From: Haloplanus rubicundus
GTDB taxonomy: Archaea; Halobacteriota; Halobacteria; Halobacteriales; Haloferacaceae
Direction of reading: 5' to 3'
Assembly: GCF_003342675.1 (NCBI RefSeq)
Contig: NZ_CP031148.1
Location: 2,790,001-2,854,000 of the forward strand
Length of the DNA stretch: 64,000 bases
Shown: one piece after another, positions 1 through 64,000 of the stretch
Layout of the letters: the number at the start of each line of letters is the position of its first letter
Position numbering within the stretch: position 1 is the first letter of the stretch
Made by a program: the position numbers and the translations under genes
Notes under the pieces: generated by a model
The model's database searches: none
What the model was told of the DNA's origin: nothing
What the model saw: only the letters and a program-made list of their open reading frames with translations

Positions 1-554
1 GGGAGCCGAACCTCCAGACGATTCCCCCCGAACCGGTGGCCGACGCGCTCCGAGAAGCCAATGCCGACTTCCCCGATAAGCGACTGGTCGGTCACTTCAT
101 GCAGCCACACGCGCCCTTCATCGGGAAACTCGGCCAACGGATCGTCGGTGGCGGCTGGCGGTCCGACGAATCGGGCGAAGGCGAGCAAGGCATTTGGAAC
201 TACCTCCGGGACGGGACGGCGGACGTCGACCTCGGAACCGTGTGGGACGCCTACCGCGAGAATCTCGAGGTCGTCCTCGAATCGGTCGAGGCGTTGCTCG
301 ACGAACTCGACGGCAAGACGGTCATCACCGCGGACCACGGCAATCTCGTCGGCGAACGGTTAGGCCCCATCCCGACGCGACGGAAGTACGGCCACCCCTA
401 CGGCGTCCACGCGCCGGGACTTGTCAGGGTCCCGTGGTTCGTCGTCCCATTCGACGACCGCCGCGAGATCACGGCCGACCCACCGATCGACCGGGGATCG
501 ACGGCCGACCAGGAAACGGTCGAACAGCGCCTCGACGCGCTGGGGTACAAATGA
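1..554 (+). CDS. Sulfatase-like alkaline-phosphatase-superfamily protein, C-terminal part
   Basis: The frame is open from base 3 to the TGA at 552-554, so the gene begins left of the window; about 183 residues are visible. They contain a His-rich HFMQPH motif, then ITADHG and a GHP motif, the order in which metal-binding residues occur in the C-terminal half of sulfatase/phosphopentomutase-like enzymes. The segment is closely similar to the C-terminal half of the protein encoded at 4865-5788 on the other strand (shared PWFVVPFD, GPIPT and a LGY ending), so the two are paralogs. It lies among glycan genes, which suggests modification of a surface polysaccharide or glycolipid; the substrate cannot be read from sequence. 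The catalytic N-terminal half is not visible. Confidence 0.8.
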   Translation, partial: EPNLQTIPPEPVADALREANADFPDKRLVGHFMQPHAPFIGKLGQRIVGGGWRSDESGEGEQGIWNYLRDGTADVDLGTVWDAYRENLEVVLESVEALLDELDGKTVITADHGNLVGERLGPIPTRRKYGHPYGVHAPGLVRVPWFVVPFDDRREITADPPIDRGSTADQETVEQRLDALGYK

Positions 555-568
555 TCGTCGGCCGGCAC

Positions 569-1747
569 TCACGCCGTCGACAGATCGCTAACCATCGCCT
601 CCAACGCCTCGACGTCGACGACGATGTCCGTCGACCGTGGCTCGCAGACGAGTCGTTCGTACTCTAGGTCGAGCGTCTCCGCGAGGAGTTCGTACGGTTG
701 TTTGACTTTCGAGCCGAACAGTTCGACGACGGTACAGTCCTCGGCGAAGACGATGTCGGCCAGTCCCGCACCGTGTGGTGCGACGACGAGGTCAGCCTCC
801 GCGAACAGTCGAGCGTTCGTCGCCACCGACTGCTCCTCCAGGTTGTACGACTCGAAGCCGTACGCACGGAGCATCGACACGACCGCCGGTTCGTTTACCA
901 CACGGCGTTCGACGGCGTTCGAACGGGAGACGTACACGTTGGAGGCGCCGGTAGACGACGAGGGCCGTTCGGAGAGCGCGCCGAGTATCCGGGACCGGAG
1001 CCACCGGTAATCGTCGATCCGTGGCTCGGGAAAGGACGGCACGAGGAGTTGCTCCGCCCGATAGACGGGCGCCGCCGCGCGTGTGATCTTGTCCTGCGGC
1101 CAGTCGAGCAGATCCAGCGTCTCGTCCGCGTACGGCGGGACACCGTCGGGGACGAGCAAGGTGACGTCCGCGCCCGTTTCCCGTTCGTACGCCTCGGCGT
1201 ACCGTACCTTCGGCACGGTTTCGACGAGCCAGTGGTAGTAGTTCGGATAGCGGGGTGAGAGGGGGAGGACGGTTCCGACCGGCGTCGCGTCCGATTCGAG
1301 GGCCGACCGATCGCCGCTGAGAATGTCGAACAGGACCGACCGGTCGCCGAAAAACGCCTGTCGCGAGAGACAGGCCATCGTGGCCTGTCGCGCGTGGTCC
1401 GGTGCCGCGGCCGTCTCCTCGACGATCTCCAGCGAGTCGGTGAGGGACAGCCCCGTGGTCGGCAGTACGTATCCCGGGCCGATGTCGGCCACGAACGGGG
1501 GGGAGAGCGTGCCCGCCCCGTCACCGAGAGAGTGGGTTCGACGGGCGCGGGTAACTAACTCGGCGCGGGAGACGGTCCGAAGGACGCCGGAATCCAGTAG
1601 GGGGTCGACGACGGATCGGCCCACTTTCTTCCGGAAGACCAAGTCGGCGGCCGAGACGAGCGTGGAGCGGAGTCCGTCGGCCGCCACCTTCCGTCTGAAC
1701 TTCCGGTAGGAGATGTCGGTCGGTGGCCACATGCTCCGGACTGTCAC
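569..1747 (-). CDS. Glycosyltransferase family 61-type protein
   Basis: A protein of 392 residues matching the family-61 (DUF563) glycosyltransferases: the central YPNYYHWLVET segment and the later APHGAGLAD motif followed by VVELFG are the family hallmarks. It probably transfers a sugar to a glycan on the cytoplasmic face; donor and acceptor are not predictable. No transmembrane segment is evident. The GTG at 1747 is preferred because a TATA-like CTTATTATG lies about 27 nt upstream (around 1770-1778, minus strand), which fits a leaderless transcript; an ATG at 1732 is the alternative. The gene is convergent with the sulfatase-like gene ending at 554 and diverges from the one starting at 1924, within a surface-glycan region. 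Confidence 0.82.
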   Translation of the reverse strand: MTVRSMWPPTDISYRKFRRKVAADGLRSTLVSAADLVFRKKVGRSVVDPLLDSGVLRTVSRAELVTRARRTHSLGDGAGTLSPPFVADIGPGYVLPTTGLSLTDSLEIVEETAAAPDHARQATMACLSRQAFFGDRSVLFDILSGDRSALESDATPVGTVLPLSPRYPNYYHWLVETVPKVRYAEAYERETGADVTLLVPDGVPPYADETLDLLDWPQDKITRAAAPVYRAEQLLVPSFPEPRIDDYRWLRSRILGALSERPSSSTGASNVYVSRSNAVERRVVNEPAVVSMLRAYGFESYNLEEQSVATNARLFAEADLVVAPHGAGLADIVFAEDCTVVELFGSKVKQPYELLAETLDLEYERLVCEPRSTDIVVDVEALEAMVSDLSTA

Positions 1748-1893
1748 TTTCGGACGTTTGCCCGGGCAGGCATAATAAGGGAGGCGATTTCGTCACTCGG
1801 GGATCGGTCCCACTCCGCTGAAGGCGGAACGGGGCGTACTTCGTGATCAGACCGCCGCTGTCCGCCTTCGAACGCGGCAGCGTCTACACACGA

Positions 1894-1899
1894 TTTAAG
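1894..1899 (+). promoter_or_regulatory. TATA box for leaderless gene at 1924
   Basis: TTTAAG is centred about 28 nt before the ATG at 1924, the spacing expected when the archaeal transcript starts at or next to the start codon. This decides the start codon over the in-frame ATG at 1843. Confidence 0.6.
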
Positions 1900-1923
1900 A
1901 AGAGGGACCCGAATCCTGACACA

Positions 1924-2937
1924 ATGAGCGGCCAGGGCCTGAGCGTCGAGAAGATCGTGAAGGGGATCCGAAATCCCAGCCGGGTCGTCGACGAGGTCAT
2001 TCTCGACTACGTGTATCGGACGCCTGCAATCGTGCTGAACAGTTTTTCGACGATCGGTACCAACGTGTTCGATCGAGAGTGGGACGCGCTCATCGTCTTG
2101 GACACGGCACGGGTCGACGCCCTTCGGGAGGTCGCCGACGAGTACGACTTCATAACTGACGTGGATAGCATCTGGTCTACCGGCGGTGCGTCGGCGGAGT
2201 GGCTGGCTCGCACGTTCGACGAGGCACACGCCGAAGAGATTCGGGAGACGGCGTTTTTGTCGGCCCAGAGCCACATTCAGGAAGTGCTGGATACGAAGGT
2301 TCACGAAACGGACAGCAGCCGCCCGCTCCCGTTCAAGACGCTCCGGTTGATGCCCTCGGTCGACATCGACGAGTTGGACAAGGCCGAGTATCTGTTCAAA
2401 TTCGAGACGGTCGGAGAGGAGGGCCCGTTCGGACACACGGAAGCGAATACGCCACCGAGATACGCGACCGATCGCGGCATCGCCGTCGGCCGCCAACGGG
2501 ATCCCGATCGGCTCATGATTCAGTACCATCAGCCACACACGCCGTGGTTCTCACAGGCGTTAGCGGAGGACCGCGAGTTGAAATACCACGAATACGACTG
2601 GTGGAACTACTACTACGACACGGGGGATACGGATCGGATCTGGGAGGCGTATATGAGTGATCTACGGTACGTGCTCGACGAAATAGAGATTCTCCTCAAC
2701 AATCTGGATGCAGAGCGTGTCGTGATAACTGCCGATCACGGTGAAGCGTTCGGCGAGTACGGAGTTCTCGGTCACAAACTCGGGAGTGTACACCCCAAGG
2801 TCCGGAAAGTTCCCTGGATCGAAACCTCCGCAGTGGACCACGAAACGCACGAACCGACCGTGGAGGAACCGGATCGATCGAAGATGTCTCGCGAAGAACT
2901 GGACCACAAACTCGAAGCACTCGGATACAAGGTGTGA
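1924..2937 (+). CDS. Sulfatase-like alkaline-phosphatase-superfamily protein
   Basis: A protein of 337 residues. It has the metal-binding LIVLDTARVD segment near residue 50, a YHQPHTPWF motif in the middle and ITADHGEAFGEYG followed by GHK near the C-terminus, all typical of the sulfatase/phosphatase fold. Where its paralogs have LDACR the cysteine position is threonine. A serine in GGASAEWL aligns with SxEF/SWEF serines in the paralogs at 3115 and 4865 and is my candidate nucleophile. It is the most divergent of the four copies and has more AT-rich codon use than its neighbours, hinting at separate acquisition. No signal peptide is seen. The TATA box supports the start at 1924. Confidence 0.8.
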   Translation: MSGQGLSVEKIVKGIRNPSRVVDEVILDYVYRTPAIVLNSFSTIGTNVFDREWDALIVLDTARVDALREVADEYDFITDVDSIWSTGGASAEWLARTFDEAHAEEIRETAFLSAQSHIQEVLDTKVHETDSSRPLPFKTLRLMPSVDIDELDKAEYLFKFETVGEEGPFGHTEANTPPRYATDRGIAVGRQRDPDRLMIQYHQPHTPWFSQALAEDRELKYHEYDWWNYYYDTGDTDRIWEAYMSDLRYVLDEIEILLNNLDAERVVITADHGEAFGEYGVLGHKLGSVHPKVRKVPWIETSAVDHETHEPTVEEPDRSKMSREELDHKLEALGYKV

Positions 2938-3084
2938 GTCAGTGGTACGCGCCGTGCGTAACTTATCGGTCAGCCTCGACGACTATGCTCGACGAAACGC
3001 GGGCGGGCGTCCCAAGCGTCGCTTCGGTGCGGCTTGACACGGCGGCACATCAGCCCAGGTACCGCCCGTACGCCGTCCAGAACG

Positions 3085-3091
3085 TTATTAA
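3085..3091 (+). promoter_or_regulatory. TATA box for leaderless gene at 3115
   Basis: TTATTAA lies 24-30 nt before the ATG at 3115, consistent with a leaderless transcript and against the longer in-frame start at 3034. The rest of the 177-base gap after 2937 shows nothing recognisable. Confidence 0.6.
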
Positions 3092-3114
3092 CCGACTCGA
3101 CGGTACTGGCGAGC

Positions 3115-4059
3115 ATGCGAAATCACTTTACGCTCGATAATCTGCGGCGGGCCCTTCGGAACCCACATCTAATTCGCCGCGAACTACTCCGTCTCGGTAG
3201 CCTCCCCTTCAACCACGGTTACGGGTACTACCTCGACCGGACGCTCGACGAGAGCATCGACATGATGGCCCAAGACTGGGACAACCTCTTGATCCTCGAC
3301 GCCTGCCGGGCGGATTACTTCGAGGCCCAACACGAGTTCGACGAGACGCCGACTCGCGTCGTGTCCCCGGGCAAGATGAGCTGGGAGTTCATGCAGGAGA
3401 CGTTCGTCGGTCGGGAGTTTCACGACACCATATACATCACGACGAACCCGTTCGCGACGCGGCTCCCCGAGGACACGTTCTTCAAGATCGAGTACCTCCT
3501 CGACGAGTGGGACGACGACATCGGGACGATCCACCCACAGGACGTCGTCGAGGCGACGGTAGCGGCCCACGAGGAGTATCCGAACAAGCGACTGCTCGTC
3601 CACTTCATGCAGCCACATCGGCCGTACCTCGGGCCAACGGCCGAGACGTTACGGGAGCGGGTCGACTTGGTCGGGTATCGGAACCAGGGCGACGGACTAC
3701 AGATTTGGGGTGCCGTGAAGGAGAAGAAAGTGACGGTCGAGGAGGTCAGGACGGCGTACTCGGAGTCGCTGGACATCGCCCTCGACGAGGTGGAGACCCT
3801 CCTCGAACGCGTCGGCGGGAAGTCGGTCATCACCGCGGACCATGGAGAGATGCTCGGCGAGCGGGTGTTCCCGTTCACCTCGCGCGTCTGGGGGCACTCG
3901 GAGGGGTTCAGCACGCCCCCGCTCCGCGAGGTACCGTGGCTGGTGATAGACGGGGAGTCACGGCGCGAGGTCAGGGAGGCGTCCTCTACCGAGTCCGAAG
4001 AACGGCCCGACGAGGACGAGGTCGAGAAGCGACTCGCAGCCCTGGGCTACGCCGAGTAA
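3115..4059 (+). CDS. Sulfatase-like alkaline-phosphatase-superfamily protein
   Basis: A protein of 314 residues. The order of motifs is [13 protein letters not shown] (metal-binding Asp, about residue 57), SPGKMSWEF (candidate nucleophile serine), [24 protein letters not shown] and a GHS motif, ending in LAALGYAE like the other copies. It is a complete paralog of the genes at 1924 and 4865. The start at 3115 is chosen for its TATA box; an in-frame ATG at 3034 would add an arginine-rich stretch not found in the paralogs. It probably acts on sulfate, phosphate or phosphodiester groups of a surface glycan; family membership is clear, substrate is unknown. Confidence 0.8.
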
Positions 4060-4168
4060 CGGCCACCCCGAGCGTGACTCGACGCCCGGCACGCGGACGG
4101 GATCATCGGGTGGATGGAAAACGATATATCGGTGGCTACCGCCGGTACGCTGGGACGACGTCCGAGCT

Positions 4169-4828
4169 ATGACTGGCATGAATCGTCTCCGCCAACTCAA
4201 GGATCTGGGGGCGAGGGGAGCGCTCAAGTCGGCGTACTACTCGCTTCGGCACACGTCGAATGCCACGTCGCTGGTGTTCACCTCGAACACGATCACCGAA
4301 ATCGCGCCACGGACGGAGTTCGACGTGAACCGTCGGCTCTCGGTCGGGATGGGCCGGAGTGGCGCGTCACATCCGAGGATCGGCCGTTCGAAGGTGTCGA
4401 CGACGGCGGGCGCGTCCGTCTCACACACCGGCGAGGACCTGGCCAACATCGGCCCCGCCTCGATCCTCCACGTCGAGGGCGATTTTTCCATGGGCGATTC
4501 GTACGCCAACTCCCACCTGCGGCTCCTGTGTGGCGACGAGATCAGTATCGGCGACGGCGTCGCGATAGCGTGGAACGTCGAACTCCTCGACGACGACCGG
4601 CACGTGATGCGAATCGCCGGGGAGCCGGTCGAACGAAGCGAACCGATCAGGATCGAGGACGACGTGTGGATCGGCCACGACGTCTCGATTCAAAAGGGCG
4701 TCACGGTACGTCGGGGAAGTGTCGTCGCGAGCGGGAGCGTGGTGACGTCGGACGTGCCGCCGAACACGCTGGCCGCCGGCGTCCCCGCCGAAGTCGTGCG
4801 TGAGGACGTTACGTGGGGAAATGGGTGA
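4169..4828 (+). CDS. Hexapeptide-repeat acyltransferase
   Basis: A protein of 219 residues with a left-handed beta-helix C-terminal half. Residues from about 125 onward show repeats of the form [10 protein letters not shown] followed by [21 protein letters not shown] and a closing AAGVPAEVV, the hallmark of maltose/galactoside and WcaF-type O-acetyltransferases, which use acetyl-CoA. A sugar O-acetyl transfer to a glycan is the likely reaction. The N-terminal 80 residues are not recognised. A TATATC at 4124-4129 probably drives it, which would leave a short leader before either ATG (4169 or 4178). It sits between sulfatase-like genes and is convergent with the one ending at 4865. Confidence 0.82.
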
Positions 4829-4864
4829 TCGACGACAGCGGCGGGACCTCACCGCGGCTCCTTC

Positions 4865-5788
4865 TCACTCGCGGTAGCCGAGGGATCGGAGCCGTTCCTC
4901 GACGAGTTCGTCCGACTGCCCGCGGTTCGTGACCGGGGGTTCGGTCGTGATCGCACGGCGCTCGTCGAACGGAACCACGAACCAGGGGACCCTGACAAGT
5001 TCCGTGGAGTACACCCCCCACGGGTGGCCGAACATGCGTTTTGTCGGGATCGGTCCCTGTCGCTCGTCGACCATGTTCCCGTGGTCCGACGAGAGCACCA
5101 CCTTCCCGTCGATGTCGTCCAGTAGTTCGGCCACGTACTCGAACGCGACGTCGAGATTCTCGTTGTAGCCGTCCCAGAGTTCCTGCACCGAGATGGGATG
5201 GTCCCCGTTTCGGAACGGGACCCACGCGTTACGCTGGCCGACCCGCTCCCGCAGTTCGAGCCCTCGTTCCCCGATGAAGGGGAGATGTGGCTGCATGTAG
5301 TGGACGATGATCCGTTTGTTCGGATAGCGTTCGTGTGCCTCGATGGCGGCGTCCGTGACCGTCTCCGGGTGAGCGATTTCGAGGTCCTCGTCCCAGTCGT
5401 CGAGGAGGTCGATGACCGCGTGGAACGTCCCGTTTCGGTCGAGATCCAGCTTCGGGAAGTAGACGTTCGCGTTGACGTAGACCGTGTCATGAAACTCTCT
5501 GTCTGCGAAGTTGCGCTCCAGGAACTCCTCGCTGGTCGAGCCAAGCGAGATGCGGGACTCCAGTTCGCCGTCGAACGGGACCCGTTCGGCGAACATGTCG
5601 TAGCGACACGCGTCGAGGAGGATCAGCGTGTCCCAGTCTTCCGCCATCACCTTCGTCCCGGTGCCGTGACGGAGGCGAAAGACGAGGTTATTGATCTCGA
5701 TGGGGAGATAGGAGAGAGCCGACCTCGCGAGTTCCTCCACGCCGCGGGTCCGGTAGACGTGTTTGGCCCGCTCGAGGTGGTGTTTCAT
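4865..5788 (-). CDS. Sulfatase-like alkaline-phosphatase-superfamily protein
   Basis: A protein of 307 residues. Motifs in order are DTLILLDACRYDMF near residue 55, SLGSTSEEF (candidate nucleophile Ser/Thr), HYMQPHLPFIGE, LSSDHGNMVDER and FGHPWG. It is the closest relative of the truncated gene at 1-554. The ATG at 5788 is chosen over far upstream in-frame starts because TTCTTATC lies 23-30 nt before it and the upstream residues overlap the divergent flippase gene. No signal peptide or membrane segment is seen, so it probably acts in the cytoplasm or at the inner membrane face on a lipid-linked glycan. Substrate unknown. Confidence 0.82.
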   Translation of the reverse strand: MKHHLERAKHVYRTRGVEELARSALSYLPIEINNLVFRLRHGTGTKVMAEDWDTLILLDACRYDMFAERVPFDGELESRISLGSTSEEFLERNFADREFHDTVYVNANVYFPKLDLDRNGTFHAVIDLLDDWDEDLEIAHPETVTDAAIEAHERYPNKRIIVHYMQPHLPFIGERGLELRERVGQRNAWVPFRNGDHPISVQELWDGYNENLDVAFEYVAELLDDIDGKVVLSSDHGNMVDERQGPIPTKRMFGHPWGVYSTELVRVPWFVVPFDERRAITTEPPVTNRGQSDELVEERLRSLGYRE

Positions 5789-5810
5789 ACGTCGAGCAAC
5801 CCCCTCCTCG

Positions 5811-5818
5811 GATAAGAA
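5811..5818 (-). promoter_or_regulatory. TATA box for leaderless gene at 5788
   Basis: On the minus strand TTCTTATC lies 23-30 nt before the ATG at 5788, fitting a leaderless transcript. Confidence 0.55.
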
Positions 5819-5900
5819 CGTCGTGGATTCCGGCGTCGAACCGACGCAGTAAAGGCCACACCGACGGACCTTCGTCCCGAACGGTTCCGTACATCCAGAG

Positions 5901-7352
5901 ATGAGACTCGGACAGACTTCTGTCGTACACTTCGGCTCGAGCATCGTGTCCTCGGTGTTGGGGTTCGCCGCCACGGTGTACATCGCCCGGATGCTCGGCG
6001 CCGAGCCGCTCGGAATATACCACCTCTCCGTGGGTCTCGTCTCGTGGCTCGCGATCCTGGGAAAAGTCGGCATCTCGGACGCCATCTCCAAACGGGTCTC
6101 GGAGGGAGTCGAACGGGAGGAGTACGCGGCGGCCGGCACCGCCGTCGTCGTCGCGATGTTCGTCGTCGTCGCCGGTGGAATCGTCCTGTTTCGCGGGCGG
6201 GTCGTCGACTACGTCGGCTACCCCGTGACCGGGTACATCGTCTTGATCCTGCTCGTCGTCCTCCTGAACAGTCTGATCAACGCCCTGCTGGTCGGACTGC
6301 ATCAGGTCCACGTGAGCGGCGTCCTCTCTCCGCTCCGAACCGGCGGCCGGGCAGTGACACAGATCGCCCTCATCGCGGCGGGGATCAGTACGGCCGGTCT
6401 CTTCATCGGTCACGCCGTCGGGCTCCTCCTGGGCATCGTGATCGGCGCGTACTACGTGGTTCGGGAGCTTCCGAGCGTCTCCCTGCCGGAGCGACGCCAC
6501 TTCGAGCGTCTCGGCGACTTCGCGAAGTTCTCGTGGCTCGGCGGGCTCCAGTCGCAGATGTTCAGCTACACGGACGTCGTCGTCCTCGGCTTTTTCGTCT
6601 CCTCGGGACTCATCGGCGTCTACGCAGTCGCGTGGAACGTCGCCCAGTTTCTCATCCTGTTCAGCGGGACGATTAGAACGACGCTGTTCCCCGAAATGAG
6701 CGCGATTTCGGCCGCCGAGGAGCCGCAAGCGGTCGCCCGCATCGTCGAGCAGTCGCTCTCGTTCGGGGGACTGCTCCTCATCCCCGGGCTGTTCGGTGGG
6801 GCGCTCCTCGGCGAGCGCATCCTCCGCATCTACGGCCCCGAGTTCCCCAAAGGCACGGCCGTGTTCACCGTACTGATCGTCGCGAACCTGTTCATGGGGT
6901 ACCAGAACCAACTGCTGAACACCCTCAACGCCGTCGACCGCCCCGACCTCGCGTTCCGCGTCAACGGGGCGTTCGTCGGGATCAATCTCTCGCTCAACGT
7001 CGCGTTGGTTTACCTGTACGGCTGGCTCGGCGCCGCCGCCGCCACGGCCGGCTCCGCCGCCATCAGCCTGCTCGTCGCGTACTACTACGTGTCGAGACTC
7101 ATCTCGTTCGACGTCCCGTGGCGGGAGATCGCCAGCCAGGGCGCGGCCGCCCTCGTCATGACCGCCGTCGTCTACGCCGGCCTGACCGTCGAGAACACGT
7201 ACGACCTCCTGAATCACAACTTCGCGACCGTGCTCGTCCTCGTCGCGGCCGGTGCCACGGTGTACTTCGTGGGCCTACTCGGCCTCTCGACGGAGTTCCG
7301 AACGACCGTCAGACGCAACCTCCCGCCGCTCGGTCCATACCTCCCTGGGTAG
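5901..7352 (+). CDS. Polysaccharide/lipid-linked glycan flippase (MOP superfamily)
   Basis: A protein of 483 residues with about 12-14 predicted membrane segments spread over the whole length and the short polar loops (ARMLGAEPLG, YGPEF, NQLLNTL) usual in Wzx/RfbX-type oligosaccharide flippases. These turn lipid-linked glycans across the membrane. In Haloferax volcanii the related AglR acts in S-layer N-glycosylation; the position here directly before aglF- and aglJ-like genes supports the same role, but family resemblance alone does not prove that it is AglR. The ATG at 5901 is used; the gene diverges from the sulfatase-like gene starting at 5788 with a 112-base shared upstream region. Confidence 0.85.
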   Translation: MRLGQTSVVHFGSSIVSSVLGFAATVYIARMLGAEPLGIYHLSVGLVSWLAILGKVGISDAISKRVSEGVEREEYAAAGTAVVVAMFVVVAGGIVLFRGRVVDYVGYPVTGYIVLILLVVLLNSLINALLVGLHQVHVSGVLSPLRTGGRAVTQIALIAAGISTAGLFIGHAVGLLLGIVIGAYYVVRELPSVSLPERRHFERLGDFAKFSWLGGLQSQMFSYTDVVVLGFFVSSGLIGVYAVAWNVAQFLILFSGTIRTTLFPEMSAISAAEEPQAVARIVEQSLSFGGLLLIPGLFGGALLGERILRIYGPEFPKGTAVFTVLIVANLFMGYQNQLLNTLNAVDRPDLAFRVNGAFVGINLSLNVALVYLYGWLGAAAATAGSAAISLLVAYYYVSRLISFDVPWREIASQGAAALVMTAVVYAGLTVENTYDLLNHNFATVLVLVAAGATVYFVGLLGLSTEFRTTVRRNLPPLGPYLPG

Positions 7353-7391
7353 AGCCGAAAGTATTTGCGACCTCGCCGACCAGTGAGGGGC

Positions 7392-8150
7392 ATGAAAGCA
7401 GTCATCCTGGCCGCGGGCAAGGGCACTCGCCTGCGACCGCTCACGGAGGACAAACCCAAGGTCCTCGTCGAAGTCGACGACAAGCCCCTGATCGAGTACG
7501 CCTTCGACTCGCTCATCGACATCGGCGTCTCGGAGTTCGTCGTCGTCGTCGGCTACAAGAAAGAGCAGATCATGGAGCGCTACGACGACGCCTACGAGGG
7601 CGTGCCGATCACCTACGCCCACCAGCGCGAGCAGTTGGGCCTCGCCCACGCCCTCCTGACCGCGGAGCCGTACGTCGACGACGACTTCATGCTGATGCTC
7701 GGCGACAACGTCTTCCAGGCGAACCTCGGCGACGTGATCAACCGGCAGGCCGAAGAGCGGGCGGACGCCGCCTTCCTCGTCGAGGAGGTTCCCTGGGAAG
7801 AAGCCTCCAGATACGGCGTCTGTGACACCAACGAGTACGGTGAGATCACGCGCGTCGTCGAGAAGCCGGACGATCCGCCCTCCAATCTGGTGATGACCGG
7901 CTTCTACACGTTCACCCCCGCCATCTTCCACGCCTGTCACCTCGTCCAGCCCTCCGACCGCGGCGAGTACGAACTCCCCGACGCCATCGACCTGTTGATA
8001 CAGAGCGGGCGCACCATCGACGCCATCCGGATGGACGGCTGGCGTATCGACGTGGGCTACCCCGAGGACCGCGAGGAGGCGGAGCGCCGACTGCAGGGGG
8101 ACGGGGAGTCCGTGGACGCTGACGAGGAGGTCAGTACCACCTCCGAGTGA
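7392..8150 (+). CDS. aglF: AglF-like sugar-1-phosphate nucleotidyltransferase
   Basis: A protein of 252 residues. The N-terminal AAGKGTRLRPLTEDKPK is the nucleotide-binding signature of sugar-1-phosphate uridylyl/thymidylyltransferases, LMLGDN holds the metal-binding Asp, and DGWRIDVGYPED closes the core. The text closely resembles Haloferax AglF (for example ITYAHQREQ and NLVMTGFYTFTPAIFHACH), a UTP-glucose-1-phosphate uridylyltransferase that makes the UDP-sugar for N-glycan assembly. The start at 7392 gives the standard MKAVILAAG opening; an in-frame start at 7365 would add residues absent from the family. It follows the flippase by 40 bases and precedes aglJ, consistent with a glycosylation cluster. 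Confidence 0.88.
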   Translation: MKAVILAAGKGTRLRPLTEDKPKVLVEVDDKPLIEYAFDSLIDIGVSEFVVVVGYKKEQIMERYDDAYEGVPITYAHQREQLGLAHALLTAEPYVDDDFMLMLGDNVFQANLGDVINRQAEERADAAFLVEEVPWEEASRYGVCDTNEYGEITRVVEKPDDPPSNLVMTGFYTFTPAIFHACHLVQPSDRGEYELPDAIDLLIQSGRTIDAIRMDGWRIDVGYPEDREEAERRLQGDGESVDADEEVSTTSE

Positions 8151-8288
8151 GTCGCCGAGCGGGAAAACGACCCTGCGAAGGAGCGACGGGCGGTCCGAAC
8201 GAATCCGGAAGCGCCGGGCCACGCCGCGGAGTCACGGGAGGCGGAGATGGGAACACCTTTTGAACTCCCCCGGCGAGAAAGGCACAGG

Positions 8289-9194
8289 ATGCCCACGTCC
8301 GACGCCGTCTGCGTGCTCGTTCCCACCCTCGACGAGGGGGAGACCATCGGCGACGTGGTCCGTGACTTCCGCGACGCGGGTTACGGGAACGTCCTCGTCA
8401 TCGACGGCGGGTCGACCGACGACACCCAAGCGGTCGCCAGCGAGGCCGGCGCCCGCGTCGTCGAGCAGTCGGGCACGGGCAAGGGGCAGGCCGTCCGGGA
8501 GGCCATCCGAGAACACGTCGACAGCGAGTACGTCCTCATGCTCGACGGCGACGGGACGTACGAGGCCGACGACGCCGAGGCGATGCTCGAACCCCTGTGG
8601 TCGGGCGAGGCCGACCACGTCATCGGGAACCGCTTCGCCGACATGCGTCCGGGCGCGATGACGGCACTGAACCGCATCGGCAACCGCCTCATCAACGGCG
8701 CCTTCGGCGTCATCCACGGCGAGTCATTCGGCGACATCCTCTCGGGCTACCGGGCGTTCACCCGCGACTCCTTCGAGGAGATGCACCTCACCGCCGACGG
8801 ATTCGGCATCGAGACGGAGATGGCCGTCGAGTGTGCGAAACGGGGGATCGCGACGACGGTGGTGCCGATCACGTACTACCCGCGACCCGCGGGGTCGAAC
8901 ACCAACCTCCACCCGATCCGTGACGGCGGGATCATCTTCCTCGAACTCTACCGCCGGGCGAAGACCAACAACCCCCTGTTCTACTTCGGGAGCCTCGGCA
9001 CGGTGTCGACGGCCACTGGCTTCCTAGTCGCCCTCTACGTCGGCGTCGAGTGGGTGACCCGAGGGATCTCCCACGAGGTGCTCGCCGTCGTCGCCGCCTT
9101 CGCCATCCTCGTCGGCGTCCAGCTCCTGATGTTCGGCATGCTCGCCGACCTGATCCTCTCCCTGCACCGCGAGCAGTTGCGGGAACGGGAGTGA
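8289..9194 (+). CDS. aglJ: AglJ-like dolichol-phosphate glycosyltransferase
   Basis: A protein of 301 residues. Residues 1-220 are a family-2 glycosyltransferase domain with VLVPTLDEGETI, the DGDGTYEADD metal motif and a GFGIETEMA segment. Two C-terminal hydrophobic segments (around residues 240-290) anchor it in the membrane. The overall form, including the SLGTVSTATGF linker, is that of haloarchaeal AglJ, which adds the first hexose to dolichol phosphate in S-layer N-glycosylation. The ATG at 8289 is preferred over 8247 because CTTTTGA at about 8258-8264 can serve as TATA box. The TGA stop (9192-9194) is also the first three bases of the palindromic repeat that follows. Confidence 0.85.
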   Translation: MPTSDAVCVLVPTLDEGETIGDVVRDFRDAGYGNVLVIDGGSTDDTQAVASEAGARVVEQSGTGKGQAVREAIREHVDSEYVLMLDGDGTYEADDAEAMLEPLWSGEADHVIGNRFADMRPGAMTALNRIGNRLINGAFGVIHGESFGDILSGYRAFTRDSFEEMHLTADGFGIETEMAVECAKRGIATTVVPITYYPRPAGSNTNLHPIRDGGIIFLELYRRAKTNNPLFYFGSLGTVSTATGFLVALYVGVEWVTRGISHEVLAVVAAFAILVGVQLLMFGMLADLILSLHREQLRERE

Positions 9195-9279
9195 TACGGG
9201 TTATTGTGAGTCAGTACCGGTGGTTCGCAGAGACGGTTCGGCGAACCACCGGTAAACAGTTACAACAATCCGTACGAGA
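9192..9279. repeat. Dispersed palindromic repeat, copy 1
   Basis: A stretch of about 87 bases found again at 42766-42852 with roughly 11 substitutions and no gaps. It holds a 14-bp perfect stem (TACCGGTGGTTCGC at 9215-9228 with its complement at 9241-9254) around a loop containing GAGACGG, and a weaker outer arm (TTATTGTGA / TTACAACAA). It begins TGATAC, so the aglJ stop codon is its first three bases. The remaining gap to 9388 contains an AT-richer tract (9296-9350, with TTAACCCGGATTAAAT) that may hold a promoter. The function of the repeat is unknown; a transcription-end or protein-binding role is possible. Confidence 0.8.
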
Positions 9280-9388
9280 CCGGTAAGGGGTGCCTACCGT
9301 CGCTTAACCCGGATTAAATCGTGTGATTCGGCTTTCACATCTTCACGATTGATTACGCTGACAGGAGTAGCGAGGACCCCGTTGACGC

Positions 9389-9730
9389 ATGGATTCGAAC
9401 ACGCTCTTGACCGTCGGATTCGTGGCGCTCGTGGCCGCCACGCTGTTCGTGACGGCACACGCCGGCGCGGTCGCGGTCGGCCTGCTCCCGCCCGCTCGGG
9501 GGACCGACGACGCGAAGCGGGAAGCGCGGGAGCCCGGCGAATCGAAGGCCGTCGAAGCCGGCGAGTCGGGACCCGTTGAGGCCGACGGGCGCGTGTCGGC
9601 CGACGGCGACGATACCGGCCGGTCGCGGATCACGGCAGCGGACCACGAGCGGATTCGGAGCCACCTGGAGAAAGATCGGTTCCACCGGCGGCCCGACGAC
9701 CTTCTGCCGTCCGACGACGACGGATCGTGA
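9389..9730 (+). CDS. Hypothetical membrane-anchored acidic protein
   Basis: A protein of 113 residues, unrecognised. One hydrophobic helix spans about residues 6-33 (GFVALVAATLFVTAHAGAVA), followed by a highly charged tail rich in Asp, Glu and Arg that ends DDLLPSDDDGS. This fits a single-pass protein with a cytoplasmic tail or a signal anchor. It ends one base into the region upstream of the Lrp-type regulator (stop 9728-9730, regulator start 9778), so the two may be co-transcribed. No catalytic motif is visible. Codon use resembles its neighbours, which supports a real gene, but function cannot be assigned. Confidence 0.6.
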   Translation: MDSNTLLTVGFVALVAATLFVTAHAGAVAVGLLPPARGTDDAKREAREPGESKAVEAGESGPVEADGRVSADGDDTGRSRITAADHERIRSHLEKDRFHRRPDDLLPSDDDGS

Positions 9731-9777
9731 CGGGGCGCAACCGAAGGTACATGCGTTCGCCGGGTCTCGGCTCTCGT

Positions 9778-10386
9778 ATGCGCGAACTCGACGAGACCGA
9801 CCTCGAAATCCTGCGGGCGTTGATGGACGACGCCCGTCGGCCGTGGGCGGCGGTAGCCGAGCGGGTCGACCTCTCGCCGCCCGCGGTGTCGGACCGGGTC
9901 GACCGCCTCCAGGAACTGGGCGTCATCCGACGGTTCACGCTCGATCTCGACCGCTCGAAACTGCGGGAGGGCGTCCCCGTACTGGTGACCGTCGAACCGG
10001 CGCGCGAAGCCGGCGACGACCTCCGGGACGCGTTCCGTGCCGCCGAGGCGGTCGAACACCTCTTTACCACCGCCGAAGGGGACGTGGTCTGTTACGCCCG
10101 CGTCCCCGACGGCGACGTGCCGCGGTGGCTATCGCGTACCGTCGACGGCGACGCCGTCGCCGACTACGAGGTGACGCTCCTCACCGAGGGCGAGTGGACG
10201 CCGAGCGTCGGCGGCACCGGCTTCGCGCTCGCCTGTGCCGAGTGTGGGAACACGGTGACGAGCGAGGGGACGACGGCACGGATCGGCGCCGAAGTCCACC
10301 AGTTCTGCTGTCCGTCCTGCGAGGCGCAGTTCGAGTCGCGGTACGAGCGCCTGGACGCGGCGGCGAACGAGGACGGCACGGAGTGA
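9778..10386 (+). CDS. Lrp/AsnC-type regulator with C-terminal TRASH metal-binding domain
   Basis: A protein of 202 residues. Residues 1-50 form an AsnC-type winged helix-turn-helix (LDETDLEILRALMDD, then PPAVSDRVDRLQELG). A middle region resembles the Lrp ligand-binding fold. Residues 150-190 carry a TRASH zinc-finger-like domain with Cys153, Cys156, Cys177, Cys178 and Cys181. Such HTH-TRASH proteins are metal sensors; in Halobacterium a relative controls a copper-transporting ATPase. No copper ATPase lies next to it here; the following gene is an MFS exporter, which could be its target, but this is inference. The ATG at 9778 is chosen; ATG 9751 would add nine residues. Confidence 0.85.
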   Translation: MRELDETDLEILRALMDDARRPWAAVAERVDLSPPAVSDRVDRLQELGVIRRFTLDLDRSKLREGVPVLVTVEPAREAGDDLRDAFRAAEAVEHLFTTAEGDVVCYARVPDGDVPRWLSRTVDGDAVADYEVTLLTEGEWTPSVGGTGFALACAECGNTVTSEGTTARIGAEVHQFCCPSCEAQFESRYERLDAAANEDGTE

Positions 10387-10448
10387 CGGCGTTCGTCGTG
10401 ACCGCGGGGCACCCGGATTGATTACCCTCCCGGTCCTCGCCCCGACCG

Positions 10449-11675
10449 ATGTCGGACACAGACGTCGGCGTGCCGTGGCGGTCGCCGCGGCTGTACCTCC
10501 TCCTGGCGACGGCGGCGGTGGCGCCGCTCGACGTGACGCTCGTCGGCCCGGCGCTCCCCGCCATCGCCGACGCGTTCGGGGTGTCGAGCGCGCGGAGCGG
10601 GTTGGTCATCACCGCCTTCGCCGCCCCGGGGGCCGTCCTCGCCCCGATCGTGGGGATGTACGCCGACCGATTCGGCCGGCGGCGGGTCGTCGTCCCGTGC
10701 CTGCTGGTCTACGGGGGCGCCGGGCTGGCGGTGACGCTGGCGACCGACCTGTGGCAGGTGCTCGCCCTCCGGGCCATCCAGGGGAGCGTCGGCGGAAGCA
10801 TCCTCGCCTCGCTGACGCTCGCGCTCGTCGGCGACTACTACGACGGCCCGCAACGCAACGCGGTGATGGGCGTCGTCAGCGCGGGCATCTCCTTCAGCGC
10901 CGCGGCCGGCCCGGTACTCGGCGGGGTCCTCGCCGCCTACTCGTGGGACGCCCCCTTCTACCTCTACGGGACGAGCGTCGTCGTCGCCGCCGCGGTGTAC
11001 TGGCTGCTCGACCCGCCGCCGGTCGAGGGGACGACCGATCGCGAGGGATCGTGGTCGTATCTCCGTGACGCGGCGGCGTCGCTCCCGGCCCGGGACGCCC
11101 TCCTCGTCTACGGGGCGACGTTCGGCGGTTTCGTTCTCTTTTTCGGCGGCGTCCTGACCGCCGTCCCGTTCCTCCTGGAGGGGACGTACGGACTGGCGTC
11201 GGGGCGGGTCGGCGCGCTCGTGACGGGCGCGACGATGCCCGCGGCGGTGGTCGCCGTCCTCAACGGTCGGTTCGCCCGCCACCTGTCGAATCTCGGTCTC
11301 GTCACGGCCGGCTTCGTCGGCTACGCCGCCGGCCTCGTCGGCGTGTGGGCCGCCACCTCGGCGACGGGCGTCCTCCTCACCCTCGGCGTCTTCGGGGTCG
11401 GGCACGGCCTCGTGCTCCCCTCCGTCGCGTCGGCGCTGTCGACGCTCGCCGGCCCCGAGTTCCGCGGCGGCGTGATGAGCCTGCGGACGAGCGTCGTGCT
11501 GGGCGCACAGGCAGTCGGCCCGCCGCTGTTTACCCTACCCGCGACCCGCCTCGGCCTGGGGTACGAACTCCCGCTAGCGCTTGGCGGCGTCGGCGCCGCG
11601 CTGGTCGCCGTCGGCCTCTACGCCGCCGTCGGGGGGCGGTCGGGAATCCGCGTCGCGGCAGCGGGCGAGCCGTAA
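10449..11675 (+). CDS. MFS transporter, drug/metabolite exporter type
   Basis: A protein of 408 residues with about 12 membrane helices. The loop between helices 2 and 3 has the MFS signature form GMYADRFGRRRVV and helix 4-5 contains LRAIQGSVGGSILA and GPVLGGVLAA, the antiporter-type motif C region, so export by proton exchange is likely. Substrate is unknown. It follows the metal-type regulator by 62 bases in the same direction. Start at 10449 places the first helix directly after a short polar N-terminus. A link to metal stress is only suggested by position. Confidence 0.85.
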   Translation: MSDTDVGVPWRSPRLYLLLATAAVAPLDVTLVGPALPAIADAFGVSSARSGLVITAFAAPGAVLAPIVGMYADRFGRRRVVVPCLLVYGGAGLAVTLATDLWQVLALRAIQGSVGGSILASLTLALVGDYYDGPQRNAVMGVVSAGISFSAAAGPVLGGVLAAYSWDAPFYLYGTSVVVAAAVYWLLDPPPVEGTTDREGSWSYLRDAAASLPARDALLVYGATFGGFVLFFGGVLTAVPFLLEGTYGLASGRVGALVTGATMPAAVVAVLNGRFARHLSNLGLVTAGFVGYAAGLVGVWAATSATGVLLTLGVFGVGHGLVLPSVASALSTLAGPEFRGGVMSLRTSVVLGAQAVGPPLFTLPATRLGLGYELPLALGGVGAALVAVGLYAAVGGRSGIRVAAAGEP

Positions 11676-11714
11676 AGGGCAACGTTTAGGCCGCTTCCAC
11701 GGGCTCTCTCACCC

Positions 11715-13040
11715 ATGTCAGAGACAGTACTTCTCGTCGGCGGGGGCGGCCGGGAACACGCCATCGCCCGCGCCGTCGCGCCGGACTGTGAACTCTACGC
11801 CTGTGCGAGCAACCGCAACCCCGGCATCGCCGACCTGGCCGCGGAGATGCGGGCCATCGACGAGACGGACGTGGAGGGGGTCGTCGCCTTCGCCGAGGAG
11901 GTGGACGCGAGCCTCGCCGTCGTCGGGCCGGAGTCGGCGCTCGCGGCGGGCGTCGCCGACGCCCTCGACGCCGCCGGCGTCTACACCTTCGGCCCCGACG
12001 CCGAGGCCGCCCGCATCGAGACGGACAAGGCCTACCAGCGGCGGTTCATGCGGGAGCACGGGATTCCGGGCTGTCCCGACTTCGAGACGTTCACCGACAT
12101 GGACGCCGCCTGCGACTACATCGACGCCTCCGACGGCGACCTGGCCGTCAAGCCCGCCGGCTTGACGGGCGGCAAGGGCGTCCGCGTCACCGGCGATCAG
12201 GTGACGAAAGCGGAGGCCAAGGCGTACCTCCGCGAGTCCGACTACGACCGCGTCGTCCTCGAGGAGCGACTGGTGGGCGAGGAGTTCACGGTACAGGCGT
12301 TCGTCGCCGGCGAGGAGGGACGCTCCTCGGGGCGGATGCGGACGACGCCCGCGGTGCAGGATCACAAACGCGCCTACGAGGGCGACGAGGGGCCGAACAC
12401 GGGCGGCATGGGGAGTTACAGCGATGCCGGGCCGACCCTGCCGTTCATGGACGAGGCGGACTACGACGCGGCGGTCGAAATCCTGGAGGCGACCGTCGAC
12501 GCCCTCCCCGACTACAAGGGCGTCCTCTACGGCCAGTTCATGCTCACCGCCGACGGCGTGCGGGTGGTGGAGTTCAACGCCCGCTTCGGCGACCCGGAGG
12601 CGATGAACACGCTGCCGGTCCTCGAGACACCCTTCCGCGACGTGTTGACGGCGGCGCGTGACGGCGACCCCCTGCCCGAACTCGACTTCGACGCGCGGGC
12701 GACGGTGTGTAAGTACGCGGTGCCGGCGGGCTACCCGACCGACCCCGAAGCCGGCGCGCGGATCGAGGTGGACGAGGGGAGCGTCGCCGAGGCGGCAGCG
12801 GCGGGCGACGGCGACGCCCTCCTCTTCTACGCGAGCGTCGATGCCCGCGAGGACGGTCTCTACACGACCACCTCGCGGGCCTTCGCCGTCGTCGGTATCG
12901 CGGGGACCATCGCGAACGCGGAGGCCATCGCCGAGGACGCGCTGTCGGCGGCGGGCGACGGGCTTCGGATCCGCCACGACATCGGCAAAGCGGACCTGGT
13001 GGAGCGTCGGATCGAGCACGTGACCCGGCTGCGCGAGTGA
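11715..13040 (+). CDS. purD: Phosphoribosylamine-glycine ligase PurD
   Basis: A protein of 441 residues, the usual size. It opens VLLVGGGGREHAIA, the N-domain signature, and contains the ATP-grasp residues in LAVKPAGLTGGKGVRV, EEFTVQAFV, GSYSDAGP and FNARFGDPEAM. It joins glycine to 5-phosphoribosylamine with ATP in purine synthesis, in the cytoplasm. A TATA-like GTTTAGG at about 11689 lies close to 26 nt before the ATG, fitting a leaderless transcript. No other purine genes are adjacent. Nothing is unusual in the sequence. Confidence 0.96.
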   Translation: MSETVLLVGGGGREHAIARAVAPDCELYACASNRNPGIADLAAEMRAIDETDVEGVVAFAEEVDASLAVVGPESALAAGVADALDAAGVYTFGPDAEAARIETDKAYQRRFMREHGIPGCPDFETFTDMDAACDYIDASDGDLAVKPAGLTGGKGVRVTGDQVTKAEAKAYLRESDYDRVVLEERLVGEEFTVQAFVAGEEGRSSGRMRTTPAVQDHKRAYEGDEGPNTGGMGSYSDAGPTLPFMDEADYDAAVEILEATVDALPDYKGVLYGQFMLTADGVRVVEFNARFGDPEAMNTLPVLETPFRDVLTAARDGDPLPELDFDARATVCKYAVPAGYPTDPEAGARIEVDEGSVAEAAAAGDGDALLFYASVDAREDGLYTTTSRAFAVVGIAGTIANAEAIAEDALSAAGDGLRIRHDIGKADLVERRIEHVTRLRE

Positions 13041-13096
13041 CGCGAGCGGCATACGCGTCGAGAAGCGCATGACGGGCGCGTGACGCGCCACAAACC

Positions 13097-13103
13097 TTTA
13101 TTT
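13097..13103 (+). promoter_or_regulatory. TATA box of dacZ
   Basis: TTTATTT lies 24-30 nt before the ATG at 13127, so dacZ is probably leaderless and has its own promoter. Confidence 0.65.
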
Positions 13104-13126
13104 CGCCACGTCTCGACGATTGGTCA

Positions 13127-13942
13127 ATGGCGACGTTACGGGATTCTCTCGGTGACTTCGTGGACGGCGTCGACGGACTGTTTCTGTTCTCCCCGTCGGC
13201 GGCGTACTACGAGCGATTCGCGGACGCGGACGTGCCCCGGGTGGTGATCGCGAACGAGAACGGCGTCGGTGCGGACTCCTTCGTCGAACTCCCGCTCGAG
13301 TTCGACAACGTCCGTGACCGCATCAGGTTCGGCGTCGAAGGGGCGATGGAACACGGCTTCGTCGCGGCGGGCGACACCGTCGCCTGCGCCGTCTCGGTGT
13401 TCGAGGAGGGCGGGGACGCCGACTCGCTGGTTCGGGTTCGCGTCGACGAGTCGATGCGCTCCGGCATCTACGACCTCTTCACCGACTCGCGGGCCGAACC
13501 GGGCGTCATCCGCGACGTGTTCGAAGTCGCCATCGACCTCGGCAAGAAAGGGCAGAAGGGCAAGCCCGTGGGTGCGCTGTTCGTCGTCGGCGACGCGGGT
13601 AAGGTGATGAACAAGTCCCGGCCGCTCAGCTACAATCCCTTCGAGAAATCCCACGTCCACGTCGGCGACCCCATCGTGAACGTGATGCTCAAGGAGTTCT
13701 CGCGGCTGGACGGCGCCTTCGTCGTCTCGGATTCGGGCAAAATCGTCTCCGCGTACCGCTACCTCGAACCCTCCGCGGAGGGCGTCGACATCCCGAAGGG
13801 ACTGGGGGCGCGGCACATGGCCGGTGGGGCGATCACGCGTGACACCAACGCCATCGCCATCGTGCTCTCCGAATCGGACGGGATGGTACGGGCGTTCAAG
13901 GGCGGGGACCTGATTCTGGAGATCGATCCGGAGGAGTACTGA
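13127..13942 (+). CDS. dacZ: Diadenylate cyclase DacZ
   Basis: A protein of 271 residues that makes cyclic di-AMP from two ATP. The DAC domain occupies the C-terminal half: the catalytic DGA motif is at residues 195-197 (RLDGAFVV) and the ATP-binding motif that is RHR in bacterial enzymes reads RHM at 229-231 (GARHMAGGAIT). The N-terminal part resembles the pyruvate-kinase-like domain of euryarchaeal DacZ. In Haloferax, DacZ is the essential c-di-AMP synthase tied to osmotic control. The gene directly after it (1-base gap) is a small MscS-like channel, an arrangement that fits c-di-AMP control of turgor. Confidence 0.93.
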   Translation: MATLRDSLGDFVDGVDGLFLFSPSAAYYERFADADVPRVVIANENGVGADSFVELPLEFDNVRDRIRFGVEGAMEHGFVAAGDTVACAVSVFEEGGDADSLVRVRVDESMRSGIYDLFTDSRAEPGVIRDVFEVAIDLGKKGQKGKPVGALFVVGDAGKVMNKSRPLSYNPFEKSHVHVGDPIVNVMLKEFSRLDGAFVVSDSGKIVSAYRYLEPSAEGVDIPKGLGARHMAGGAITRDTNAIAIVLSESDGMVRAFKGGDLILEIDPEEY

Positions 13943-13943
13943 G

Positions 13944-14726
13944 ATGCAGAGCGGGACGATTCGGGAAGCCGTCACGGCGGTACCGATCCGGTTCTGGCTC
14001 GCGTTCGGGACGCTCGTCGTCGGGGTCGTGCTGGGCTGGCTGACCCGGGTGCTCGCCCGACGGGTGCTCCGCCGAATCGGCGTCCCCGACGCCATCGAGG
14101 GAACGGCCTTCGAGCGGACGGCCCGCGAGTTCGGCACCTCGACCGTCGACATCCTCGCCGCCATCGCGGGGTATTTCGTCTTCGGCATCGCCGTCTTCGC
14201 CGCCGTCGCCGTCGCCGAAATCGAGTACGTCGCCCAGTTCTGGAACGCCGTCGCCGGCTTCCTCCCCCAACTCTTCTTCGCCGTCATCGTCCTCATCGTC
14301 GGCGTCCTCCTCGGCGACAAAGTGGAACTGGTCGTCTCCGAGCGGTTCCGTGGCGTGAAGCTCCCGCAGGTCGGCGTCCTCCCCCTGATGGCGAAATACA
14401 GCGTCTTCTATCTCGCCGCTCTCATCGCCCTCGGACAAGTGGGCGTCGCCACCGGCGCGCTCATCGTCCTCCTCGCCGCCTACGTCTTCGCCATCGTCTT
14501 CCTCGGCGGCCTCGCCTTCCGCCACCTGCTCTCGGCCGGCGCCGTCGGCACCTACCTCCTGCTCAACCAGCCCTACACCATCGGCGACGAGATTCGCGTC
14601 GGCGACGTCCACGGCATCGTTCAAGAGATGGACCTGTTCGTCACCCACGTCGAGACCGACGGGGAGGAGTACGTCGTCCCGAACAGCAAGGTGTTCACCG
14701 AGGGATTCGTCCGAATCCGGTCGTGA
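13944..14726 (+). CDS. Small MscS-family mechanosensitive channel-like protein
   Basis: A protein of 260 residues with four to five membrane segments (about residues 12-32, 65-85, 95-120, 140-160 and 165-190) and a short beta-domain in which PYTIGDEIRVGDVHGIVQEMD and EYVVPNSKVFTEG are MscS signatures. The family usually has a longer cytoplasmic C-terminal domain; here the protein ends soon after the PNS motif, so it is a short version. It probably releases solutes on hypo-osmotic shock. It starts one base after the dacZ stop and is surely co-transcribed with it, which points to osmotic signalling. Confidence 0.85.
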   Translation: MQSGTIREAVTAVPIRFWLAFGTLVVGVVLGWLTRVLARRVLRRIGVPDAIEGTAFERTAREFGTSTVDILAAIAGYFVFGIAVFAAVAVAEIEYVAQFWNAVAGFLPQLFFAVIVLIVGVLLGDKVELVVSERFRGVKLPQVGVLPLMAKYSVFYLAALIALGQVGVATGALIVLLAAYVFAIVFLGGLAFRHLLSAGAVGTYLLLNQPYTIGDEIRVGDVHGIVQEMDLFVTHVETDGEEYVVPNSKVFTEGFVRIRS

Positions 14727-14771
14727 TCGCTCGTTCGGAACGGTTTTGCGCGTCCACTATCAATATTTACC

Positions 14772-17033
14772 GTGACGGAGCCGATCCACGTCCTCCACGT
14801 CGACGACGATGCGGACTTCGCGGCGCTGACCGCGACGTTCCTCGAACGGGAAGACGACCGCTTCGTCGTCGACACGGCCACGAGCGTCGACGCCGGGCTG
14901 GATCGACTGGCTGCCGGCGGCGTCGACTGTGTCGTCTCCGACTACGACATGGATCGGACCAACGGGATCGACTTTCTCACCCGCGTCCGCGACGGGTACG
15001 GCGACCTGCCCTTCGTCCTCTTTACCGGGAAAGGGAGCGAGGAGGTGGCGAGCGAGGCCATCTCCGCCGGCGTGACCGACTACCTCCAGAAGGGGCGAGG
15101 GACCGAGCGCTACGAGATACTCGCCCACCGTATCTCGAACGCCGTCGAGGCCCACCGCTCGCACGCCGAATCCGAAACCCAGCGCCAGCGTCTCGAAGGG
15201 ATTCTCAAGACCGTCCCCGGCTGTATCGTCCAGGTGGACACCGACGGCCGGTTCGTCTTCGCCAACGAGCGAGCCAAGGAGGTGCTCGGCCTCGAACGGT
15301 CGGCGGTCACGGACCGGGCGTACAACGACCCCGAGTGGCGGATCAGGGACTTAGACGGTGAGCCGATCCCGGACGCCGAGCTTCCCTTTTCGAAGGTCTG
15401 CAGGCGCGAGGCACCAATCTACGGCGACCGACACACGATCCAGTGGCCGGACGGGACCGAGAAGCTGCTCCGAATCAACGGCGCGCCGCTGTTCGACGGC
15501 GACGGGGCCTTCGAGGGCGTCGTGTTCTCGCTGACCGACATCACGGCGGAGCGGGAGCGTCGACGGACGCTCGAGGAGACGGAACGACGGCTCGACCTGG
15601 CGATGGAGGCGACCGACACCGGCGTCTGGGAGTGGTACCCCGAGACCGACACGCTCGTTTGGGACGAGACGCTCGAGCGCGTGATGGGACTCGATTCCGG
15701 CGAGTTCGAGGGGACCTACGAGGCCTTCGCGGATCGAGTCCATCCAGCGGACCTGCCGACCGTCGAACGAGCGGCCGAGCACGCCCTCGAAACCGGCGAC
15801 GCGTACCGGAGCGAGTTCCGGATGTTCCACGCGGACGGGAGCGTCGTGTGGGTCGAAGCGCGCGGCCAGGTGGTCGACGGGAGGCTGCTCGGCATCCACC
15901 ACGACATCACCGAGCGCAAGCGCCGGGAGCGGGAAGTCGAACGGACGAAGGGTCGCCTCGACAGTATCCTGGAGAACACGACGACGCCCATGTTCATGAA
16001 AGACGAAGACGGGGCGTACCTGTTCGTCAACCGTCGCTACGAGGAGCTGTTCGGGCTGACCGAAGCGCAGGTGGTCGGCCACACGGACGAGGAACTCCAC
16101 CCGTCCTCGATGGCGGCCGAGGTGCGGGCGAACGACCGACAGGTCGTCGAGACGGGGGAGCCGTTGACCACCGAGGAACGCATCGTCGTCGACGGCGAAG
16201 AACGAATCTTTCTGACCTCGAAGGTGCCGGTTCACGACGGGAGCGACGACGGCGAACCGAACGCCGTCTTCGGCGTCGCGAAGGACATCACGGAGCGCGA
16301 GGCGTACCGCTCGAAACTCGAACGGCAGAACGAACTCCTCGAACAGTTCGCGGGCGTCGTCAGCCACGACCTCCGAAGCCCGTTGACCGTCGCGCAGGGG
16401 CGACTCGACCTGGCGTCGACCGAGTGTGACAGCCCGCATCTCGACGACGCGAGCGACGCGCTGGCTCGGTGTCAGGAGTTGATCGACGACCTGTTGACGC
16501 TCGCACGGACCGGGGAGCGAACGACGACGGTCGAACCGGTGTCGCTCGCGGACGCGGTCGAGGACTGCTGGCAGACCGTCGAAACGAGTGACGCCACGCT
16601 CGATATCGCGACGACGCGGACGGTCCGGGCGGATCACAGCCGCCTCGAACAGTTGCTACAGAATCTCGTCCAGAACGCCGTCGAGCACGGCTCGACGAGC
16701 CCTCGGTCGCACGCTCCCGAGGACGCCGTCAAGCACGGTTCCACGGGCAATCAGACGCAGTCTGATGATGCCGTCGAGCACGGCGGGTCGGGCCTGACTA
16801 TCACGGTCGGTGATCTGGACCGCGGCTTCTACGTCGCCGACGACGGGACGGGGTTCCCGGCGGACGCCTACGAACGGGTGTTCGAAGCCGGCTACTCGAC
16901 GGACGACGACGCCACCGGGTTCGGACTCGGTATCGTCGCACAGGTGGCCGCGGACCACGACTGGACCGTCGATGTCACCCGGAGCGAGGCCGGCGGCGCG
17001 CGGTTCGAGATTCGCGGCGTCGAGACGGCGTGA
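14772..17033 (+). CDS. REC-PAS-PAS-PAS hybrid sensor histidine kinase
   Basis: A protein of 753 residues. Residues 1-120 are a receiver domain with acceptor Asp57 (VVSDYDM) and the conserved Lys in YLQKG. Three PAS domains follow (about 135-260, 270-390 and 395-515), the second rich in the PAC pattern DGSVVWVEARGQ. The HisKA box carries His532 (VVSHDLRSPL), and a HATPase domain closes the protein, with LLQNLVQN (N-box) and DDGTGFP and TGFGLGI (G-boxes). The N-box is interrupted by a short tandem repeat. It starts at GTG, 45 bases after the channel gene, with AATATTTA just upstream. No transmembrane segment is seen, so it senses a cytoplasmic signal. No cognate output regulator is nearby. Confidence 0.9.
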   Translation: MTEPIHVLHVDDDADFAALTATFLEREDDRFVVDTATSVDAGLDRLAAGGVDCVVSDYDMDRTNGIDFLTRVRDGYGDLPFVLFTGKGSEEVASEAISAGVTDYLQKGRGTERYEILAHRISNAVEAHRSHAESETQRQRLEGILKTVPGCIVQVDTDGRFVFANERAKEVLGLERSAVTDRAYNDPEWRIRDLDGEPIPDAELPFSKVCRREAPIYGDRHTIQWPDGTEKLLRINGAPLFDGDGAFEGVVFSLTDITAERERRRTLEETERRLDLAMEATDTGVWEWYPETDTLVWDETLERVMGLDSGEFEGTYEAFADRVHPADLPTVERAAEHALETGDAYRSEFRMFHADGSVVWVEARGQVVDGRLLGIHHDITERKRREREVERTKGRLDSILENTTTPMFMKDEDGAYLFVNRRYEELFGLTEAQVVGHTDEELHPSSMAAEVRANDRQVVETGEPLTTEERIVVDGEERIFLTSKVPVHDGSDDGEPNAVFGVAKDITEREAYRSKLERQNELLEQFAGVVSHDLRSPLTVAQGRLDLASTECDSPHLDDASDALARCQELIDDLLTLARTGERTTTVEPVSLADAVEDCWQTVETSDATLDIATTRTVRADHSRLEQLLQNLVQNAVEHGSTSPRSHAPEDAVKHGSTGNQTQSDDAVEHGGSGLTITVGDLDRGFYVADDGTGFPADAYERVFEAGYSTDDDATGFGLGIVAQVAADHDWTVDVTRSEAGGARFEIRGVETA
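16674..16793 (+). repeat. In-frame tandem repeat inside the histidine kinase N-box
   Basis: Three diverged units, 16674-16721 (48 bases), 16722-16766 (45) and 16767-16793 (27, partial), each encode the core DAVEHG or a close variant (NAVEHG, DAVKHG) followed by a Ser/Thr/Gly-rich spacer. The core NAVEHG is the part of the N-box that binds ATP-magnesium, so the essential motif itself is copied. All units keep the frame. Confidence 0.8.
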
Positions 17034-17040
17034 CCGGGCG

Positions 17041-17574
17041 CTACGCCTCGCCCACGCCGCCCTCGACCGGTCGCGCGGGGACGCCCGCCACCGTCGTTCC
17101 CGGCGGCACGTCCTCGGTCACCAGCGAGTTGGCCGCCACCTTCGCGTCGGCGCCGATGTCGACGCCGGGGAGGACGACGGCCCCCGCGCCGATCATCGCC
17201 CGTTCGCCGACGACCACCTCGCCGGTCCGGTACTCCGTCTGCAGGAATTCGTGACAGAGGAGGGTCGCGTCGTAGCCGACGATGGCGTCGGACCGGATCG
17301 TCAGGAGTTCGGGCCAGAACACGTCGGGCGTCGCCTCCAGGCCGAACGCGACGCCGGGGTCGACGGTCGCGCCGAGACGGCGAAGGAGCCAGTTTTTCGC
17401 CCGCAGGCTGGGGGAGACGCGGATCAGCCAGACCGCGAGGTAGTTGACGACTACCCGCAGCGGGTGTTTGGCGTCCGGCCAGTGCCACAGCGAGTTGTGC
17501 GGCCCCGCCGTCGGGTGGCGGTCGAGGCGGTCGTGTCGGCGGTCGGCGTCCGAGTCCGAGTCCGAATCGCTCAC
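17041..17574 (-). CDS. Hexapeptide-repeat acyltransferase (WcaF/LacA type)
   Basis: A protein of 177 residues. A DSDSDSDAD acidic tract opens it, then a segment with LRAKNWLLRRLGATVDPGV and the beta-helix repeats VVVGERAMIGAGAVVLPG, GADAKVAANSLV and the closing AGVPARPV. It likely moves an acyl group, most often acetyl, from acyl-CoA to a sugar or small molecule. The GTG at 17574 is chosen: reading further upstream gives an arginine-rich frame that is the shadow of the next genes. It is convergent with the histidine kinase (7-base gap) and lies 38 bases after the small membrane gene, so may be the last gene of the elp3 operon. Confidence 0.82.
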   Translation of the reverse strand: MSDSDSDSDADRRHDRLDRHPTAGPHNSLWHWPDAKHPLRVVVNYLAVWLIRVSPSLRAKNWLLRRLGATVDPGVAFGLEATPDVFWPELLTIRSDAIVGYDATLLCHEFLQTEYRTGEVVVGERAMIGAGAVVLPGVDIGADAKVAANSLVTEDVPPGTTVAGVPARPVEGGVGEA

Positions 17575-17612
17575 GGGTCGAGTTGGCTCCGCCGCGTCTT
17601 GAAACCGTCCGC

Positions 17613-17783
17613 TCACGCGCGAAGCCCAGCGACGAGGTAGGCGGCCGGGAACGCCGCGACACCCGCTCCGATGGCGACGACGGCCCGCGCGTAGACGTTC
17701 GGCGGGCTGAGGGCGACGGCGACGGCGGCTGGGACGGCGGCGAGAAGCAGCGCCCAAGTGAGCCGTTCCGTGGACACGGTCAC
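17613..17783 (-). CDS. Small two-helix membrane protein
   Basis: A protein of 56 residues (54 if the second GTG at 17777 is used). Almost all of it is two hydrophobic helices (LTWALLLAAVPAAVAVAL and AVVAIGAGVAAFPAAYLVA) joined by SPPNVYAR. It is below the usual size cut-off and is easily missed inside a long antisense-like frame. The GTG at 17783 shares GTGA with the elp3 stop, a common form of translational coupling. No function can be assigned. Confidence 0.65.
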   Translation of the reverse strand: MTVSTERLTWALLLAAVPAAVAVALSPPNVYARAVVAIGAGVAAFPAAYLVAGLRA

Positions 17784-19435
17784 TCCAGTCGCTTCGAGAC
17801 GTACGGGCCGTCCTGGTGGTAGCCGAGTTTCTCGCGGTAGTATCGGCGCACCCCGATGCCGCTGATGACGCTCAGCTTGTCGTAGCCGGCGTCGGCCGCG
17901 AGTTCCTCGGCGCGGGTGAGGAGGCGCCGGCCGTAGCCGCGGTGTTGCCAGTCGGCCGCGTCGTCGTCGCGGAGGCCCACCTCGCTCCCGTAGACGTGGA
18001 GTTCGCGCACCAGCGCCGCGTTCGCCAGTTCGCGCCGCACCGGGTCGTTCGGGAACCGGAGGCGACAGAAGCCGACCAGAAGGTCGGAGACGGGGTCCTC
18101 GAAGCTGAGGAAGTGTTCCGTCCCGCCGCCGGCCTCGTAGGTCAACACGTCGAGTTCGACCCGCTCGGGGTCCGGGTCGGCGTCGTTGTGGCCCACCTCG
18201 CGGGCGCGGATGTCCCGCGGGGTGATGCCCCGCTCTTCGGCGCGCTGGCTGGCCAACTGGCGGAGGTTGGACTTCCAGACGCCAGCGTCGATGTGGTCGG
18301 CGGGGATGTCCCGCTGGACGCGCTGGAGTCGGGTGTACTTCGGGATCATCCCCATCACCTCCGCCACGAGGTCCGCGGCTTCCTCGTTGTCGAGGGGGTC
18401 GAAGTCGTCGCGGCGCCACATGTCGTAGGTGCGGGTGCCGCGGACGACGAGCGTCGGGTAGATCTTGAGGTAGTCTGGACGCCACCGGGGGTCCTCGAAC
18501 AGCTGGCGGAAATCCTCCAGACACATCTCGCGGGTCATCCCCGGCTGCCCGGGCATCATGTGGAAGCCCACCTTGAACGCGGCGTCGCGGAGGCGACGGT
18601 TGGCGTCGACGGAGGCCTGCACGCCGTGGCCGCGGTGCATCTCGCGGTTGATCCGCTCGTAGGTGGTCTGGACCCCCACCTCCACTTTCGTCCCGCCGAG
18701 CCGGAGCATCCGGTCGATCTGTTCGGGATCACACCAGTCGGGCTTGGTCTCGAAGGTGGTGCCGATGTTCCGGACGTCGGCCGTCTCGTTCTCGGCGATC
18801 ACGTCCTCCAAGTAGCGGAAGTCGGGGTCGTCCTCGGCGAAGCTCCGCCCCTCCGCGGGGTTCGGCGTCGCGTCCGTGTCGTAGTCGTTCAGGGCTTCGA
18901 GCGCCCGCTTGACGAACCACTCCTGGTAGTCGTGGCTGCGGGCCGTCATGGTGCCACCCATCAGGATGAGCTCCACCTTGTCGACGGGGTGGCCGATGTG
19001 GCGCAGCTGTTCGAGACGGAGGGTCACCTGCCCGTACGGGTCGTAGTCGTTCTGCTCGCCCCGCGCCGCGGCGGGTTCGTGGCCCGTGTAGCTCTGGGCG
19101 CTCCCGAACTCCGAGGCGGGGCCGCCGGGGCAGTAGAGACACTTCCCGTGCGGGCACATGTGCGGCGAGGTCATGATGGCGACGGGCGAGACGCCCGAGG
19201 CGGTGCGGACTGGCTTGCGCTGCACGACCGCCTGCACCTCGTCCCGGCGTTCGTCGGGGGCGTGCTGGAGGATGTCGGCGTTTTTCGGCACTTTCGCGGC
19301 CGAATGCTCCGAGCAGGCGTCGAGTTTCGCGGATTCGAGGTCGTCGCGCTCCAGGTCGCCGTCGAGGATGCGCTCGACGAGGTCCGTACAGACGCGCTCG
19401 AACGCCTCGCTCTCGGTCTCGGCGTCCGTGCTCAC
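17780..19435 (-). CDS. elp3: Elp3-like tRNA uridine(34) acetyltransferase
   Basis: A protein of 551 residues, the normal archaeal Elp3 length. A radical-SAM domain carries the cluster ligands Cys94, Cys99 and Cys102 (MCPHGKCLYCPGG), and the C-terminal 150 residues are a GNAT acetyltransferase domain (RGYGRRLLTRAEELA). It makes the 5-carboxymethyl precursor of wobble-uridine modifications in tRNA from acetyl-CoA and SAM. The GTG at 19435 is chosen because the residues upstream are a Ser/Pro-rich frame shadow and the archaeal family begins close to this point. Codon use and length are ordinary. It is followed, with overlapping stop and start, by the small membrane gene. Confidence 0.94.
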   Translation of the reverse strand: MSTDAETESEAFERVCTDLVERILDGDLERDDLESAKLDACSEHSAAKVPKNADILQHAPDERRDEVQAVVQRKPVRTASGVSPVAIMTSPHMCPHGKCLYCPGGPASEFGSAQSYTGHEPAAARGEQNDYDPYGQVTLRLEQLRHIGHPVDKVELILMGGTMTARSHDYQEWFVKRALEALNDYDTDATPNPAEGRSFAEDDPDFRYLEDVIAENETADVRNIGTTFETKPDWCDPEQIDRMLRLGGTKVEVGVQTTYERINREMHRGHGVQASVDANRRLRDAAFKVGFHMMPGQPGMTREMCLEDFRQLFEDPRWRPDYLKIYPTLVVRGTRTYDMWRRDDFDPLDNEEAADLVAEVMGMIPKYTRLQRVQRDIPADHIDAGVWKSNLRQLASQRAEERGITPRDIRAREVGHNDADPDPERVELDVLTYEAGGGTEHFLSFEDPVSDLLVGFCRLRFPNDPVRRELANAALVRELHVYGSEVGLRDDDAADWQHRGYGRRLLTRAEELAADAGYDKLSVISGIGVRRYYREKLGYHQDGPYVSKRLE

Positions 19436-19538
19436 GATCCGCCCCTCCGGCTGGTCATCGTCGTCGTGTCGTCGGGTCGCGGGGTTAAGGGTATCGCTCC
19501 AAGGGGTACGAGCCGAGGCGAGGGGCGGCGGAACCGAC

Positions 19539-21605
19539 TCAGGCCAGTCGCTCGACGGCGGCCGCGACGATGGCGTCGACGGCGGCGTCGCGGCGACCGG
19601 AGAGGAACTCGATGCGGCCGTCGCGGACGCTCGCGGCGGTGATACCGGCGTCGTCGACGCGTTCGGCGGCGTCGCCAGCCACGCCACGCACGTCGAGGTC
19701 GCCCGCCGAGCGGAGGTAACACTCGTCGGTGCCGACGCCGACGATCAGGTCCGCGTCGCGGCGGCGACCGAGTTCGTCGAGTAGGAGGCTCGTCGGCGGG
19801 AAGTCGAAGCGGTGGGTGTAGGCGTCCGTGTCGAGCACCTCGACCGTCAGGTCGCCTTCATCGCGGGTCTCGACGTTGGCCGTCGCGGTGTCGACCTCGG
19901 CGTCGAGTTTCCGGCGGAACTGCTCGCTGATGTGGCCGGCGAGGCCGCCCGCGTCGTCGAACAGGAGGTCCGTGATGAGTTCGCGCTTGTCCTCGTAGGA
20001 CTGGTAGTACGCCTCCAGCGCGATGGCCTCCCGGAGTTCGCGCGTGCGGTCGGCGTCGTAGCCCGCCTCGGAAGCGAGGGAGACGTACGCCTCGGGGGCG
20101 TCGCCCCAGTAGGAGACGGCGGGGAGGTGCGAGAGGTCGTCGGCCACGTCGGGGTCGACCGTCGCGGCGAGGGTGGCGGCGAGCGTCCCCGTCGAGAGAT
20201 CGGCGGCGTCGGCGCCGGCGAGGCCGGGGTTGACGATGGCCTCGCAGTCGTCGGCCACCGCGGCGTCGGCCACGTCGGCGTCGACGACGACGCGCCGGGC
20301 GCCGTAGATGCCGAGCAGCCCCAGACCGTCGCTGGATTCGACCGTGCTCCCCGTCCCCACGAGGAGGACGAGCGGCAGTTTCTCGTCGTGTCGGTCGCGG
20401 TCCTGGAGCATCCGCGTCACGTCGTTGGTCGCGTCGTCCATGTCGTAGACCGACTCCTCGAGCGGTCGACGCGTGAAATAGTGGTACTCGGCGTCGGCGG
20501 CGGCGTGTTCCTCGCGGATCAGCGGGAGGACGGCCCGCTCGATGGCCGCGCCCGCGACGTAGCCGTCGGTGGTCGCGGCGTGGCGGACGACGACCGGTCG
20601 GGATTCGAGGACGGCCCGCCGGATCGTCTCCGCGGCGTCGACGAGGTCCTCGGCCACCGCGTCGACGGCGTCTCCGTCGACGAGCGTCGTCGCGGATTCG
20701 GGTCGGGCCTCGGCGGTCAAGGCGTCGGCCAGTCGGCGCTCGACGTCGGCCGCCTCGTCGTCGGCGAGGATTTCGAGCGCCTCGGTCTCGACCTGCAGTT
20801 CGTCGTAGCGGCGTTCCACCTCGCCGTCGAGGCGGACGAGGCTCCCGACCTCGACGTCGGGGTAGGCGCGGACGCCCGCCTCGACGAAGGCCGCGCAGTC
20901 GACGGCGCCGGAGGCGTCGCGGAGTTCGAACACCGTCGGGCCGCTGGTCTGCCGGACGCCGACGATTTCGCCCTCCAGCCGGACCGTCTCGCCGACGCGG
21001 TCGTCGAGGGAGTCGACGTCGACGCGGTCGAGGTCGGCGGTCGGTTCGTCGGCGGACGCTGCCGTCGAGCCGTCGGCGGCGTCGGTATCCGTCGTGTCGG
21101 TCCCGTCGGCGGCGTCGGTATCCGTCGTGTCGGTCCCGTCGGCGTCGACGTCGGACTCGTCGTCGGCGTCGGCGTCGGCGTCACCGTTCAGCGCCTCGTC
21201 GTGATCCGGCGTCGGCGTCTGTCGAACGGGGCCGGGTCCGTCGTCGTCGTCGTCGGACTCGATGGTCTCGCCGTCGGCGTCGCCGTCGGGGTCGTGCACC
21301 TGCGCCCCGCGGAACTCGTCGCCGGACTGGCGGATCGACCAGGAGAGGTCGACGTTGCCGTTGTCGCGAACGTTCTTGACCTGGACGAACACGGTGTCGC
21401 CGGGCTCCCAATCGAGGCTCTCGAGGCGACGGTCGAGTTCGCTTCGGTGCAGCAGTCCCGTCACGCCGGGCGCGAGGTCGACGAACACGCCGAAGTCGGC
21501 GAAGCCGTCGACCGTCCCCTTGTAGTATCGACCCGAGACCAGTTGGTCCGGGCTGGAACCGCGGAAATCAAACCAAACGTCTTCTTCGTGGGTGATCCAA
21601 TCCAT
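19539..21605 (-). CDS. S1/OB-fold/DHH-like protein (RecJ-related, catalytic motifs degenerate)
   Basis: A protein of 688 residues. Residues about 20-80 are an S1 RNA-binding domain (GRYYKGTVDGFADFGVFVDL). About 100-175 is a disordered Asp/Gly/Thr tract with a perfect 11-residue duplication. About 180-275 is an OB-fold (LEGEIVGVRQTSGPTVFELR). The rest resembles the archaeal RecJ/DHH family, with a GxGTDE-like end (IVGVGTDECYLRS). However, the first metal motif, usually H-x-D-x-D-G, reads VRHAATTDGY, and at the DHH position the text is VVVDADVAD, so the usual ligands are missing. It may be an inactive or altered nuclease/phosphodiesterase. The ATG at 21605 has a TATA box 24-31 nt upstream. Confidence 0.8.
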   Translation of the reverse strand: MDWITHEEDVWFDFRGSSPDQLVSGRYYKGTVDGFADFGVFVDLAPGVTGLLHRSELDRRLESLDWEPGDTVFVQVKNVRDNGNVDLSWSIRQSGDEFRGAQVHDPDGDADGETIESDDDDDGPGPVRQTPTPDHDEALNGDADADADDESDVDADGTDTTDTDAADGTDTTDTDAADGSTAASADEPTADLDRVDVDSLDDRVGETVRLEGEIVGVRQTSGPTVFELRDASGAVDCAAFVEAGVRAYPDVEVGSLVRLDGEVERRYDELQVETEALEILADDEAADVERRLADALTAEARPESATTLVDGDAVDAVAEDLVDAAETIRRAVLESRPVVVRHAATTDGYVAGAAIERAVLPLIREEHAAADAEYHYFTRRPLEESVYDMDDATNDVTRMLQDRDRHDEKLPLVLLVGTGSTVESSDGLGLLGIYGARRVVVDADVADAAVADDCEAIVNPGLAGADAADLSTGTLAATLAATVDPDVADDLSHLPAVSYWGDAPEAYVSLASEAGYDADRTRELREAIALEAYYQSYEDKRELITDLLFDDAGGLAGHISEQFRRKLDAEVDTATANVETRDEGDLTVEVLDTDAYTHRFDFPPTSLLLDELGRRRDADLIVGVGTDECYLRSAGDLDVRGVAGDAAERVDDAGITAASVRDGRIEFLSGRRDAAVDAIVAAAVERLA
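21070..21135. repeat. Perfect 33-bp tandem duplication inside the DHH-like gene
   Basis: Two identical 33-base units (21070-21102 and 21103-21135) encode the repeated DGTDTTDTDAA of the disordered linker. Identity at the DNA level implies a recent duplication. Confidence 0.85.
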
Positions 21606-21628
21606 TGAGCGAATCGAACAGTCCCACC

Positions 21629-21636
21629 CTAAAACG
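21629..21636 (-). promoter_or_regulatory. TATA box for leaderless gene at 21605
   Basis: On the minus strand CGTTTTAG lies 24-31 nt before the ATG at 21605, fitting a leaderless transcript and excluding the long in-frame upstream extension. Confidence 0.6.
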
Positions 21637-21658
21637 ATTGTCGAAACTACTCGACGGC

Positions 21659-22279
21659 CTAGATGATGTACCAGGCCCGGAGCAGGGTGAAGAGCGCGTC
21701 GAACCCGCCGAAGCCGTAGCCGAAGAGGAGCGCGGCCGGGAGGGCCGCCGCGAGGACCGCCCGGCCGGGCGTCGTCCGGTGGACGGTGACGAGGCCGACG
21801 ACGAGGAGCGCGGCGCCGTAGAGACAGCAGGCGACGCGGAGTTCGGGACTCGGCACGGCGGCGAGGGGACACGGCGCCGTCGCGTAGGCGAGCACCTGCA
21901 CCGTCTCGCTGACGCCCGCCCGGTCGCGGACGAAGACCATCAGGGCGAGCGTCTGGAGCGCCGCGAGGAGGTGGAGGACCGCGGGCGCGACGAGGACGGC
22001 GACGAGGAGGACGACCACTGCGGCCCGGAGCGCCCCGGTCGCGGGGAATCGGAGGGGGTCGAGGACGGCGAGGAGGACGGCGTACGCGACGGCCACGGCC
22101 ACGGCGAAGACGAGGCCCGGCGCCTGATCGCCGGGCGCGACGCCGTTCTCGAAGAACCGGCGGGGGCGAACGAGCACTTCGACCCACGCACGGGCGAGGC
22201 CGCGAGGGCCGCGGTCACGCCCGCCACGGGGGTTCTCGACCCACGTCGTCACGGGCGTGTCTGGGGCGGCGGTCGGCAA
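21659..22279 (-). CDS. YIP1-family membrane protein
   Basis: A protein of 206 residues with five hydrophobic segments after residue 50. The pre-membrane segment ARAWVEVLVRPRRFFENGVAPGDQ is the typical start of haloarchaeal YIP1-family proteins (a conserved F-F near the first helix), and the later TVQVLAYATAPCPLAAVPS matches the family's AYA-P pattern. The family is of unknown molecular role in archaea; in eukaryotes relatives take part in vesicle traffic. It lies 53 bases upstream of the DHH-like gene on the same strand. The start at 22279 gives a 50-residue polar N-terminus. The palindrome at 22307-22364 separates it from the reductase gene upstream. Confidence 0.82.
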   Translation of the reverse strand: MPTAAPDTPVTTWVENPRGGRDRGPRGLARAWVEVLVRPRRFFENGVAPGDQAPGLVFAVAVAVAYAVLLAVLDPLRFPATGALRAAVVVLLVAVLVAPAVLHLLAALQTLALMVFVRDRAGVSETVQVLAYATAPCPLAAVPSPELRVACCLYGAALLVVGLVTVHRTTPGRAVLAAALPAALLFGYGFGGFDALFTLLRAWYII

Positions 22280-22306
22280 GGGGTTTCCGATTCCGCTAGA
22301 GTAACC

Positions 22307-22364
22307 GTTGTAAGTCGCTGCACACCGGAACGCACGCTGTCAGGCGATCCGGTGTGCGTACAAC
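22307..22364. repeat. Inverted repeat after the FMN reductase gene
   Basis: A perfect 10-bp stem (GCACACCGGA at 22320-22329, complement at 22348-22357) is nested inside GTTGTA (22307-22312) and TACAAC (22359-22364). It begins two bases beyond the TAG stop of the minus-strand gene at 22366. TTGTAAGTC recalls the outer arm of the repeats at 9192 and 42766, although the stem sequence differs. A terminator-like or protein-binding role is possible. Confidence 0.55.
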
Positions 22365-22365
22365 T

Positions 22366-22950
22366 CTACCCGCCCACGTTCTGGTCGCTCTCGAACGTCC
22401 GGGGGTCGGGTTCGATGGTCGCGTACTCGACGGCGCGGCGGCCGAGGGTGGCGACGCGGGTCTCGATGCCCTCGTCGACGAACTCGCCGTCCGAGAAGGC
22501 GGCCGACGCCCGCGGAATCGCCGCCTGATGCGGCAACACCCACGCGTCGAGGGCGCGACAGACCGAACGCAGGTGTTCGAGCGCGGTGATGGGAAAGGCG
22601 CCGCCGGCGACACCGAGGAGACCGACGGTCTTGCCCTCGAACTCGTCGAACCCGCAGTGGTCGAGCGCGTTCTTCAGCACGCCGGAGTACGAGCCGTGGT
22701 ACATGGGCGTGCCGAGCAGGACGGCATCGGCCTCGCGGATGCGCCGGGCGACGGCCGTGCTGTCGCCTTGCTCGTCAAGATCGGGGTCGAGGGGCGGCAG
22801 GTCGTACGCCCGCAGGTCGAGCAAATCGACCTCGGCGCCGGCGTCGGCGGCGGCGTCGAGGGCGCGACGGAGCGCGAGTCGGGTGTAGCTGTGGTCGCGG
22901 AGGCTGCCCGCGACGGCGACGACGGTGGTCGTGGGCGGCTGCTCGGTCAC
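22366..22950 (-). CDS. NADPH-dependent FMN reductase-like protein
   Basis: A protein of 194 residues with the flavodoxin-like fold. VVAVAGSLRDHSYTR forms the FMN phosphate-binding loop, LGTPMYHGSYSGVLKNALDH is the second family signature, and GVAGGAFPITALEHLR the third. It reduces FMN or quinones/metals with NAD(P)H in the cytoplasm; the real substrate is unknown. Its start is one base after the stop of the SDR gene at 22952, so the two are co-transcribed. Nothing is unusual in the sequence. Confidence 0.88.
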   Translation of the reverse strand: MTEQPPTTTVVAVAGSLRDHSYTRLALRRALDAAADAGAEVDLLDLRAYDLPPLDPDLDEQGDSTAVARRIREADAVLLGTPMYHGSYSGVLKNALDHCGFDEFEGKTVGLLGVAGGAFPITALEHLRSVCRALDAWVLPHQAAIPRASAAFSDGEFVDEGIETRVATLGRRAVEYATIEPDPRTFESDQNVGG

Positions 22951-22951
22951 G

Positions 22952-23734
22952 TCACCACTCCAGCCCGCCGTTGACCCCGAGCACCTGCCCGGTCATGTAG
23001 CTGGCGTGGTCGCTGGCGAGGAAGCGGACCATGCCGACGATGTCCTCGGGGTCGGCGAAGCGGTTGAGCGGAATCTTCTCCCGAATCTTCTCCTGGACGC
23101 GTTCGGGCACCTTCTCCAGCATGTCCGTCCTGACGAAGCCCGGCGCGACGCAGTTGGCCGTCGAATCGTGCGCGGCGAGTTCGAGCGCCAGCGTCCGGGT
23201 GAACGCGAACATCCCACCCTTCGAGGTGGCGTAGTTGGCCTGCCCGTAGTTTCCCTGTTGGCCGACGACGCTGGAGATGTTGATGAGGCGACCAGCCTCG
23301 GCGTCGCGGATGTCGTCGAAGAAGGCCTTGGTGCAATTGAAGGTTCCACCGAGATTGACGTCGATGACGGTCTGCCAGTCCTCGTGGGTCATCTCCGCGA
23401 ACTTGCGGTCGATGGTGATGCCGGCGTTGTTGACCAACACGTCGACTTCGCCGAGTTCGCCGTGAATCTCCTCGGCCATGCGGGCCACGTCGTCCGGCTC
23501 CGACACGTCGGCCTGTGCGCACATCGCCGTCTCGCCGTTTGCCTCGATGATCTCCTCGACTTCGCGGGCCGCGGCGTCGGAGCTCCGGTAGTTCACGACC
23601 ACGTCCGCACCACAGCGCGCGAGTTCGAGGGCGATGGACCGGCCGATGCCGCGCGAGGCGCCCGTGACGAGGCAGGTTCGGTCGGCGAGCGGACGTGGGT
23701 CGAGGGGTTCGAGCCGTGTGGTCGTCTCGGACAT
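22952..23734 (-). CDS. 3-oxoacyl-[ACP]/acetoacetyl-CoA reductase-like SDR (PhaB type)
   Basis: A protein of 260 residues in the classical SDR family. TGASRGIGRSIA binds NADP, NNAG is the structural motif, and the catalytic Ser-Tyr-Lys is in INISSVVGQQGNYGQANYATSKGG. The sequence is close to FabG/PhaB reductases, which reduce beta-ketoacyl thioesters; in haloarchaea such enzymes provide (R)-3-hydroxyacyl-CoA for polyhydroxyalkanoate. No PHA synthase is in the window, so PhaB is likely but unproved. It heads a two-gene unit with the FMN reductase. A divergent 148-base gap separates it from the gene at 23883. Confidence 0.87.
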   Translation of the reverse strand: MSETTTRLEPLDPRPLADRTCLVTGASRGIGRSIALELARCGADVVVNYRSSDAAAREVEEIIEANGETAMCAQADVSEPDDVARMAEEIHGELGEVDVLVNNAGITIDRKFAEMTHEDWQTVIDVNLGGTFNCTKAFFDDIRDAEAGRLINISSVVGQQGNYGQANYATSKGGMFAFTRTLALELAAHDSTANCVAPGFVRTDMLEKVPERVQEKIREKIPLNRFADPEDIVGMVRFLASDHASYMTGQVLGVNGGLEW

Positions 23735-23882
23735 ACAGCTACCTATGCGGGATACCGACTGTTAACTATTCGCGCCTTTCGGGGCCGACCGACGACAGAT
23801 TTTATTGCGCGGGATGGTAACACGGGGTCACCGTCGATTCGGGGAGGGGACGGTGACGCGTGCGACCCCGCCGACCACAACC

Positions 23883-24671
23883 ATGACCGACCGCATCGAT
23901 CTAGACGACATCGACACCGAGGAGGAGGAACCGGACGACGAGCCGAACCGCGGGGACTGGTTCTGGCGGGGCGAGGGCGATCCGGACGACGAGCCGGACG
24001 GCCCCTTCGGAACCGCCGGGGCGCGCGAGGAGGGATCGGACGCCGGTCCGACGAGCGGGGCGTGGGGGGACGACGGCGCGGGCGATCAAGAGGGCGACGG
24101 TGACGACGGGACCCACGCCGCGACGCCACGGGTGCCCCGCCAGAGCGACGACAAACCCGTCGGTATCCCGATAGAGGGCGGCGGGGCTGGCGGCTCCCAC
24201 GCCGGCGACCGCGAGCCCGTCGAGGGTGGGGTCCCGGACGAGGGCGGGGGCGAGGGCGAGAACGAAAGCCGTCAGCCCACCACCGGCGCGGCGCCCCACG
24301 GCGAGGACCCCGACGACATGACGATGGCGTTGACCTACCGGGCCGCCAAACGGCTGGCGCATCCGGCCTCTGCCTTCTCGGATGCGGGGGCGTGGGCGGA
24401 CTGGGTCGGCATCGTCGGCCGGGTCGACACGCCAGTCATCAACCGCTTCCAGCGTCAGAACGGCGTCGACGCCGACTTCTTCAGCGGCACGGGGACCGGT
24501 CCGGGGGAGCGGCTCGCCGAAATCGGCCCCCGGTCGATGTTTTACGCGAAGCGGATGGTCGTCGTCGGCATCGCCGGCGAGGACGAACGCGTCGCCGCCG
24601 AGGCCGACTGGGAGTTCGTTCCGCTCGAAGAGGCGGCGGAGAAGGCGGGCTGGACCCTCGACGTGGAGTAA
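23883..24671 (+). CDS. Haloarchaeal hypothetical protein with disordered N-terminus
   Basis: A protein of 262 residues. The first 145 are low-complexity and rich in Asp, Glu, Gly and Pro. The last 115 (from TMALTYRAAKRLAHPASAF) look folded and conserved in style, with WADWVGIVGRVDTPVINRFQRQNG and a closing WEFVPLEEAAEKAGW. I recall this C-terminal domain as a haloarchaea-specific domain of unknown function, but cannot confirm the family number. No catalytic motif is visible. The ATG at 23883 is chosen; an in-frame ATG at 23805 would add a short arginine-rich stretch. Confidence 0.72.
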   Translation: MTDRIDLDDIDTEEEEPDDEPNRGDWFWRGEGDPDDEPDGPFGTAGAREEGSDAGPTSGAWGDDGAGDQEGDGDDGTHAATPRVPRQSDDKPVGIPIEGGGAGGSHAGDREPVEGGVPDEGGGEGENESRQPTTGAAPHGEDPDDMTMALTYRAAKRLAHPASAFSDAGAWADWVGIVGRVDTPVINRFQRQNGVDADFFSGTGTGPGERLAEIGPRSMFYAKRMVVVGIAGEDERVAAEADWEFVPLEEAAEKAGWTLDVE

Positions 24672-24711
24672 GTTTTTATTTCCCGACGCCAAATCTGTGT
24701 GACGAGATACC

Positions 24712-24960
24712 ATGGGCATCAGAACCGCGCTCACACAGGCACGAATCGTCACTCTCGGGGTCTTCGCAGCGGCGATCTGGGTCGTCCTGACGATGTTGCA
24801 GGTGTTCGGGCGGCTCGGGCCGCTGTCGAGCGGCGGCGTGGGACAGACGCCGATTTCGGGGCTCGTCGGGCTGGCCGTCCTCGGTGGAGCGCTCGCGCTT
24901 CTGCTCGTCCTCTACGGCGAGCTGAGCGAAACGGAGCCGGCGCCGGAGCCGTGGGAGTGA
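24712..24960 (+). CDS. Small two-helix membrane protein
   Basis: A protein of 82 residues, with hydrophobic helices at about 12-34 and 47-70, a QTPISG loop and an acidic tail ending PEPWE. TTTTTATTT at about 24673-24681 can act as its TATA box. It is followed after three bases by a zinc-ribbon microprotein. Function unknown; haloarchaea carry many such proteins. Confidence 0.68.
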   Translation: MGIRTALTQARIVTLGVFAAAIWVVLTMLQVFGRLGPLSSGGVGQTPISGLVGLAVLGGALALLLVLYGELSETEPAPEPWE

Positions 24961-24963
24961 TCG

Positions 24964-25104
24964 ATGCAGTACGAGTGTAGCGAGTGCGGGCATTTCACCC
25001 GACTCGGTCTGGTCGACCGCGATTCGGTCGTCGAGACCTGTCCGGCCTGCGGGGAGTCCGCCCGATTCGAACCGGCGTTCGAAGGGGAAGGGGTCTCGTT
25101 CTGA
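24964..25104 (+). CDS. Zinc-ribbon microprotein
   Basis: A protein of 46 residues, too short for many gene finders. Two CxxC knuckles, CSEC at residues 5-8 and CPAC at 26-29, form a rubredoxin-type zinc ribbon. It starts three bases after the previous stop and its TGA overlaps the probable CTG start of the next gene, so it sits inside an operon. The cysteine pattern and tight spacing support a real gene. Role unknown. Confidence 0.72.
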   Translation: MQYECSECGHFTRLGLVDRDSVVETCPACGESARFEPAFEGEGVSF

Positions 25105-25445
25105 CGCTCACCATCGACCTGACCCAGCGGTTCGTCGACGCGGCCGACGAGTGGGCCGAAGCCCGGCTGGAGGACCGGGAGACGGCCATCGAGACGAAAG
25201 CCGAGCAGGCCCTCCTCGAAATCGAGTACCTCGTCTCCGGCCGCACGGAGGTGTCGTTCGAGGTGGACGCCGAGGCCGGCGAACTCCACTACGCCCCGAG
25301 CGACCCGCTCGCCGAACGGCTCGCGGACCAGGCCGCGGAGACGGGACTCGACGAGTCGACGCTGCTCCGGCTCCACGTCGACCTGTTCGTCGGCGCATTC
25401 TCCACGGACGACGACGAGCGCCCGCCGAACGCGCCGCCGGTCTGA
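25101..25445 (+). CDS. Hypothetical small acidic protein with non-ATG start
   Basis: A protein of about 114 residues, beginning near LTLTIDLTQRFVDAADEW. It shows an opening beta-strand followed by helices, somewhat like CopG/ribbon-helix-helix regulators, then an acidic helical domain. No ATG, GTG or TTG lies near the point where the conserved-looking text begins. The best start is CTG at 25101, whose CTGA overlaps the TGA of the zinc-ribbon gene. The alternative GTG at 24984 would make an N-terminus that is only the frame shadow of that gene. Function unknown. Confidence 0.6.
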   Translation: MTLTIDLTQRFVDAADEWAEARLEDRETAIETKAEQALLEIEYLVSGRTEVSFEVDAEAGELHYAPSDPLAERLADQAAETGLDESTLLRLHVDLFVGAFSTDDDERPPNAPPV

Positions 25446-25506
25446 TCCCAGCGGGGGCCGGATCGGCGAAGGTTTTAGTATCTCCCAACCCGTTGCGTGA
25501 CATTGT

Positions 25507-25692
25507 ATGACAAAGAGGGACCTCGGTTGGCGACCCGACGGCGCCGCCGACACGTACAGAGGGCACGAGGTCTGGGAGTACAACATCGCCCCCCACGAGA
25601 TCAACGAGGGCGAAACCGACGGCGACATCCGGGCCGAAGACATCACCGGATCGTCGGACTCGGACTCCGTCATCGACGCCGACGACCTGTAG
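25507..25692 (+). CDS. Small acidic hypothetical protein
   Basis: A protein of 61 residues, soluble and very acidic, with WEYNIAPHEINEGETDGDI in the middle and an SDSDSVIDADDL tail. GTTTTAGTA at about 25472-25480 lies 27-35 nt before the ATG and is a good TATA box. Codon use is typical of its neighbours. No function can be assigned. Confidence 0.62.
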   Translation: MTKRDLGWRPDGAADTYRGHEVWEYNIAPHEINEGETDGDIRAEDITGSSDSDSVIDADDL

Positions 25693-25742
25693 TCGGCCGC
25701 GAACGGACTATTTCGTCGTCGGTCGGCGGGTAGTTTCGACGG

Positions 25743-26969
25743 TCAGTACAGCGGGAAGGCGCGTTTGTCCCGCGGGGGGACGTAGAAGTTCGCCCGCGAC
25801 TGCACGTCGATGAAATTGAGGATGCCGTTGTTCTCGCGGTCGGTGATGGCCTGACTGTCGTCGCGCACGTACCAGCCGTTCATCGCGCGTCGGGTCGCCC
25901 GGAAGTGTTTGAGCTTCCGCTGGAAGGAGAGGAAGTGGACGCCGGCGTGGTCGCCGTCGGTCGTGTTGAAGTCCCGACGGAGGATGATCGGCTCGCCGTC
26001 GCGGCGCACCTGCGCGACTTTCTCGTGGTGACCGACCACGTCGAACTGCCGGGCGTGGTCGCGGACGGCGTCGCTGAAGGGGACGTCGTCGGCGAAGTCG
26101 GGGATGTCGGAAGGATCGAACTCCGGCGAGAACATCCGTGCGACGCGGCCGGCGTCGTCGAGTCCCTCCCACCACGTATCGAGGTTCTGTGTCAGATGCG
26201 AGACGTGGAGCGTCGTGCCGCCCGCGAACCGATCGGAGTCGATGGTGACGAACTCCTCGCTCGCCTGCGTCCCCTGTCGGTCGGAGAAGAACCCCATGAA
26301 CGTGGGGTCGTCCTGGGAGAGCGCGCCGGCCGGAATCCCCTCGACGTCGGCGTGGCGGGCGGGTAACCCCTCGCCGAGAAAGCCCGTTCGGATCTCGGCG
26401 ATGCGGAACACGTCGCCGAGGGGGTGGTCGACCGGTTCGCCGTTCAGCGGCCCGCCCGACCGGAACATGGCGTTCTCGACGGCCGTCAACTGCGAGGGTA
26501 CGTCGCTTTCGAGGATCAGGACGGCGTCGAACTCGAGGAGATCGGGATTGTCGGTCCGGGAGATGACCTGCGGTTTCGAGATGGGGGCGGCGCCCAGTTC
26601 GCCGATGCGGCGGAAGTAGTCGGTCCCCCAGGCGAGGACGTGGAACAGGCCCTCGGCGCGCCAGTCGTAGGCCGCTTCGATGGTTCGCATCCCGCGTTCG
26701 ACCGTCCGGGCGGCGCTCGCCGATGGCTCGACGTCGAGGGTCAGAAAGAGGAGTCGCCGGTACCGGGCCTGCATGTCGTTGCCCGCGTCGTCGGTGCGGA
26801 GGTACGGGTTCTGGACGAACTGTCGGTTCGGGAGGGCGTCGGCGTGTGGGTTGGGCGGGAGGTCGGTGCCGCTACTGCTGGCGGAGCCCAGGAACTGCGC
26901 ACACCCCGAGAGCCCGAGCGTCCCAGCGACCGCGCCCAGGCGTGCGAGTGCCGAACGTCGGGATGTCAT
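25743..26969 (-). CDS. Tat-exported lipoprotein of the DyP-type peroxidase superfamily
   Basis: A protein of 408 residues. TSRRSALARLGAVAG is a twin-arginine signal and GLSGCAQF a lipobox, so it should be exported folded and anchored outside the membrane. The C-terminal third resembles DyP/EfeB enzymes: IILRRDFNTTDGDHAGVHFLSFQRK, then a closing NGILNFIDV and FYVPPRD. The usual GxxDG motif with the distal Asp is not evident, so peroxidase activity is uncertain; a haloarchaeal subfamily of unknown function is possible. The ATG at 26969 is chosen because the signal peptide starts there. It is divergent from three small membrane genes. Confidence 0.78.
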   Translation of the reverse strand: MTSRRSALARLGAVAGTLGLSGCAQFLGSASSSGTDLPPNPHADALPNRQFVQNPYLRTDDAGNDMQARYRRLLFLTLDVEPSASAARTVERGMRTIEAAYDWRAEGLFHVLAWGTDYFRRIGELGAAPISKPQVISRTDNPDLLEFDAVLILESDVPSQLTAVENAMFRSGGPLNGEPVDHPLGDVFRIAEIRTGFLGEGLPARHADVEGIPAGALSQDDPTFMGFFSDRQGTQASEEFVTIDSDRFAGGTTLHVSHLTQNLDTWWEGLDDAGRVARMFSPEFDPSDIPDFADDVPFSDAVRDHARQFDVVGHHEKVAQVRRDGEPIILRRDFNTTDGDHAGVHFLSFQRKLKHFRATRRAMNGWYVRDDSQAITDRENNGILNFIDVQSRANFYVPPRDKRAFPLY

Positions 26970-27069
26970 CTCGTTGTGGGCTCGACGGCTGGGATCGTAA
27001 TAAGCGTCTCGCCTCCGTAGACGGCCTCGAAGCCGCCCGGACGACGCCGACTCCGACCCGAGACTATTT

Positions 27070-27102
27070 GTCTCTGAGCCCCCCAAATGGGGACAACGAG
27101 AC
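27070..27102. promoter_or_regulatory. Nested inverted repeat just before the small membrane operon
   Basis: GTCTC (27070-27074) and GAGAC (27098-27102) enclose CCCC and GGGG arms around an AAAT centre, six bases before the ATG at 27108. GAGAC also occurs at 27058-27062, forming a second overlapping pair with GTCTC. It could be an operator or an RNA hairpin at the ribosome site of the first gene. Confidence 0.45.
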
Positions 27103-27107
27103 GATCC

Positions 27108-27257
27108 ATGCACCAGAGTTTCGGTGCCACCTACGGCCCACTCCCGCTCAGATTCGCGATCCCGTTGCTGCTCGTCGGAGCCTGTGTTGCGGCGTTCGTC
27201 GTCTACGATATGTACCGAACGTACGCCCCGTCGACCGGGGGTGACGAGAATGGCTGA
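27108..27257 (+). CDS. Single-helix membrane microprotein
   Basis: A protein of 49 residues with one strong helix (FAIPLLLVGACVAAFVVYDMY, split here by family context) flanked by a short N-terminus and a polar tail STGGDENG. Its TGA at 27255-27257 lies inside the next gene, whose ATG is at 27250. It is thus the first of three translationally coupled membrane genes. Function unknown; a small subunit of a membrane complex is possible. Confidence 0.65.
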   Translation: MHQSFGATYGPLPLRFAIPLLLVGACVAAFVVYDMYRTYAPSTGGDENG

Positions 27258-27567
27258 GGCCGAACCGGGCGAGACGGAGGCCGTCACGGCGGCCGGGAGC
27301 GACGCCGACCCGGAGGGCGTCGCGCCGGCGGTGCGGGCGCTCGCCTACCTCCGTGGGACGACGTACGCGCTGGGAACGCTGCTGGTGCTCGCGCTGTTGG
27401 CGGTCGGCACGGTCGGCATCATCGCGGAAATCAAAGGGACGTGGCACTGGGCGATCCACCTCGAATCGACGGTCAGCTACCTCGGCGTCTTCGTCGCCGG
27501 GGTGTTGGCGCTGTTGCTTCCCGCGGCGACCCTGCTGGTGATCGCACGGAGGGTCGTCGATGAGTGA
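27250..27567 (+). CDS. Two-helix membrane protein, second gene of small membrane operon
   Basis: A protein of 105 residues. An acidic, Glu/Ala-rich first 30 residues precede helices at about 45-65 and 78-100, joined by EIKGTWHWAIHLEST. The third gene has a similar loop KTWRWYFRMEQAM between its helices, so the two are likely paralogs derived by duplication. The in-frame upstream extension is a shadow of the first gene. It overlaps both neighbours by eight bases. No known family is recognised. Confidence 0.72.
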   Translation: MAEAEPGETEAVTAAGSDADPEGVAPAVRALAYLRGTTYALGTLLVLALLAVGTVGIIAEIKGTWHWAIHLESTVSYLGVFVAGVLALLLPAATLLVIARRVVDE

Positions 27568-27802
27568 CCTGCCGGGACCGTCGCGGCTCATGCGCGGGGT
27601 GACGCTGCTTTCGGGCGGTGGTCTCCTGCTCGTCGTCCTCGGGGCGGCGACGGTCGCCATGCTCGCGGAGTTCGCGAAGACCTGGCGCTGGTACTTTCGG
27701 ATGGAACAGGCGATGGCGCTGGCGATGCCGGCGACGCTCGTCCTGCTCGGACTGTTCGTCGTCGGGCTGGTCGGGATGGTCGTCCTCGCCGGCCGCGACT
27801 AG
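27560..27802 (+). CDS. Two-helix membrane protein, third gene of small membrane operon
   Basis: A protein of 80 residues with helices at about 12-38 and 52-76 and a basic-aromatic loop KTWRWYFRM. It resembles the second half of the preceding gene's product. Its TAG stop (27800-27802) and the stop of the convergent TorD-like gene (27799-27801) share the four-base palindrome CTAG. Function unknown; position beside a Tat-exported oxidoreductase island suggests a membrane partner, which is inference. Confidence 0.72.
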   Translation: MSDLPGPSRLMRGVTLLSGGGLLLVVLGAATVAMLAEFAKTWRWYFRMEQAMALAMPATLVLLGLFVVGLVGMVVLAGRD

Positions 27803-28425
27803 AGGAGCCCCGCGACGAGTTCGTCCTCGAACTGGAGCGTGCCCGCGTAGACGTCGGCGACGGCCATGTAGAATCGGCTGTTCGTCTGTTCGCGCAGGTC
27901 GTCGGTGAAGGCGTCGACCCAAGTCAGCGCGTGTTCGTCGAGGAAGACGCGCTCGAAGCCGACGGCCTCCTCGGCGCCCTGGCGCTGTTGATCGATCAGG
28001 TGGCGGAGGAAGGCGAGCTCGACGACGACGAAGTCGTTCTCCTCGGGATACTCCTCGGGCGGCGCCCAGCCGGCGGCGCCGTAGCTCGCCTCCACCTCGG
28101 CGACCCCCTCGCCGAGGTAGTCGGCGTCCTCCCGGTAGTAGGTTTCGTGGGCGATGACGGGCGGGCGCGGCCCGACGAGCAGGCGCGTGTACTCCCGTTC
28201 GAGGGCGTCTTGCACCTCCGAGACGTCGTACTCCTGGTGTTCCTCGACGAAGGTACGGAGGGCGTCGAAGCCGCGGTCGAGCGGCTCGTTCACCTCGCCG
28301 TCCGGCGTCCGAACGTCGCCGGAGAGCAGTCGTTCGACGAACGACTCGTCGGGGGCGTCGTGGAGCGCCTCGACCAGAAAGTCCACGAGTTCGAGTCGCG
28401 ACTCGTAGAGGGCCTGTTCGTCCAT
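27799..28425 (-). CDS. TorD/DmsD-family molybdoenzyme maturation chaperone
   Basis: A protein of 208 residues, all-helical in character. The central YTRLLVGPRPPVIAHETYYRE matches the family motif E-Y-x-R-L-F-x-G-P...Y-E-S, and ELAFLRHLIDQQ with the FLDEHALTWVDAFTDDL stretch is the conserved C-terminal part. TorD-type chaperones bind Tat signal peptides of molybdenum enzymes and hold them until cofactor is inserted. The clear client is the formate-dehydrogenase-type protein at 30752. Start and the preceding stop overlap as TGATG (28423-28427), so it is co-translated with the iron-sulfur protein upstream. Confidence 0.88.
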   Translation of the reverse strand: MDEQALYESRLELVDFLVEALHDAPDESFVERLLSGDVRTPDGEVNEPLDRGFDALRTFVEEHQEYDVSEVQDALEREYTRLLVGPRPPVIAHETYYREDADYLGEGVAEVEASYGAAGWAPPEEYPEENDFVVVELAFLRHLIDQQRQGAEEAVGFERVFLDEHALTWVDAFTDDLREQTNSRFYMAVADVYAGTLQFEDELVAGLL

Positions 28426-30557
28426 CAGCGACCCCCCTCCTCGAAGAGGAGTACGGCACGACACTCGGCGCAGTAGTCGAAGACGCTGTGTTCGGACTTG
28501 GGAGCGACGCCCTCCACCAGCTCGCCGACTTCGCCGGCGACGTGCTCCGCGGTCCCCTCGCTGGCGAACGGTTTCCCACACCGGACGCAGGCGCGCATCT
28601 CGCCCTCGTACACCGTCTCCCAGCGCTCCCCCTCGCGGTTCTCGGGGAGCTTCGAGAGGTCGAGACCGTCGTGCATGGTGATGGCCGTCTCCGGACACCC
28701 CTCCTCGCAGAGGCCGCAGTTGACACAGTCCTCGTGGTTGAACTCGAGATCGGCGTCGTCGGTGCGGCGGATGGCGTCGGTCGGACAGAGGGTCGAACAG
28801 GTCGGCGTGAGGTTGCAGGCGTCCGACACCTCCATCCAGCCGAAGTCCGTCAGGCCGCGTATCACCTCCCGGTTCGGCTCGACGTGGTCGAGGAGGGCGC
28901 GAACGCTCTCCAGCGTCCAGTCGTGGCTGTTGAACGGCGGGTTGGGTTTGTCCTCCCGGACGGTACCGGTCGCCTCGTGGTCGCCCGCGGGCACCGGCGT
29001 CGGATCGAGTTCGACGACGAACTGGGAGAGGTCCTGGACGAACGCCCGCGGCTCGGCAGGGTCGGGCGCGAGGAAGGTGACCCGCTCGCCGAGGCCGAGG
29101 TCACCGGTCGCGCGGTCGAGTCGGCGGACGAGTTCGGCCTTCGGATCGGGACCGGAGTGGAGGCAGTCGCCGCCACAGCCGACGATGGCGACGCCGTCCG
29201 CCCCGGCCGCGAGGGCGTGCATGACGTGGGGCTCGCCGACGGTGTCGGTGCAGTCGACGCCGACCGGGAGGATCGGCGGGTAGCGGACGTCGTCGTCCTC
29301 GCGGGCGAGGCGGCCGTAGCGGCGAAGGGCGTCCTCGGCGCGTTCCGAGCAGACGAAGGCGACGACGGGCGTGTCGATGGCGGCGTCGCCGCCGCGGAGA
29401 CCGCCGAGGAGGCCGCCGTCGTCGTCGGTGCCGGGGTCGAGGAGCGTCTCGACTTCCCGGGCGATGCGCTCGTTCGACGGGTCGCGGAGCTGCACCGCGC
29501 CGGTCGGGCAGGAACTCGTACAGGCGCCACAGTCCTGACAGGCGACGGGATCGAACTCGACTTCGTCGACGTAGGGGCGGTCGACCGCGTCGTGGGGACA
29601 GGCGTCGACGCAGGCGTTACAGCCCGGCTGACTCGACTCGCCGGCGGCACACACCTCCATGTCGAGGTCGAGATGCTGTGGCTTCGTGATGCCGCCGAGC
29701 AGATCCTCGACGGCGGCGATGGTGGCGCCGTCGACGGGGCCGGTGTAGAGGCCGATCTGCCCGCCCCGGGCCGTCCCGGTCGCGCCGGGGAAGATCACCT
29801 GGTCCGCCTCGACCGTCCGGGTTACGCCGTCGAGGTCGATTGCGTCGACGGGACAGCAGTCCGCCCACTCGCCGTCGGGGGCGTCGGGGTCGATGTCGAC
29901 CGGGCTGCGCGTCACCATGCCGTCCGGGCCCTCGCGCACGCAGTCCATACACGAGATGCAGTCCTCGGTGACGCGAGCGCGGAGTTCGAGTTCGAAGTCG
30001 CCGTACTCGCCGACGACGTCGACGACGCGGCCGCGGGCGAGGGAGACGTCGCCGAGGTCGGCGTCGGCGTCGTCGAAGTCCCTGCCGTTGGCGACGAGAG
30101 TCACGTCCGCAGTGTCGGCGAGGGCCGCGGCCGTCTCGGCGTCGCCGACGACGGCGACGGCGTCGCCCGCCTCGCGGGACACCGTCCGGGAGATCGGCTC
30201 GTGATCGAGGCTCTCCCGTCTGGCGTTCAGCAGGCGGGCGGTCTTCTCCGTCGCCGCCGCGCTGTCGTGGACCCAGGCGGCACCCTCGCGGTGGTCGACG
30301 AAGGCCGTCGCCTCGGGATGCAGGCCCCCCTCGACCGCCGTCTCCCGGATGGCGTCCTGACAGCGACCCTCGGGCGTCGTCACGAGGAGCTGATCGAGGT
30401 CGTACTCCTCGATGAGGTGGGCCATCGCCGGAAGGCCGTCGTCACAGAGATGGGACGAACTGGCGACTACTTCCACATCCCTGACGCCGTCACGGACGCC
30501 TTCGAGGTCGATATCGCACGTATCCGCACAGGAGCATACGAACGCGCCGACGTTCAT
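28425..30557 (-). CDS. HdrA/MvhD-like multi-cluster iron-sulfur protein
   Basis: A protein of 710 residues. It begins GAFVCSCADTC, like the HdrA N-terminus. Ferredoxin motifs follow: CISCMDC with a later CCP, CNACVDACPHDA, CQDCGACTSSCPTGA. A middle domain (VVAFVCSERAED to GCGGDCLHSGP) matches the MvhD hydrogenase-delta type electron carrier. The C-terminus has CSTLCPTDAI, CVNCGLCEEGCPETA and a zinc-like CVRCG plus CAEC pair. Between residues about 120 and 180 the text that should hold the HdrA FAD site reads AVAVVGDAETAAAL, lacking GxGxxG. It probably carries electrons in the cytoplasm. The ATG at 30557 is chosen; a TATA TTATAC lies about 27 nt upstream. Confidence 0.82.
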   Translation of the reverse strand: MNVGAFVCSCADTCDIDLEGVRDGVRDVEVVASSSHLCDDGLPAMAHLIEEYDLDQLLVTTPEGRCQDAIRETAVEGGLHPEATAFVDHREGAAWVHDSAAATEKTARLLNARRESLDHEPISRTVSREAGDAVAVVGDAETAAALADTADVTLVANGRDFDDADADLGDVSLARGRVVDVVGEYGDFELELRARVTEDCISCMDCVREGPDGMVTRSPVDIDPDAPDGEWADCCPVDAIDLDGVTRTVEADQVIFPGATGTARGGQIGLYTGPVDGATIAAVEDLLGGITKPQHLDLDMEVCAAGESSQPGCNACVDACPHDAVDRPYVDEVEFDPVACQDCGACTSSCPTGAVQLRDPSNERIAREVETLLDPGTDDDGGLLGGLRGGDAAIDTPVVAFVCSERAEDALRRYGRLAREDDDVRYPPILPVGVDCTDTVGEPHVMHALAAGADGVAIVGCGGDCLHSGPDPKAELVRRLDRATGDLGLGERVTFLAPDPAEPRAFVQDLSQFVVELDPTPVPAGDHEATGTVREDKPNPPFNSHDWTLESVRALLDHVEPNREVIRGLTDFGWMEVSDACNLTPTCSTLCPTDAIRRTDDADLEFNHEDCVNCGLCEEGCPETAITMHDGLDLSKLPENREGERWETVYEGEMRACVRCGKPFASEGTAEHVAGEVGELVEGVAPKSEHSVFDYCAECRAVLLFEEGGR

Positions 30558-30610
30558 GACCGTGATAAACGGTACCACTCGTATAAGACTTGCTTCGTCC
30601 TAGTCATGAC

Positions 30611-30638
30611 TCGTTTCGTTCGCCGTACTGCGAAACGA
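30611..30638. promoter_or_regulatory. Inverted repeat between divergent redox genes
   Basis: TCGTTTCG (30611-30618) and CGAAACGA (30631-30638) are a perfect 8-bp inverted repeat with a 12-base spacer, midway between the HdrA-like gene and the formate-dehydrogenase operon. Dimeric-regulator binding is a reasonable guess. Confidence 0.5.
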
Positions 30639-30650
30639 ACGACAGTGAAT

Positions 30651-30666
30651 TTAGGTCAGCCTAGAA
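30651..30666 (+). promoter_or_regulatory. DtxR/IdeR-like box upstream of the formate-dehydrogenase operon
   Basis: TTAGGTCAGCCTAGAA closely follows the left and central part of the bacterial DtxR/IdeR consensus (TTAGGTTAGCCTAA...). It ends eight bases before the TATA box, where a bound metal-dependent repressor of the DtxR/SirR family, common in haloarchaea, could block TFB. The right arm is imperfect. Confidence 0.45.
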
Positions 30667-30673
30667 GCATTAA

Positions 30674-30682
30674 TTTATATAA
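30674..30682 (+). promoter_or_regulatory. TATA box of the formate-dehydrogenase operon
   Basis: TTTATATAA is the strongest TATA box in the window. Transcription would begin near 30708, leaving a leader of about 44 bases before the ATG at 30752. Confidence 0.65.
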
Positions 30683-30705
30683 TGTCAGTCCATGGTGATT
30701 AAACA

Positions 30706-30732
30706 TACGCGTGCGACGCAATGACACGCGTA
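30706..30732. promoter_or_regulatory. Inverted repeat in the leader of the formate-dehydrogenase operon
   Basis: TACGCGTG (30706-30713) and CACGCGTA (30725-30732) form a perfect 8-bp inverted repeat, 11 bases apart, at or just after the expected transcription start. It could be an operator or a 5'-leader hairpin. Confidence 0.55.
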
Positions 30733-30751
30733 CTGCGAGGGGTTACACATC

Positions 30752-33700
30752 ATGAGTACGGAACCAGTTTCGATCGACCTCGACCGGCGCTCGTTCATGA
30801 AAGCGAGCGCGCTTGCAGGGGCCGTCGCTCTCGGTGGCGGCGGCGCGGGGCAAGCGCTCGCCCAGACGGGTGAGGAGTCGGAGTCGGCCGCAGATACGGA
30901 AGGAGAGTTGACGAAGACCATCTGTAACTACTGTTCCGTCGGGTGTGGGTTCCACGGGGAGCGCGTCGGCGACTCGTTCGTCGGCATGGAACCGTGGGAG
31001 GACCACCCGATCAACCAGGGGTCGCTCTGTTCGAAGGGGGCAGGGATCTACGAGACCGAACATTCCGAAAAGCGCGTCCGGCACCCGATGGTCCGGGAGA
31101 ACGGCGCGTGGCGCAAGATGTCGTGGGACGCCGCCTACGAGCGGTTGGGCACCGACATCAAGGCGCTGTGGCCGGACTCGGACGTCTCACCCGATCAAGC
31201 GGTCGACGTAGACGAGGAAGCCAGCCGCGAGAGCGTCATGATCCTGGGGAGTGCCCACCACTCCAACGAGGAGTCCTACGCCATCCGGAAGCTCGCGGCC
31301 TTTATGGGCACGAACAACGTCGACCACCAGGCACGCATCTGTCACTCCACGACGGTCGCCGGCCTCGCGAACACGTGGGGCTATGGCGCGATGACGAACA
31401 CCCTGCAGGACTATCGTAACTTCGACCTGCTGGTCGTCATCGGACAGAACCCGGCGGAGGCCCACCCAATCGCGATGCAGCACATCCTCGAGGGCCAGAA
31501 ACGCGGCGGAACGATCCTCTGTCTCGATCCCCGGTTCACGAAGACGGCGGCCCACGCCGACGAGTACATGCGGTTCCGACCGGGGACCGACGTGGCCCTG
31601 ATGATGGGCATCATCAAGGAACTCCGTGACGAGTACGGGCTGGCGATGGACCCCGACGCGGACGACACGGGGCAGAACATGCTCACCGACCGCGTCCAGG
31701 GGTGGGAGGAGATCGACGCCGACCTCGACCAGTACGACAAGGAGACCGTCTCGGAGATCACGTGGCTCTCGGTCGACGAGATCGAGCAACTCGCCGAGAT
31801 GTTCCACGAGAACCGCCCGCACATCCAGATCGAGTGGGCGATGGGTGGCACCCAGCACAACAACGGCACCCAGAACATCCGCTCGTACGCCGCCGCGAGC
31901 CTCGGCTCGGGGAGCGCGGCTCGGAGCGGCGGCGGCCTGCAGGTCATGCGCGGGCACGCGAACGTCCAAGGTGCAACCGACCTCGCCGTCGCGAGCCACA
32001 TCCTGCCGGGGTACTACGGGCTGTCACCCGGTGGCTGGTCGTGGTGGGCCGACGTCTGGGACATGAATCCGTACACGAGCGGCTCCACCTCGTTCGAGGA
32101 CATGTACGACCGGTTCGAGGTGATGCCGCCGGAGAAGTACGCGATGGCGAACGACGTGGTGCCGGAGTCGCTCCCGACGAGCAGCCACGAGGGCGACTTC
32201 GGTCCGGGCAACCCGGCGCCGAACTCGATGATGTTCCAGAACGGGCTCACGGTCGCCCGCTGGTTCGAAGGCGCCCTCGACCAGGAGGACCGGATGCAGG
32301 AGACGCCGGTCTACCAGCCCGATCAGGTGAAGATCGGCATCTTCTGGGGTCACTCCTCGAACTCCATCAGCGAGATGGAGAAGATGAAAGAGGGGATGGA
32401 GAACCTCGACTTGCTCGTCGTCATCGACGTGTTCCCCTCGGTCGCGAGCGTCCTCCCGGACTACGACGAGGGACCGCCGGTCCTGCTGTTGCCGGCCTGC
32501 AGTCAGTACGAGCATTACCGCTCGCTGACGAACACGCACCGTTCCATCCAGTGGTCCGAGCCGGTCCGTCCGCCGTCGCACAACTCCCGACCCGACCTGC
32601 GAATCATGCAGGAACTGGCCGACGAACTCGGCTTCGGGGAGCACTTCGACTGGGGCACCGGCCCGGAGATTTACAACGGGAAGTCGACCTACGAGAACGT
32701 CATCCGGGAGTTCAACCTCGGGACGAACACCATCGGCTACCGACAGACGCCGGAACGCCTCCAGCAACATCTCGAGTACGACTACGCGTTCTCCCACGAG
32801 ACGCTACAGGCCGCGGAGGGGTCGCCGGTCGAAGGCGAGTACTGGGGGCTCCCGTGGCCGTGCTGGGGTGAGGGTCACCCCGGCACCCCGATCATCTGGA
32901 ACGACGATATGAACCCCAACAATGGGGGGCAGGACTTCCGGACCCGGTGGGGAACGCGGGCGCCAAGCCCCGAGGAGTGGGAGGCGATGAACACCGACGA
33001 GGAGTACCCGTTCCAGAACACGGTCGACGCCGTGGGTGACCGGTACGACAGCGTCGAGGACGCCCTCGATCTGACGCGGGCACCCTACGACCCCGACTGG
33101 GCGTCGGAGGCCGACACGGCCAGCGACGGGATGATCCACGGGATTCCGGAGTATCCGGGCTGGAAGACGGTGCCACCGGCGAGTCTGGTCGACCCGACCC
33201 AGTCCACGCAGTCCGACGAACTCACCATCCCGCAGCAACACGCACTAGACAACCAGCGGTCGGTGTACACCGCCGCCCAGGCGCTCGCGGATCCGGATAC
33301 GGGGATTCCGGAGTTCGATCAGTATCTCTCGGAGACCCAGAGCATCGACCCGTCGTTCTACGAGCAGTACGACTTCAAGCAGCCCGATGCGCCGACCGGG
33401 CGCGGACGGGCACGCGCGGTGGTCTGGAACTTCATCGACACGACGCCGGTCCACCGCGAACCGCTCGAGAGTCCGCATCCGGACCTCGTCGAGGAGTGGC
33501 CGGCGAACGGCCAGCAGCGGAACTTCTACCGCCTCGATCAGAACAACGCCGTGGAACAGGAGCAGGCGATGGAGATCATCCACGGCGACGGCGACGGGCC
33601 GGCGCTCGACACCATCCTGACGAGCGGCCGGCAGGTCGAACATCAGGGTGGCGGCTCGGAGACGCGGAGCAACATCCACAACGCGGACCTCCAGCCCCAC

Positions 33701-34132
33701 ATGTACGCCGAGATATCGCCGAACAAGGCCGAAAGCCTCGGCGTCGACGGCGGCGACCTGATCGTCATCTCCTCGACCGACCGGGGGTCGATCCTCGTGA
33801 AGGCCAGGGTGACGAACCGGCCGAACGACGACGAAACGTTCCTCCCGTATCACTGGGGTGGCGTCTTCAAGGGCCAGAGCCTGGAGGACAAATACCCCGA
33901 GGGGATGGTGCCGTACGCCATCGGCGACTCGGTGAACGCCATCACGTCCCGCGGCTACGACGTGGAGACGCAGATGCAGGAGACGAAAGTCGGGATGGTC
34001 GCGGTCCGCCCGGCGACACAGAGCCTCCTCGAGGAACTCAACATGGACGTCGACCTCGAGTTCCCGCAGGATCGCAACGACATTGGCACACAGAAGGACT
34101 TCGACGTCCGCGACCAGAACGCGGTCCAATAG
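30752..34132 (+). CDS. Tat-exported formate-dehydrogenase-type molybdopterin oxidoreductase, catalytic subunit
   Basis: A protein of 1126 residues. LDRRSFMKASALAGAVALGG is a twin-arginine signal peptide. An N-terminal 4Fe-4S site (CNYCSVGCGFHG with later SLCSKG) precedes the molybdopterin domains. The segment HQARICHSTTVAGLANTWGY aligns with the active site of formate dehydrogenases, so Cys197 is the predicted metal ligand with the adjacent His as catalytic partner; selenocysteine is not used (codon TGT). It should oxidise formate to CO2 outside the membrane, though reaction direction and substrate are by homology. It is about 110 residues longer than FdnG-type enzymes. Four genes follow in an operon; a TorD-like chaperone lies across the divergent promoter. 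Confidence 0.86.
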   Translation: MSTEPVSIDLDRRSFMKASALAGAVALGGGGAGQALAQTGEESESAADTEGELTKTICNYCSVGCGFHGERVGDSFVGMEPWEDHPINQGSLCSKGAGIYETEHSEKRVRHPMVRENGAWRKMSWDAAYERLGTDIKALWPDSDVSPDQAVDVDEEASRESVMILGSAHHSNEESYAIRKLAAFMGTNNVDHQARICHSTTVAGLANTWGYGAMTNTLQDYRNFDLLVVIGQNPAEAHPIAMQHILEGQKRGGTILCLDPRFTKTAAHADEYMRFRPGTDVALMMGIIKELRDEYGLAMDPDADDTGQNMLTDRVQGWEEIDADLDQYDKETVSEITWLSVDEIEQLAEMFHENRPHIQIEWAMGGTQHNNGTQNIRSYAAASLGSGSAARSGGGLQVMRGHANVQGATDLAVASHILPGYYGLSPGGWSWWADVWDMNPYTSGSTSFEDMYDRFEVMPPEKYAMANDVVPESLPTSSHEGDFGPGNPAPNSMMFQNGLTVARWFEGALDQEDRMQETPVYQPDQVKIGIFWGHSSNSISEMEKMKEGMENLDLLVVIDVFPSVASVLPDYDEGPPVLLLPACSQYEHYRSLTNTHRSIQWSEPVRPPSHNSRPDLRIMQELADELGFGEHFDWGTGPEIYNGKSTYENVIREFNLGTNTIGYRQTPERLQQHLEYDYAFSHETLQAAEGSPVEGEYWGLPWPCWGEGHPGTPIIWNDDMNPNNGGQDFRTRWGTRAPSPEEWEAMNTDEEYPFQNTVDAVGDRYDSVEDALDLTRAPYDPDWASEADTASDGMIHGIPEYPGWKTVPPASLVDPTQSTQSDELTIPQQHALDNQRSVYTAAQALADPDTGIPEFDQYLSETQSIDPSFYEQYDFKQPDAPTGRGRARAVVWNFIDTTPVHREPLESPHPDLVEEWPANGQQRNFYRLDQNNAVEQEQAMEIIHGDGDGPALDTILTSGRQVEHQGGGSETRSNIHNADLQPHMYAEISPNKAESLGVDGGDLIVISSTDRGSILVKARVTNRPNDDETFLPYHWGGVFKGQSLEDKYPEGMVPYAIGDSVNAITSRGYDVETQMQETKVGMVAVRPATQSLLEELNMDVDLEFPQDRNDIGTQKDFDVRDQNAVQ

Positions 34133-34139
34133 GAGGTGA
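34131..34139 (+). promoter_or_regulatory. Strong Shine-Dalgarno site for the iron-sulfur subunit
   Basis: AGGAGGTGA, a near-perfect match to the 16S rRNA tail, overlaps the stop of the catalytic subunit and ends five bases before the ATG at 34145. It selects that start over an in-frame GTG at 34136, which lies inside the site. Confidence 0.75.
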
Positions 34140-34144
34140 CAAGC

Positions 34145-34807
34145 ATGTCAAGCAACAAAGAAATCATGCGGCAGGGCGTGATGAGCACGGGCGAGGACGC
34201 CCGCATCTTCCCCGACGTCGAGGCGTGTATCGACTGCGGTGGCTGTGTCGTCGCCTGCAAGCGTACGTGGGACTCCGCCCCGGACGAACAGCGGATCAGC
34301 ATCTCGACGATGATGGAAGGGCAGGAGGGCGCCGAGGGGCTCAACGCCCACAGCGCCCGTGCCCTCGAACAGGGTCAGTCGCCCGGCGAGACGGCGGTTC
34401 CGATGCAGTGTTACCACTGCGAGAACGCACCCTGCGTGTCGGTCTGTCCGACGGATTCGCTGGTGAAACAGGAGGACGGCTTCGTCCAGGTGCGTGATGA
34501 CCTCTGTGTCGGCTGTCAGTACTGCCTGTCGGCGTGTCCGTTCGGCGCGCCGCAGTTCCCCGAATCCGACGAGGGGGCGGCACAGCTGTTCGGCACCGGC
34601 GGCACGATGGACAAGTGTACCATGTGCGAGGAGCGCCAAGACGTCGGCAAGGGGCCGGCGTGTGCCGAGGAGTGTGCGACCGACGCCATCCTCGTCGGCG
34701 ACGCCGACGAAATCTCGGCCGAACTGGAGCGTCGCGACAGTGGCACGTTCTTCAACGACGTCGCCATGGAGATCATCTTCGGCGAAGAGGAGGCTCAGGT
34801 GTTCTAA
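34145..34807 (+). CDS. 4Fe-4S electron-transfer subunit of the formate-dehydrogenase-type complex
   Basis: A protein of 220 residues in the FdhB/DmsB/NrfC family. It carries four cysteine groups: CIDCGGCVVAC, CYHCENAPCVSVCP, CVGCQYCLSACPFGAP and CTMCEERQDVGKGPACAEEC, enough for four cubane clusters. No signal peptide is present; such subunits are carried through the Tat system by their catalytic partner. It passes electrons from the catalytic subunit to the membrane cytochrome. It starts 12 bases after the catalytic gene and ends one base before the next. Confidence 0.92.
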   Translation: MSSNKEIMRQGVMSTGEDARIFPDVEACIDCGGCVVACKRTWDSAPDEQRISISTMMEGQEGAEGLNAHSARALEQGQSPGETAVPMQCYHCENAPCVSVCPTDSLVKQEDGFVQVRDDLCVGCQYCLSACPFGAPQFPESDEGAAQLFGTGGTMDKCTMCEERQDVGKGPACAEECATDAILVGDADEISAELERRDSGTFFNDVAMEIIFGEEEAQVF

Positions 34808-35188
34808 ATGAGCTACCAAGATGACCTTCCGGAAACGAGTGGGTACAGCAAAGTCTCGGTGGTGATCAGCGCCATCGTCGGTCTCGCGCTCGCCGTGGTA
34901 TCGGTCTGGTGGGCCGCGGGCACGGCCGTCTTCTACGAGGGCCTGTTCCGCGTCTCCCCGACGGTCGAAGGCGGCGGCATCGGGACCGACTGGGTCGTCG
35001 GCAACACCGTCCCGTGGCTCGACTTCCTCGTGGCGGTCATCCACGCGGCCGACGTGCTGATGGGACTCTTTATCCTCCTGATGGTGTTCATCCACTGGGC
35101 GGCGTTCCGTCGCCTCGCGGACCGGATGCAACAGCCCGGCGAGGGGACCACGGAGGCCGTCGCGACCGACGGAGGTGAGGCCGAATGA
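34808..35188 (+). CDS. Small membrane subunit of the formate-dehydrogenase-type complex
   Basis: A protein of 126 residues with helices at about 17-45 and 73-98, joined by a loop of 28 residues (VEGGGIGTDWVVGNTVPW), and a polar Glu/Thr-rich tail. It has a single pair of histidines (VIHAADV and FIHWAAF) in the second helix region, spaced 14 apart, which could bind heme. It begins directly after the iron-sulfur gene and overlaps the cytochrome b gene by four bases, so it is surely part of the complex. Bacterial FDH has no such extra subunit; I do not recognise the family. Confidence 0.78.
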   Translation: MSYQDDLPETSGYSKVSVVISAIVGLALAVVSVWWAAGTAVFYEGLFRVSPTVEGGGIGTDWVVGNTVPWLDFLVAVIHAADVLMGLFILLMVFIHWAAFRRLADRMQQPGEGTTEAVATDGGEAE

Positions 35189-36183
35189 CCAGCCTCGATC
35201 ACGGCAAGTTCACGCGCGTCACGACGACGTTCCACTCGTTGCTGGCCCTCGACGTGTTCCTGCTGTTCTTCTCGGGGTACAGCCTGACGTTCAACGACGA
35301 ACTCTGGTGGATGGTGTCGCTGATGGGTGGTCCCGAGAGCGTCACCGCGTTGCATCGGGCCGCCGGATTCGGGCTCATCGCCCTCATCGGCTTCTGGGCG
35401 ACGCTCATGATCACGACCGACACCGGTCGGAGCAACTTCGCGGAGATCATGCCCAGCGGCGACGACGTGAAGGCGTTCATCCAGGACGTGCAGTTCGCGC
35501 TCGGGAGCGCCGACGAGCGCCACCCGGCCGCGAAGCAGTTCGCCGGTGGCGACCCCGACGAGATTCCGCTGCTCTCGTACATCGGCAAGGGTGTCGTCTT
35601 CATCTTCGCCATCGAGCTGTTCCTGCTGACGATCAGCGGACTGCTCATCTGGAGCAAGACCGGCCTGATGCAGTACTTCGGCACGAGGACCGCCGCGATG
35701 GGCTTCGTCGTCTTCCACGGCCTGCTGGGCGTCATCATGCTGATGGGGGTCATGCTCCACATCTTCGAACACGGGTTCCACCCCGCGTTCTACCCGGTCG
35801 AGCCGAAAGCGTTCATCCCCCGGGAACTGATCCCGGAGACGCACGCCGACGGCGGCATCGAGGATCTCACCCTCGCCCCGTCGTGGAGTACGATCAGCAC
35901 GGTCATGGGCATCCTGACCGTCGTGGGCATCACGAGCGTCATGATCGGCTCGGTGTTCGACGAGGGGTATCCGGTCCCGCGTGAGATAACCATCGGCGGC
36001 GGCCCGGAGAGCCTGTTGCTCACGCTCGGCATCAACGCCGGCATCTTCGTGCTCTTCGTCGGCCTCGTCCTCTCGATGTACGGCAACCTCCTGCGCGTGC
36101 GCTGGGAGCGTCGCCTCGAAGAGGAGCGGAGCCAGCCGACGACCGCCGCCGACGGCGGCCACCCCGAATCGAACGACGACTGA
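35185..36183 (+). CDS. Cytochrome b subunit of the formate-dehydrogenase-type complex (FdhC/FdnI-like)
   Basis: A protein of 332 residues with four core helices in the first 210 residues and two extra helices in the last 100. Histidines fit b-type heme ligands: TTFHSLLALD, ALHRAAGFG, VFHGLLGVI and the HIFEHGFHP cluster. The pattern follows formate dehydrogenase gamma subunits, which anchor the complex and reduce quinone. The two extra C-terminal helices are beyond the usual family length of about 220. It is the last gene of the operon; a T-tract follows. Confidence 0.85.
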   Translation: MTSLDHGKFTRVTTTFHSLLALDVFLLFFSGYSLTFNDELWWMVSLMGGPESVTALHRAAGFGLIALIGFWATLMITTDTGRSNFAEIMPSGDDVKAFIQDVQFALGSADERHPAAKQFAGGDPDEIPLLSYIGKGVVFIFAIELFLLTISGLLIWSKTGLMQYFGTRTAAMGFVVFHGLLGVIMLMGVMLHIFEHGFHPAFYPVEPKAFIPRELIPETHADGGIEDLTLAPSWSTISTVMGILTVVGITSVMIGSVFDEGYPVPREITIGGGPESLLLTLGINAGIFVLFVGLVLSMYGNLLRVRWERRLEEERSQPTTAADGGHPESNDD

Positions 36184-36197
36184 CCGCTCCGGAACCG

Positions 36198-36203
36198 TTT
36201 TTT
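36198..36203 (+). terminator. Oligo-T terminator after the formate-dehydrogenase operon
   Basis: A run of six T follows the stop by 15 bases in GC-rich surroundings, typical for intrinsic archaeal termination. It may also lie within the promoter of the next gene. Confidence 0.45.
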
Positions 36204-36216
36204 CGGCTCGCTGTCA

Positions 36217-37008
36217 ATGTCCGCAGCGATGTCCCGACGGCCAATCCTCGCCCTCCTGCTCGCCGCCCTCACGCTCACCGCCGGCTGTTCCTTCCTCGCG
36301 CCGAATCCCGAGAGCTACACGAGCACGTACGAGTACAGCGTCGGCGTCGACGCGACGGGGACGCTCTCGGACGTGACGATCCGCGTCCCACTCCCACAAC
36401 GAGACGGTGACGCCGCCGTCGACGCGGACGCCATCGCGCCGAACGACACCGTCGACGGGATGGACGCGACGGTGGTCGACACCGAGTACGGCCCGATGCT
36501 CGAACTCACCGCCGAGACGTTCGTCGTCGAGACGCGCTACTTCCGCGTCGTCGAGGCGGACGGGATGGGTCGCCGCGAGGAAATCGACGAATCCGAATAC
36601 GACCCCGAGAACCCCGACCACCAGAAGGTATCGCACCGGACGGTGACGGTGAGCGTCACGCAGACGGCGACCTACCCAATCGAGACGCGGGCGCCCGTGG
36701 GCGCGTCGCCGACGTTCGTCCCCGACGCGGCGCGCGAACCCACGGACTGCCCGTTCCCGTACCGGGACGAGACGGCGTGTTTCGCCTACGACGCGCCCGT
36801 CTACCTCGCCTACGGGTCGGCGGACTCGACGCGGGTGTCGGGCGTCGTCGCCGTCTACGGCTCGAACGAGTGGTTCGCGGGCGGCTGGACCGGTAACGGC
36901 TACACCGATCGGGTGTCGTTCGCTGCGACCGGACCACGCGATGGCTGGGTCGTCGCGAACGGGACGACCGAAGTCGGCCGGGGGACGTATCCGTCGCCCG
37001 AACCCTAG
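36217..37008 (+). CDS. Hypothetical exported lipoprotein
   Basis: A protein of 263 residues. RRPILALLLAALTLTAGCSF is a lipoprotein signal with the lipobox LTAGC; the lipid-bearing cysteine would be residue 23. The remainder is beta-rich and acidic with WFAGGWTGNGYTDRVSF near the end and two cysteines (DCPFPYRDETACF) that could form a disulfide. No family is recognised. A second ATG at 36229 is possible. It lies just after the formate-dehydrogenase operon but beyond its likely terminator. Its TAG stop overlaps that of the convergent gene in CTAG. Confidence 0.7.
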   Translation: MSAAMSRRPILALLLAALTLTAGCSFLAPNPESYTSTYEYSVGVDATGTLSDVTIRVPLPQRDGDAAVDADAIAPNDTVDGMDATVVDTEYGPMLELTAETFVVETRYFRVVEADGMGRREEIDESEYDPENPDHQKVSHRTVTVSVTQTATYPIETRAPVGASPTFVPDAAREPTDCPFPYRDETACFAYDAPVYLAYGSADSTRVSGVVAVYGSNEWFAGGWTGNGYTDRVSFAATGPRDGWVVANGTTEVGRGTYPSPEP

Positions 37009-37406
37009 GCCGACAGGAGTTCCGCGCCTTCGGTCGACAGTTCGACGGTCACGTCCTGTCGGGTCTGCTGGCTCATCTGGTCGATGTTGCGCGTGAGCAC
37101 TTCGAGGATGTCCTTCGGTTCGGGGTAGACGAGGAAGTTGCCGTCGTCGTCCTCCATGACGAGCTGGGTGTCCGAGAGCGAAATCTGGTCCTGTTCCATG
37201 CTCGCGACGATGACCGGGAGCGCCTCGGAGCCGCCCGGATCGCCCTCCTGAACCATCGTGATGTGAAGTTCGTCGAGACCGATGAGGTCCTTGTACTCCC
37301 TGATCTGCTGGGCGCAGCGGACCATGTCCCGTGTGACGGCAGTCTTGTGCTCGTTGCCGTGTTCGCCCTCGTGACAGAGCTTACACACGCGGAGTTCCAT
37401 GCGCAT
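37005..37406 (-). CDS. Conserved-looking hypothetical protein with metal-binding-like N-terminus
   Basis: A protein of 133 residues (131 from the ATG at 37400). The N-terminus VCKLCHEGEHGNEH has Cys and His spaced as in a zinc site, with another Cys (MVRCAQQ) further on. The rest is alpha/beta and acidic with DGNFLVYPEPKDILEVL. No signal peptide is present, so the CxxCH string is not a heme c site. It diverges from the antiporter gene at 37502. Function unknown. Confidence 0.68.
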   Translation of the reverse strand: MRMELRVCKLCHEGEHGNEHKTAVTRDMVRCAQQIREYKDLIGLDELHITMVQEGDPGGSEALPVIVASMEQDQISLSDTQLVMEDDDGNFLVYPEPKDILEVLTRNIDQMSQQTRQDVTVELSTEGAELLSA

Positions 37407-37501
37407 GATCGATTAGCGGCGGGGCGAACCCATAAATCCTCGGCGGCGGAGCGGAGAAACCGTGTTGTAGCTGGCCGAGAAACGGTGTAGCGAGTTCGTC
37501 A

Positions 37502-39373
37502 GTGACCGCCGCCATCGACACCATCGTTCCGGTCGTCGTCATCATGGGCCTCGGCGTCGCCGCGCAGGTGCTCGCCGACCGGCTGGCCGTCCCGAGCGTG
37601 CTGTTTCTCGTTCTCGCCGGCGTCGCCGTCGGCCCGGAGGGTCTCGGGGTCGTCGACCCGGCGACGTTCGGGGACGCACTCCCCGCCATCGTCGGCCTCA
37701 GCGTCGCCATCATCGTCTTCGAGGGGGCCTTCCACCTCCACGTCGACCGCCTCCGTGAGGCGCCGACCGAATCGATCCGACTGGTCACCGTGGGCGCGGC
37801 CGGCGCCCTCGTCGGGACCGCCGTCGTCGTTCGGTACGCGCTCGGGACGACGTGGGGACTCGCCTTCCTCGTCGGCTCGTTGCTCGTGGCGACGGGACCG
37901 ACGGTCATCACCCCGATCATGAACGTCGTGCCGGTGCGCGAACGCGTCGCGACGACGCTGGAGACCGAGGGCGTCGTCAACGACGTGACGGCCGCCATCC
38001 TCGCCATCGTCACCTTCGAGTACGTCGTCGTGGAAACACACAGCGTCGGCACGCTCGCGGCCGAGTTCGGCGTCCGGTTCGGCATCGGCATCGGCGTGGG
38101 CCTCGCCGTCGCCGCCGTCGTCTGGTACCTGCTCCGTCACGTCGGGCTGTCGGCAGAGAACGCCCCGCAGAACGCCCGGCTGATCGTCCTGATCGCGGCG
38201 CTCGTGGCGTACGCGCTCGCGGAGCTTCTGGCGGCACAGGTCGACGCCGCCGAAGCCGGCATCGCCGCCGTCGCCACCGCCGGGTTCGTCCTCGGCAACG
38301 CCGACATCCCCTACCGGGCGGAGATCGAACGGTTCAAAGGCGACATCACGCTGCTCGTGCTGGCGTTCGTGTTCATCACGCTGGCGGCGCTGCTGTCCGT
38401 GCGTGACCTCGTCGCGCTCGGGGTCGGCGGACTGCTGGTCGTCGCCCTCGTCGCCGGGGTCCTTCGCCCCGCGCTCGTCTTACTCTGTACGGTCGGGAGC
38501 CGATGGACGCTCCGCGAGCGGCTGTTCGTCGGAGCGATCGGTCCGCGAGGGATCATCCCCGCGAGCGTGGCCACGCTGTTCGCGCTCGAACTCCGCGCGA
38601 CGAACCCCGGCGCCGCGTCGACGCTCGTCGGCACCGTCTTTCTCGTCATCCTCGCGACGGTGGTCGTCCAGGGCGGGTTCGCACGACATATTGCCCAGGC
38701 GCTCGACGTGATACCCATGCGCGTCATCGTCGTCGGCGGCGGCCGCGTCGGCACGGCGCTCGCCGAGCGCCTCGAGGACCGGGGGGAGGAAGTGGTCGTC
38801 GTCGACGCCGACAGCCGGGTCGTCGAGGAGGCGCGGGCGGCGGGCTACACCGCCACCCACGGCGACGCCACCGAGGCGGACGTGCTTCGGGGCGCCGGCG
38901 CCGGGAACGCGAGCGTCATCGCGGCGGCCACCGGCGACGACGACGTGAACCTGCTGGTCGCCCAACTCGCCAAGAACCGCTTCGGCGTCGAGACGGTCGT
39001 GGCACGCGTCAACCAACCGGCGAACGTCGCCGCGTTCGAGGACCTCGACGTCGAGGCGGTACCGACCGGGATGTCCGTCGCGTGGTCGATGGACAACTTC
39101 ATCGAACGACCGGGCATCGCCCACTGGATGACCGAGATGGACCGCATCGGCGACGTCCAAGAAATCGCGCTCACGTCGAGCGACGTCGCCGGCCGCACCG
39201 TCGCCGAGATCGGCGGTGAACTCGACGACGGCTGTTACATCGCGCTCATCAATCGGGACGGCGAGAGTCAGGTCCCCCACGCCGACGACGTGCTCGAACG
39301 CGAGGATCGCGTCACCTTCATCGGCAAGAAGGAGGCCGTCCGCGACGCCATCGACTACTGTCAGTCGGGGTGA
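37502..39373 (+). CDS. Cation/proton antiporter with TrkA-N and TrkA-C domains
   Basis: A protein of 623 residues. Residues 1-400 are a 12-helix sodium/proton-exchanger domain (LATGPTVITPIMN and EGVVNDVTAAI are family signatures). From about 405, MRVIVVGGGRVGTALAERL starts a TrkA-N domain that binds NAD or nucleotides, and the last 80 residues form TrkA-C, a regulatory domain that in other transporters binds c-di-AMP or similar ligands. It probably moves Na+ or K+ against H+ across the membrane. It starts at GTG 37502; the internal ATG at the TrkA-N start shows how the domains were joined. A possible c-di-AMP link to dacZ is inference. Confidence 0.9.
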   Translation: MTAAIDTIVPVVVIMGLGVAAQVLADRLAVPSVLFLVLAGVAVGPEGLGVVDPATFGDALPAIVGLSVAIIVFEGAFHLHVDRLREAPTESIRLVTVGAAGALVGTAVVVRYALGTTWGLAFLVGSLLVATGPTVITPIMNVVPVRERVATTLETEGVVNDVTAAILAIVTFEYVVVETHSVGTLAAEFGVRFGIGIGVGLAVAAVVWYLLRHVGLSAENAPQNARLIVLIAALVAYALAELLAAQVDAAEAGIAAVATAGFVLGNADIPYRAEIERFKGDITLLVLAFVFITLAALLSVRDLVALGVGGLLVVALVAGVLRPALVLLCTVGSRWTLRERLFVGAIGPRGIIPASVATLFALELRATNPGAASTLVGTVFLVILATVVVQGGFARHIAQALDVIPMRVIVVGGGRVGTALAERLEDRGEEVVVVDADSRVVEEARAAGYTATHGDATEADVLRGAGAGNASVIAAATGDDDVNLLVAQLAKNRFGVETVVARVNQPANVAAFEDLDVEAVPTGMSVAWSMDNFIERPGIAHWMTEMDRIGDVQEIALTSSDVAGRTVAEIGGELDDGCYIALINRDGESQVPHADDVLEREDRVTFIGKKEAVRDAIDYCQSG

Positions 39374-39383
39374 CCCACCGTCG

Positions 39384-40316
39384 TTACGCCCGAAGACGGG
39401 CCACCGTACCCTCGTCCCGTTCGATCACCTCGATCAGCCCGTCGTCTTCGAGGTCGTCGAGCAGGCCGCGCAGCCACTCGCGGCCGGACTCGCCGGCGGG
39501 CGCGTAGTCCACGCGAATCCGCGGTCCGAGTTCGTCCAGCGGGAGTTCGTCGTGCTCGCCGAGGACCCGGACGACCCGCCCCCGGAACTGCCGCCGACTG
39601 CCCTCGAACTCGGGTTGCGTCGGCACGTCGGGCGCGGTGAAGTCGCCCGTCTCGTAGGCGCGACACCACCGGCGCCACGGGCATCCTTCCTCGTCACACC
39701 GGGGCCGTTGTTGGCAGGCGACGCCGCCCAGTTCCATGATCGCGTTGTTCCAGACGCGGGACTCGCCGTCGGGCATCAGTTCACTCGCTGCCCGCTCGAA
39801 CTCTTCGTCGTCGTCTTCGACACCGAACGCGCGATAGAGGACGCGCTTGACGTTCGTATCCACCACGGCGTCGCCCGCGTTGAACGCGAAACTCGCCACG
39901 GCGTTGGCGGTGTAGGGGCCGACGCCCATCAGTTCCTGTAAGTCGGCAGGGGTCTCGGGAAACTCGCCTCCGTAGTCGTCGACGACCTGTCCAGCCGCCT
40001 CGTGGAGGTAGCGCGCGCGGTTGTTGTAGCCGAGGCGCTGGTCGGACCAGAACGCGACCACCTCGCTCCGGTCGGCGTCGGCGAGCGCCTCGACGGTCGG
40101 CCAGCGGTCGAGGAAGCCGTTCCACGCCTCGACGACCCGATCCAACTGCGTCTGCTGGCTCATCACCTCCGAAACGAGGATGTCGTAGGGGTCGTCGGTC
40201 CGGCGCCACGGGTAATCGCGGTGGTCGGCCTCGTACCACTCGACGAGCGCGGCGCGGAGCGCGTCGATGTCGAGGTCGTCGGGGAGCGCGGCGTCCGCGC
40301 CCTCGGCGTCGGTCAT
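39384..40316 (-). CDS. mutY: A/G-specific adenine DNA glycosylase MutY
   Basis: A protein of 310 residues. Catalytic Glu50 is in SEVMSQQTQ, the helix-hairpin-helix is GVGPYTANA, and the second catalytic Asp is 153 (VVDTNVKR). An iron-sulfur loop follows with Cys201, 207, 212 and 218: the spacing is C-x5-C-x4-C-x5-C rather than the standard C-x6-C-x2-C-x5-C. It removes adenine opposite 8-oxoguanine. The C-terminal NUDIX-like domain of bacterial MutY is absent; instead about 80 residues of a winged-helix-like text follow. The ATG at 40316 is chosen, since the upstream frame is a shadow of the antisense genes. Confidence 0.92.
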   Translation of the reverse strand: MTDAEGADAALPDDLDIDALRAALVEWYEADHRDYPWRRTDDPYDILVSEVMSQQTQLDRVVEAWNGFLDRWPTVEALADADRSEVVAFWSDQRLGYNNRARYLHEAAGQVVDDYGGEFPETPADLQELMGVGPYTANAVASFAFNAGDAVVDTNVKRVLYRAFGVEDDDEEFERAASELMPDGESRVWNNAIMELGGVACQQRPRCDEEGCPWRRWCRAYETGDFTAPDVPTQPEFEGSRRQFRGRVVRVLGEHDELPLDELGPRIRVDYAPAGESGREWLRGLLDDLEDDGLIEVIERDEGTVARLRA

Positions 40317-40400
40317 CGTCGAGGGGTAGGGAGCGGGCGGGTTAGGCGTGGTGGTTTCCGAGCCGAAAACCGTATTCGGCGCGCCACCTTCGGACCGGCC

Positions 40401-40721
40401 ATGAGCCTCGACGACCTGAACGCGGACGTGAAAGACGCCTACAGCGACCTGGGCGACGAGTTGACCACCGACCTCGACCGCGAGACGCGCAACGAACTCG
40501 CGATGTTGCTGGCGGCGTTCGACGGCGACGAGGGCGAACTCGTCCGGCGGGCGATCCACGCGCTCTATCGCTCGACCGTCGACACCGGCGACCTTGACTT
40601 CCACCTCCGGCAGGGGTACGACGTGACCTACGACGAGTATCTCTCGGGAATGACCTACGACGAGATGACGGGCGCGGACCAGTACCCCCAGCGCGACGAC
40701 GAACGCCGCTACCAGATGTAG
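40401..40721 (+). CDS. Hypothetical haloarchaeal protein
   Basis: A protein of 106 residues, soluble, acidic and mainly helical in its first 70 residues (DLNADVKDAYSDLGDEL, RNELAMLLAAF), then GYDVTYDEYLSGMTYDEMTG. No cysteines, signal peptide or known motif. The ATG at 40401 is close to a divergent position with mutY (84-base gap). It precedes the bolA gene by 42 bases. Function unknown. Confidence 0.68.
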   Translation: MSLDDLNADVKDAYSDLGDELTTDLDRETRNELAMLLAAFDGDEGELVRRAIHALYRSTVDTGDLDFHLRQGYDVTYDEYLSGMTYDEMTGADQYPQRDDERRYQM

Positions 40722-40763
40722 GCGTAGCGCGTGGTTTTTGTGGCCCGACGACCCCGTAAGCGT

Positions 40764-41030
40764 ATGGACACTGCCGAAGTCGAACGCCTGATCGAGGAGG
40801 GCATCGAGGACGCCGAAGCGACGGTCACCAAACCCCGCGTGCCGGACGAGGACCACGAGGATGCCCACTTCGCGGCCGTGGTCGTCTCGCCCGCCTTCGA
40901 GGGGGTGCCCCTCGTCCAGCAACACGAGATGGTGTACGACGCGCTGGAGGGGTACATGACGACCGACATCCACGCCCTGGAGATGAAGACGTACACGCCC
41001 GAGGCGTACGCGGAACACGGCGACGCGTAA
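40764..41030 (+). CDS. BolA-family protein
   Basis: A protein of 88 residues, matching the BolA/IbaG fold: HFAAVVVSPAFEGVPLVQQHEMVYDAL is the central beta-loop-helix with the conserved histidine in QQH, and HALEMKTYTPEAY is the family's closing strand. BolA proteins work with monothiol glutaredoxins in iron-sulfur and iron control, or bind nucleic acid. No glutaredoxin is adjacent. The ATG at 40764 fits the family's usual N-terminus. Confidence 0.88.
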   Translation: MDTAEVERLIEEGIEDAEATVTKPRVPDEDHEDAHFAAVVVSPAFEGVPLVQQHEMVYDALEGYMTTDIHALEMKTYTPEAYAEHGDA

Positions 41031-41067
41031 CGGTAAGTTTTACGACGCGGCCGCCGTTCGCTCGCGC

Positions 41068-42486
41068 ATGAGCGGCGACGACTTCCGCGTCGAACGCGAC
41101 AGCCTCGGCGAGATTCGGGTACCGGCCGACGCGTACTGGGGCGCACAGACCCAGCGCGCCGTCGAGAACTTCCCCATCAGCGACGCCCGGTTCGGGCGGC
41201 GGTTTATCCGCGCGCTGGGCGTCGTCAAGAAGTCGGCGGCGCGGGCCAACCGCGACCTGGGCCTGATCGACGACGACGTGGCCGACGCCATCGTCGACGC
41301 CGCGGACGAGGTGATCGCCGGCGACCACGACGACCAGTTCCCGGTCGACGTGTTCCAGACCGGATCGGGCACCTCCTCGAACATGAACGCCAACGAGGTG
41401 ATCGCCAACCGCGCCGCCGAACGCATGGGCGCCGCAGTGGGCGACCGGGTCGTCCACCCGAACGACCACGTCAACTTCGGGCAGTCCTCGAACGACGTGA
41501 TTCCGACGGCGATGCACGTCGCAGCGCTGGAGGCGGTGGAGAAAGACCTCGTGCCGGCGCTGGAGACGCTGGCCGACGCGCTGGACGCGAAGGCCGAGGC
41601 GTTCGACGGCGTCGTCAAGACCGGCCGCACCCACCTGCAGGACGCGACGCCCGTCCGCCTCGGTCAGGAGTTCGGCGGCTACCGCACGCAGGTCGAGAAG
41701 GGGATCGACCGCTGTGAGTCGATCCAGCCTCGACTCGCCGAACTCGCCCTCGGCGGGACGGCGACGGGGACGGGCCTGAACACCCACCCCGAGTTCCCCG
41801 ACCGCGCCGCCGACTACATCGCCGAGGAGACCGGTCTCCCCTTCCGCGAGGCCGACGACCACTTCGAGGCCCAGGCCGCCCACGACGCCATGGGCGAGGC
41901 CCACGGCGCCCTGCGGACCGTCGCCGGGTCGCTGAACAAGATCGCCAACGACCTCCGCTTGCTCGCCTCCGGGCCGCGAAACGGGCTGGGCGAGATCGAA
42001 CAGCCGGAGAATCAGCCGGGGTCGTCGATCATGCCCGGGAAGATCAACCCCGTCGTCGCCGAGGCGGTCAACCAGGTCCACACGCAGGTCGTGGGCAACG
42101 ACGCCGCCGTCTCCGCGGGTGCCGCGGGCGGCCAACTCGACCTCAACCTCTACAAGCCCGTGATCGCGTACAACTTCCTCCAGTCGGCGACCATCCTCGC
42201 GAACGCCGCCGAGACGTTCGCGGAGAAGTTCGTGGCGAAGCTAGAGGCGAACGAGGCCCACTGCGCCGCGGCCGTCGAGCGGTCGATGGCGCTGGCGACG
42301 GCGCTCAACCCCGCCATCGGCTACGACAGGGCCTCCGAAGTCGCCAAGGCGGCGCTGAAAGCGGACAAGACCGTCCGCGAGGTGGCAGTCGAGAAGGGGT
42401 ATCTCACCGCCGAGGAGGCCGACGACGTCCTCGATCCCGAGCGGATGACCCACCGGGGCATTCTGAGCGGCGACGACGACGAGTAA
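41068..42486 (+). CDS. fumC: Fumarate hydratase, class II
   Basis: A protein of 472 residues, normal for FumC. It begins with IRVPADAYWGAQTQRA, has the active-site stretches TGSGTSSNMNANEVIAN, KTGRTHLQDATP and the signature loop GSSIMPGKINP. It interconverts fumarate and malate in the citric-acid cycle, in the cytoplasm, without an iron-sulfur cluster. GTTTTACG at about 41036-41043 lies near 27 nt before the ATG and fits a leaderless transcript. Nothing is unusual. Confidence 0.96.
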   Translation: MSGDDFRVERDSLGEIRVPADAYWGAQTQRAVENFPISDARFGRRFIRALGVVKKSAARANRDLGLIDDDVADAIVDAADEVIAGDHDDQFPVDVFQTGSGTSSNMNANEVIANRAAERMGAAVGDRVVHPNDHVNFGQSSNDVIPTAMHVAALEAVEKDLVPALETLADALDAKAEAFDGVVKTGRTHLQDATPVRLGQEFGGYRTQVEKGIDRCESIQPRLAELALGGTATGTGLNTHPEFPDRAADYIAEETGLPFREADDHFEAQAAHDAMGEAHGALRTVAGSLNKIANDLRLLASGPRNGLGEIEQPENQPGSSIMPGKINPVVAEAVNQVHTQVVGNDAAVSAGAAGGQLDLNLYKPVIAYNFLQSATILANAAETFAEKFVAKLEANEAHCAAAVERSMALATALNPAIGYDRASEVAKAALKADKTVREVAVEKGYLTAEEADDVLDPERMTHRGILSGDDDE

Positions 42487-42609
42487 TTCGGGAATCCGAC
42501 GGACCGGCATCGGCCGAATACGGCCCGTTCGTCGTCCCCTTCGCCACGACATACGTTAGCATGGAACCGAACCGACACGTTGATGTTGGATGCTGTAGAT
42601 TCTCCGATT

Positions 42610-42768
42610 ATGCCGCAGATGCACGTCTCTACCCGCCGGGATCTGCTCGTCTGTCGAAAGTGTGATGCCGAGTTCCCGGAGGGTCGCGCCACGAAGGACG
42701 GGTGGACCTACGAATGTCCGGAGTGTGGCGAAGCGAGCGGCCTCGGCGAGGGGCTGCGGCGCGCCTGA
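42610..42768 (+). CDS. Small zinc-finger protein
   Basis: A protein of 52 residues. Two CxxC knuckles (CRKCDAEF and CPECGEASG) frame a WTYE strand, forming a zinc ribbon. Haloarchaea have several such small zinc proteins of regulatory type. The ATG at 42610 is chosen; the longer frame from 42580 lacks a promoter. Its TGA stop is the first three bases of the palindromic repeat copy 2. Function unknown. Confidence 0.74.
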   Translation: MPQMHVSTRRDLLVCRKCDAEFPEGRATKDGWTYECPECGEASGLGEGLRRA

Positions 42769-42852
42769 TACTGTTTATTGTAAGTCATTACCGGCGGTTC
42801 GCCGAGACGGTCCGGCGAACCGCCGGTAACCAGTTACAATAATCCGTACGAA
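42766..42852. repeat. Dispersed palindromic repeat, copy 2
   Basis: The better-preserved copy of the element at 9192-9279. A 16-bp perfect stem (TTACCGGCGGTTCGCC at 42788-42803, complement at 42814-42829) with a 10-base loop GAGACGGTCC is nested within perfect 9-bp arms TTATTGTAA (42775-42783) and TTACAATAA (42834-42842). It fills the gap between two convergent genes. Confidence 0.85.
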
Positions 42853-42857
42853 TCGCC

Positions 42858-44438
42858 CTATTTTTTGCGACGAACGCCGACCGCGAGCACCGCGAGCGCC
42901 GCGAGGACGGCGACGACGCCGAAGCCCGGAGCCTGCCCTTCGGTGCCGGTCGGTTCCGGCGTCGTCTCGCCGCCGGCGTCGGTCGACGTCTCACCGTCGG
43001 CGTCCGTCGGCGTCCCCGTCGCCGTTCGCCGTTCGTCCAATCGCTCGCTCGCCGCCCCCTCGACGAACGGGTGGCGGTCGGCGTCGAGTTCGGCGCCGCT
43101 CGCCATCCCGTCGCCGTCCGGGTCGAGCGACGGTTCGGCCACGTAGTACCGCGGGTCCTCCGGGAGCGGCGGTAAGGCGTCGGTGGTGGCGTAGCGGTCG
43201 AGCCACGCGCCGAGCGATTCGTCGCCCGTCACCTCGATCACCGCCGTCCGGAAGGCCCGGTAGTTCTCGAACGACTCCGTCCGCCCGGTGAACACGTCAC
43301 GGAGGGTGTGTTCGCCGTCGGTCCGGCGCCGAATCTCCGCGTCCAGCGCCGCGAGGACGTGGGCGCCCTTGTCGTAGTGAGCCTGCGTCCCCCGCCACGT
43401 CTCGGCGTCCGTAAGGACTACCACGCGGCGGTCGGGCGCGTACTGGCTCGCGCGGAGCCCCTCGAGGAAGGAGTCGTACGTGCCGACGCCGTCGTTGAGC
43501 GCGAACAGCCGGCCGTAGTACTCGGCGCTCGCCTCGGTCACCCACGTCGCGTCGCCCCGACCGATCGTCTCCAGTCGCGTGTGGACGTACTCGTGGGCGA
43601 AGACGGCGCCCGTCTCGTCGAGTTCGATCCCCGACGCCCCGATCCAGAACGCGCTGTCGATGGTCGCGGCCTCGATGTTCTCCGTCTCCGCGGCGGTCAG
43701 CGGCAGGACGAACACCGTCACGGCGTCGCGTCGGATGCCGAAGTCGAAGTGTTCGTTCGCGGTGCGGAGGAACTCGATGGCTCGCGTCGGGTCGGCGTCC
43801 TCGTCGCCGAGGACGAAGGTCGCCCGCTCGTCGGCGACGGTCACGTTCCGGCGCTCGTGCGGGCCGAGGTAGGCCAGGTGGCTCCGGGCGTACCCCTCCT
43901 CTCCGTCGGCGACGGTGAAGGAACTGGTCTGTAGCGGTTGGGCGTCGGTCCGCACCTGCACCCGCGTCTGGGGTTCGGAGACGAGCGCCCAGTCGTCACG
44001 CTCGACGCCCCGGACGCCCTCGGAAATCGAGTCGCTCACCGCCATCGTCATCGATATCGTCGGGCGCTCCGTCTCGCCGTCCCAGAGGAAGTAGCCGCGC
44101 TCCGTGCGCTCGAAGCCGTCCATCCCCGCGACGTCGATGCCGTCGAGACCGACGACCGGGACGGCGACGCGGAGGCCCGTGATCGACGACGCAACCTCGT
44201 ACTCGAAGGTGAGCGTCACGTTGCCCGGTTCGGGGTTGCGAGAGACGATGCCCCGTTGGTGGATGATCGCCTCGTCACCTGGCGTCCCCGTCGAACCCCC
44301 CTCGTGCGTGGGCAGCGTCGTCCACTCGACGGTAGCCGGGTCGGTCACCGTCGCGGCAGCGGGCGCCACGCCCGCACCGACGAGCGAGCCGACGACAACG
44401 ACGAGCGCCACGAGCGTCCGAACCGGGCGAGATGTCAT
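42858..44438 (-). CDS. Exported zinc metallopeptidase-like protein with PGF-CTERM
   Basis: A protein of 526 residues. A signal peptide (VRTLVALVVVVGSLVGAG...) opens it. The middle has the gluzincin motif HEYVHTR followed by TEASAEYY, giving the two zinc histidines, catalytic Glu and third ligand Glu. A DPDGDGMASGAELDAD segment looks like a calcium-binding repeat. The C-terminus is Thr/Glu-rich, then APGFGVVAVLAALAVLAVGVRRKK in pieces: a PGF-CTERM signal processed by archaeosortase A with lipid attachment. It is thus a cell-surface protease or peptidase-like protein. ATG 44438 is used; 44447 is possible. Confidence 0.85.
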   Translation of the reverse strand: MTSRPVRTLVALVVVVGSLVGAGVAPAAATVTDPATVEWTTLPTHEGGSTGTPGDEAIIHQRGIVSRNPEPGNVTLTFEYEVASSITGLRVAVPVVGLDGIDVAGMDGFERTERGYFLWDGETERPTISMTMAVSDSISEGVRGVERDDWALVSEPQTRVQVRTDAQPLQTSSFTVADGEEGYARSHLAYLGPHERRNVTVADERATFVLGDEDADPTRAIEFLRTANEHFDFGIRRDAVTVFVLPLTAAETENIEAATIDSAFWIGASGIELDETGAVFAHEYVHTRLETIGRGDATWVTEASAEYYGRLFALNDGVGTYDSFLEGLRASQYAPDRRVVVLTDAETWRGTQAHYDKGAHVLAALDAEIRRRTDGEHTLRDVFTGRTESFENYRAFRTAVIEVTGDESLGAWLDRYATTDALPPLPEDPRYYVAEPSLDPDGDGMASGAELDADRHPFVEGAASERLDERRTATGTPTDADGETSTDAGGETTPEPTGTEGQAPGFGVVAVLAALAVLAVGVRRKK

Positions 44439-44602
44439 GGCGCGCATTGGAAACGGTGGCTGAAGAATCTGTGGCCCGGCGTCGGCTGGTCGTGAGGCTG
44501 CGAGAGGGTCACGAATCGTGGGTGTACGTCCCATATCCGCACTATTTCATATCCACTATCGATCCGACACAATCAAGAATCGTCGGCTCGCAGTTGGGGC
44601 CA

Positions 44603-44977
44603 GTGCGACGAAAAAACAAGCTCCTCGTCACGGTCGTGGGGATGCTGGTTCTCCTCGGCGTACTCGGTGTGTCGAGCATGAACGCCTCCGCTGCGTTCGT
44701 AACACCGACACAACTGTCCGACGACGACTACGACGGCGAGTGGGTGAATCTGGAGGGGTCGGTACAGCACCTCGACACGCAGGGACAGCGGTCGACGTTC
44801 GAGGTGACCGACAGCAACCATTCGACGCGCGTCGTCTACGAGGGAACGCTCCCCGAGACGATGGGTGAGAACCGTATCGTCGTCGCGAAAGGGCGGGTCG
44901 AGGGGGACACCCTCGTCGCCAAACAGCTCTCCGTCCGTGCCCACGAAGGGTCCGAACGTCCCCCCGAGTCGCGATGA
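44603..44977 (+). CDS. ccmE: Cytochrome c maturation heme chaperone CcmE
   Basis: A protein of 124 residues. One N-terminal helix (LLVTVVGMLVLLGVLGV) anchors it; the outer domain is the CcmE beta-barrel (FVTPTQLSDDDYDGEWVNLEG, VVYEGTLPETMGENRIVVAKG). CcmE takes heme from CcmC and hands it to CcmF. At the heme-binding site, where bacterial proteins have HDENY, this one has RAHEGSERPPE with His114 but no tyrosine. The GTG at 44603 is chosen; earlier starts add a stretch overlapping the divergent peptidase promoter. It overlaps ccmA by four bases. Confidence 0.85.
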   Translation: MRRKNKLLVTVVGMLVLLGVLGVSSMNASAAFVTPTQLSDDDYDGEWVNLEGSVQHLDTQGQRSTFEVTDSNHSTRVVYEGTLPETMGENRIVVAKGRVEGDTLVAKQLSVRAHEGSERPPESR

Positions 44978-45702
44978 CTGAGACGGCGATTCGAGTGGAC
45001 GATCTGACGAAGGGATACGGTCGCGTCACCGCCGTCGACGACCTCTCGTTTGCCGTCGAGGACGGCGAGACGGTCGGACTGTTCGGACCGAACGGGGCCG
45101 GCAAGACCACGCTCATGTCCATGCTCGCAGGGCTCGTCCGTCCGACCAGCGGGACAATCACCCTCGGCACCTCGGAACTGACGCCGGACGATCACGCCGT
45201 CTACCGACGGCTCGGCGTCGTAACTCACGAGACGATGCTGTACGACGCCCTCACCGCCCGCGAGAACCTGCGCGTCCACGCCGACCTCCACGGGCTCGAC
45301 GACCCGGCGGCGCGCTGTGAGGCGGTACTCGACACCGTGGGTCTGCGAGAGCGAGCGAGCCAGCGACCCGACGCGTTCTCCCACGGACTCTGCAAGCGAC
45401 TGTCGCTCGCCCGCGCACTCCTGCACCACCCGGACGTGTTGCTCCTCGACGAACCCTACACCGGACTCGACCAGCGGTCGGTCGCCGACCTGGAGGCCGT
45501 CCTCGACGGGTTCGACGACCGGACCGTCGTTCTGACGACACACGACATCGACCGCGGGGTCGAGCGGTGTGACCGGGCGCTGGTACTCGACCGGGGGGAA
45601 CTCCGCGCCGACGTCGCCCTCGACGGCTCGGCCACGGACTTCGAAACCACGTATCGCCGTGCGATCGGGCTGGACGAACCGGGACGTGGCCGCGGCGTAT
45701 GA
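44974..45702 (+). CDS. ccmA: Heme-export-type ABC transporter ATPase CcmA
   Basis: A protein of 242 residues with Walker A (FGPNGAGKTT), the ABC signature in the unusual form FSHGLCKRLSLARALL, Walker B (VLLLDEPYTGLD) and the switch His (TTHDIDRG). With CcmB it forms the ATPase that frees holo-CcmE in cytochrome c maturation. It overlaps ccmE and ccmB by four bases each (ATGA-type), so the three are co-translated. The signature has C-K instead of the common G-Q/M, which is worth noting but is within the haloarchaeal range. Confidence 0.9.
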   Translation: MTETAIRVDDLTKGYGRVTAVDDLSFAVEDGETVGLFGPNGAGKTTLMSMLAGLVRPTSGTITLGTSELTPDDHAVYRRLGVVTHETMLYDALTARENLRVHADLHGLDDPAARCEAVLDTVGLRERASQRPDAFSHGLCKRLSLARALLHHPDVLLLDEPYTGLDQRSVADLEAVLDGFDDRTVVLTTHDIDRGVERCDRALVLDRGELRADVALDGSATDFETTYRRAIGLDEPGRGRGV

Positions 45703-46373
45703 AGACCTTCCTCGCCGCCGTGTTCCGCATCGTCAAGAAGGACCTCCGTATCGAGAGTCGGACGAAGGGCATCACGACGACGATGGCGATGTTCGCGCTC
45801 CTCGTCGTCCTCGCGTTCGCGTTCAGTTTCGTCAAGACGTTCCGGGAGCCGGCGGTACTCGGCCGTGGGGCGCTCTGGATCGCATTCGTCTTCGGCGGCA
45901 CGCTCGGCGTGACGAAGGCGGCGGCCGTCGAGGACCGCAACGCCGCCCTCGACGGTCTGCTGGTGGCACCAGTCGACCGCTCGGCCGTCTATCTCGGGAA
46001 GGTGACGAGTACGGCGCTTTTCGTCTTCGTCGTGAACGTCGTGACGCTCGGGGCGACGACGGCCCTCCTCGGCTACGCGCCGACGCCGGGGACGGCGCTC
46101 GCCGTCGTCGGGGTTCTCGCCGTCGCCGCCGTCGGATTCGCCGCCGTGGGCGTCGTCGTCGCGACGCTAACCTATCGCTCCGGCCTCGACGAACTCGCGC
46201 TCCCACTGTTGCTCGTTCCGCTGGTCGTCCCCGTGTTGCTGGCGGGGGTCGAACTCACAGCGGCGCTCACTGCAGGCGCCCGACTGGGGTCGTGGCTCCG
46301 CCTCCTCTGTCTCTACACGGGCGTCCTCTTGCTCGCGGGCGTGGCGACGTTCGAGTTCGTCGTGGAGGCGTAG
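45699..46373 (+). CDS. ccmB: Heme exporter membrane subunit CcmB
   Basis: A protein of 224 residues with six membrane segments. The opening KKDLRIESRTKGITTTMAMF and the FGGTLGVTKAAAVEDRNAALDGLLVAP loop match CcmB, which in bacteria has FERER...G.E-D motifs at this place. It is the membrane partner of CcmA. The last helix ends just before the stop, four bases from the convergent ccmD stop. Confidence 0.88.
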   Translation: MKTFLAAVFRIVKKDLRIESRTKGITTTMAMFALLVVLAFAFSFVKTFREPAVLGRGALWIAFVFGGTLGVTKAAAVEDRNAALDGLLVAPVDRSAVYLGKVTSTALFVFVVNVVTLGATTALLGYAPTPGTALAVVGVLAVAAVGFAAVGVVVATLTYRSGLDELALPLLLVPLVVPVLLAGVELTAALTAGARLGSWLRLLCLYTGVLLLAGVATFEFVVEA

Positions 46374-46376
46374 CGG

Positions 46377-46493
46377 TTATCGTGCGTCGTTCAGTTGGCG
46401 TTCGAGACGACCCAGTCGGCGCTGCAGATACGTGACGTACCCGAAGAGGGCGACGAACAGCGCCGTGTAGCCGAACAGGAGCAGTGGTTCCAT
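46377..46493 (-). CDS. ccmD: CcmD-like membrane microprotein
   Basis: A protein of 38 residues: one helix (LLLFGYTALFVALFGYVTY) followed by a basic amphipathic tail (LQRRLGRLERQLNDAR). This form and its place directly after ccmC identify it as CcmD, the small subunit that stabilises the CcmABC-CcmE complex. It is too short for many gene callers. It starts six bases after the ccmC stop. Confidence 0.78.
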   Translation of the reverse strand: MEPLLLFGYTALFVALFGYVTYLQRRLGRLERQLNDAR

Positions 46494-46498
46494 GATTT

Positions 46499-47272
46499 TC
46501 ACCTCCGTTGCGTGCTGCGTCGGCGAATCCGGTCTTCGACTTCGTGTACCTGGATGCGAAGCCCCAACAGGTAGACGTACAGAAGCGTCGCGGCGACGAC
46601 GGTCACGACCAGCGTCGTGGGATCGATGTTGGCGCTGACCTGCGGGTTCCCCATCGTCGTCTCGTGGAACGTCGGCGTCCACAGCCGGGTGGAGGCGTAC
46701 GAGATTGGCACGGTGACGAAGCCGATGACGCCGTACACCGCGACGTATCGGTCACCGGACCCGGGATCCGTCGCGGACGACACCACGAGATAGCCGGCAT
46801 AGATGAACCACACGATGAGGAAGGTGACGAGTCGCACGTCCGTCCACTCCCACCACGAGTTCCAGATGACTTTCCCCCACGCGCTCCCGAGCAGGAGCGT
46901 CAGCGTCGCGAAGAGGAAGCCGAGTTCGCCCGAACTGTGGGCGAGACGGCTCCAGAACGGGCCGTGGTAGCGGAGGTAGAGCGCGCTCCCGACGAACGTG
47001 GTGCCGAGTGCCGCGGCGGCCACCCACGCGAGGGCGATGTGCCAGTACGCGAGCAGATTGCCGCCGTGTTCGATGCCGTACATCGTCTTCGAGGCGACGC
47101 CGAACACGAGCGCCAGCGAGAGCGTGCCGAACAGGAGTGCCCCCCACTTCACTGCGGGACTCCGCGTCACGCGGTGGAGGATACCCGTCACCCGTCCGAC
47201 GATTCGGGCGGCGCTGAAGCGATTCGACCGCGGTCGATTGCGTTCCGTTCGTTCGTAGTCGTCTGTCGTCAT
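46499..47272 (-). CDS. ccmC: Heme handling membrane protein CcmC
   Basis: A protein of 257 residues with six helices. The tryptophan-rich WGKVIWNSWWEWTDVRL loop binds heme, and histidines in AYWHIALAW and LWTPTFHET are the expected flanking ligands. CcmC loads heme onto CcmE. The first 35 residues are a charged, haloarchaeal-type extension. It is the third gene of a minus-strand unit (tsdA-like, ccdA, ccmC, ccmD). Confidence 0.93.
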   Translation of the reverse strand: MTTDDYERTERNRPRSNRFSAARIVGRVTGILHRVTRSPAVKWGALLFGTLSLALVFGVASKTMYGIEHGGNLLAYWHIALAWVAAAALGTTFVGSALYLRYHGPFWSRLAHSSGELGFLFATLTLLLGSAWGKVIWNSWWEWTDVRLVTFLIVWFIYAGYLVVSSATDPGSGDRYVAVYGVIGFVTVPISYASTRLWTPTFHETTMGNPQVSANIDPTTLVVTVVAATLLYVYLLGLRIQVHEVEDRIRRRSTQRR

Positions 47273-47277
47273 GTGTG

Positions 47278-47964
47278 TCAGCTCAAATTAGTGACCGACG
47301 CGAGTGCGAGTTTGTCCACGTCGAAAAGCACCGCGAGACCGAGGAGGACGAAGGCGTAGCCGGTCGCCGTTCGGAAGCCCTCGCCAGACGGAGCGGCAGC
47401 GTCGACGAGGCGGCGACCGCCGATCCGGCCGACGTAGGCCACGCCGAGGAGAGGAATCGAGAAGCCGATCCCGTAGGTAAACAGCAGGGCGGCACCGCCG
47501 CCGACGCCCGCCGACGACCCGACGTACGCGAGGACGCCGCCGAGGATGGGACCGACGCAAGGCAACCAGATGACGCCGAGAAGCAACCCGACGACGAAGG
47601 CGTTGGCGAGAGGGTGGCGGTCCTCGTCGACACGCCCCGTCACGGCCGTCGCCCGTCCCGCCAGTCGGGACGCGTACCTCGTGTAGAGGTCGTTCACGTC
47701 GTCGTCGGCCAGCACGACGCCGAACGCGAGCATGAGGACCGCGAACGGGGCTCGGACCGTCTCCGGCGTGACCGCGCCGAGCGACCCCGTGAGCGTCCCC
47801 AGCGCCGTGAACGTCAGTGTGCTCCCGGCGACGATGGCGACCGGACGGAGTCGGTTACCGTTCGCGCCAACGACGAGAACTGGAATCATCGGCAGACAAC
47901 ACGGTGTCAGGATAGTCAGCACTCCCGCAAAAAAAACCGCAACCGTGGAGGGTGTCTCTATCAT
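47278..47964 (-). CDS. ccdA: CcdA-like thiol:disulfide transmembrane transporter
   Basis: A protein of 228 residues with six helices. The redox cysteines are in TPCCLPMIP (helix 1) and WLPCVGPILGG (helix 4), the CcdA/DsbD-beta pattern. It carries reducing power from the cytoplasm to the outside, keeping the CxxCH of apocytochromes reduced for heme attachment. It lies between the TsdA-like cytochrome and ccmC on the same strand. Its probable partner is the thioredoxin-like protein at 49728. The TPCC pair (adjacent cysteines) is unusual but seen in this family. Confidence 0.9.
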   Translation of the reverse strand: MIETPSTVAVFFAGVLTILTPCCLPMIPVLVVGANGNRLRPVAIVAGSTLTFTALGTLTGSLGAVTPETVRAPFAVLMLAFGVVLADDDVNDLYTRYASRLAGRATAVTGRVDEDRHPLANAFVVGLLLGVIWLPCVGPILGGVLAYVGSSAGVGGGAALLFTYGIGFSIPLLGVAYVGRIGGRRLVDAAAPSGEGFRTATGYAFVLLGLAVLFDVDKLALASVTNLS

Positions 47965-47988
47965 TCGGTCGTCGAGGGGAAGCGGGCG

Positions 47989-49431
47989 TCAGCCCGCAGC
48001 GTCCGCCCGATTCTCGGCCGACTCACCGTCCTGCATCGCCGACGACACTGCGGCCTGTGGTTCGAGCGTCGACCGATTCGACGCGGTCGTGTTGCTCGTC
48101 GATTCGTTCCCCACGTTCTCGTAGGTGCGAATCCAGGTCGTCTCCCACGAGCCGTCGACCGACTCGTTGCGGAGCGGCTCGTCGTACCGGCTCGTGTCCT
48201 CCGGGATCATCTCCTCGGTGACGTTCGAGTCGTCGATGGGGATGTCGGCGAGCATGAGCTTCTTCGTCATCGGATTCATGTCGTAGCCGAGTCGTTGCTG
48301 AGTCCGGTTGTAGTAGATGCCCTCGTCCGGCGCACCGGCCGCCGCCCAGTCTTTCGGCTGGCGCGGCAGGTGCGGCCGCTTGTGGGCGTTCATGAATCCG
48401 GCGACGTCCTGGACGTCCTCCCAGTTGGAGAACGTGTGGCCCGCGCCGTAGGGCATGGACTCGCGGATGAAGCCGGCGGAGGTGTACATCCGACCCATAC
48501 CGGCACCGTCGTTGAAGGAGTCCTCACCCCACAGCGGCGGGTACTGACCGTCCACTCCCTGCCCGTCCGCACCGTGACAGGACGCACAGTTTTCGAGGTA
48601 AAGCTCGGCCCCACGGACCGGATTGACCTCCGAGACGGGGACCTTCTCGTCACCTTCCGGCTTCTCGATGTGCCGCCAGTAGGGAACCCGCTCGCTCGGA
48701 GTGCCCTTGTTCAACCAGACCATGTACGACTCCATGGCCTGAATCTCGCGGCTGTCGTACTCCGGCATGCCCTCGGCGGAGCCGGGGGAGTTCATGCTCC
48801 GGAGGAAACAGCCCATGATGCGCTGTCGCATGTCGCGCATGCGCTCGGTACGGCCCGTCCACTCGGGATAGCCGGCGGCAGTGCCCACCAGCGGAATCAT
48901 GTCGATGTCCTGTCCGACCATGCCGGTGGTCGTCGGAAGGTCGCCCCCACCGTGACAGTTCGCACACGAGAGGTCGTTCCCGACGTGTTCGGGCATCTCT
49001 TCCGAGGTGTTGGCGAACAGGCTACGCCCTTCCCGAATGAGTTCAGCCCGCTTCTCGTTTTCGGGCAACGTCGAGTCGTTCATCTTCTTCGGCTGGAACT
49101 GTACCTCCTCGCCAGCCTCCGGATCTTTGTACTTGAACTCCTGTTCGCGCAGGTCTTCGTTGTACCACTTGCTCCCGCCCCACGTCCCGGGCAGCTTCCG
49201 CACCTCGCCGCCAGCCGCCGCTGCCCCGCCCCCGTTACCGGTGGCGTTCGCCTGCGTGGCGTTCGCCTGCGATGCCGCCGGTGCGCCCGCTTGCGGCGCG
49301 GGCCCCACGGCGCCGACCCCGAGGTACGCGAGGAGGCCGTTGAGGGCGAACACGACGATGACGGCTGCGATCACCGTCCCGACGACGAGGAGTGCGGGTT
49401 TGAGCAGGAGCGTCGAATCTCCCTGGCTCAT
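47989..49431 (-). CDS. tsdA: TsdA-like diheme cytochrome c (thiosulfate dehydrogenase/tetrathionate reductase family)
   Basis: A protein of 480 residues with an N-terminal membrane anchor (residues 12-40) and an Ala/Asn/Gly linker. Heme 1 binds at Cys156-Cys159-His160 (CANCH), heme 2 at Cys282-Cys285-His286 (CASCH). Between them RIMGCFLRSMN matches the TsdA segment that supplies the axial cysteine of heme 1 (here Cys208), and PPLWGEDSFNDGAG and FIRESMPYG (Met326, candidate ligand of heme 2) are also TsdA-like. The last 120 residues are an added acidic, Asn/Thr-rich tail. It should join two thiosulfates to tetrathionate or do the reverse outside the cell. It is the only c-type cytochrome in the cluster. 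Confidence 0.83.
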   Translation of the reverse strand: MSQGDSTLLLKPALLVVGTVIAAVIVVFALNGLLAYLGVGAVGPAPQAGAPAASQANATQANATGNGGGAAAAGGEVRKLPGTWGGSKWYNEDLREQEFKYKDPEAGEEVQFQPKKMNDSTLPENEKRAELIREGRSLFANTSEEMPEHVGNDLSCANCHGGGDLPTTTGMVGQDIDMIPLVGTAAGYPEWTGRTERMRDMRQRIMGCFLRSMNSPGSAEGMPEYDSREIQAMESYMVWLNKGTPSERVPYWRHIEKPEGDEKVPVSEVNPVRGAELYLENCASCHGADGQGVDGQYPPLWGEDSFNDGAGMGRMYTSAGFIRESMPYGAGHTFSNWEDVQDVAGFMNAHKRPHLPRQPKDWAAAGAPDEGIYYNRTQQRLGYDMNPMTKKLMLADIPIDDSNVTEEMIPEDTSRYDEPLRNESVDGSWETTWIRTYENVGNESTSNTTASNRSTLEPQAAVSSAMQDGESAENRADAAG

Positions 49432-49727
49432 GTCTGTTCCGTCGACGTAGTCGAGTTACCTGTCATCTGTATAGTCCAGTCTGTATGCGCAGTAGTTCCC
49501 ATAATCCACACATGTGATATAAAACTTCTTCTGCGGATCGACGCGACGATCTACAGCATGAATACGAGGAGTCGGACACCAGCCGGATCCGAACGTGGCT
49601 GCCACAGCTACCAAACGGCCAAAACGGTTTTTCAGAGCCTGAAAATCGATTTCGTTCGGATCGCTCGGACGGATTCGGCGACGAGACAGTACATTTTACT
49701 AAGGGAAGCTGTTACGGGCGGTCACCG
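49432..49727. promoter_or_regulatory. Divergent promoter region between tsdA and the thioredoxin-like gene
   Basis: This 296-base gap is AT-richer than its surroundings. For the minus strand GTTTTATATC (49516-49525) is a strong TATA box but far from the tsdA start; CTATAC at about 49473-49479 is nearer. For the plus strand TTTTACTAAG (49694-49703) lies 25-34 nt before the ATG at 49728. A CACATGTG palindrome occurs near 49508. No gene is seen. Confidence 0.5.
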
Positions 49728-50201
49728 ATGAAGCCTCGAAAGGCGATGACCCTCGCCTTCTTCGTAGTCTTGCTTAGTATTGGGTATTTTTCGATGAATG
49801 CGGCGCCCGCACTGAGCGACGAGAACTACTCGTACCACGGAGACACCCGCTGGCAAACGAATATGTCCGCGGCGCAGGCGACGGCGGTCGCCGAGGACAA
49901 GCCGATCGTCGTCTACTTCTGGACCACGTGGTGTACGTACTGTGAAGACTACAACCGCGAGGTGTACGCCGACCCGGCAGTGCAGTCCGAACTGGACGAC
50001 TTCGTGAAGGTGGCGGTGAACCTCGACAGCGACGAACCGTCGGCGTCCCGCCTGCAACGGACGTACAACGTCAACTACCCGCCACAGCACGTCATCGTCA
50101 CGCCGGACGGCGAGGTGCTCGTGCGGATCAACGGCTACGCCGAGACGAGCGACTTCCGCTCGTATCTGGAAGCGGGCAAACGGGAGTACGGCGCACGATG
50201 A
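49728..50201 (+). CDS. Exported thioredoxin-like protein (probable cytochrome c maturation)
   Basis: A protein of 157 residues. An N-terminal helix (MTLAFFVVLLSIGYFSMN) is a signal or anchor. The thioredoxin fold has the active site WTTWCTYCEDYN and a cis-proline region NYPPQHVIV. WCxxC with this context resembles CcmG/TlpA- or DsbD-gamma-like proteins that reduce apocytochrome thiols with electrons from CcdA. It overlaps ccmF by four bases, which supports this role. It could replace CcmG and perhaps CcmH, which is not seen. Confidence 0.85.
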   Translation: MKPRKAMTLAFFVVLLSIGYFSMNAAPALSDENYSYHGDTRWQTNMSAAQATAVAEDKPIVVYFWTTWCTYCEDYNREVYADPAVQSELDDFVKVAVNLDSDEPSASRLQRTYNVNYPPQHVIVTPDGEVLVRINGYAETSDFRSYLEAGKREYGAR

Positions 50202-52597
50202 CGCCGAACGTCGGAACGGTGTTACTCGCGCTCGCCTTCGCCGCTTCGCTCTCGGCGACCGGCATCCTCGCCCGGGCTTACCTCACCGCGGACGACACCT
50301 ACCTCGACTACGTGTCGAAACTCACCACCGCGGCCGCCGTGCTGCTCGTGTCGGCCCTCCTCCAGTTGACGTACCAGTTCGTCACTACCGACTACACGAA
50401 CGCCTACGTCTGGGAGAACACCGCCTCCTATCTCCCGCTCCTGTACCGGGTGACGGGCGTCTACGCGGCGAACGAGGGCTCCGTGTTGCTGTGGGCGGTC
50501 ATCGTCTCCATCGTGGCGCTGGTGGCCGGAGCCGTCCGCGGGATTCCGGACCAGCATGCGAAACTCGTCCACGCGCTCACGCTCGGCGTCGTCACGTACT
50601 TCACGGGGATGTTGCTGGCACAGAGCCCCTTCGCGTCGATTCGGACGCAGTTCCCGAACGCTCCACCCGGCTTCGTCCCGACGACCGGACAGGGGTTGAA
50701 CCCCTTGCTGGTGGATCCGTACATGGCGATCCATCCGCCGGTGATGTTCACCGCCTACGCTCTGTTGGCGATGCCTTTCGCCATCGGCGCGGCCCACTTC
50801 GTCTCGCTGTTCCGTGGCAACGGCGGCGTCTTTCCGACGTGGCACGGGAGCGTCACCCGGTGGCTTCGGCTGAGCTGGCTGTTCCTGACTGCCGCCGTTG
50901 CACTCGGTGGCCTCTGGTCGTACACCGTCCTCGGGTGGGGTGGCATCTGGGCGTGGGACCCCGTCGAGACGGCGATTCTGATCCCGTGGCTGTTTCTCAC
51001 CGCGACGCTTCACGCCGTCACTGCCTACGAACCGACGGGGCGGTATCGGGTGCTCGCCCCCGCGATGACCGCCAGCGTGTTCGCACTCGCGGTGTACACG
51101 ACGTCGGTCGTGCGGAGCGGCGTCTTCCGGAGCGTCCACTCCTTCGCCGACGGCGGCATCGGGGCGGCCTTCCTCGTCCTCATGGCGGTGACCGCCGGCC
51201 TCGGCGTCCTCGCACCGCTCGTCTACTGGCTCCTCGAAACGGACGACGACGCCGACGCCACCGACGGGTGGCTCCGCCGGTCGAACCTCCTCCACCTCGC
51301 CGTCCTCGGCTTCGGCCTCCTCACGTTCGTCTCGCTGTGGGGTCTCACCTTCCCGCTCCTCCGCGACGCCGTCACCGGTCTCGAAGTCTCCGTCGAGTCG
51401 CGGTACTACAACCTCTGGAGCTACCCGCTCGTCCTCGCACTCCTGCTTCTCCTCGGCTTCTACATGGATTACGACGGCGAGGGCAGTCGGCGGAGCCTCG
51501 TCGGCCTCGGCGCCTTCACCGCCGCGACGCTCGTCGGCGCCGCGGTGGCACCGTCCGAAACGTGGCAGTTGGCGTCGACGCGCCCCGGCGACGCCCTCGT
51601 CTATCGGGTCGTCGGGGGCGCGAGTCTCCTCTCGGTGCTCCCACCCGTCGCGTACGCCATCACGGGCACCGTGAAACGCACCGGCGGACGGATCCGGGCG
51701 GCGACGACCCGCGACGCGAAACTGAAGGAGACGGGCATCGCCCTGATCCACATCGGGGCGGCCCTGCTCGTCCTCTCGCTCCCGTTCATGTACGCCTTCG
51801 CGGGACAGGCGTCGGTGATGGCGACCGGCGTCGGCACGGAGTCGATCGACCGGTCGCAGCAGGCGATTCCGGAATCGGACTACTCGATCCGGATTCTCGG
51901 CCACTCCCGAACCGAGTTCCCGACCGATCCGGCCGTGGAGTCGTACGCGCTCTCGACCGATCAGGTGGTGGCGCGGGGGCCCGCACTGAACGGCTCCGTC
52001 CAGACGGTCCACGGAACCGTGACCGACGTTCGGGACGGGCCGCGCGCGACGGTCGTCCAACTCGACGACTCGCGCGTCTGGATCGGTCTGCCCGGCGAGG
52101 AGACGAACGCCTCGCTCGCCGCCGGACAGCACCTCGTGGCACGCGGACAACTGATGTGGGACTTCGTCCCGAGCGCCGACGCCGTCCTCCTCGCCGGATC
52201 GGGGACGGTCGGTCCGGCGTCGAACCCCCCCGAGAGCGTCGCCCCGACCCGCGTAGTCGCCGAAGGGGTGTCGCTCGCGGTCTACGACGGCGACCAACTC
52301 GTCGCGTCGGGCATCGCCGGCCAGCGTCGCTACCCCAAACAGGGCGGGATGCAGATTCGGGACGTCCTCATCGACCGCGGACTCCTCGTCGACACGTACG
52401 TCATCGCCGGCGTCAGCGACGGGACGGCCTCGATCACCGTCAAACGAATCCCCTTCGTCACGCTGATGCGACTCAGCATCGTCATGTTGCTCGTCGGGAT
52501 GAGCCTCGTCGCGCTGTTCGATCCACGGCACGGCGTAGCGACCGATTTGAGCCTTCGTGAACCGAGCCGTGACGCGGACCCGGAGGTCGCAGACTGA
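50198..52597 (+). CDS. ccmF: Cytochrome c heme lyase subunit CcmF
   Basis: A protein of 799 residues with about 14-15 helices. The heme-handling WGGIWAWDPVE motif starts at Trp247, and GVYAANEGSVLLW and HPPVMFTAYA (histidine ligand) are further CcmF signatures. The last 270 residues contain an outer domain with an OB-like part (RVWIGLPGEET...GQHLVARGQLMWDF) and two end helices. It attaches heme from CcmE to apocytochrome. It overlaps the thioredoxin-like gene and is followed after one base by an exported protein. Confidence 0.93.
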   Translation: MTPNVGTVLLALAFAASLSATGILARAYLTADDTYLDYVSKLTTAAAVLLVSALLQLTYQFVTTDYTNAYVWENTASYLPLLYRVTGVYAANEGSVLLWAVIVSIVALVAGAVRGIPDQHAKLVHALTLGVVTYFTGMLLAQSPFASIRTQFPNAPPGFVPTTGQGLNPLLVDPYMAIHPPVMFTAYALLAMPFAIGAAHFVSLFRGNGGVFPTWHGSVTRWLRLSWLFLTAAVALGGLWSYTVLGWGGIWAWDPVETAILIPWLFLTATLHAVTAYEPTGRYRVLAPAMTASVFALAVYTTSVVRSGVFRSVHSFADGGIGAAFLVLMAVTAGLGVLAPLVYWLLETDDDADATDGWLRRSNLLHLAVLGFGLLTFVSLWGLTFPLLRDAVTGLEVSVESRYYNLWSYPLVLALLLLLGFYMDYDGEGSRRSLVGLGAFTAATLVGAAVAPSETWQLASTRPGDALVYRVVGGASLLSVLPPVAYAITGTVKRTGGRIRAATTRDAKLKETGIALIHIGAALLVLSLPFMYAFAGQASVMATGVGTESIDRSQQAIPESDYSIRILGHSRTEFPTDPAVESYALSTDQVVARGPALNGSVQTVHGTVTDVRDGPRATVVQLDDSRVWIGLPGEETNASLAAGQHLVARGQLMWDFVPSADAVLLAGSGTVGPASNPPESVAPTRVVAEGVSLAVYDGDQLVASGIAGQRRYPKQGGMQIRDVLIDRGLLVDTYVIAGVSDGTASITVKRIPFVTLMRLSIVMLLVGMSLVALFDPRHGVATDLSLREPSRDADPEVAD

Positions 52598-52598
52598 T

Positions 52599-53834
52599 AT
52601 GAAACGCGTACTCGTCGTCCTCGTCGTCCTCAGTTGTCTCGCCACCGTCCCGACTGCCTCGGCAGCGACGTCGATATCGGGAACCGTCACCGTCGAGAAC
52701 GGTACCGCCGACGGGGCACGGGTGACCGTCGTCCCCGCGACACAGACGCTCCAGCGTGCCGGTGAGTCCGCACGGACGACGGTCCGGGACTCGTCGTTCT
52801 CGGTCGAGGTAGCCGACGCCCCACGCTACGTCGTCCGGGTCGAATACGACGGCACGACCCACTATGAGGTGTTACAGAACGCGACGCGGACGCGTATCGA
52901 CCTCGGTGGCACCCTCGATGGGCGCGTCGTCGACGACGACGGCACTCCGCTGTCCGGCGTGTCGGTCGACGTGATCGATGAAGGAGGCTTCGTCGTGACG
53001 ACCGCCGAGACGGGCGCCGACGGGACGTTCGCCGTCGGCCCGGTCGAACCGAACGAGACGTATCAGCTTCGCGCGACGGTCGACGGCGTGCCGTACCGGC
53101 GGACGGTGACCGCGAACGAGTCCGTGACGATGACGGCTCGTCCGCCGACGTCGAACGCCTCGGCGCTGCACGTCGCCCCCGAGACGCGGCCGGCGTACGT
53201 CCTGCAGGTGGTGCCGCCGCGGAACGCCTCGGGCGTGCCGAGCGTCGTGCAGACGGTGACGCTTCGGAACACCGCCGACCGGCCGTTCGCCGGATCGGTC
53301 ACGATCCCCGTCCCAGCGAACGCGACTCCGTACGCCGGCATGGTCGACAACCGCGAGGCCGAGTATCGGCGGACCGACGCTGGCGTCCGTCTCGACGTCA
53401 CCGTCCCCGCCAACGGGACCGTGCGGGTCGGCGCGGCGTACGACCTCACCGGGCAGACGCTGACGACGACGCTCCGTCGCGACGCGCCGTCGCTCACCGT
53501 CGTCGTTCAGGGGTACGATCCGAACGCGGTCGACCACTCGTCGAACCTGCGCGTCGGTGACGCGCCAGTGTCCCTCCTCGTCAGTGACGGTCCCGTCGCG
53601 GCGGGCGAGTCGATTCGGCTCGACCTCGAAGGGGCCCGGAGCCAGCAAGCCACGGCTGTGTCCGGCGATGAGAGCGACGGCACCGGCGCCAGCACCGACG
53701 TGGACGCCGCCAGCACCGGCTCCGCGGAGAGTAACACGATTCCGTCGTTCCCCGGCGTCGAGATTCTCGGCGCCGTCGGCGGGATGGTCGCCGTCGCTCT
53801 CGTGGGGTATCGACTCGCCCCCGACGACGGCTGA
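52599..53834 (+). CDS. Exported carboxypeptidase-regulatory-like domain protein
   Basis: A protein of 411 residues. A signal peptide (RVLVVLVVLSCLATVPTASA) is followed by two beta-sandwich domains of the carboxypeptidase regulatory/transthyretin type (GTLDGRVVDDDGTPLSGVSVDV, TGADGTFAVGPVEPNETYQLR), a further beta-rich domain with many N-glycosylation sequons, a Ser/Thr/Ala linker and one C-terminal helix (ILGAVGGMVAVALVGY). It is a membrane-anchored surface protein. It starts two bases after the ccmF stop, so it belongs to the unit; a link to assembly or protection of the cytochrome is inference. Function unknown. Confidence 0.8.
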   Translation: MKRVLVVLVVLSCLATVPTASAATSISGTVTVENGTADGARVTVVPATQTLQRAGESARTTVRDSSFSVEVADAPRYVVRVEYDGTTHYEVLQNATRTRIDLGGTLDGRVVDDDGTPLSGVSVDVIDEGGFVVTTAETGADGTFAVGPVEPNETYQLRATVDGVPYRRTVTANESVTMTARPPTSNASALHVAPETRPAYVLQVVPPRNASGVPSVVQTVTLRNTADRPFAGSVTIPVPANATPYAGMVDNREAEYRRTDAGVRLDVTVPANGTVRVGAAYDLTGQTLTTTLRRDAPSLTVVVQGYDPNAVDHSSNLRVGDAPVSLLVSDGPVAAGESIRLDLEGARSQQATAVSGDESDGTGASTDVDAASTGSAESNTIPSFPGVEILGAVGGMVAVALVGYRLAPDDG

Positions 53835-53866
53835 GGATCGGCGAAGGTGGCTCTTTCCGAGGTCCC

Positions 53867-54742
53867 CTAGTCGTCCAGTCGCTCGGCCGCGTCCCGAGCC
53901 AGTAGGGGTTCGGCGTTCGGCGTCGGGAGCGTCACCACGTCCTCGCTCGCGAGGTCGTACTCGCGTTCGTCGACGCCGAATATCTCGCCCACGTCGCGCG
54001 TGATCCGCAGGGTGGTCCGGTCGGTGTCGGACGCGGGCGGGTCGGCGGCGCCACCGTCGGGTGTCGGGGAGTCGTCGGGCGACGGTGTGGCCGCCGCGTC
54101 CACGGGCGAGTCGTCGCGGGTCGGCGGCTCGTCGGGCGACGCTCCGGCCGCCGCGTCCACGGGCGAGTCGTTCGGCACCGCGTCCGTCGGGTCGGCGTCG
54201 CCCGACGAGCCACCCATCGCCTCCGCGAGCAGGTCGTCGGGGTCGGGCGCCGGGGCGGCGTCGGCCGGCGGCGACGGGGCCGGATCGGGGTCGGCTCCCT
54301 CGGCGTCGGCCGTGCCCGATCGATCGGCGTCTCCGTCGGCGCCGGCGTCGTCGTACTCGCCAGCGAGCGTGTCGAGCACCGTCTCGCGGTTCCGCTCGAT
54401 TCGCGTCACCAGGTCGTCGAAGAGGGCACGCTCCTCGGCGGTGAGGCCCTCGTCCTCGGCGGCCATCCCCGCCGCAGCGAAGGTCGCCCGCTTGACGATT
54501 TTGCCCACGCGCCGCTCGTAGATGCTCTCGACCACCTCCTCGGCCGTCTCTATCTCGTCGGTGAGGCGACTCACCTCCGGGGAGGAGAAGGGGTCGTCGG
54601 CCTCGGCGGCGACCCGCTTGCGTTCGGCCTTGCGGTCGGCGACGTAGTCGGCCACGTCGCGGTAGAAGGAGTCCCGAAGGTGCTGGAGGCTGTCTTTCTG
54701 CCGTTCGGTGCGCTGTGCCGAGCGCAGTTCCTCCACGTTCAT
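53867..54742 (-). CDS. gins51: GINS complex subunit Gins51
   Basis: A protein of 291 residues. The N-terminal 120 residues are the helical GINS A-domain ([42 protein letters not shown]). A long Asp/Pro/Ala/Ser linker follows (about 130-235) with a duplicated DSPVDAAA block, then the small B-domain ([27 protein letters not shown]). GINS links the MCM helicase and GAN/Cdc45-like nuclease with primase at the fork. Its ATG overlaps the priS stop, the usual order in haloarchaea. Confidence 0.92.
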
Positions 54743-55893
54743 TCTTTCACCTTCCGGGCTCGGTCGCGCGTCATCAGGAACACGCCGACGCACTCCGGTA
54801 CGGATTGCTCACCGGCATCGAGTGTAAAACTGTCGCCGTCGAGTTCGACGACGCCGGGATCGGTCACGTCGACGCGGACCGACCGCCGGGTGAAGCGTTC
54901 GGGGACGGCGTCGACCAGCGGATCGAAGGCGTCGAGTTCGTCCCGGTCGAGTCGCGCGACGACGAGGCCGCTCCCGCCGTGGAGGCTCCCCGGCAGGCGG
55001 ATCAGCCGATGGGTGTCCGTCGTCACCGGTTCGTCGATGGGCGCCGTCTCGTCGGCGACCGTTTCGCGGGCGAGCGCCTCGACCAGCGTCCGTGCCCCCG
55101 GGCCGCCGGCCTCGACGTTGCCGTCGGCGACCGTCTCGCCGTCGAGGGCACCGAGCAGGGTGGTCGCCCGCCCCTCGCCGATGCCGTCGAAGGCCATGAG
55201 CCGTTCCTGGGCCGCGTCCTCGTCGAGGGCCTGTAGCTCCGCGACGAACTCGCGGAGGCGGCGGTGGGTGCGTCGTCCCCACCCGCCCGCCGTCCGGAGT
55301 TCGCGTCGGGTCGCCCCGCCGACCGCACGGGTGCGGACGAGTCCCTCGATATCGAGGTCGACCGCACGGACGTAGTCGACGATTTCGCGTCGGGCCGCCG
55401 AGTCGAGGTCGGCGAGGCCGTCGTCGCGGACGTGGACGTGATAGCCGCGGCCACCGGAGAAGACGACGGTCACGTCCTCGAAGCCGAAGTCGGTTTCCAG
55501 TAGGTCCAACAGCCGCTGCAGGGCGTCCTTACAGGCCGCGAGCATCTCGGCGTAGGTGGTCTCGGCGGGGTCGACGCTCGGGAGGTGGTCGGCGTCGAGG
55601 TCGAAGACGAGGTCGGCGCCCCGCCAGCCTTTTTCGTCCATCGTGTCGGCGCCCGGATCGTCGTAGCGCGCCGCGGAGAAGTAGACGTGTCGCGGCGCCT
55701 CGCGCGCGAGGAAGTCGTCCACGTCGCCGAGGTCGTAGATGGACTGGTGGCGGACCATCGTCGTCGACTCGCCGCCCGTCCACGGGATGTGGCCCCACTC
55801 GCGGGCGTCGGGGGCGGGCGGGAGCGTCGGATCGGCGTCCCGATAGTAGTCGCCGAACCGGCCCGAGAGATACTCGCGTGTCCGTCGATCCAT
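54739..55893 (-). CDS. priS: DNA primase small subunit PriS
   Basis: A protein of 384 residues. The catalytic aspartates are in VFDLDADH (Asp98, Asp100), and [10 protein letters not shown] is the second core motif with the nucleotide-binding His. [16 protein letters not shown] is the third. PriS makes RNA/DNA primers with PriL, which is not in the window. It overlaps gins51 by four bases, so the two are co-translated; this pair is common in haloarchaea. Confidence 0.96.
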
Positions 55894-55986
55894 TCGTCCC
55901 CCACCTGCGTAGCCGACGAGTTAGTAACTTCCGAACGCGGGCGGTGACGTGGAAACCCTTTTTTCCGGACGCGGTGAGTGACCCGC

Positions 55987-57015
55987 ATGGACATGGGACC
56001 GGTCGCACTGGCAGGGGCGAGTCCACCGACCGGAATCGAGGCGCTGTTGCGGTGGCTGTGGAGTTTCCGAACGGCTCGGGTACTGGTCGCGGTGCTCGTC
56101 GTCGCCCTCGGGGTCGTCCTCTCGAAGTTCCTCGTGCGCCTGCTCGGACGCCCGGTCGCCCGCCGGTTCGACCGACAGAGCGTCGCGCAGACGGTGCTCG
56201 GCATCATCCGCGTCTCGACGGTGATCGTCGCCACGTTCGCCGCCGGGAGCATCGTCGGCCTCGGCATCGGCGACATCGTCCTCTCGGTGACCGTCTTCTC
56301 GGCCGTTCTCGGTATCGTCCTCGCCCCCATCGTCGGGAGCATCATCAACGGCGTGTTCGTCCTCGCGGACAACCCCTACGAGATCGGTGACATGATCGAA
56401 CTGGAGGACGGCCGCCGGGGCTTCGTCGACGACATCACCCTCCGCTACACGAAGATATTCACGCTGGAGAACACCTTCCTCGTCGTCCCCAACTCCGCGA
56501 TGCGCGAACGGGACGTGACCAACTTCTCGGCCGAGGACGAACGGACGCGGCTCTCCCTCCCGTTGCTCGTCACCTACGAGGGCGATCTGGAGGCGGCACG
56601 AAACATCATGGAGCGGGCCGCCCGCAACTGCGACGGGGTGATCGAGGGCGGGCCGGACATCCGCATCGGGAGCGCCCGCTACCCCGCGAAGCCGACCTGT
56701 CTGATCGACGCGTACGCAGACAGCGGCGTCCGGTTGAGCCTCCGCTACTGGGTGCGCACCCCCTACAAGATCCCGCGGATCGAGTCGACCGTTCGCGAGC
56801 GTATCTGGACGGCCCTCGAGGACGCGGACGTGGAGATCGCCTACCCTCACCAGCACCTGCTGTTCGACGAACACAGCGGGACCGCGCGCGTCGCCGTCGG
56901 GGACGGGATCGAACCGCCGAGCGCGCCCGAGGACAGCGGCGTCACGACGCGGGAGTCGATAGAGAGCGACGAGGACGTGGGGATCGACGCGGCCGACGAC
57001 GGTGGTGGGGAGTGA
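55987..57015 (+). CDS. MscS-family mechanosensitive channel
   Basis: A protein of 342 residues with three to four helices (about 28-48, 68-90, 95-118) and the full MscS beta and alpha/beta domains: NPYEIGDMIELEDGRRGFVDDITLRYTK, FLVVPNSAMRERDVTN and a conserved C-terminal AYPHQHLLF. It is a full-length channel, unlike the short one next to dacZ. It opens under membrane tension to release solutes. The ATG at 55987 is used; CCTTTTTTCC at about 55957-55966 lies 21-30 nt upstream and may act as a TATA box. It is divergent from priS. Confidence 0.9.
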   Translation: MDMGPVALAGASPPTGIEALLRWLWSFRTARVLVAVLVVALGVVLSKFLVRLLGRPVARRFDRQSVAQTVLGIIRVSTVIVATFAAGSIVGLGIGDIVLSVTVFSAVLGIVLAPIVGSIINGVFVLADNPYEIGDMIELEDGRRGFVDDITLRYTKIFTLENTFLVVPNSAMRERDVTNFSAEDERTRLSLPLLVTYEGDLEAARNIMERAARNCDGVIEGGPDIRIGSARYPAKPTCLIDAYADSGVRLSLRYWVRTPYKIPRIESTVRERIWTALEDADVEIAYPHQHLLFDEHSGTARVAVGDGIEPPSAPEDSGVTTRESIESDEDVGIDAADDGGGE

Positions 57016-57017
57016 CG

Positions 57018-57419
57018 CTACGCGCTGACGGTCACCACGTCACAGTCGAGTTTCTCCCGCAGGAAGCGGTCGATGTCGGGGTCGTCGAGGAAGCGACTGA
57101 AGGTGCGTCGCCACCGGCTGACCTGCTTCGAGCCGATGACCACCACGTCGGCGTTCTCCGCGGCCACCTCGTCGAGGATGGTCTCCTCGACGAGAAAGCC
57201 CCGGCGGATGACGTAGCGCGCGCGGTCGATCCGACCGAACTCCGCCTCGACCGCCCGCTTGAGTTCGGTTCGCGTCACCTCGCGGCCCTCCTGGTAGAGG
57301 TCGACGTGGAGGACCGTCAGGTCGGCGTCGCGCTCCTCGGCGATCCGAACGGCCTCGGCGAGCGTCGCCTGGGAGTGTCTACTGAGCGGGTAGCGAACCG
57401 GGACGACCACCAGGGGCAT
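57018..57419 (-). CDS. UspA-family protein
   Basis: A protein of 133 residues with the universal stress protein fold: opening VVVPVRYPLSRHSQATLAEAVRIAEE, TVLHVDLYQEG, and ADVVVIGSKQVSRWRRTFSRFL. The ATP-binding motif G-2x-G-9x-G-S/T is not clear, so it may not bind ATP. The ATG at 57419 gives the usual first strand. Its stop is three bases from the convergent MscS stop. Confidence 0.85.
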   Translation of the reverse strand: MPLVVVPVRYPLSRHSQATLAEAVRIAEERDADLTVLHVDLYQEGREVTRTELKRAVEAEFGRIDRARYVIRRGFLVEETILDEVAAENADVVVIGSKQVSRWRRTFSRFLDDPDIDRFLREKLDCDVVTVSA

Positions 57420-57534
57420 GCGAGGACAGACGATTCGGGGGCGTTTCAATCTATTCGATTCGGGCGGCCCCGCGCGGGCGACGGCACGGATCGACCCCGT
57501 CGAGCGGCGGCGCCGCGAGGACGGGGCGAACCGA

Positions 57535-57735
57535 TCAACCCTCGAGTTCGAACGCCACGGTGACCTCGGCCTGGTACTCCCGGTTCTCGACGCTCGCTAT
57601 CTCGACGCCCAGTTCGTCGACTTCGATCCACTTCACGTTGTCCAGTGTCTCTTCGGCGCGGTCGATGGCGTCGTCGGCTGCCTTATCGAAACTCTCCGGA
57701 CTCGTCCCGATTAGGGTGATCTTCTTGAAGACCAT
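57535..57735 (-). CDS. Dodecin (flavin-storage protein)
   Basis: A protein of 66 residues, matching dodecins: [23 protein letters not shown] and the following [16 protein letters not shown] (Trp that stacks on flavin), then [13 protein letters not shown]. Dodecins form hollow 12-mers that hold riboflavin and protect cells from its light reactions; the Halobacterium protein is the model. Nothing is unusual. Confidence 0.94.
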
Positions 57736-58063
57736 GGCTACGTGTCAGATGTTCGTATAGGAGTGACTTAAATTCACGTCCACGGGCGGTCGGCCGTCGT
57801 CGTCCTCACCGTCCAAGCGGCACACCCTGATCGAGGGAGGGGGCGAGGAGGTCGACGTCGGCCACAACATATAACAGAGTGTTGGCGGAACTGTATAGAG
57901 TGTACCGTTCATCACGCTCGGTGACGCGGCGCGAGACAACCGTTGGAGCGGATGGGCGGCAGGAAAGGGGTCGAACCGAGGGACCGCAGGGTCGACGCCA
58001 GCGAGTGTACGTCGGCACCGCCGGGGATCGACAACGACGAGGATGGATCGCCTGAACTGACGG
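57736..58063. other. Intergenic region without recognisable gene
   Basis: A 328-base gap between the dodecin gene (minus) and the gene at 58064 (plus). AT-richer patches at 57753-57775 (dodecin promoter side) and 57868-57905 (CATATAAC, CTGTATAGAG) may hold promoters. No convincing reading frame, tRNA or repeat was found. Confidence 0.4.
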
Positions 58064-58600
58064 ATGGGACCGCAACTCACCAGCCCCAGTACGAGCGATC
58101 TGTCGCGGGACGACCTGTTCTCGATGCTGCGCAACGAGCGGCGCCGCGAGGTGATTCACTACCTCCGTACCCACGAGGGGCCGGTCGACCTCCGCGACCT
58201 GAGTGAGTACATCGCCGCAATCGAAAACGACTGTGAGCCGGCGGCGGTGACGTACAAACAGCGCAAGCGGGTGCAGACGGCGCTCTATCAGATGCACCTC
58301 CCCAAACTCGCCGAACAGAACATCATCTCGTACGACCGTCGGGCGGGTCGGGTCGAACTCGCGGCGGGGGCGGAGAACTGCCTCCCCTATCTCGCCGCCG
58401 ACACGGACCGGAAACGTCGTCGATGGTGGCGGTGGTATCTCCTCGTCGCCGCAGTCGTCGCCGTGCCGGTCGGGCTGGCGACACTCGGCGTCCGGCCGTT
58501 CACGTCGGTGTCCGGACTCGGCTACGCGGCCGTCGCGTGCGCGGCGTTCGTCGCTATCTCGATTCTCCAGGTGACGCAGGAACGTGGTCGGGACGCCTGA
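58064..58600 (+). CDS. Winged-helix protein with two C-terminal membrane helices
   Basis: A protein of 178 residues. Residues 15-100 are a winged helix of the haloarchaeal type (LSRDDLFSMLRNERRREVIHYL, YKQRKRVQTALYQMHLPKLAEQNIISYD), known as a domain of unknown function in many halophile regulators. Two helices follow at about 123-143 and 150-170 (WYLLVAAVVAVPVGLATLGV). It is probably a membrane-bound transcription regulator. Target genes are unknown; the next gene is convergent. Confidence 0.82.
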   Translation: MGPQLTSPSTSDLSRDDLFSMLRNERRREVIHYLRTHEGPVDLRDLSEYIAAIENDCEPAAVTYKQRKRVQTALYQMHLPKLAEQNIISYDRRAGRVELAAGAENCLPYLAADTDRKRRRWWRWYLLVAAVVAVPVGLATLGVRPFTSVSGLGYAAVACAAFVAISILQVTQERGRDA

Positions 58601-59260
58601 TCACGCGTCGGTCCGGCCGAGTCGCTCCGCGATCGCGCCGACCACGTCCGTCAGGTGGGCCGTTCCCCACACCGCGACCACGACGCCGCCGAGCGTATCG
58701 AAGAGCAGGTCGAGCATCGTGTCTTCGAGCCCGTACTGCACGAGGACGGCCGGCGTTCCGGAGAGCGCGGCGGCGCCGGCCACCGCGAACTCGATGACCT
58801 CCCAGAAGACGCCGAAGGCGAGGACGAACAGGAGGATGAACACGAACATGAATCGGTCGGGGAGCGAGACGGCGTCGGAGTGGAGTTCGACCGCGCGGGC
58901 CGTGGCGTAGCCCGCGGCGGCGACGATAGAGGAGGACAGCGTATGCGTCAGGTGATCCCACCACGGAATGCTCCGGTAGAAGTTGGTCTCGGCCCCGGGA
59001 AGGCCGGCGGTCCCCAGGGCGTGCAGGAAGACGGCGGCGGTGATCCAGAGCGTCAGGGCGGAGTCCATCGGAATGTGGTAGTCCCGCTCGAGGACGGCGG
59101 GAAGTTGGGTCACGCCGAGACCGATGGTCGCGTTGACGACGATGCCCAGCGACCCCCGTTCGAGACCCAGCCCGATCAACACGAGCAGCGACACCTGCAT
59201 CGCCCGCGTGAGCTGTCGCTGTCGGCGGTCGGTGAGGCCGATACGGTCGCGGAGACGCAT
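58601..59260 (-). CDS. Multi-pass membrane protein, YjdF/DUF2238-like
   Basis: A protein of 219 residues with about six helices. IPWWDHLTHTLSSSIVAAAGY, FGVFWEVIEFAV and DTMLDLLFDTLGGVV, with conserved Asp/His/Glu inside the membrane, match the YjdF (DUF2238) family, whose function is unknown. Its ATG overlaps the stop of the next upstream gene (TGATG at 59258-59262), so both are co-translated. Confidence 0.78.
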   Translation of the reverse strand: MRLRDRIGLTDRRQRQLTRAMQVSLLVLIGLGLERGSLGIVVNATIGLGVTQLPAVLERDYHIPMDSALTLWITAAVFLHALGTAGLPGAETNFYRSIPWWDHLTHTLSSSIVAAAGYATARAVELHSDAVSLPDRFMFVFILLFVLAFGVFWEVIEFAVAGAAALSGTPAVLVQYGLEDTMLDLLFDTLGGVVVAVWGTAHLTDVVGAIAERLGRTDA

Positions 59261-59934
59261 CAGGGCTCACCGCCCTGTCCCCGCCGTTTCCCACCGGGAT
59301 CGACGGGATACCGCGGCGTGGTGTCCGCGTAGCGGCGGAAGTAGAGCTCGAAGAGCACACCGGCGACGACGCCGGCGACGGTCGCGGCGACGAAATCCCA
59401 CATGAGCGCCTCCTCGACGACGTGTTCGGGGCGGCCGTCGAGCAGGAACCCCGTGCCGAAGAGGATGTCGGAGAGCCACCGCACTTCGGCCCACAGCCCC
59501 GCGGTGGCGACGGTGGCGATGGCGACGAACACCACCGCGAAGGTGTCGCTCATCCGAACGGGCGTGAACACGTCGAGTTCGACCGCGAGGATGAGCGCCG
59601 CGGCCGCGACGGCGACGTACGTCGTGATGCGGCCGGTGAGCGTGACGCCGCCGACGGTCTGGCCGGCGACGAGAAGCCGACCCAGCGAGGGGATGGAAGC
59701 GAGCGCCAACACTTCCCACGGCAACATCGCGTCGGGTTTCCGGAAGGCGACGGCCGGAACGACGGCGAGAGCGACCAGCGTCAGGGTAAATCCCGCCCAG
59801 AGCGGGCGGCCGTCGAGCGCCGCCCCGGCGCCGATCAGGCAGAGCACGACCACGAACGACCACCCGAGAATCGCGTTGAGCCGGCGTCGTTCGACCAGCC
59901 GACGGAGTCCGGTCCCGGATTCGGCAGTCGGCAT
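59260..59934 (-). CDS. Multi-pass membrane protein
   Basis: A protein of 224 residues with about six helices and a basic C-terminal tail (VDPGGKRRGQGGEP). EEALMWDFVAATVAGVVAGVLFELYF near the end resembles the EE-W-DF pattern of its downstream partner's family, so the two are probably distant relatives forming one complex. No further function is recognised. The ATG at 59934 is chosen since the longer frame is a shadow of the plus-strand genes beyond it. Confidence 0.75.
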   Translation of the reverse strand: MPTAESGTGLRRLVERRRLNAILGWSFVVVLCLIGAGAALDGRPLWAGFTLTLVALAVVPAVAFRKPDAMLPWEVLALASIPSLGRLLVAGQTVGGVTLTGRITTYVAVAAAALILAVELDVFTPVRMSDTFAVVFVAIATVATAGLWAEVRWLSDILFGTGFLLDGRPEHVVEEALMWDFVAATVAGVVAGVLFELYFRRYADTTPRYPVDPGGKRRGQGGEP

Positions 59935-60018
59935 AGTGACCCGTCGTCGTGAATCCTGAAAACGCTTCGCACGACGCGGGGCGAAGATACAAGCCAACCC
60001 CGTTACTTGCTCTACGTG

Positions 60019-60282
60019 ATGTCGAACGATCCGTCCGACCGGTCCGTCGCCGAAGGGCAGACGTGGCTGGACGTCGTCGACGACGTACTCGATACGGCCA
60101 TCGACCGCGAGGAGGACCTCGAGTGTACGTTCGAGGAGGTGACCGTCGACGTGCCCCTGCGGATGGACTCGGAGTCGGAGTTCGCGCGGTGGCATCTCGA
60201 CGGCACCGTCCGCGTCCACGTCGAGGGGATGCGCGGCCCGCTGGCGGACTGGCTCCACTGGTGGTCGAGACAGCTCTCCTGA
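60019..60282 (+). CDS. Small acidic hypothetical protein
   Basis: A protein of 87 residues, soluble, with TWLDVVDDVLDTAIDREED, a beta-rich middle (CTFEEVTVDVPLRM, WHLDGTVRVHVEG) and an aromatic end DWLHWWSRQLS. The fold may be alpha/beta; no family is recognised. It is followed after nine bases by the YegP-like gene. Starts at 60007 or 60019 are both possible. Confidence 0.66.
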   Translation: MSNDPSDRSVAEGQTWLDVVDDVLDTAIDREEDLECTFEEVTVDVPLRMDSESEFARWHLDGTVRVHVEGMRGPLADWLHWWSRQLS

Positions 60283-60291
60283 TCTTCGCGT

Positions 60292-60480
60292 ATGGCTTCC
60301 GCGACGTTCCAGCTGATCGAAACGCCGGAGGGGTTTCGGTGGCGCCTCCGAACCGACGACGGTGCCGTCGTGGCGACGAGCGACGGCGTCTACGACACCG
60401 AACACGCCGCGGCGCGCGACGTACAGCGGCTCAAGCGCGTCGCCCCCGACGCGGGCGTCGAGTCGGTCGACGCCGCGTGA
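60292..60480 (+). CDS. YegP/DUF1508-family small protein
   Basis: A protein of 62 residues with the DUF1508 pattern: ATFQLIETPEGFRWRLRTDDG then VVATSDGVYDTEHAA, one beta-beta-beta-alpha unit. The family is of unknown role; bacterial members often have two repeats, this has one. It is probably co-transcribed with the gene at 60019. The following 219-base gap holds a TATA (see the gene at 60700) and nothing else recognised. Confidence 0.85.
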   Translation: MASATFQLIETPEGFRWRLRTDDGAVVATSDGVYDTEHAAARDVQRLKRVAPDAGVESVDAA

Positions 60481-60665
60481 GACGGACAGCCGACGCCGTC
60501 GGCATGCTCCGGAGAGGGAGGTCCGTTACGCCCGGAGCACGTATCCGGCATCGGACTCCCGTCGGGTCCCGACCCGTCGACGCCACTGGATTATGTCAAT
60601 TTTTCGGAGGTGGCGACGAGCTTCGACTGCCTCGGCTGTTCGAACCACCCATTCCTGTAGGTAAG

Positions 60666-60673
60666 GCTATATC
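60666..60673 (+). promoter_or_regulatory. TATA box for leaderless gene at 60700
   Basis: GCTATATC lies 27-34 nt before the ATG at 60700, consistent with a leaderless transcript. Confidence 0.55.
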
Positions 60674-60699
60674 TTCACAAAACCAACGTGGTGTCGGTC

Positions 60700-61122
60700 A
60701 TGTCACAACCAGCCGAAAGCGGATCGATCGAGGGAGTAGTGTTCCACCCGCCGGGCGAGGACGTGCTCCCCGAACTGGAGGCGCCCGAGGTTCCCACGGA
60801 ACCGTCCGTGTTCGAGGGCGAAGAAGGACAGTCCTGGCACGTCCCACTGTACGTGGGCGTCACTGCCGACGTTATCCTCAGAGACGAACACCTCGAAATC
60901 AGCGTCGTCGCGTTCGGTGAGCGGGTCGAACACCTGAAGTTGGAGAAGAAGCCGGGCGGAAAGACCAGCGGCACCGGAGCGTTCGAGTTACCTGCCGTCA
61001 AGGGCAAGGTCACGTTCGTCGCCGACTGGAGGAAGAAGACGCTCGACGTGGACGGCTCGATCTGTGGCTGGGCCTGGACCTGGCAGTGCACGAGCATCGA
61101 CAAACAGATCGCTTCCTGGTGA
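60700..61122 (+). CDS. Hypothetical protein with Trp-rich C-terminus
   Basis: A protein of 140 residues, soluble and without a signal peptide. The first 80 residues are acidic; a beta-rich core (HVPLYVGVTADVILRDEHLEI) follows, then a basic stretch LKLEKKPGGKTSG and the C-terminal DGSICGWAWTWQCTSIDKQ with two cysteines nine apart and three tryptophans. Its lysine content is high for a halophile protein. I do not recognise the family. An in-frame ATG at 60688 is less likely given the TATA spacing. Confidence 0.68.
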   Translation: MSQPAESGSIEGVVFHPPGEDVLPELEAPEVPTEPSVFEGEEGQSWHVPLYVGVTADVILRDEHLEISVVAFGERVEHLKLEKKPGGKTSGTGAFELPAVKGKVTFVADWRKKTLDVDGSICGWAWTWQCTSIDKQIASW

Positions 61123-61196
61123 GCCCGCCGTCCGCTGTTGCTCGGACCGCCGCGACGAACCGGCACCCGGCGACGGTCGATCCGTACGATCGACGG

Positions 61197-61928
61197 CTAC
61201 CACCCCTCGAATTTGTCGCGTCGGTACACGTCGATCTCGTGGACCGTCGAGTGGTCCTGTGCGGCGGCGAAACCGATGGCGTCCGCGATCTCCTCGGGTT
61301 CGCTCACCTCGCCCGGCTCGAAGCGCTCGGCGAAGGAGTCACCGTCGTCGCCGCCGAACTCCGTCCGCACCTCCGTCGGGTTGACGACGGTGACGCCGAC
61401 GCCGTCCGGTCCGGACTGCCCCTCGACCCCGTGGGCGAACCCCCGAACCCACCACTTCGTCGCCGAGTAGACGGGGTTGCCGGGGCGGGGGTACTGCCCC
61501 GCGAAACTCCCGACGAAGATCAGGTTGCCGTCCGACGCCGCGAGGTGGGGCAGGGCCGCCCGCGTCGCGAAGAAGACGCCGTCGACGTTCGTGTCCATCA
61601 TCGCTCGGTAGTCCTCCGTCGACAGGTCGGCCACGTCGCCGCCGCGGCCCAGTCCGGCGTTGTTGACGAGGACGTCGAGGCCGTCCCACTCCGCCGCGAC
61701 GGTGTCGATCAGGCCCTCGACGGCCGCCTCGTCGCGGACGTCCGTCGGCACCACCAGCGTCTCCGTGCCGTACTCCGTCTCCAGATCGGCCGCGATCTCG
61801 GCCAGTCGGTCCTCGCTCCGCGCGGCGAGGGCGACCCGCGCCCCTCGGCTCGCGAACTCGTGTGCGGTCGCTTCCCCGATGCCGGAACTCGCACCCGTGA
61901 CGATAGTCGCGCTGTCGTCGAGACTCAT
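61197..61928 (-). CDS. Short-chain dehydrogenase/reductase (YdfG-like)
   Basis: A protein of 243 residues of the classical SDR family: TGASSGIGEATA binds the nucleotide, NNAG is present, and the catalytic residues are in FVGSFAGQYPRPGNPVYSATKW (Ser, Tyr, Lys). The C-terminal HEIDVYRRDKFEGW is like YdfG/serine-3-dehydrogenase-type enzymes with NADP. Substrate unknown. A TATAGTATA element lies upstream at about 61957-61967 (minus strand). Confidence 0.88.
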   Translation of the reverse strand: MSLDDSATIVTGASSGIGEATAHEFASRGARVALAARSEDRLAEIAADLETEYGTETLVVPTDVRDEAAVEGLIDTVAAEWDGLDVLVNNAGLGRGGDVADLSTEDYRAMMDTNVDGVFFATRAALPHLAASDGNLIFVGSFAGQYPRPGNPVYSATKWWVRGFAHGVEGQSGPDGVGVTVVNPTEVRTEFGGDDGDSFAERFEPGEVSEPEEIADAIGFAAAQDHSTVHEIDVYRRDKFEGW

Positions 61929-62060
61929 GGTCGTGCGATCCGACGGCCCGGAGGCCCTTTATACTATAGTCGAACCCCGACCGCGTGCCACCCTCCCACG
62001 GACGACCGAGATAGTTGCGTTTAAATATCGGCACCCCTTCGATTCGGATGCGTCGACGAC

Positions 62061-62135
62061 GCTCCGATAGTGTAGTCCGGCCAATCATATTGCCCTCTCA
62101 CGGCAATGACCAGGGTTCGAATCCCTGTCGGAGCA
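62061..62135 (+). tRNA. tRNA-Glu (anticodon CTC)
   Basis: A 75-base cloverleaf: acceptor GCTCCGA / TCGGAGC with discriminator A, a D-arm with GTGTAGTCCGGCCAATCA, the anticodon stem TTGCC / GGCAA around loop CTCTCAC (anticodon CTC, reading GAG) and T-arm CCAGGGTTCGAATCCCTG. No intron. The CCA end is not encoded, as is common in haloarchaea. Part of the 3' half recurs 101 bases downstream. Confidence 0.93.
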
Positions 62136-62214
62136 TCGAAGCGAGCGAACTTCTGTGAGCGAGTGAGACGCGGCCGATGGGATTCGAATCAGGGAGCGGT
62201 GTCGCCGCGACCGT

Positions 62215-62237
62215 GGTTCGAATCCCTGTCGAAGCAT
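62215..62237 (+). repeat. Partial copy of the tRNA-Glu 3' end
   Basis: These 23 bases repeat 62114-62136 (T-loop to 3' end and one base beyond) with one mismatch (A for G in the acceptor part). A further T-arm-like string lies at 62179-62195 on the opposite strand. Such a repeat is what integration into a tRNA 3' end leaves behind, but only 77 bases separate the copies, so at most a relic remains. Confidence 0.7.
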
Positions 62238-62249
62238 TTTCCGAACGTC

Positions 62250-62639
62250 TCACTCTGGCTGCCCGAGCCGACTGGTTTCGACGTCGCCAACTCCCAGTTC
62301 GGCAATCGCGTCCTCGATAGCCGCAGGCAGGGGCGTGAGCCGATCGCTCCCTCGGGCGTCGATTCGGACCCCATCGACCTCGACGGCCACCAGCGTTCCC
62401 CGAGAGCCCTTGGCGGCGACTTCCCACACGAACTGACGCTCGTGTGCGTCGACGGCACGAATCCGGGCTTTCGATAACCCGTTCGCACTCCGCCAGAACG
62501 GACGGTCCACGACGGTGAGCGCGCCGGCGGGCGGGACACACACCGAGTCACAGGCGGGACATCGGCCCGGATGGGGCGCCGTCCCGATGTGTCCGTACTC
62601 GTTCCCACAGTCGTAACAGCGTAGCATTTCGATGGACAT
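62250..62639 (-). CDS. Zinc-ribbon hypothetical protein
   Basis: A protein of 129 residues. The N-terminal 35 residues hold CYDCGNEYGHIG and CPACDSVC, a zinc ribbon. The remaining part is an alpha/beta domain (RQFVWEVAAKGSRGTLVAVEVDGVRID) with a helical end. I do not recognise the family. Starts at 62639 (MSIEML) or 62627 (MLRC) are possible. It is followed on the other strand side by the tRNA region. Confidence 0.68.
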   Translation of the reverse strand: MSIEMLRCYDCGNEYGHIGTAPHPGRCPACDSVCVPPAGALTVVDRPFWRSANGLSKARIRAVDAHERQFVWEVAAKGSRGTLVAVEVDGVRIDARGSDRLTPLPAAIEDAIAELGVGDVETSRLGQPE

Positions 62640-62683
62640 CTTTCGGTGGCACGGAGTCGGGGGAGCCCCCGTGGTCCTCCGGA

Positions 62684-62833
62684 TCAGTCCGACTCCGCGC
62701 GAGCGTGCATTTCCTTGACGATACGATCCTTGGCCGTGCAGTTGGGACAGGCCCGGACGTCTCCGCGACCGTCACCGAAGACGGTCACGAACCGCTGTGA
62801 GACGTGCGCGCCACAGTACGTACAGGTCGGCAT
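62684..62833 (-). CDS. Small zinc-finger protein (haloarchaeal DUF7563-like)
   Basis: A protein of 49 residues with CTYCG at residues 4-8 and CPNC at 29-32, around VSQRFVTVFGDGRGDVRA. The pattern (PTCxxCGxHVS-RF-RVFGD...ACPNC) is that of a widespread haloarchaeal microprotein of unknown function. It lies five bases after the sufB stop on the same strand and may be co-transcribed. It is too short for many gene callers. Confidence 0.78.
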   Translation of the reverse strand: MPTCTYCGAHVSQRFVTVFGDGRGDVRACPNCTAKDRIVKEMHARAESD

Positions 62834-62838
62834 AACAC

Positions 62839-64000
62839 CTAGCCGAGACTCCCCTCCATCTCGAGTTCGACGAGACGGTTGAGTTCGACCGCGTACTCGA
62901 TGGGCAGTTCCTCCGTGATCGGCTCGATGAAGCCCGAGACGATCATCTGCTTGGCGTCGTCGTCGTCGAGGCCACGGCTCTGGAGGTAGAACACGTCCTC
63001 GTCGCCGATCTTCCCCACCGTCGCCTCGTGAGCCACGTCCACCGTCGACTCGTTGATCTCCATGTACGGCATCGTGTCGGAGGTGGATTCGTTGTCGAAC
63101 ATCAGCGCGTCACACTCGACCGACGTCGAGGAGTCCGCCGCGCCGTCCGCGATGTGGACCAGCCCGCGGTAGTTCGTGCGGCCGCCGTCCTTGCTGATGG
63201 ACTTGGACTCGATGGTCGATTTCGTCTCCGGCGCGTTGTGGTACACCTTCGCCCCGGTGTCGATGTTCTGGCCCTCGCCCGCGAAGGCGATGGTGATGTG
63301 GTTGTCCGAGGCGCCGGGGCCTTTGAGCACCGTCGAGGGATACAGCATCGTCGCCTTCGACCCCATCGACCCCGAAATCCACTCCATGCGCCCGTCGGCC
63401 TCGACGAGCGCTCGCTTCGTGTTCAGGTTGTAGGTGTTTTTCGACCAGTTCTGCACGGTCGAATACTGCACGTGAGCGCCCTCGCCGACGAACACTTCGA
63501 CGCCGCCGGAGTGGAGGTTGAACGCCGAATACTTCGGCGCACTGCAGCCCTCGATGTAGTGAACTTCCGAGTTCTCTTCGGCGATGATGAGCGTGTGCTC
63601 GAACTGGCCCATCCCCTCGGAGTTCATGCGGAAGTACGCCTGCACGGGCATCTCGACCGTCGTGTCCTCGGGGACGTAGACGAACGAGCCGCCCGACCAG
63701 ATGGCGCCGTGGAGCGCCGCGAACTTGTTGTCGCTCGGGGGGACGCACTTCGTCATGAAGTGCTCGCGGACGAGGTCCTCGTGCTCCTGCACGGCCTCGT
63801 CCATGTTACAGAAGATGACGCCTTTCTCCTCCCACTGCTCCTGCATGTTCTGGTAGACGACCTCGGACTCGTACTGGGCGCCGACGCCCGAGAGGGCGTT
63901 CTTCTCGGCTTCCGGAATCCCCAGCTTGTCGAAGGTGTCCTTGATGTCGTCGGGCAGGTCCGTCCAGTCGTCGACGCTCTCGCGCGTCTCGACGTCCGGT
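62839..64000 (-). CDS. sufB: Fe-S cluster assembly scaffold SufB, C-terminal part
   Basis: About 386 residues are visible; the gene continues beyond the right edge (full family length about 476). It contains KCVPPSDNKFAALHGAIWSGGSFVYVP, EGCSAPKYSAFNLHSG, GSMGSKATMLYP and the closing VELNRLVELEMEGSLG. The cysteine in EGCSAP and the histidines of the beta-helix are those used in cluster assembly by the SufBC2D scaffold. SufC and SufD would lie elsewhere; SufC is probably just outside the window. No start is visible. Confidence 0.95.
   Translation of the reverse strand, partial: PDVETRESVDDWTDLPDDIKDTFDKLGIPEAEKNALSGVGAQYESEVVYQNMQEQWEEKGVIFCNMDEAVQEHEDLVREHFMTKCVPPSDNKFAALHGAIWSGGSFVYVPEDTTVEMPVQAYFRMNSEGMGQFEHTLIIAEENSEVHYIEGCSAPKYSAFNLHSGGVEVFVGEGAHVQYSTVQNWSKNTYNLNTKRALVEADGRMEWISGSMGSKATMLYPSTVLKGPGASDNHITIAFAGEGQNIDTGAKVYHNAPETKSTIESKSISKDGGRTNYRGLVHIADGAADSSTSVECDALMFDNESTSDTMPYMEINESTVDVAHEATVGKIGDEDVFYLQSRGLDDDDAKQMIVSGFIEPITEELPIEYAVELNRLVELEMEGSLG

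Follow-up and report, generated by a model that had tools for sequence, protein, structure and literature searches.

The window, the whole 64,000-nucleotide stretch of Haloplanus rubicundus DNA that was analysed, carries two copies of a palindromic element, one directly after aglJ and the other directly after a short zinc finger gene (Table 1). An earlier note on this DNA had described a two-copy, 87-bp palindrome, and both copies were found where it had placed them, aligning gap-free with 88% identity over 86 bases. The matched stem change, T-A in copy 1 to C-G in copy 2, and the shared GAGACGG loop were both as described, as were the outer arms, perfect in copy 2 and decayed in copy 1. The length was not: alignment of all genomic copies set the limits of an imperfect palindrome of 80 bp, running from TAC.G to CCGTA, and the extra bases are flanking triplets, a TGA stop on one side and a decayed CGA on the other. 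Both window copies folded far more strongly than shuffled sequence (z -7.3 to -9.0), and a 21-base arm pattern gave four matches in the window, namely the four arms of copies 1 and 2, where 0.03 were expected. Among the Rfam covariance models run over the window only a tRNA reached its gathering score, and the element was unmatched. The orthologous aglJ 3' end of the closest congener (G005) does not carry the element, and an inverted-end plus repeat test at the aglJ stop detected none in 66 other haloarchaeal genomes.

Table 1. Features of the two element copies in the window and of the genes that they follow.
Feature	Position	Strand	Description
aglJ	8247-9194		AglJ by TIGR04182, 462 bits against a cut-off of 325
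Copy 1 gene-side triplet TGA	9192..9194	+	Half of the target duplication; stop codon of aglJ
Element copy 1	9195..9274	+	80-bp imperfect palindrome, ends TACGG...CCGTA, from copy alignment
Copy 1 inner stem-loop	9217..9252	+	CCGGTGGTTCGC...GCGAACCACCGG, loop GAGACGG
Copy 1 distal triplet	9275..9277	+	Half of the target duplication, TGA decayed to CGA
HVO_2901-family zinc finger gene, 52 aa	42610-42768		NF041915, 87.9 bits against a cut-off of 80
Copy 2 gene-side triplet TGA	42766..42768	+	Stop codon of the 52-aa HVO_2901-family zinc finger gene
Element copy 2	42769..42848	+	80-bp imperfect palindrome, ends TACTG...CCGTA
Copy 2 inner stem-loop	42791..42826	+	CCGGCGGTTCGCCG...CGGCGAACCGCCGG
Copy 2 distal triplet	42849..42851	+	Half of the target duplication, decayed to CGA
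Element arm			TTATTGTAA

BLAST, a stem pattern and a covariance model based on 24 of the copies together identified at least 80 copies in the H. rubicundus genome, the stem pattern giving 58 matches per strand and a control pattern none. The covariance model also found the element in all 11 congeners searched, with a patchy distribution outside the genus, so that the prediction of many copies per genome, to be sought in this way in the host and its relatives, was borne out. All of the host's own copies lie on the 3.40-Mb chromosome (C2), leaving the remaining 0.37 Mb without any, a distribution with a chance probability of about 2e-4; the host contigs C1 and C3 (372 kb) are without a copy of this family (family A), yet contig C3 of G005 carries copies. 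In the congener G006, nine of 36 copies were identical, and the family has therefore moved recently. These nine, on contig C1 of that genome (L063, L082, L289-L295), represent a very recent burst and make it a good hunting ground for the mobiliser. Plasmid and phage collections held no match to the element, and neither did an exact 20-mer scan of a genome-contig collection.

The triplets flanking the copies are direct and not inverted repeats, mostly TGA-TGA or TCA-TCA, TCA being TGA on the other strand. An exact 3-bp direct repeat was present at 37 of the 80 copies, where independent flanks would give 17.5, and the two triplets agreed at two or more of three bases at 65. TAA-TAA flanks were seen at two copies (1733600 and 3203907), and TTA, TAT and ACT were duplicated at other loci; since triplets other than TGA are also duplicated, the right-hand triplet lies outside the element and is a copy of the target. 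Congeners without the insertion have only one triplet at the site (for example at 1536561, 1135368, 2116154 and 2481818): at 1536561 the filled site reads ctcTGA[element]TGAcccg and the empty one ctcTGAcccg, while the empty orthologous site at 2481818 reads TAA. The single-triplet empty sites thus define a non-autonomous transposable element that inserts precisely and duplicates 3 bp of its target. It has two features of a MITE: it is short, non-coding, inverted at its ends and palindromic nearly throughout, and it has a target-site duplication for which an empty site can be demonstrated. The earlier guess at a REP- or MITE-type family was right in kind, the copies forming a multi-copy, palindromic, MITE-like family, but the note had missed that 3 bp of the target are duplicated, that copies lie on stop codons, that the target has a consensus and that a second family exists.

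At most of the sites compared, close relatives have no element at the corresponding gene end; sites 3205445 and 1959635 are filled in G005 as well. The stop codon at 1790722 is occupied in G000 and in G006 and empty in the eight other congeners compared, a pattern that suggests parallel insertion or loss.

A copy was called as lying on a stop when its duplicated triplet ended a coding frame, as judged by a codon-usage score trained on the window. By this measure the triplet is the in-frame stop of a gene in 59 of the host's 80 copies (54 TGA, 4 TAA and 1 TAG). The scorer misses short genes, and window copy 2 was scored 'weak' though it ends a real zinc finger gene; a second, stricter gene call placed 52 of the 80 on stops. 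A random TGA lies on a gene stop in 5% of cases. The element shows no preferred orientation with respect to the gene (30:29), and the gene-side triplet remains a stop while the distal one decays, most commonly from TGA to CGA (16 of the 59 on-stop copies).

The combined target consensus was itself palindromic, GAC-TSA-GNC (S being C or G), with frequencies of 0.79 for G at -3, 0.76 for C at -1, 0.63 for G at +1 and 0.61 for C at +3. The consensus runs on as G at +4 and +5, and the target therefore partly resembles the element end TACGG. In several diverged copies GACGG stands at the gene-side end and recurs beyond the distal triplet. Diverged copies at C2:975004, 3258230, 1166671, 773891, 2305401 and 2475343 show GAC.. 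in place of TAC.. at the gene side, and TGAGACGG or CGAGACGG often follows the copy; the empty site at 1166671 in G005 reads TGAGACGG, and the motif thus pre-existed there.

We consider it likely that the element is a non-autonomous, MITE-like palindromic DNA transposable element, moved in trans through a 3-bp staggered cut at GAC-TSA-GNC, and that the excess on stops arises from target preference together with purging. According to this model, a trans-acting enzyme would cut the palindromic target with a 3-bp stagger, and insertion would duplicate its central triplet. Gene ends would be good targets because many haloarchaeal genes finish with a GNC codon and then TGA. An insertion there would keep the gene-side stop and leave the protein intact, and so escape purging; insertions elsewhere would be purged, which together with the target preference would produce the excess on stops.

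How far local sequence accounts for the excess was assessed by stratification on last-codon context. Stops make up 16% of non-coding TSA sites, and weighting by target context lifts the on-stop expectation to 29-40%. Of 67 copies, 54 lay on stops against 20.4 expected, a 2.6-fold excess over local context with a simulated maximum of 34; the last three pre-stop bases thus account for no more than about 20 of the 54, and target preference alone is insufficient. On-stop insertions were also in excess over TSA sites up to 60 bp downstream of stops, where harm from insertion should be similar (odds ratio 6.5-8.6, P ~1e-6 or less). Both results would be expected if the machinery recognised gene 3' ends actively, through a feature of transcription, translation termination or chromatin and not through DNA sequence alone. 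However, off-stop copies share the upstream GAC-TSA context of on-stop copies, and TAG stops, which do not fit TNA, have one copy at most, and that a doubtful one, though they make up 24% of stops (78 of 320), so that the DNA triplet itself matters. In G006, where 28 of 36 copies lie on stops, only five of the nine identical, youngest copies were on a called stop as against 23 of the 27 older ones. This age trend, though not significant (P = 0.09), is compatible with a DNA preference at insertion and purging thereafter. Active targeting of stop codons is accordingly a tentative alternative to target preference plus purging, and an additional targeting component beyond local sequence is possible.

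The stems of the family covary. Cells with both sides changed numbered 12, as against 6.3 in shuffles, with none of 500 shuffles as high, and in a larger set of 47 copies there were 60 double changes against 30 in shuffles (maximum 44); pairing of the stem changes thus held up once more copies were aligned. Such covariation, taken with the strong folding and the position just past stop codons, might point to a functional 3'-UTR hairpin under selection, one that terminates transcription or stabilises the mRNA and has been copied to the ends of genes. That explanation is improbable. Stem mismatches read in the mRNA sense comprised 19 G-U and 18 A-C, and with no preference for G-U over A-C nothing indicates that an RNA hairpin has been selected; the orthologous pair at site 1959635, one pair compared by eye, decays without compensation; and the absence of the element from most of the orthologous gene ends compared and from the Rfam matches likewise speaks against it. 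The view taken in the earlier note, that a matched change on both sides marks selection on pairing, is therefore unsupported, and the pairing probably belongs to the element as DNA rather than to a selected mRNA hairpin. On the simpler reading, covariation would be inherited from symmetric source copies, although a requirement for DNA symmetry during movement is also possible.

Two internal mismatches, G16-G65 and C18-C63, are kept in 45 of the 47 copies, and these conserved G-G and C-C oppositions may mark strand or end identity. In an element that is as a whole one imperfect palindrome they resemble strand-defining bulges, as might be expected if a tyrosine-type (IS200/REP-like) or integron-attC-like enzyme moved the folded single strand. 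In contrast, different targets give different duplicated triplets (TGA, TCA, TAA, TTA, TAT or ACT), and IS605-type insertion makes no target duplication (PMC3119063); a single-strand hairpin substrate is thus very doubtful, and an enzyme acting on DNA with a 3-bp stagger remains the reading that we infer. At C2:2116154, 1393234, 298010 and 2362980 the loop runs the opposite way to the outer arms, which suggests flips inside the palindrome.

A second family (family B) has the outer-arm plan and loop of family A; its ends are TAGGG...CCCTA, and its stem, GATTCTCGCCG, differs. About 20 copies were found in the host genome (C2), and the family was present in nine of the 12 genomes of the genus (loci L239-L268), with duplications more varied than those of family A. 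At L132:2086-2163 and from C2:3315025 onward, a family-B element directly follows the distal TGA of a family-A copy, a tandem insertion at one stop codon. Other haloarchaeal genera contain elements of the same plan with unrelated stems, often on stops (L071, L073, L075, L076, L081), which also speaks for active targeting. We may be dealing, as a possibility well short of a probability, with a haloarchaeal superfamily of mobile palindromes whose machinery singles out stop codons beyond local sequence and does the host almost no harm.

The mobilising enzyme was not found among the transposases of the genus that were searched. The domains DUF4096 (PF13340) and DDE_Tnp_1_2 (PF13586) are common in the IS1031 group. 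That group, of the IS5 family, prefers TNA targets, of which TGA is an example, and makes an exclusively 3-bp repeat (PMC12016507), both of which it has in common with the present element and which might suggest that the latter derives from an IS1031-type insertion sequence. Neither domain, however, was present in any of the 12 genomes of the genus, and the 30 IS4/IS5-type loci (PF01609, DDE_Tnp_1) inspected there had ends unrelated to those of the element, making such a derivation unlikely. An autonomous, longer copy was also considered in G006. Exact arm search gave 57 matches, of which the eleven that were not already known copies were all of the 80-bp class, and neither this search nor reading of the loci showed a longer element with the same arms. 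Unpaired arms over about 0.5 Mb of the host genome were nearly all decayed copies, and two belonged to family B.

In sum, the palindrome is genuine, non-autonomous but mobile, and has been active recently; it duplicates 3 bp on insertion and is strongly biased to stop codons. Damage to the host usually limits mobile elements, and landing on and duplicating stop codons is a near-harmless niche that is available in every gene. The family is in addition a clear record, left by nature, of how insertion proceeds, from empty site to duplicated stop and on to decay of the distal stop. It indicates a mobilising enzyme that escaped the present searches; haloarchaeal annotation and 3'-UTR analysis may be affected by it. 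In the open-access literature, which mostly leaves subscription papers outside its scope, neither the element nor duplication of stop codons by a palindromic element was found described.

Several known systems are comparable. REP elements (PMC3733652) and PATEs (PMC3119063) are likewise palindromic, intergenic, present in many copies and heterogeneous in their stems. REPs, however, are 20-40 bp long with an unpaired GTAG or CGTC tag (PMC3733652), whereas the present element is 80 bp long with paired TACGG/CCGTA ends and so falls outside that definition. PATEs are without terminal inverted repeats and target duplication (PMC3119063); the element has both, which sets it apart from a PATE or IS605 derivative. 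From the IS1031 group, which shares its TNA target and 3-bp duplication (PMC12016507), it differs in its unrelated ends. MITEs are similarly short and non-coding, with inverted ends and a target-site duplication, and are moved in trans; they have a parent transposon, whereas none with matching ends was found among the 30 PF01609 loci or by the arm search in G006, and nearly all of the present element is one palindrome. SMR-A and SMR-B of Haloquadratum walsbyi (PMC3119063) are also haloarchaeal, about 80-110 bp long and present in tens of copies, with a strong target preference, terminal inverted repeats unrelated to known transposons and no assigned mobiliser. They leave their target unduplicated and choose other mobile elements as insertion sites, in contrast to the 3-bp duplication at gene stops seen here, and since absence of duplication belongs to their definition the element is not a member. 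In kind, nevertheless, it is close to MITEs and to these Haloquadratum small mobile repeats.
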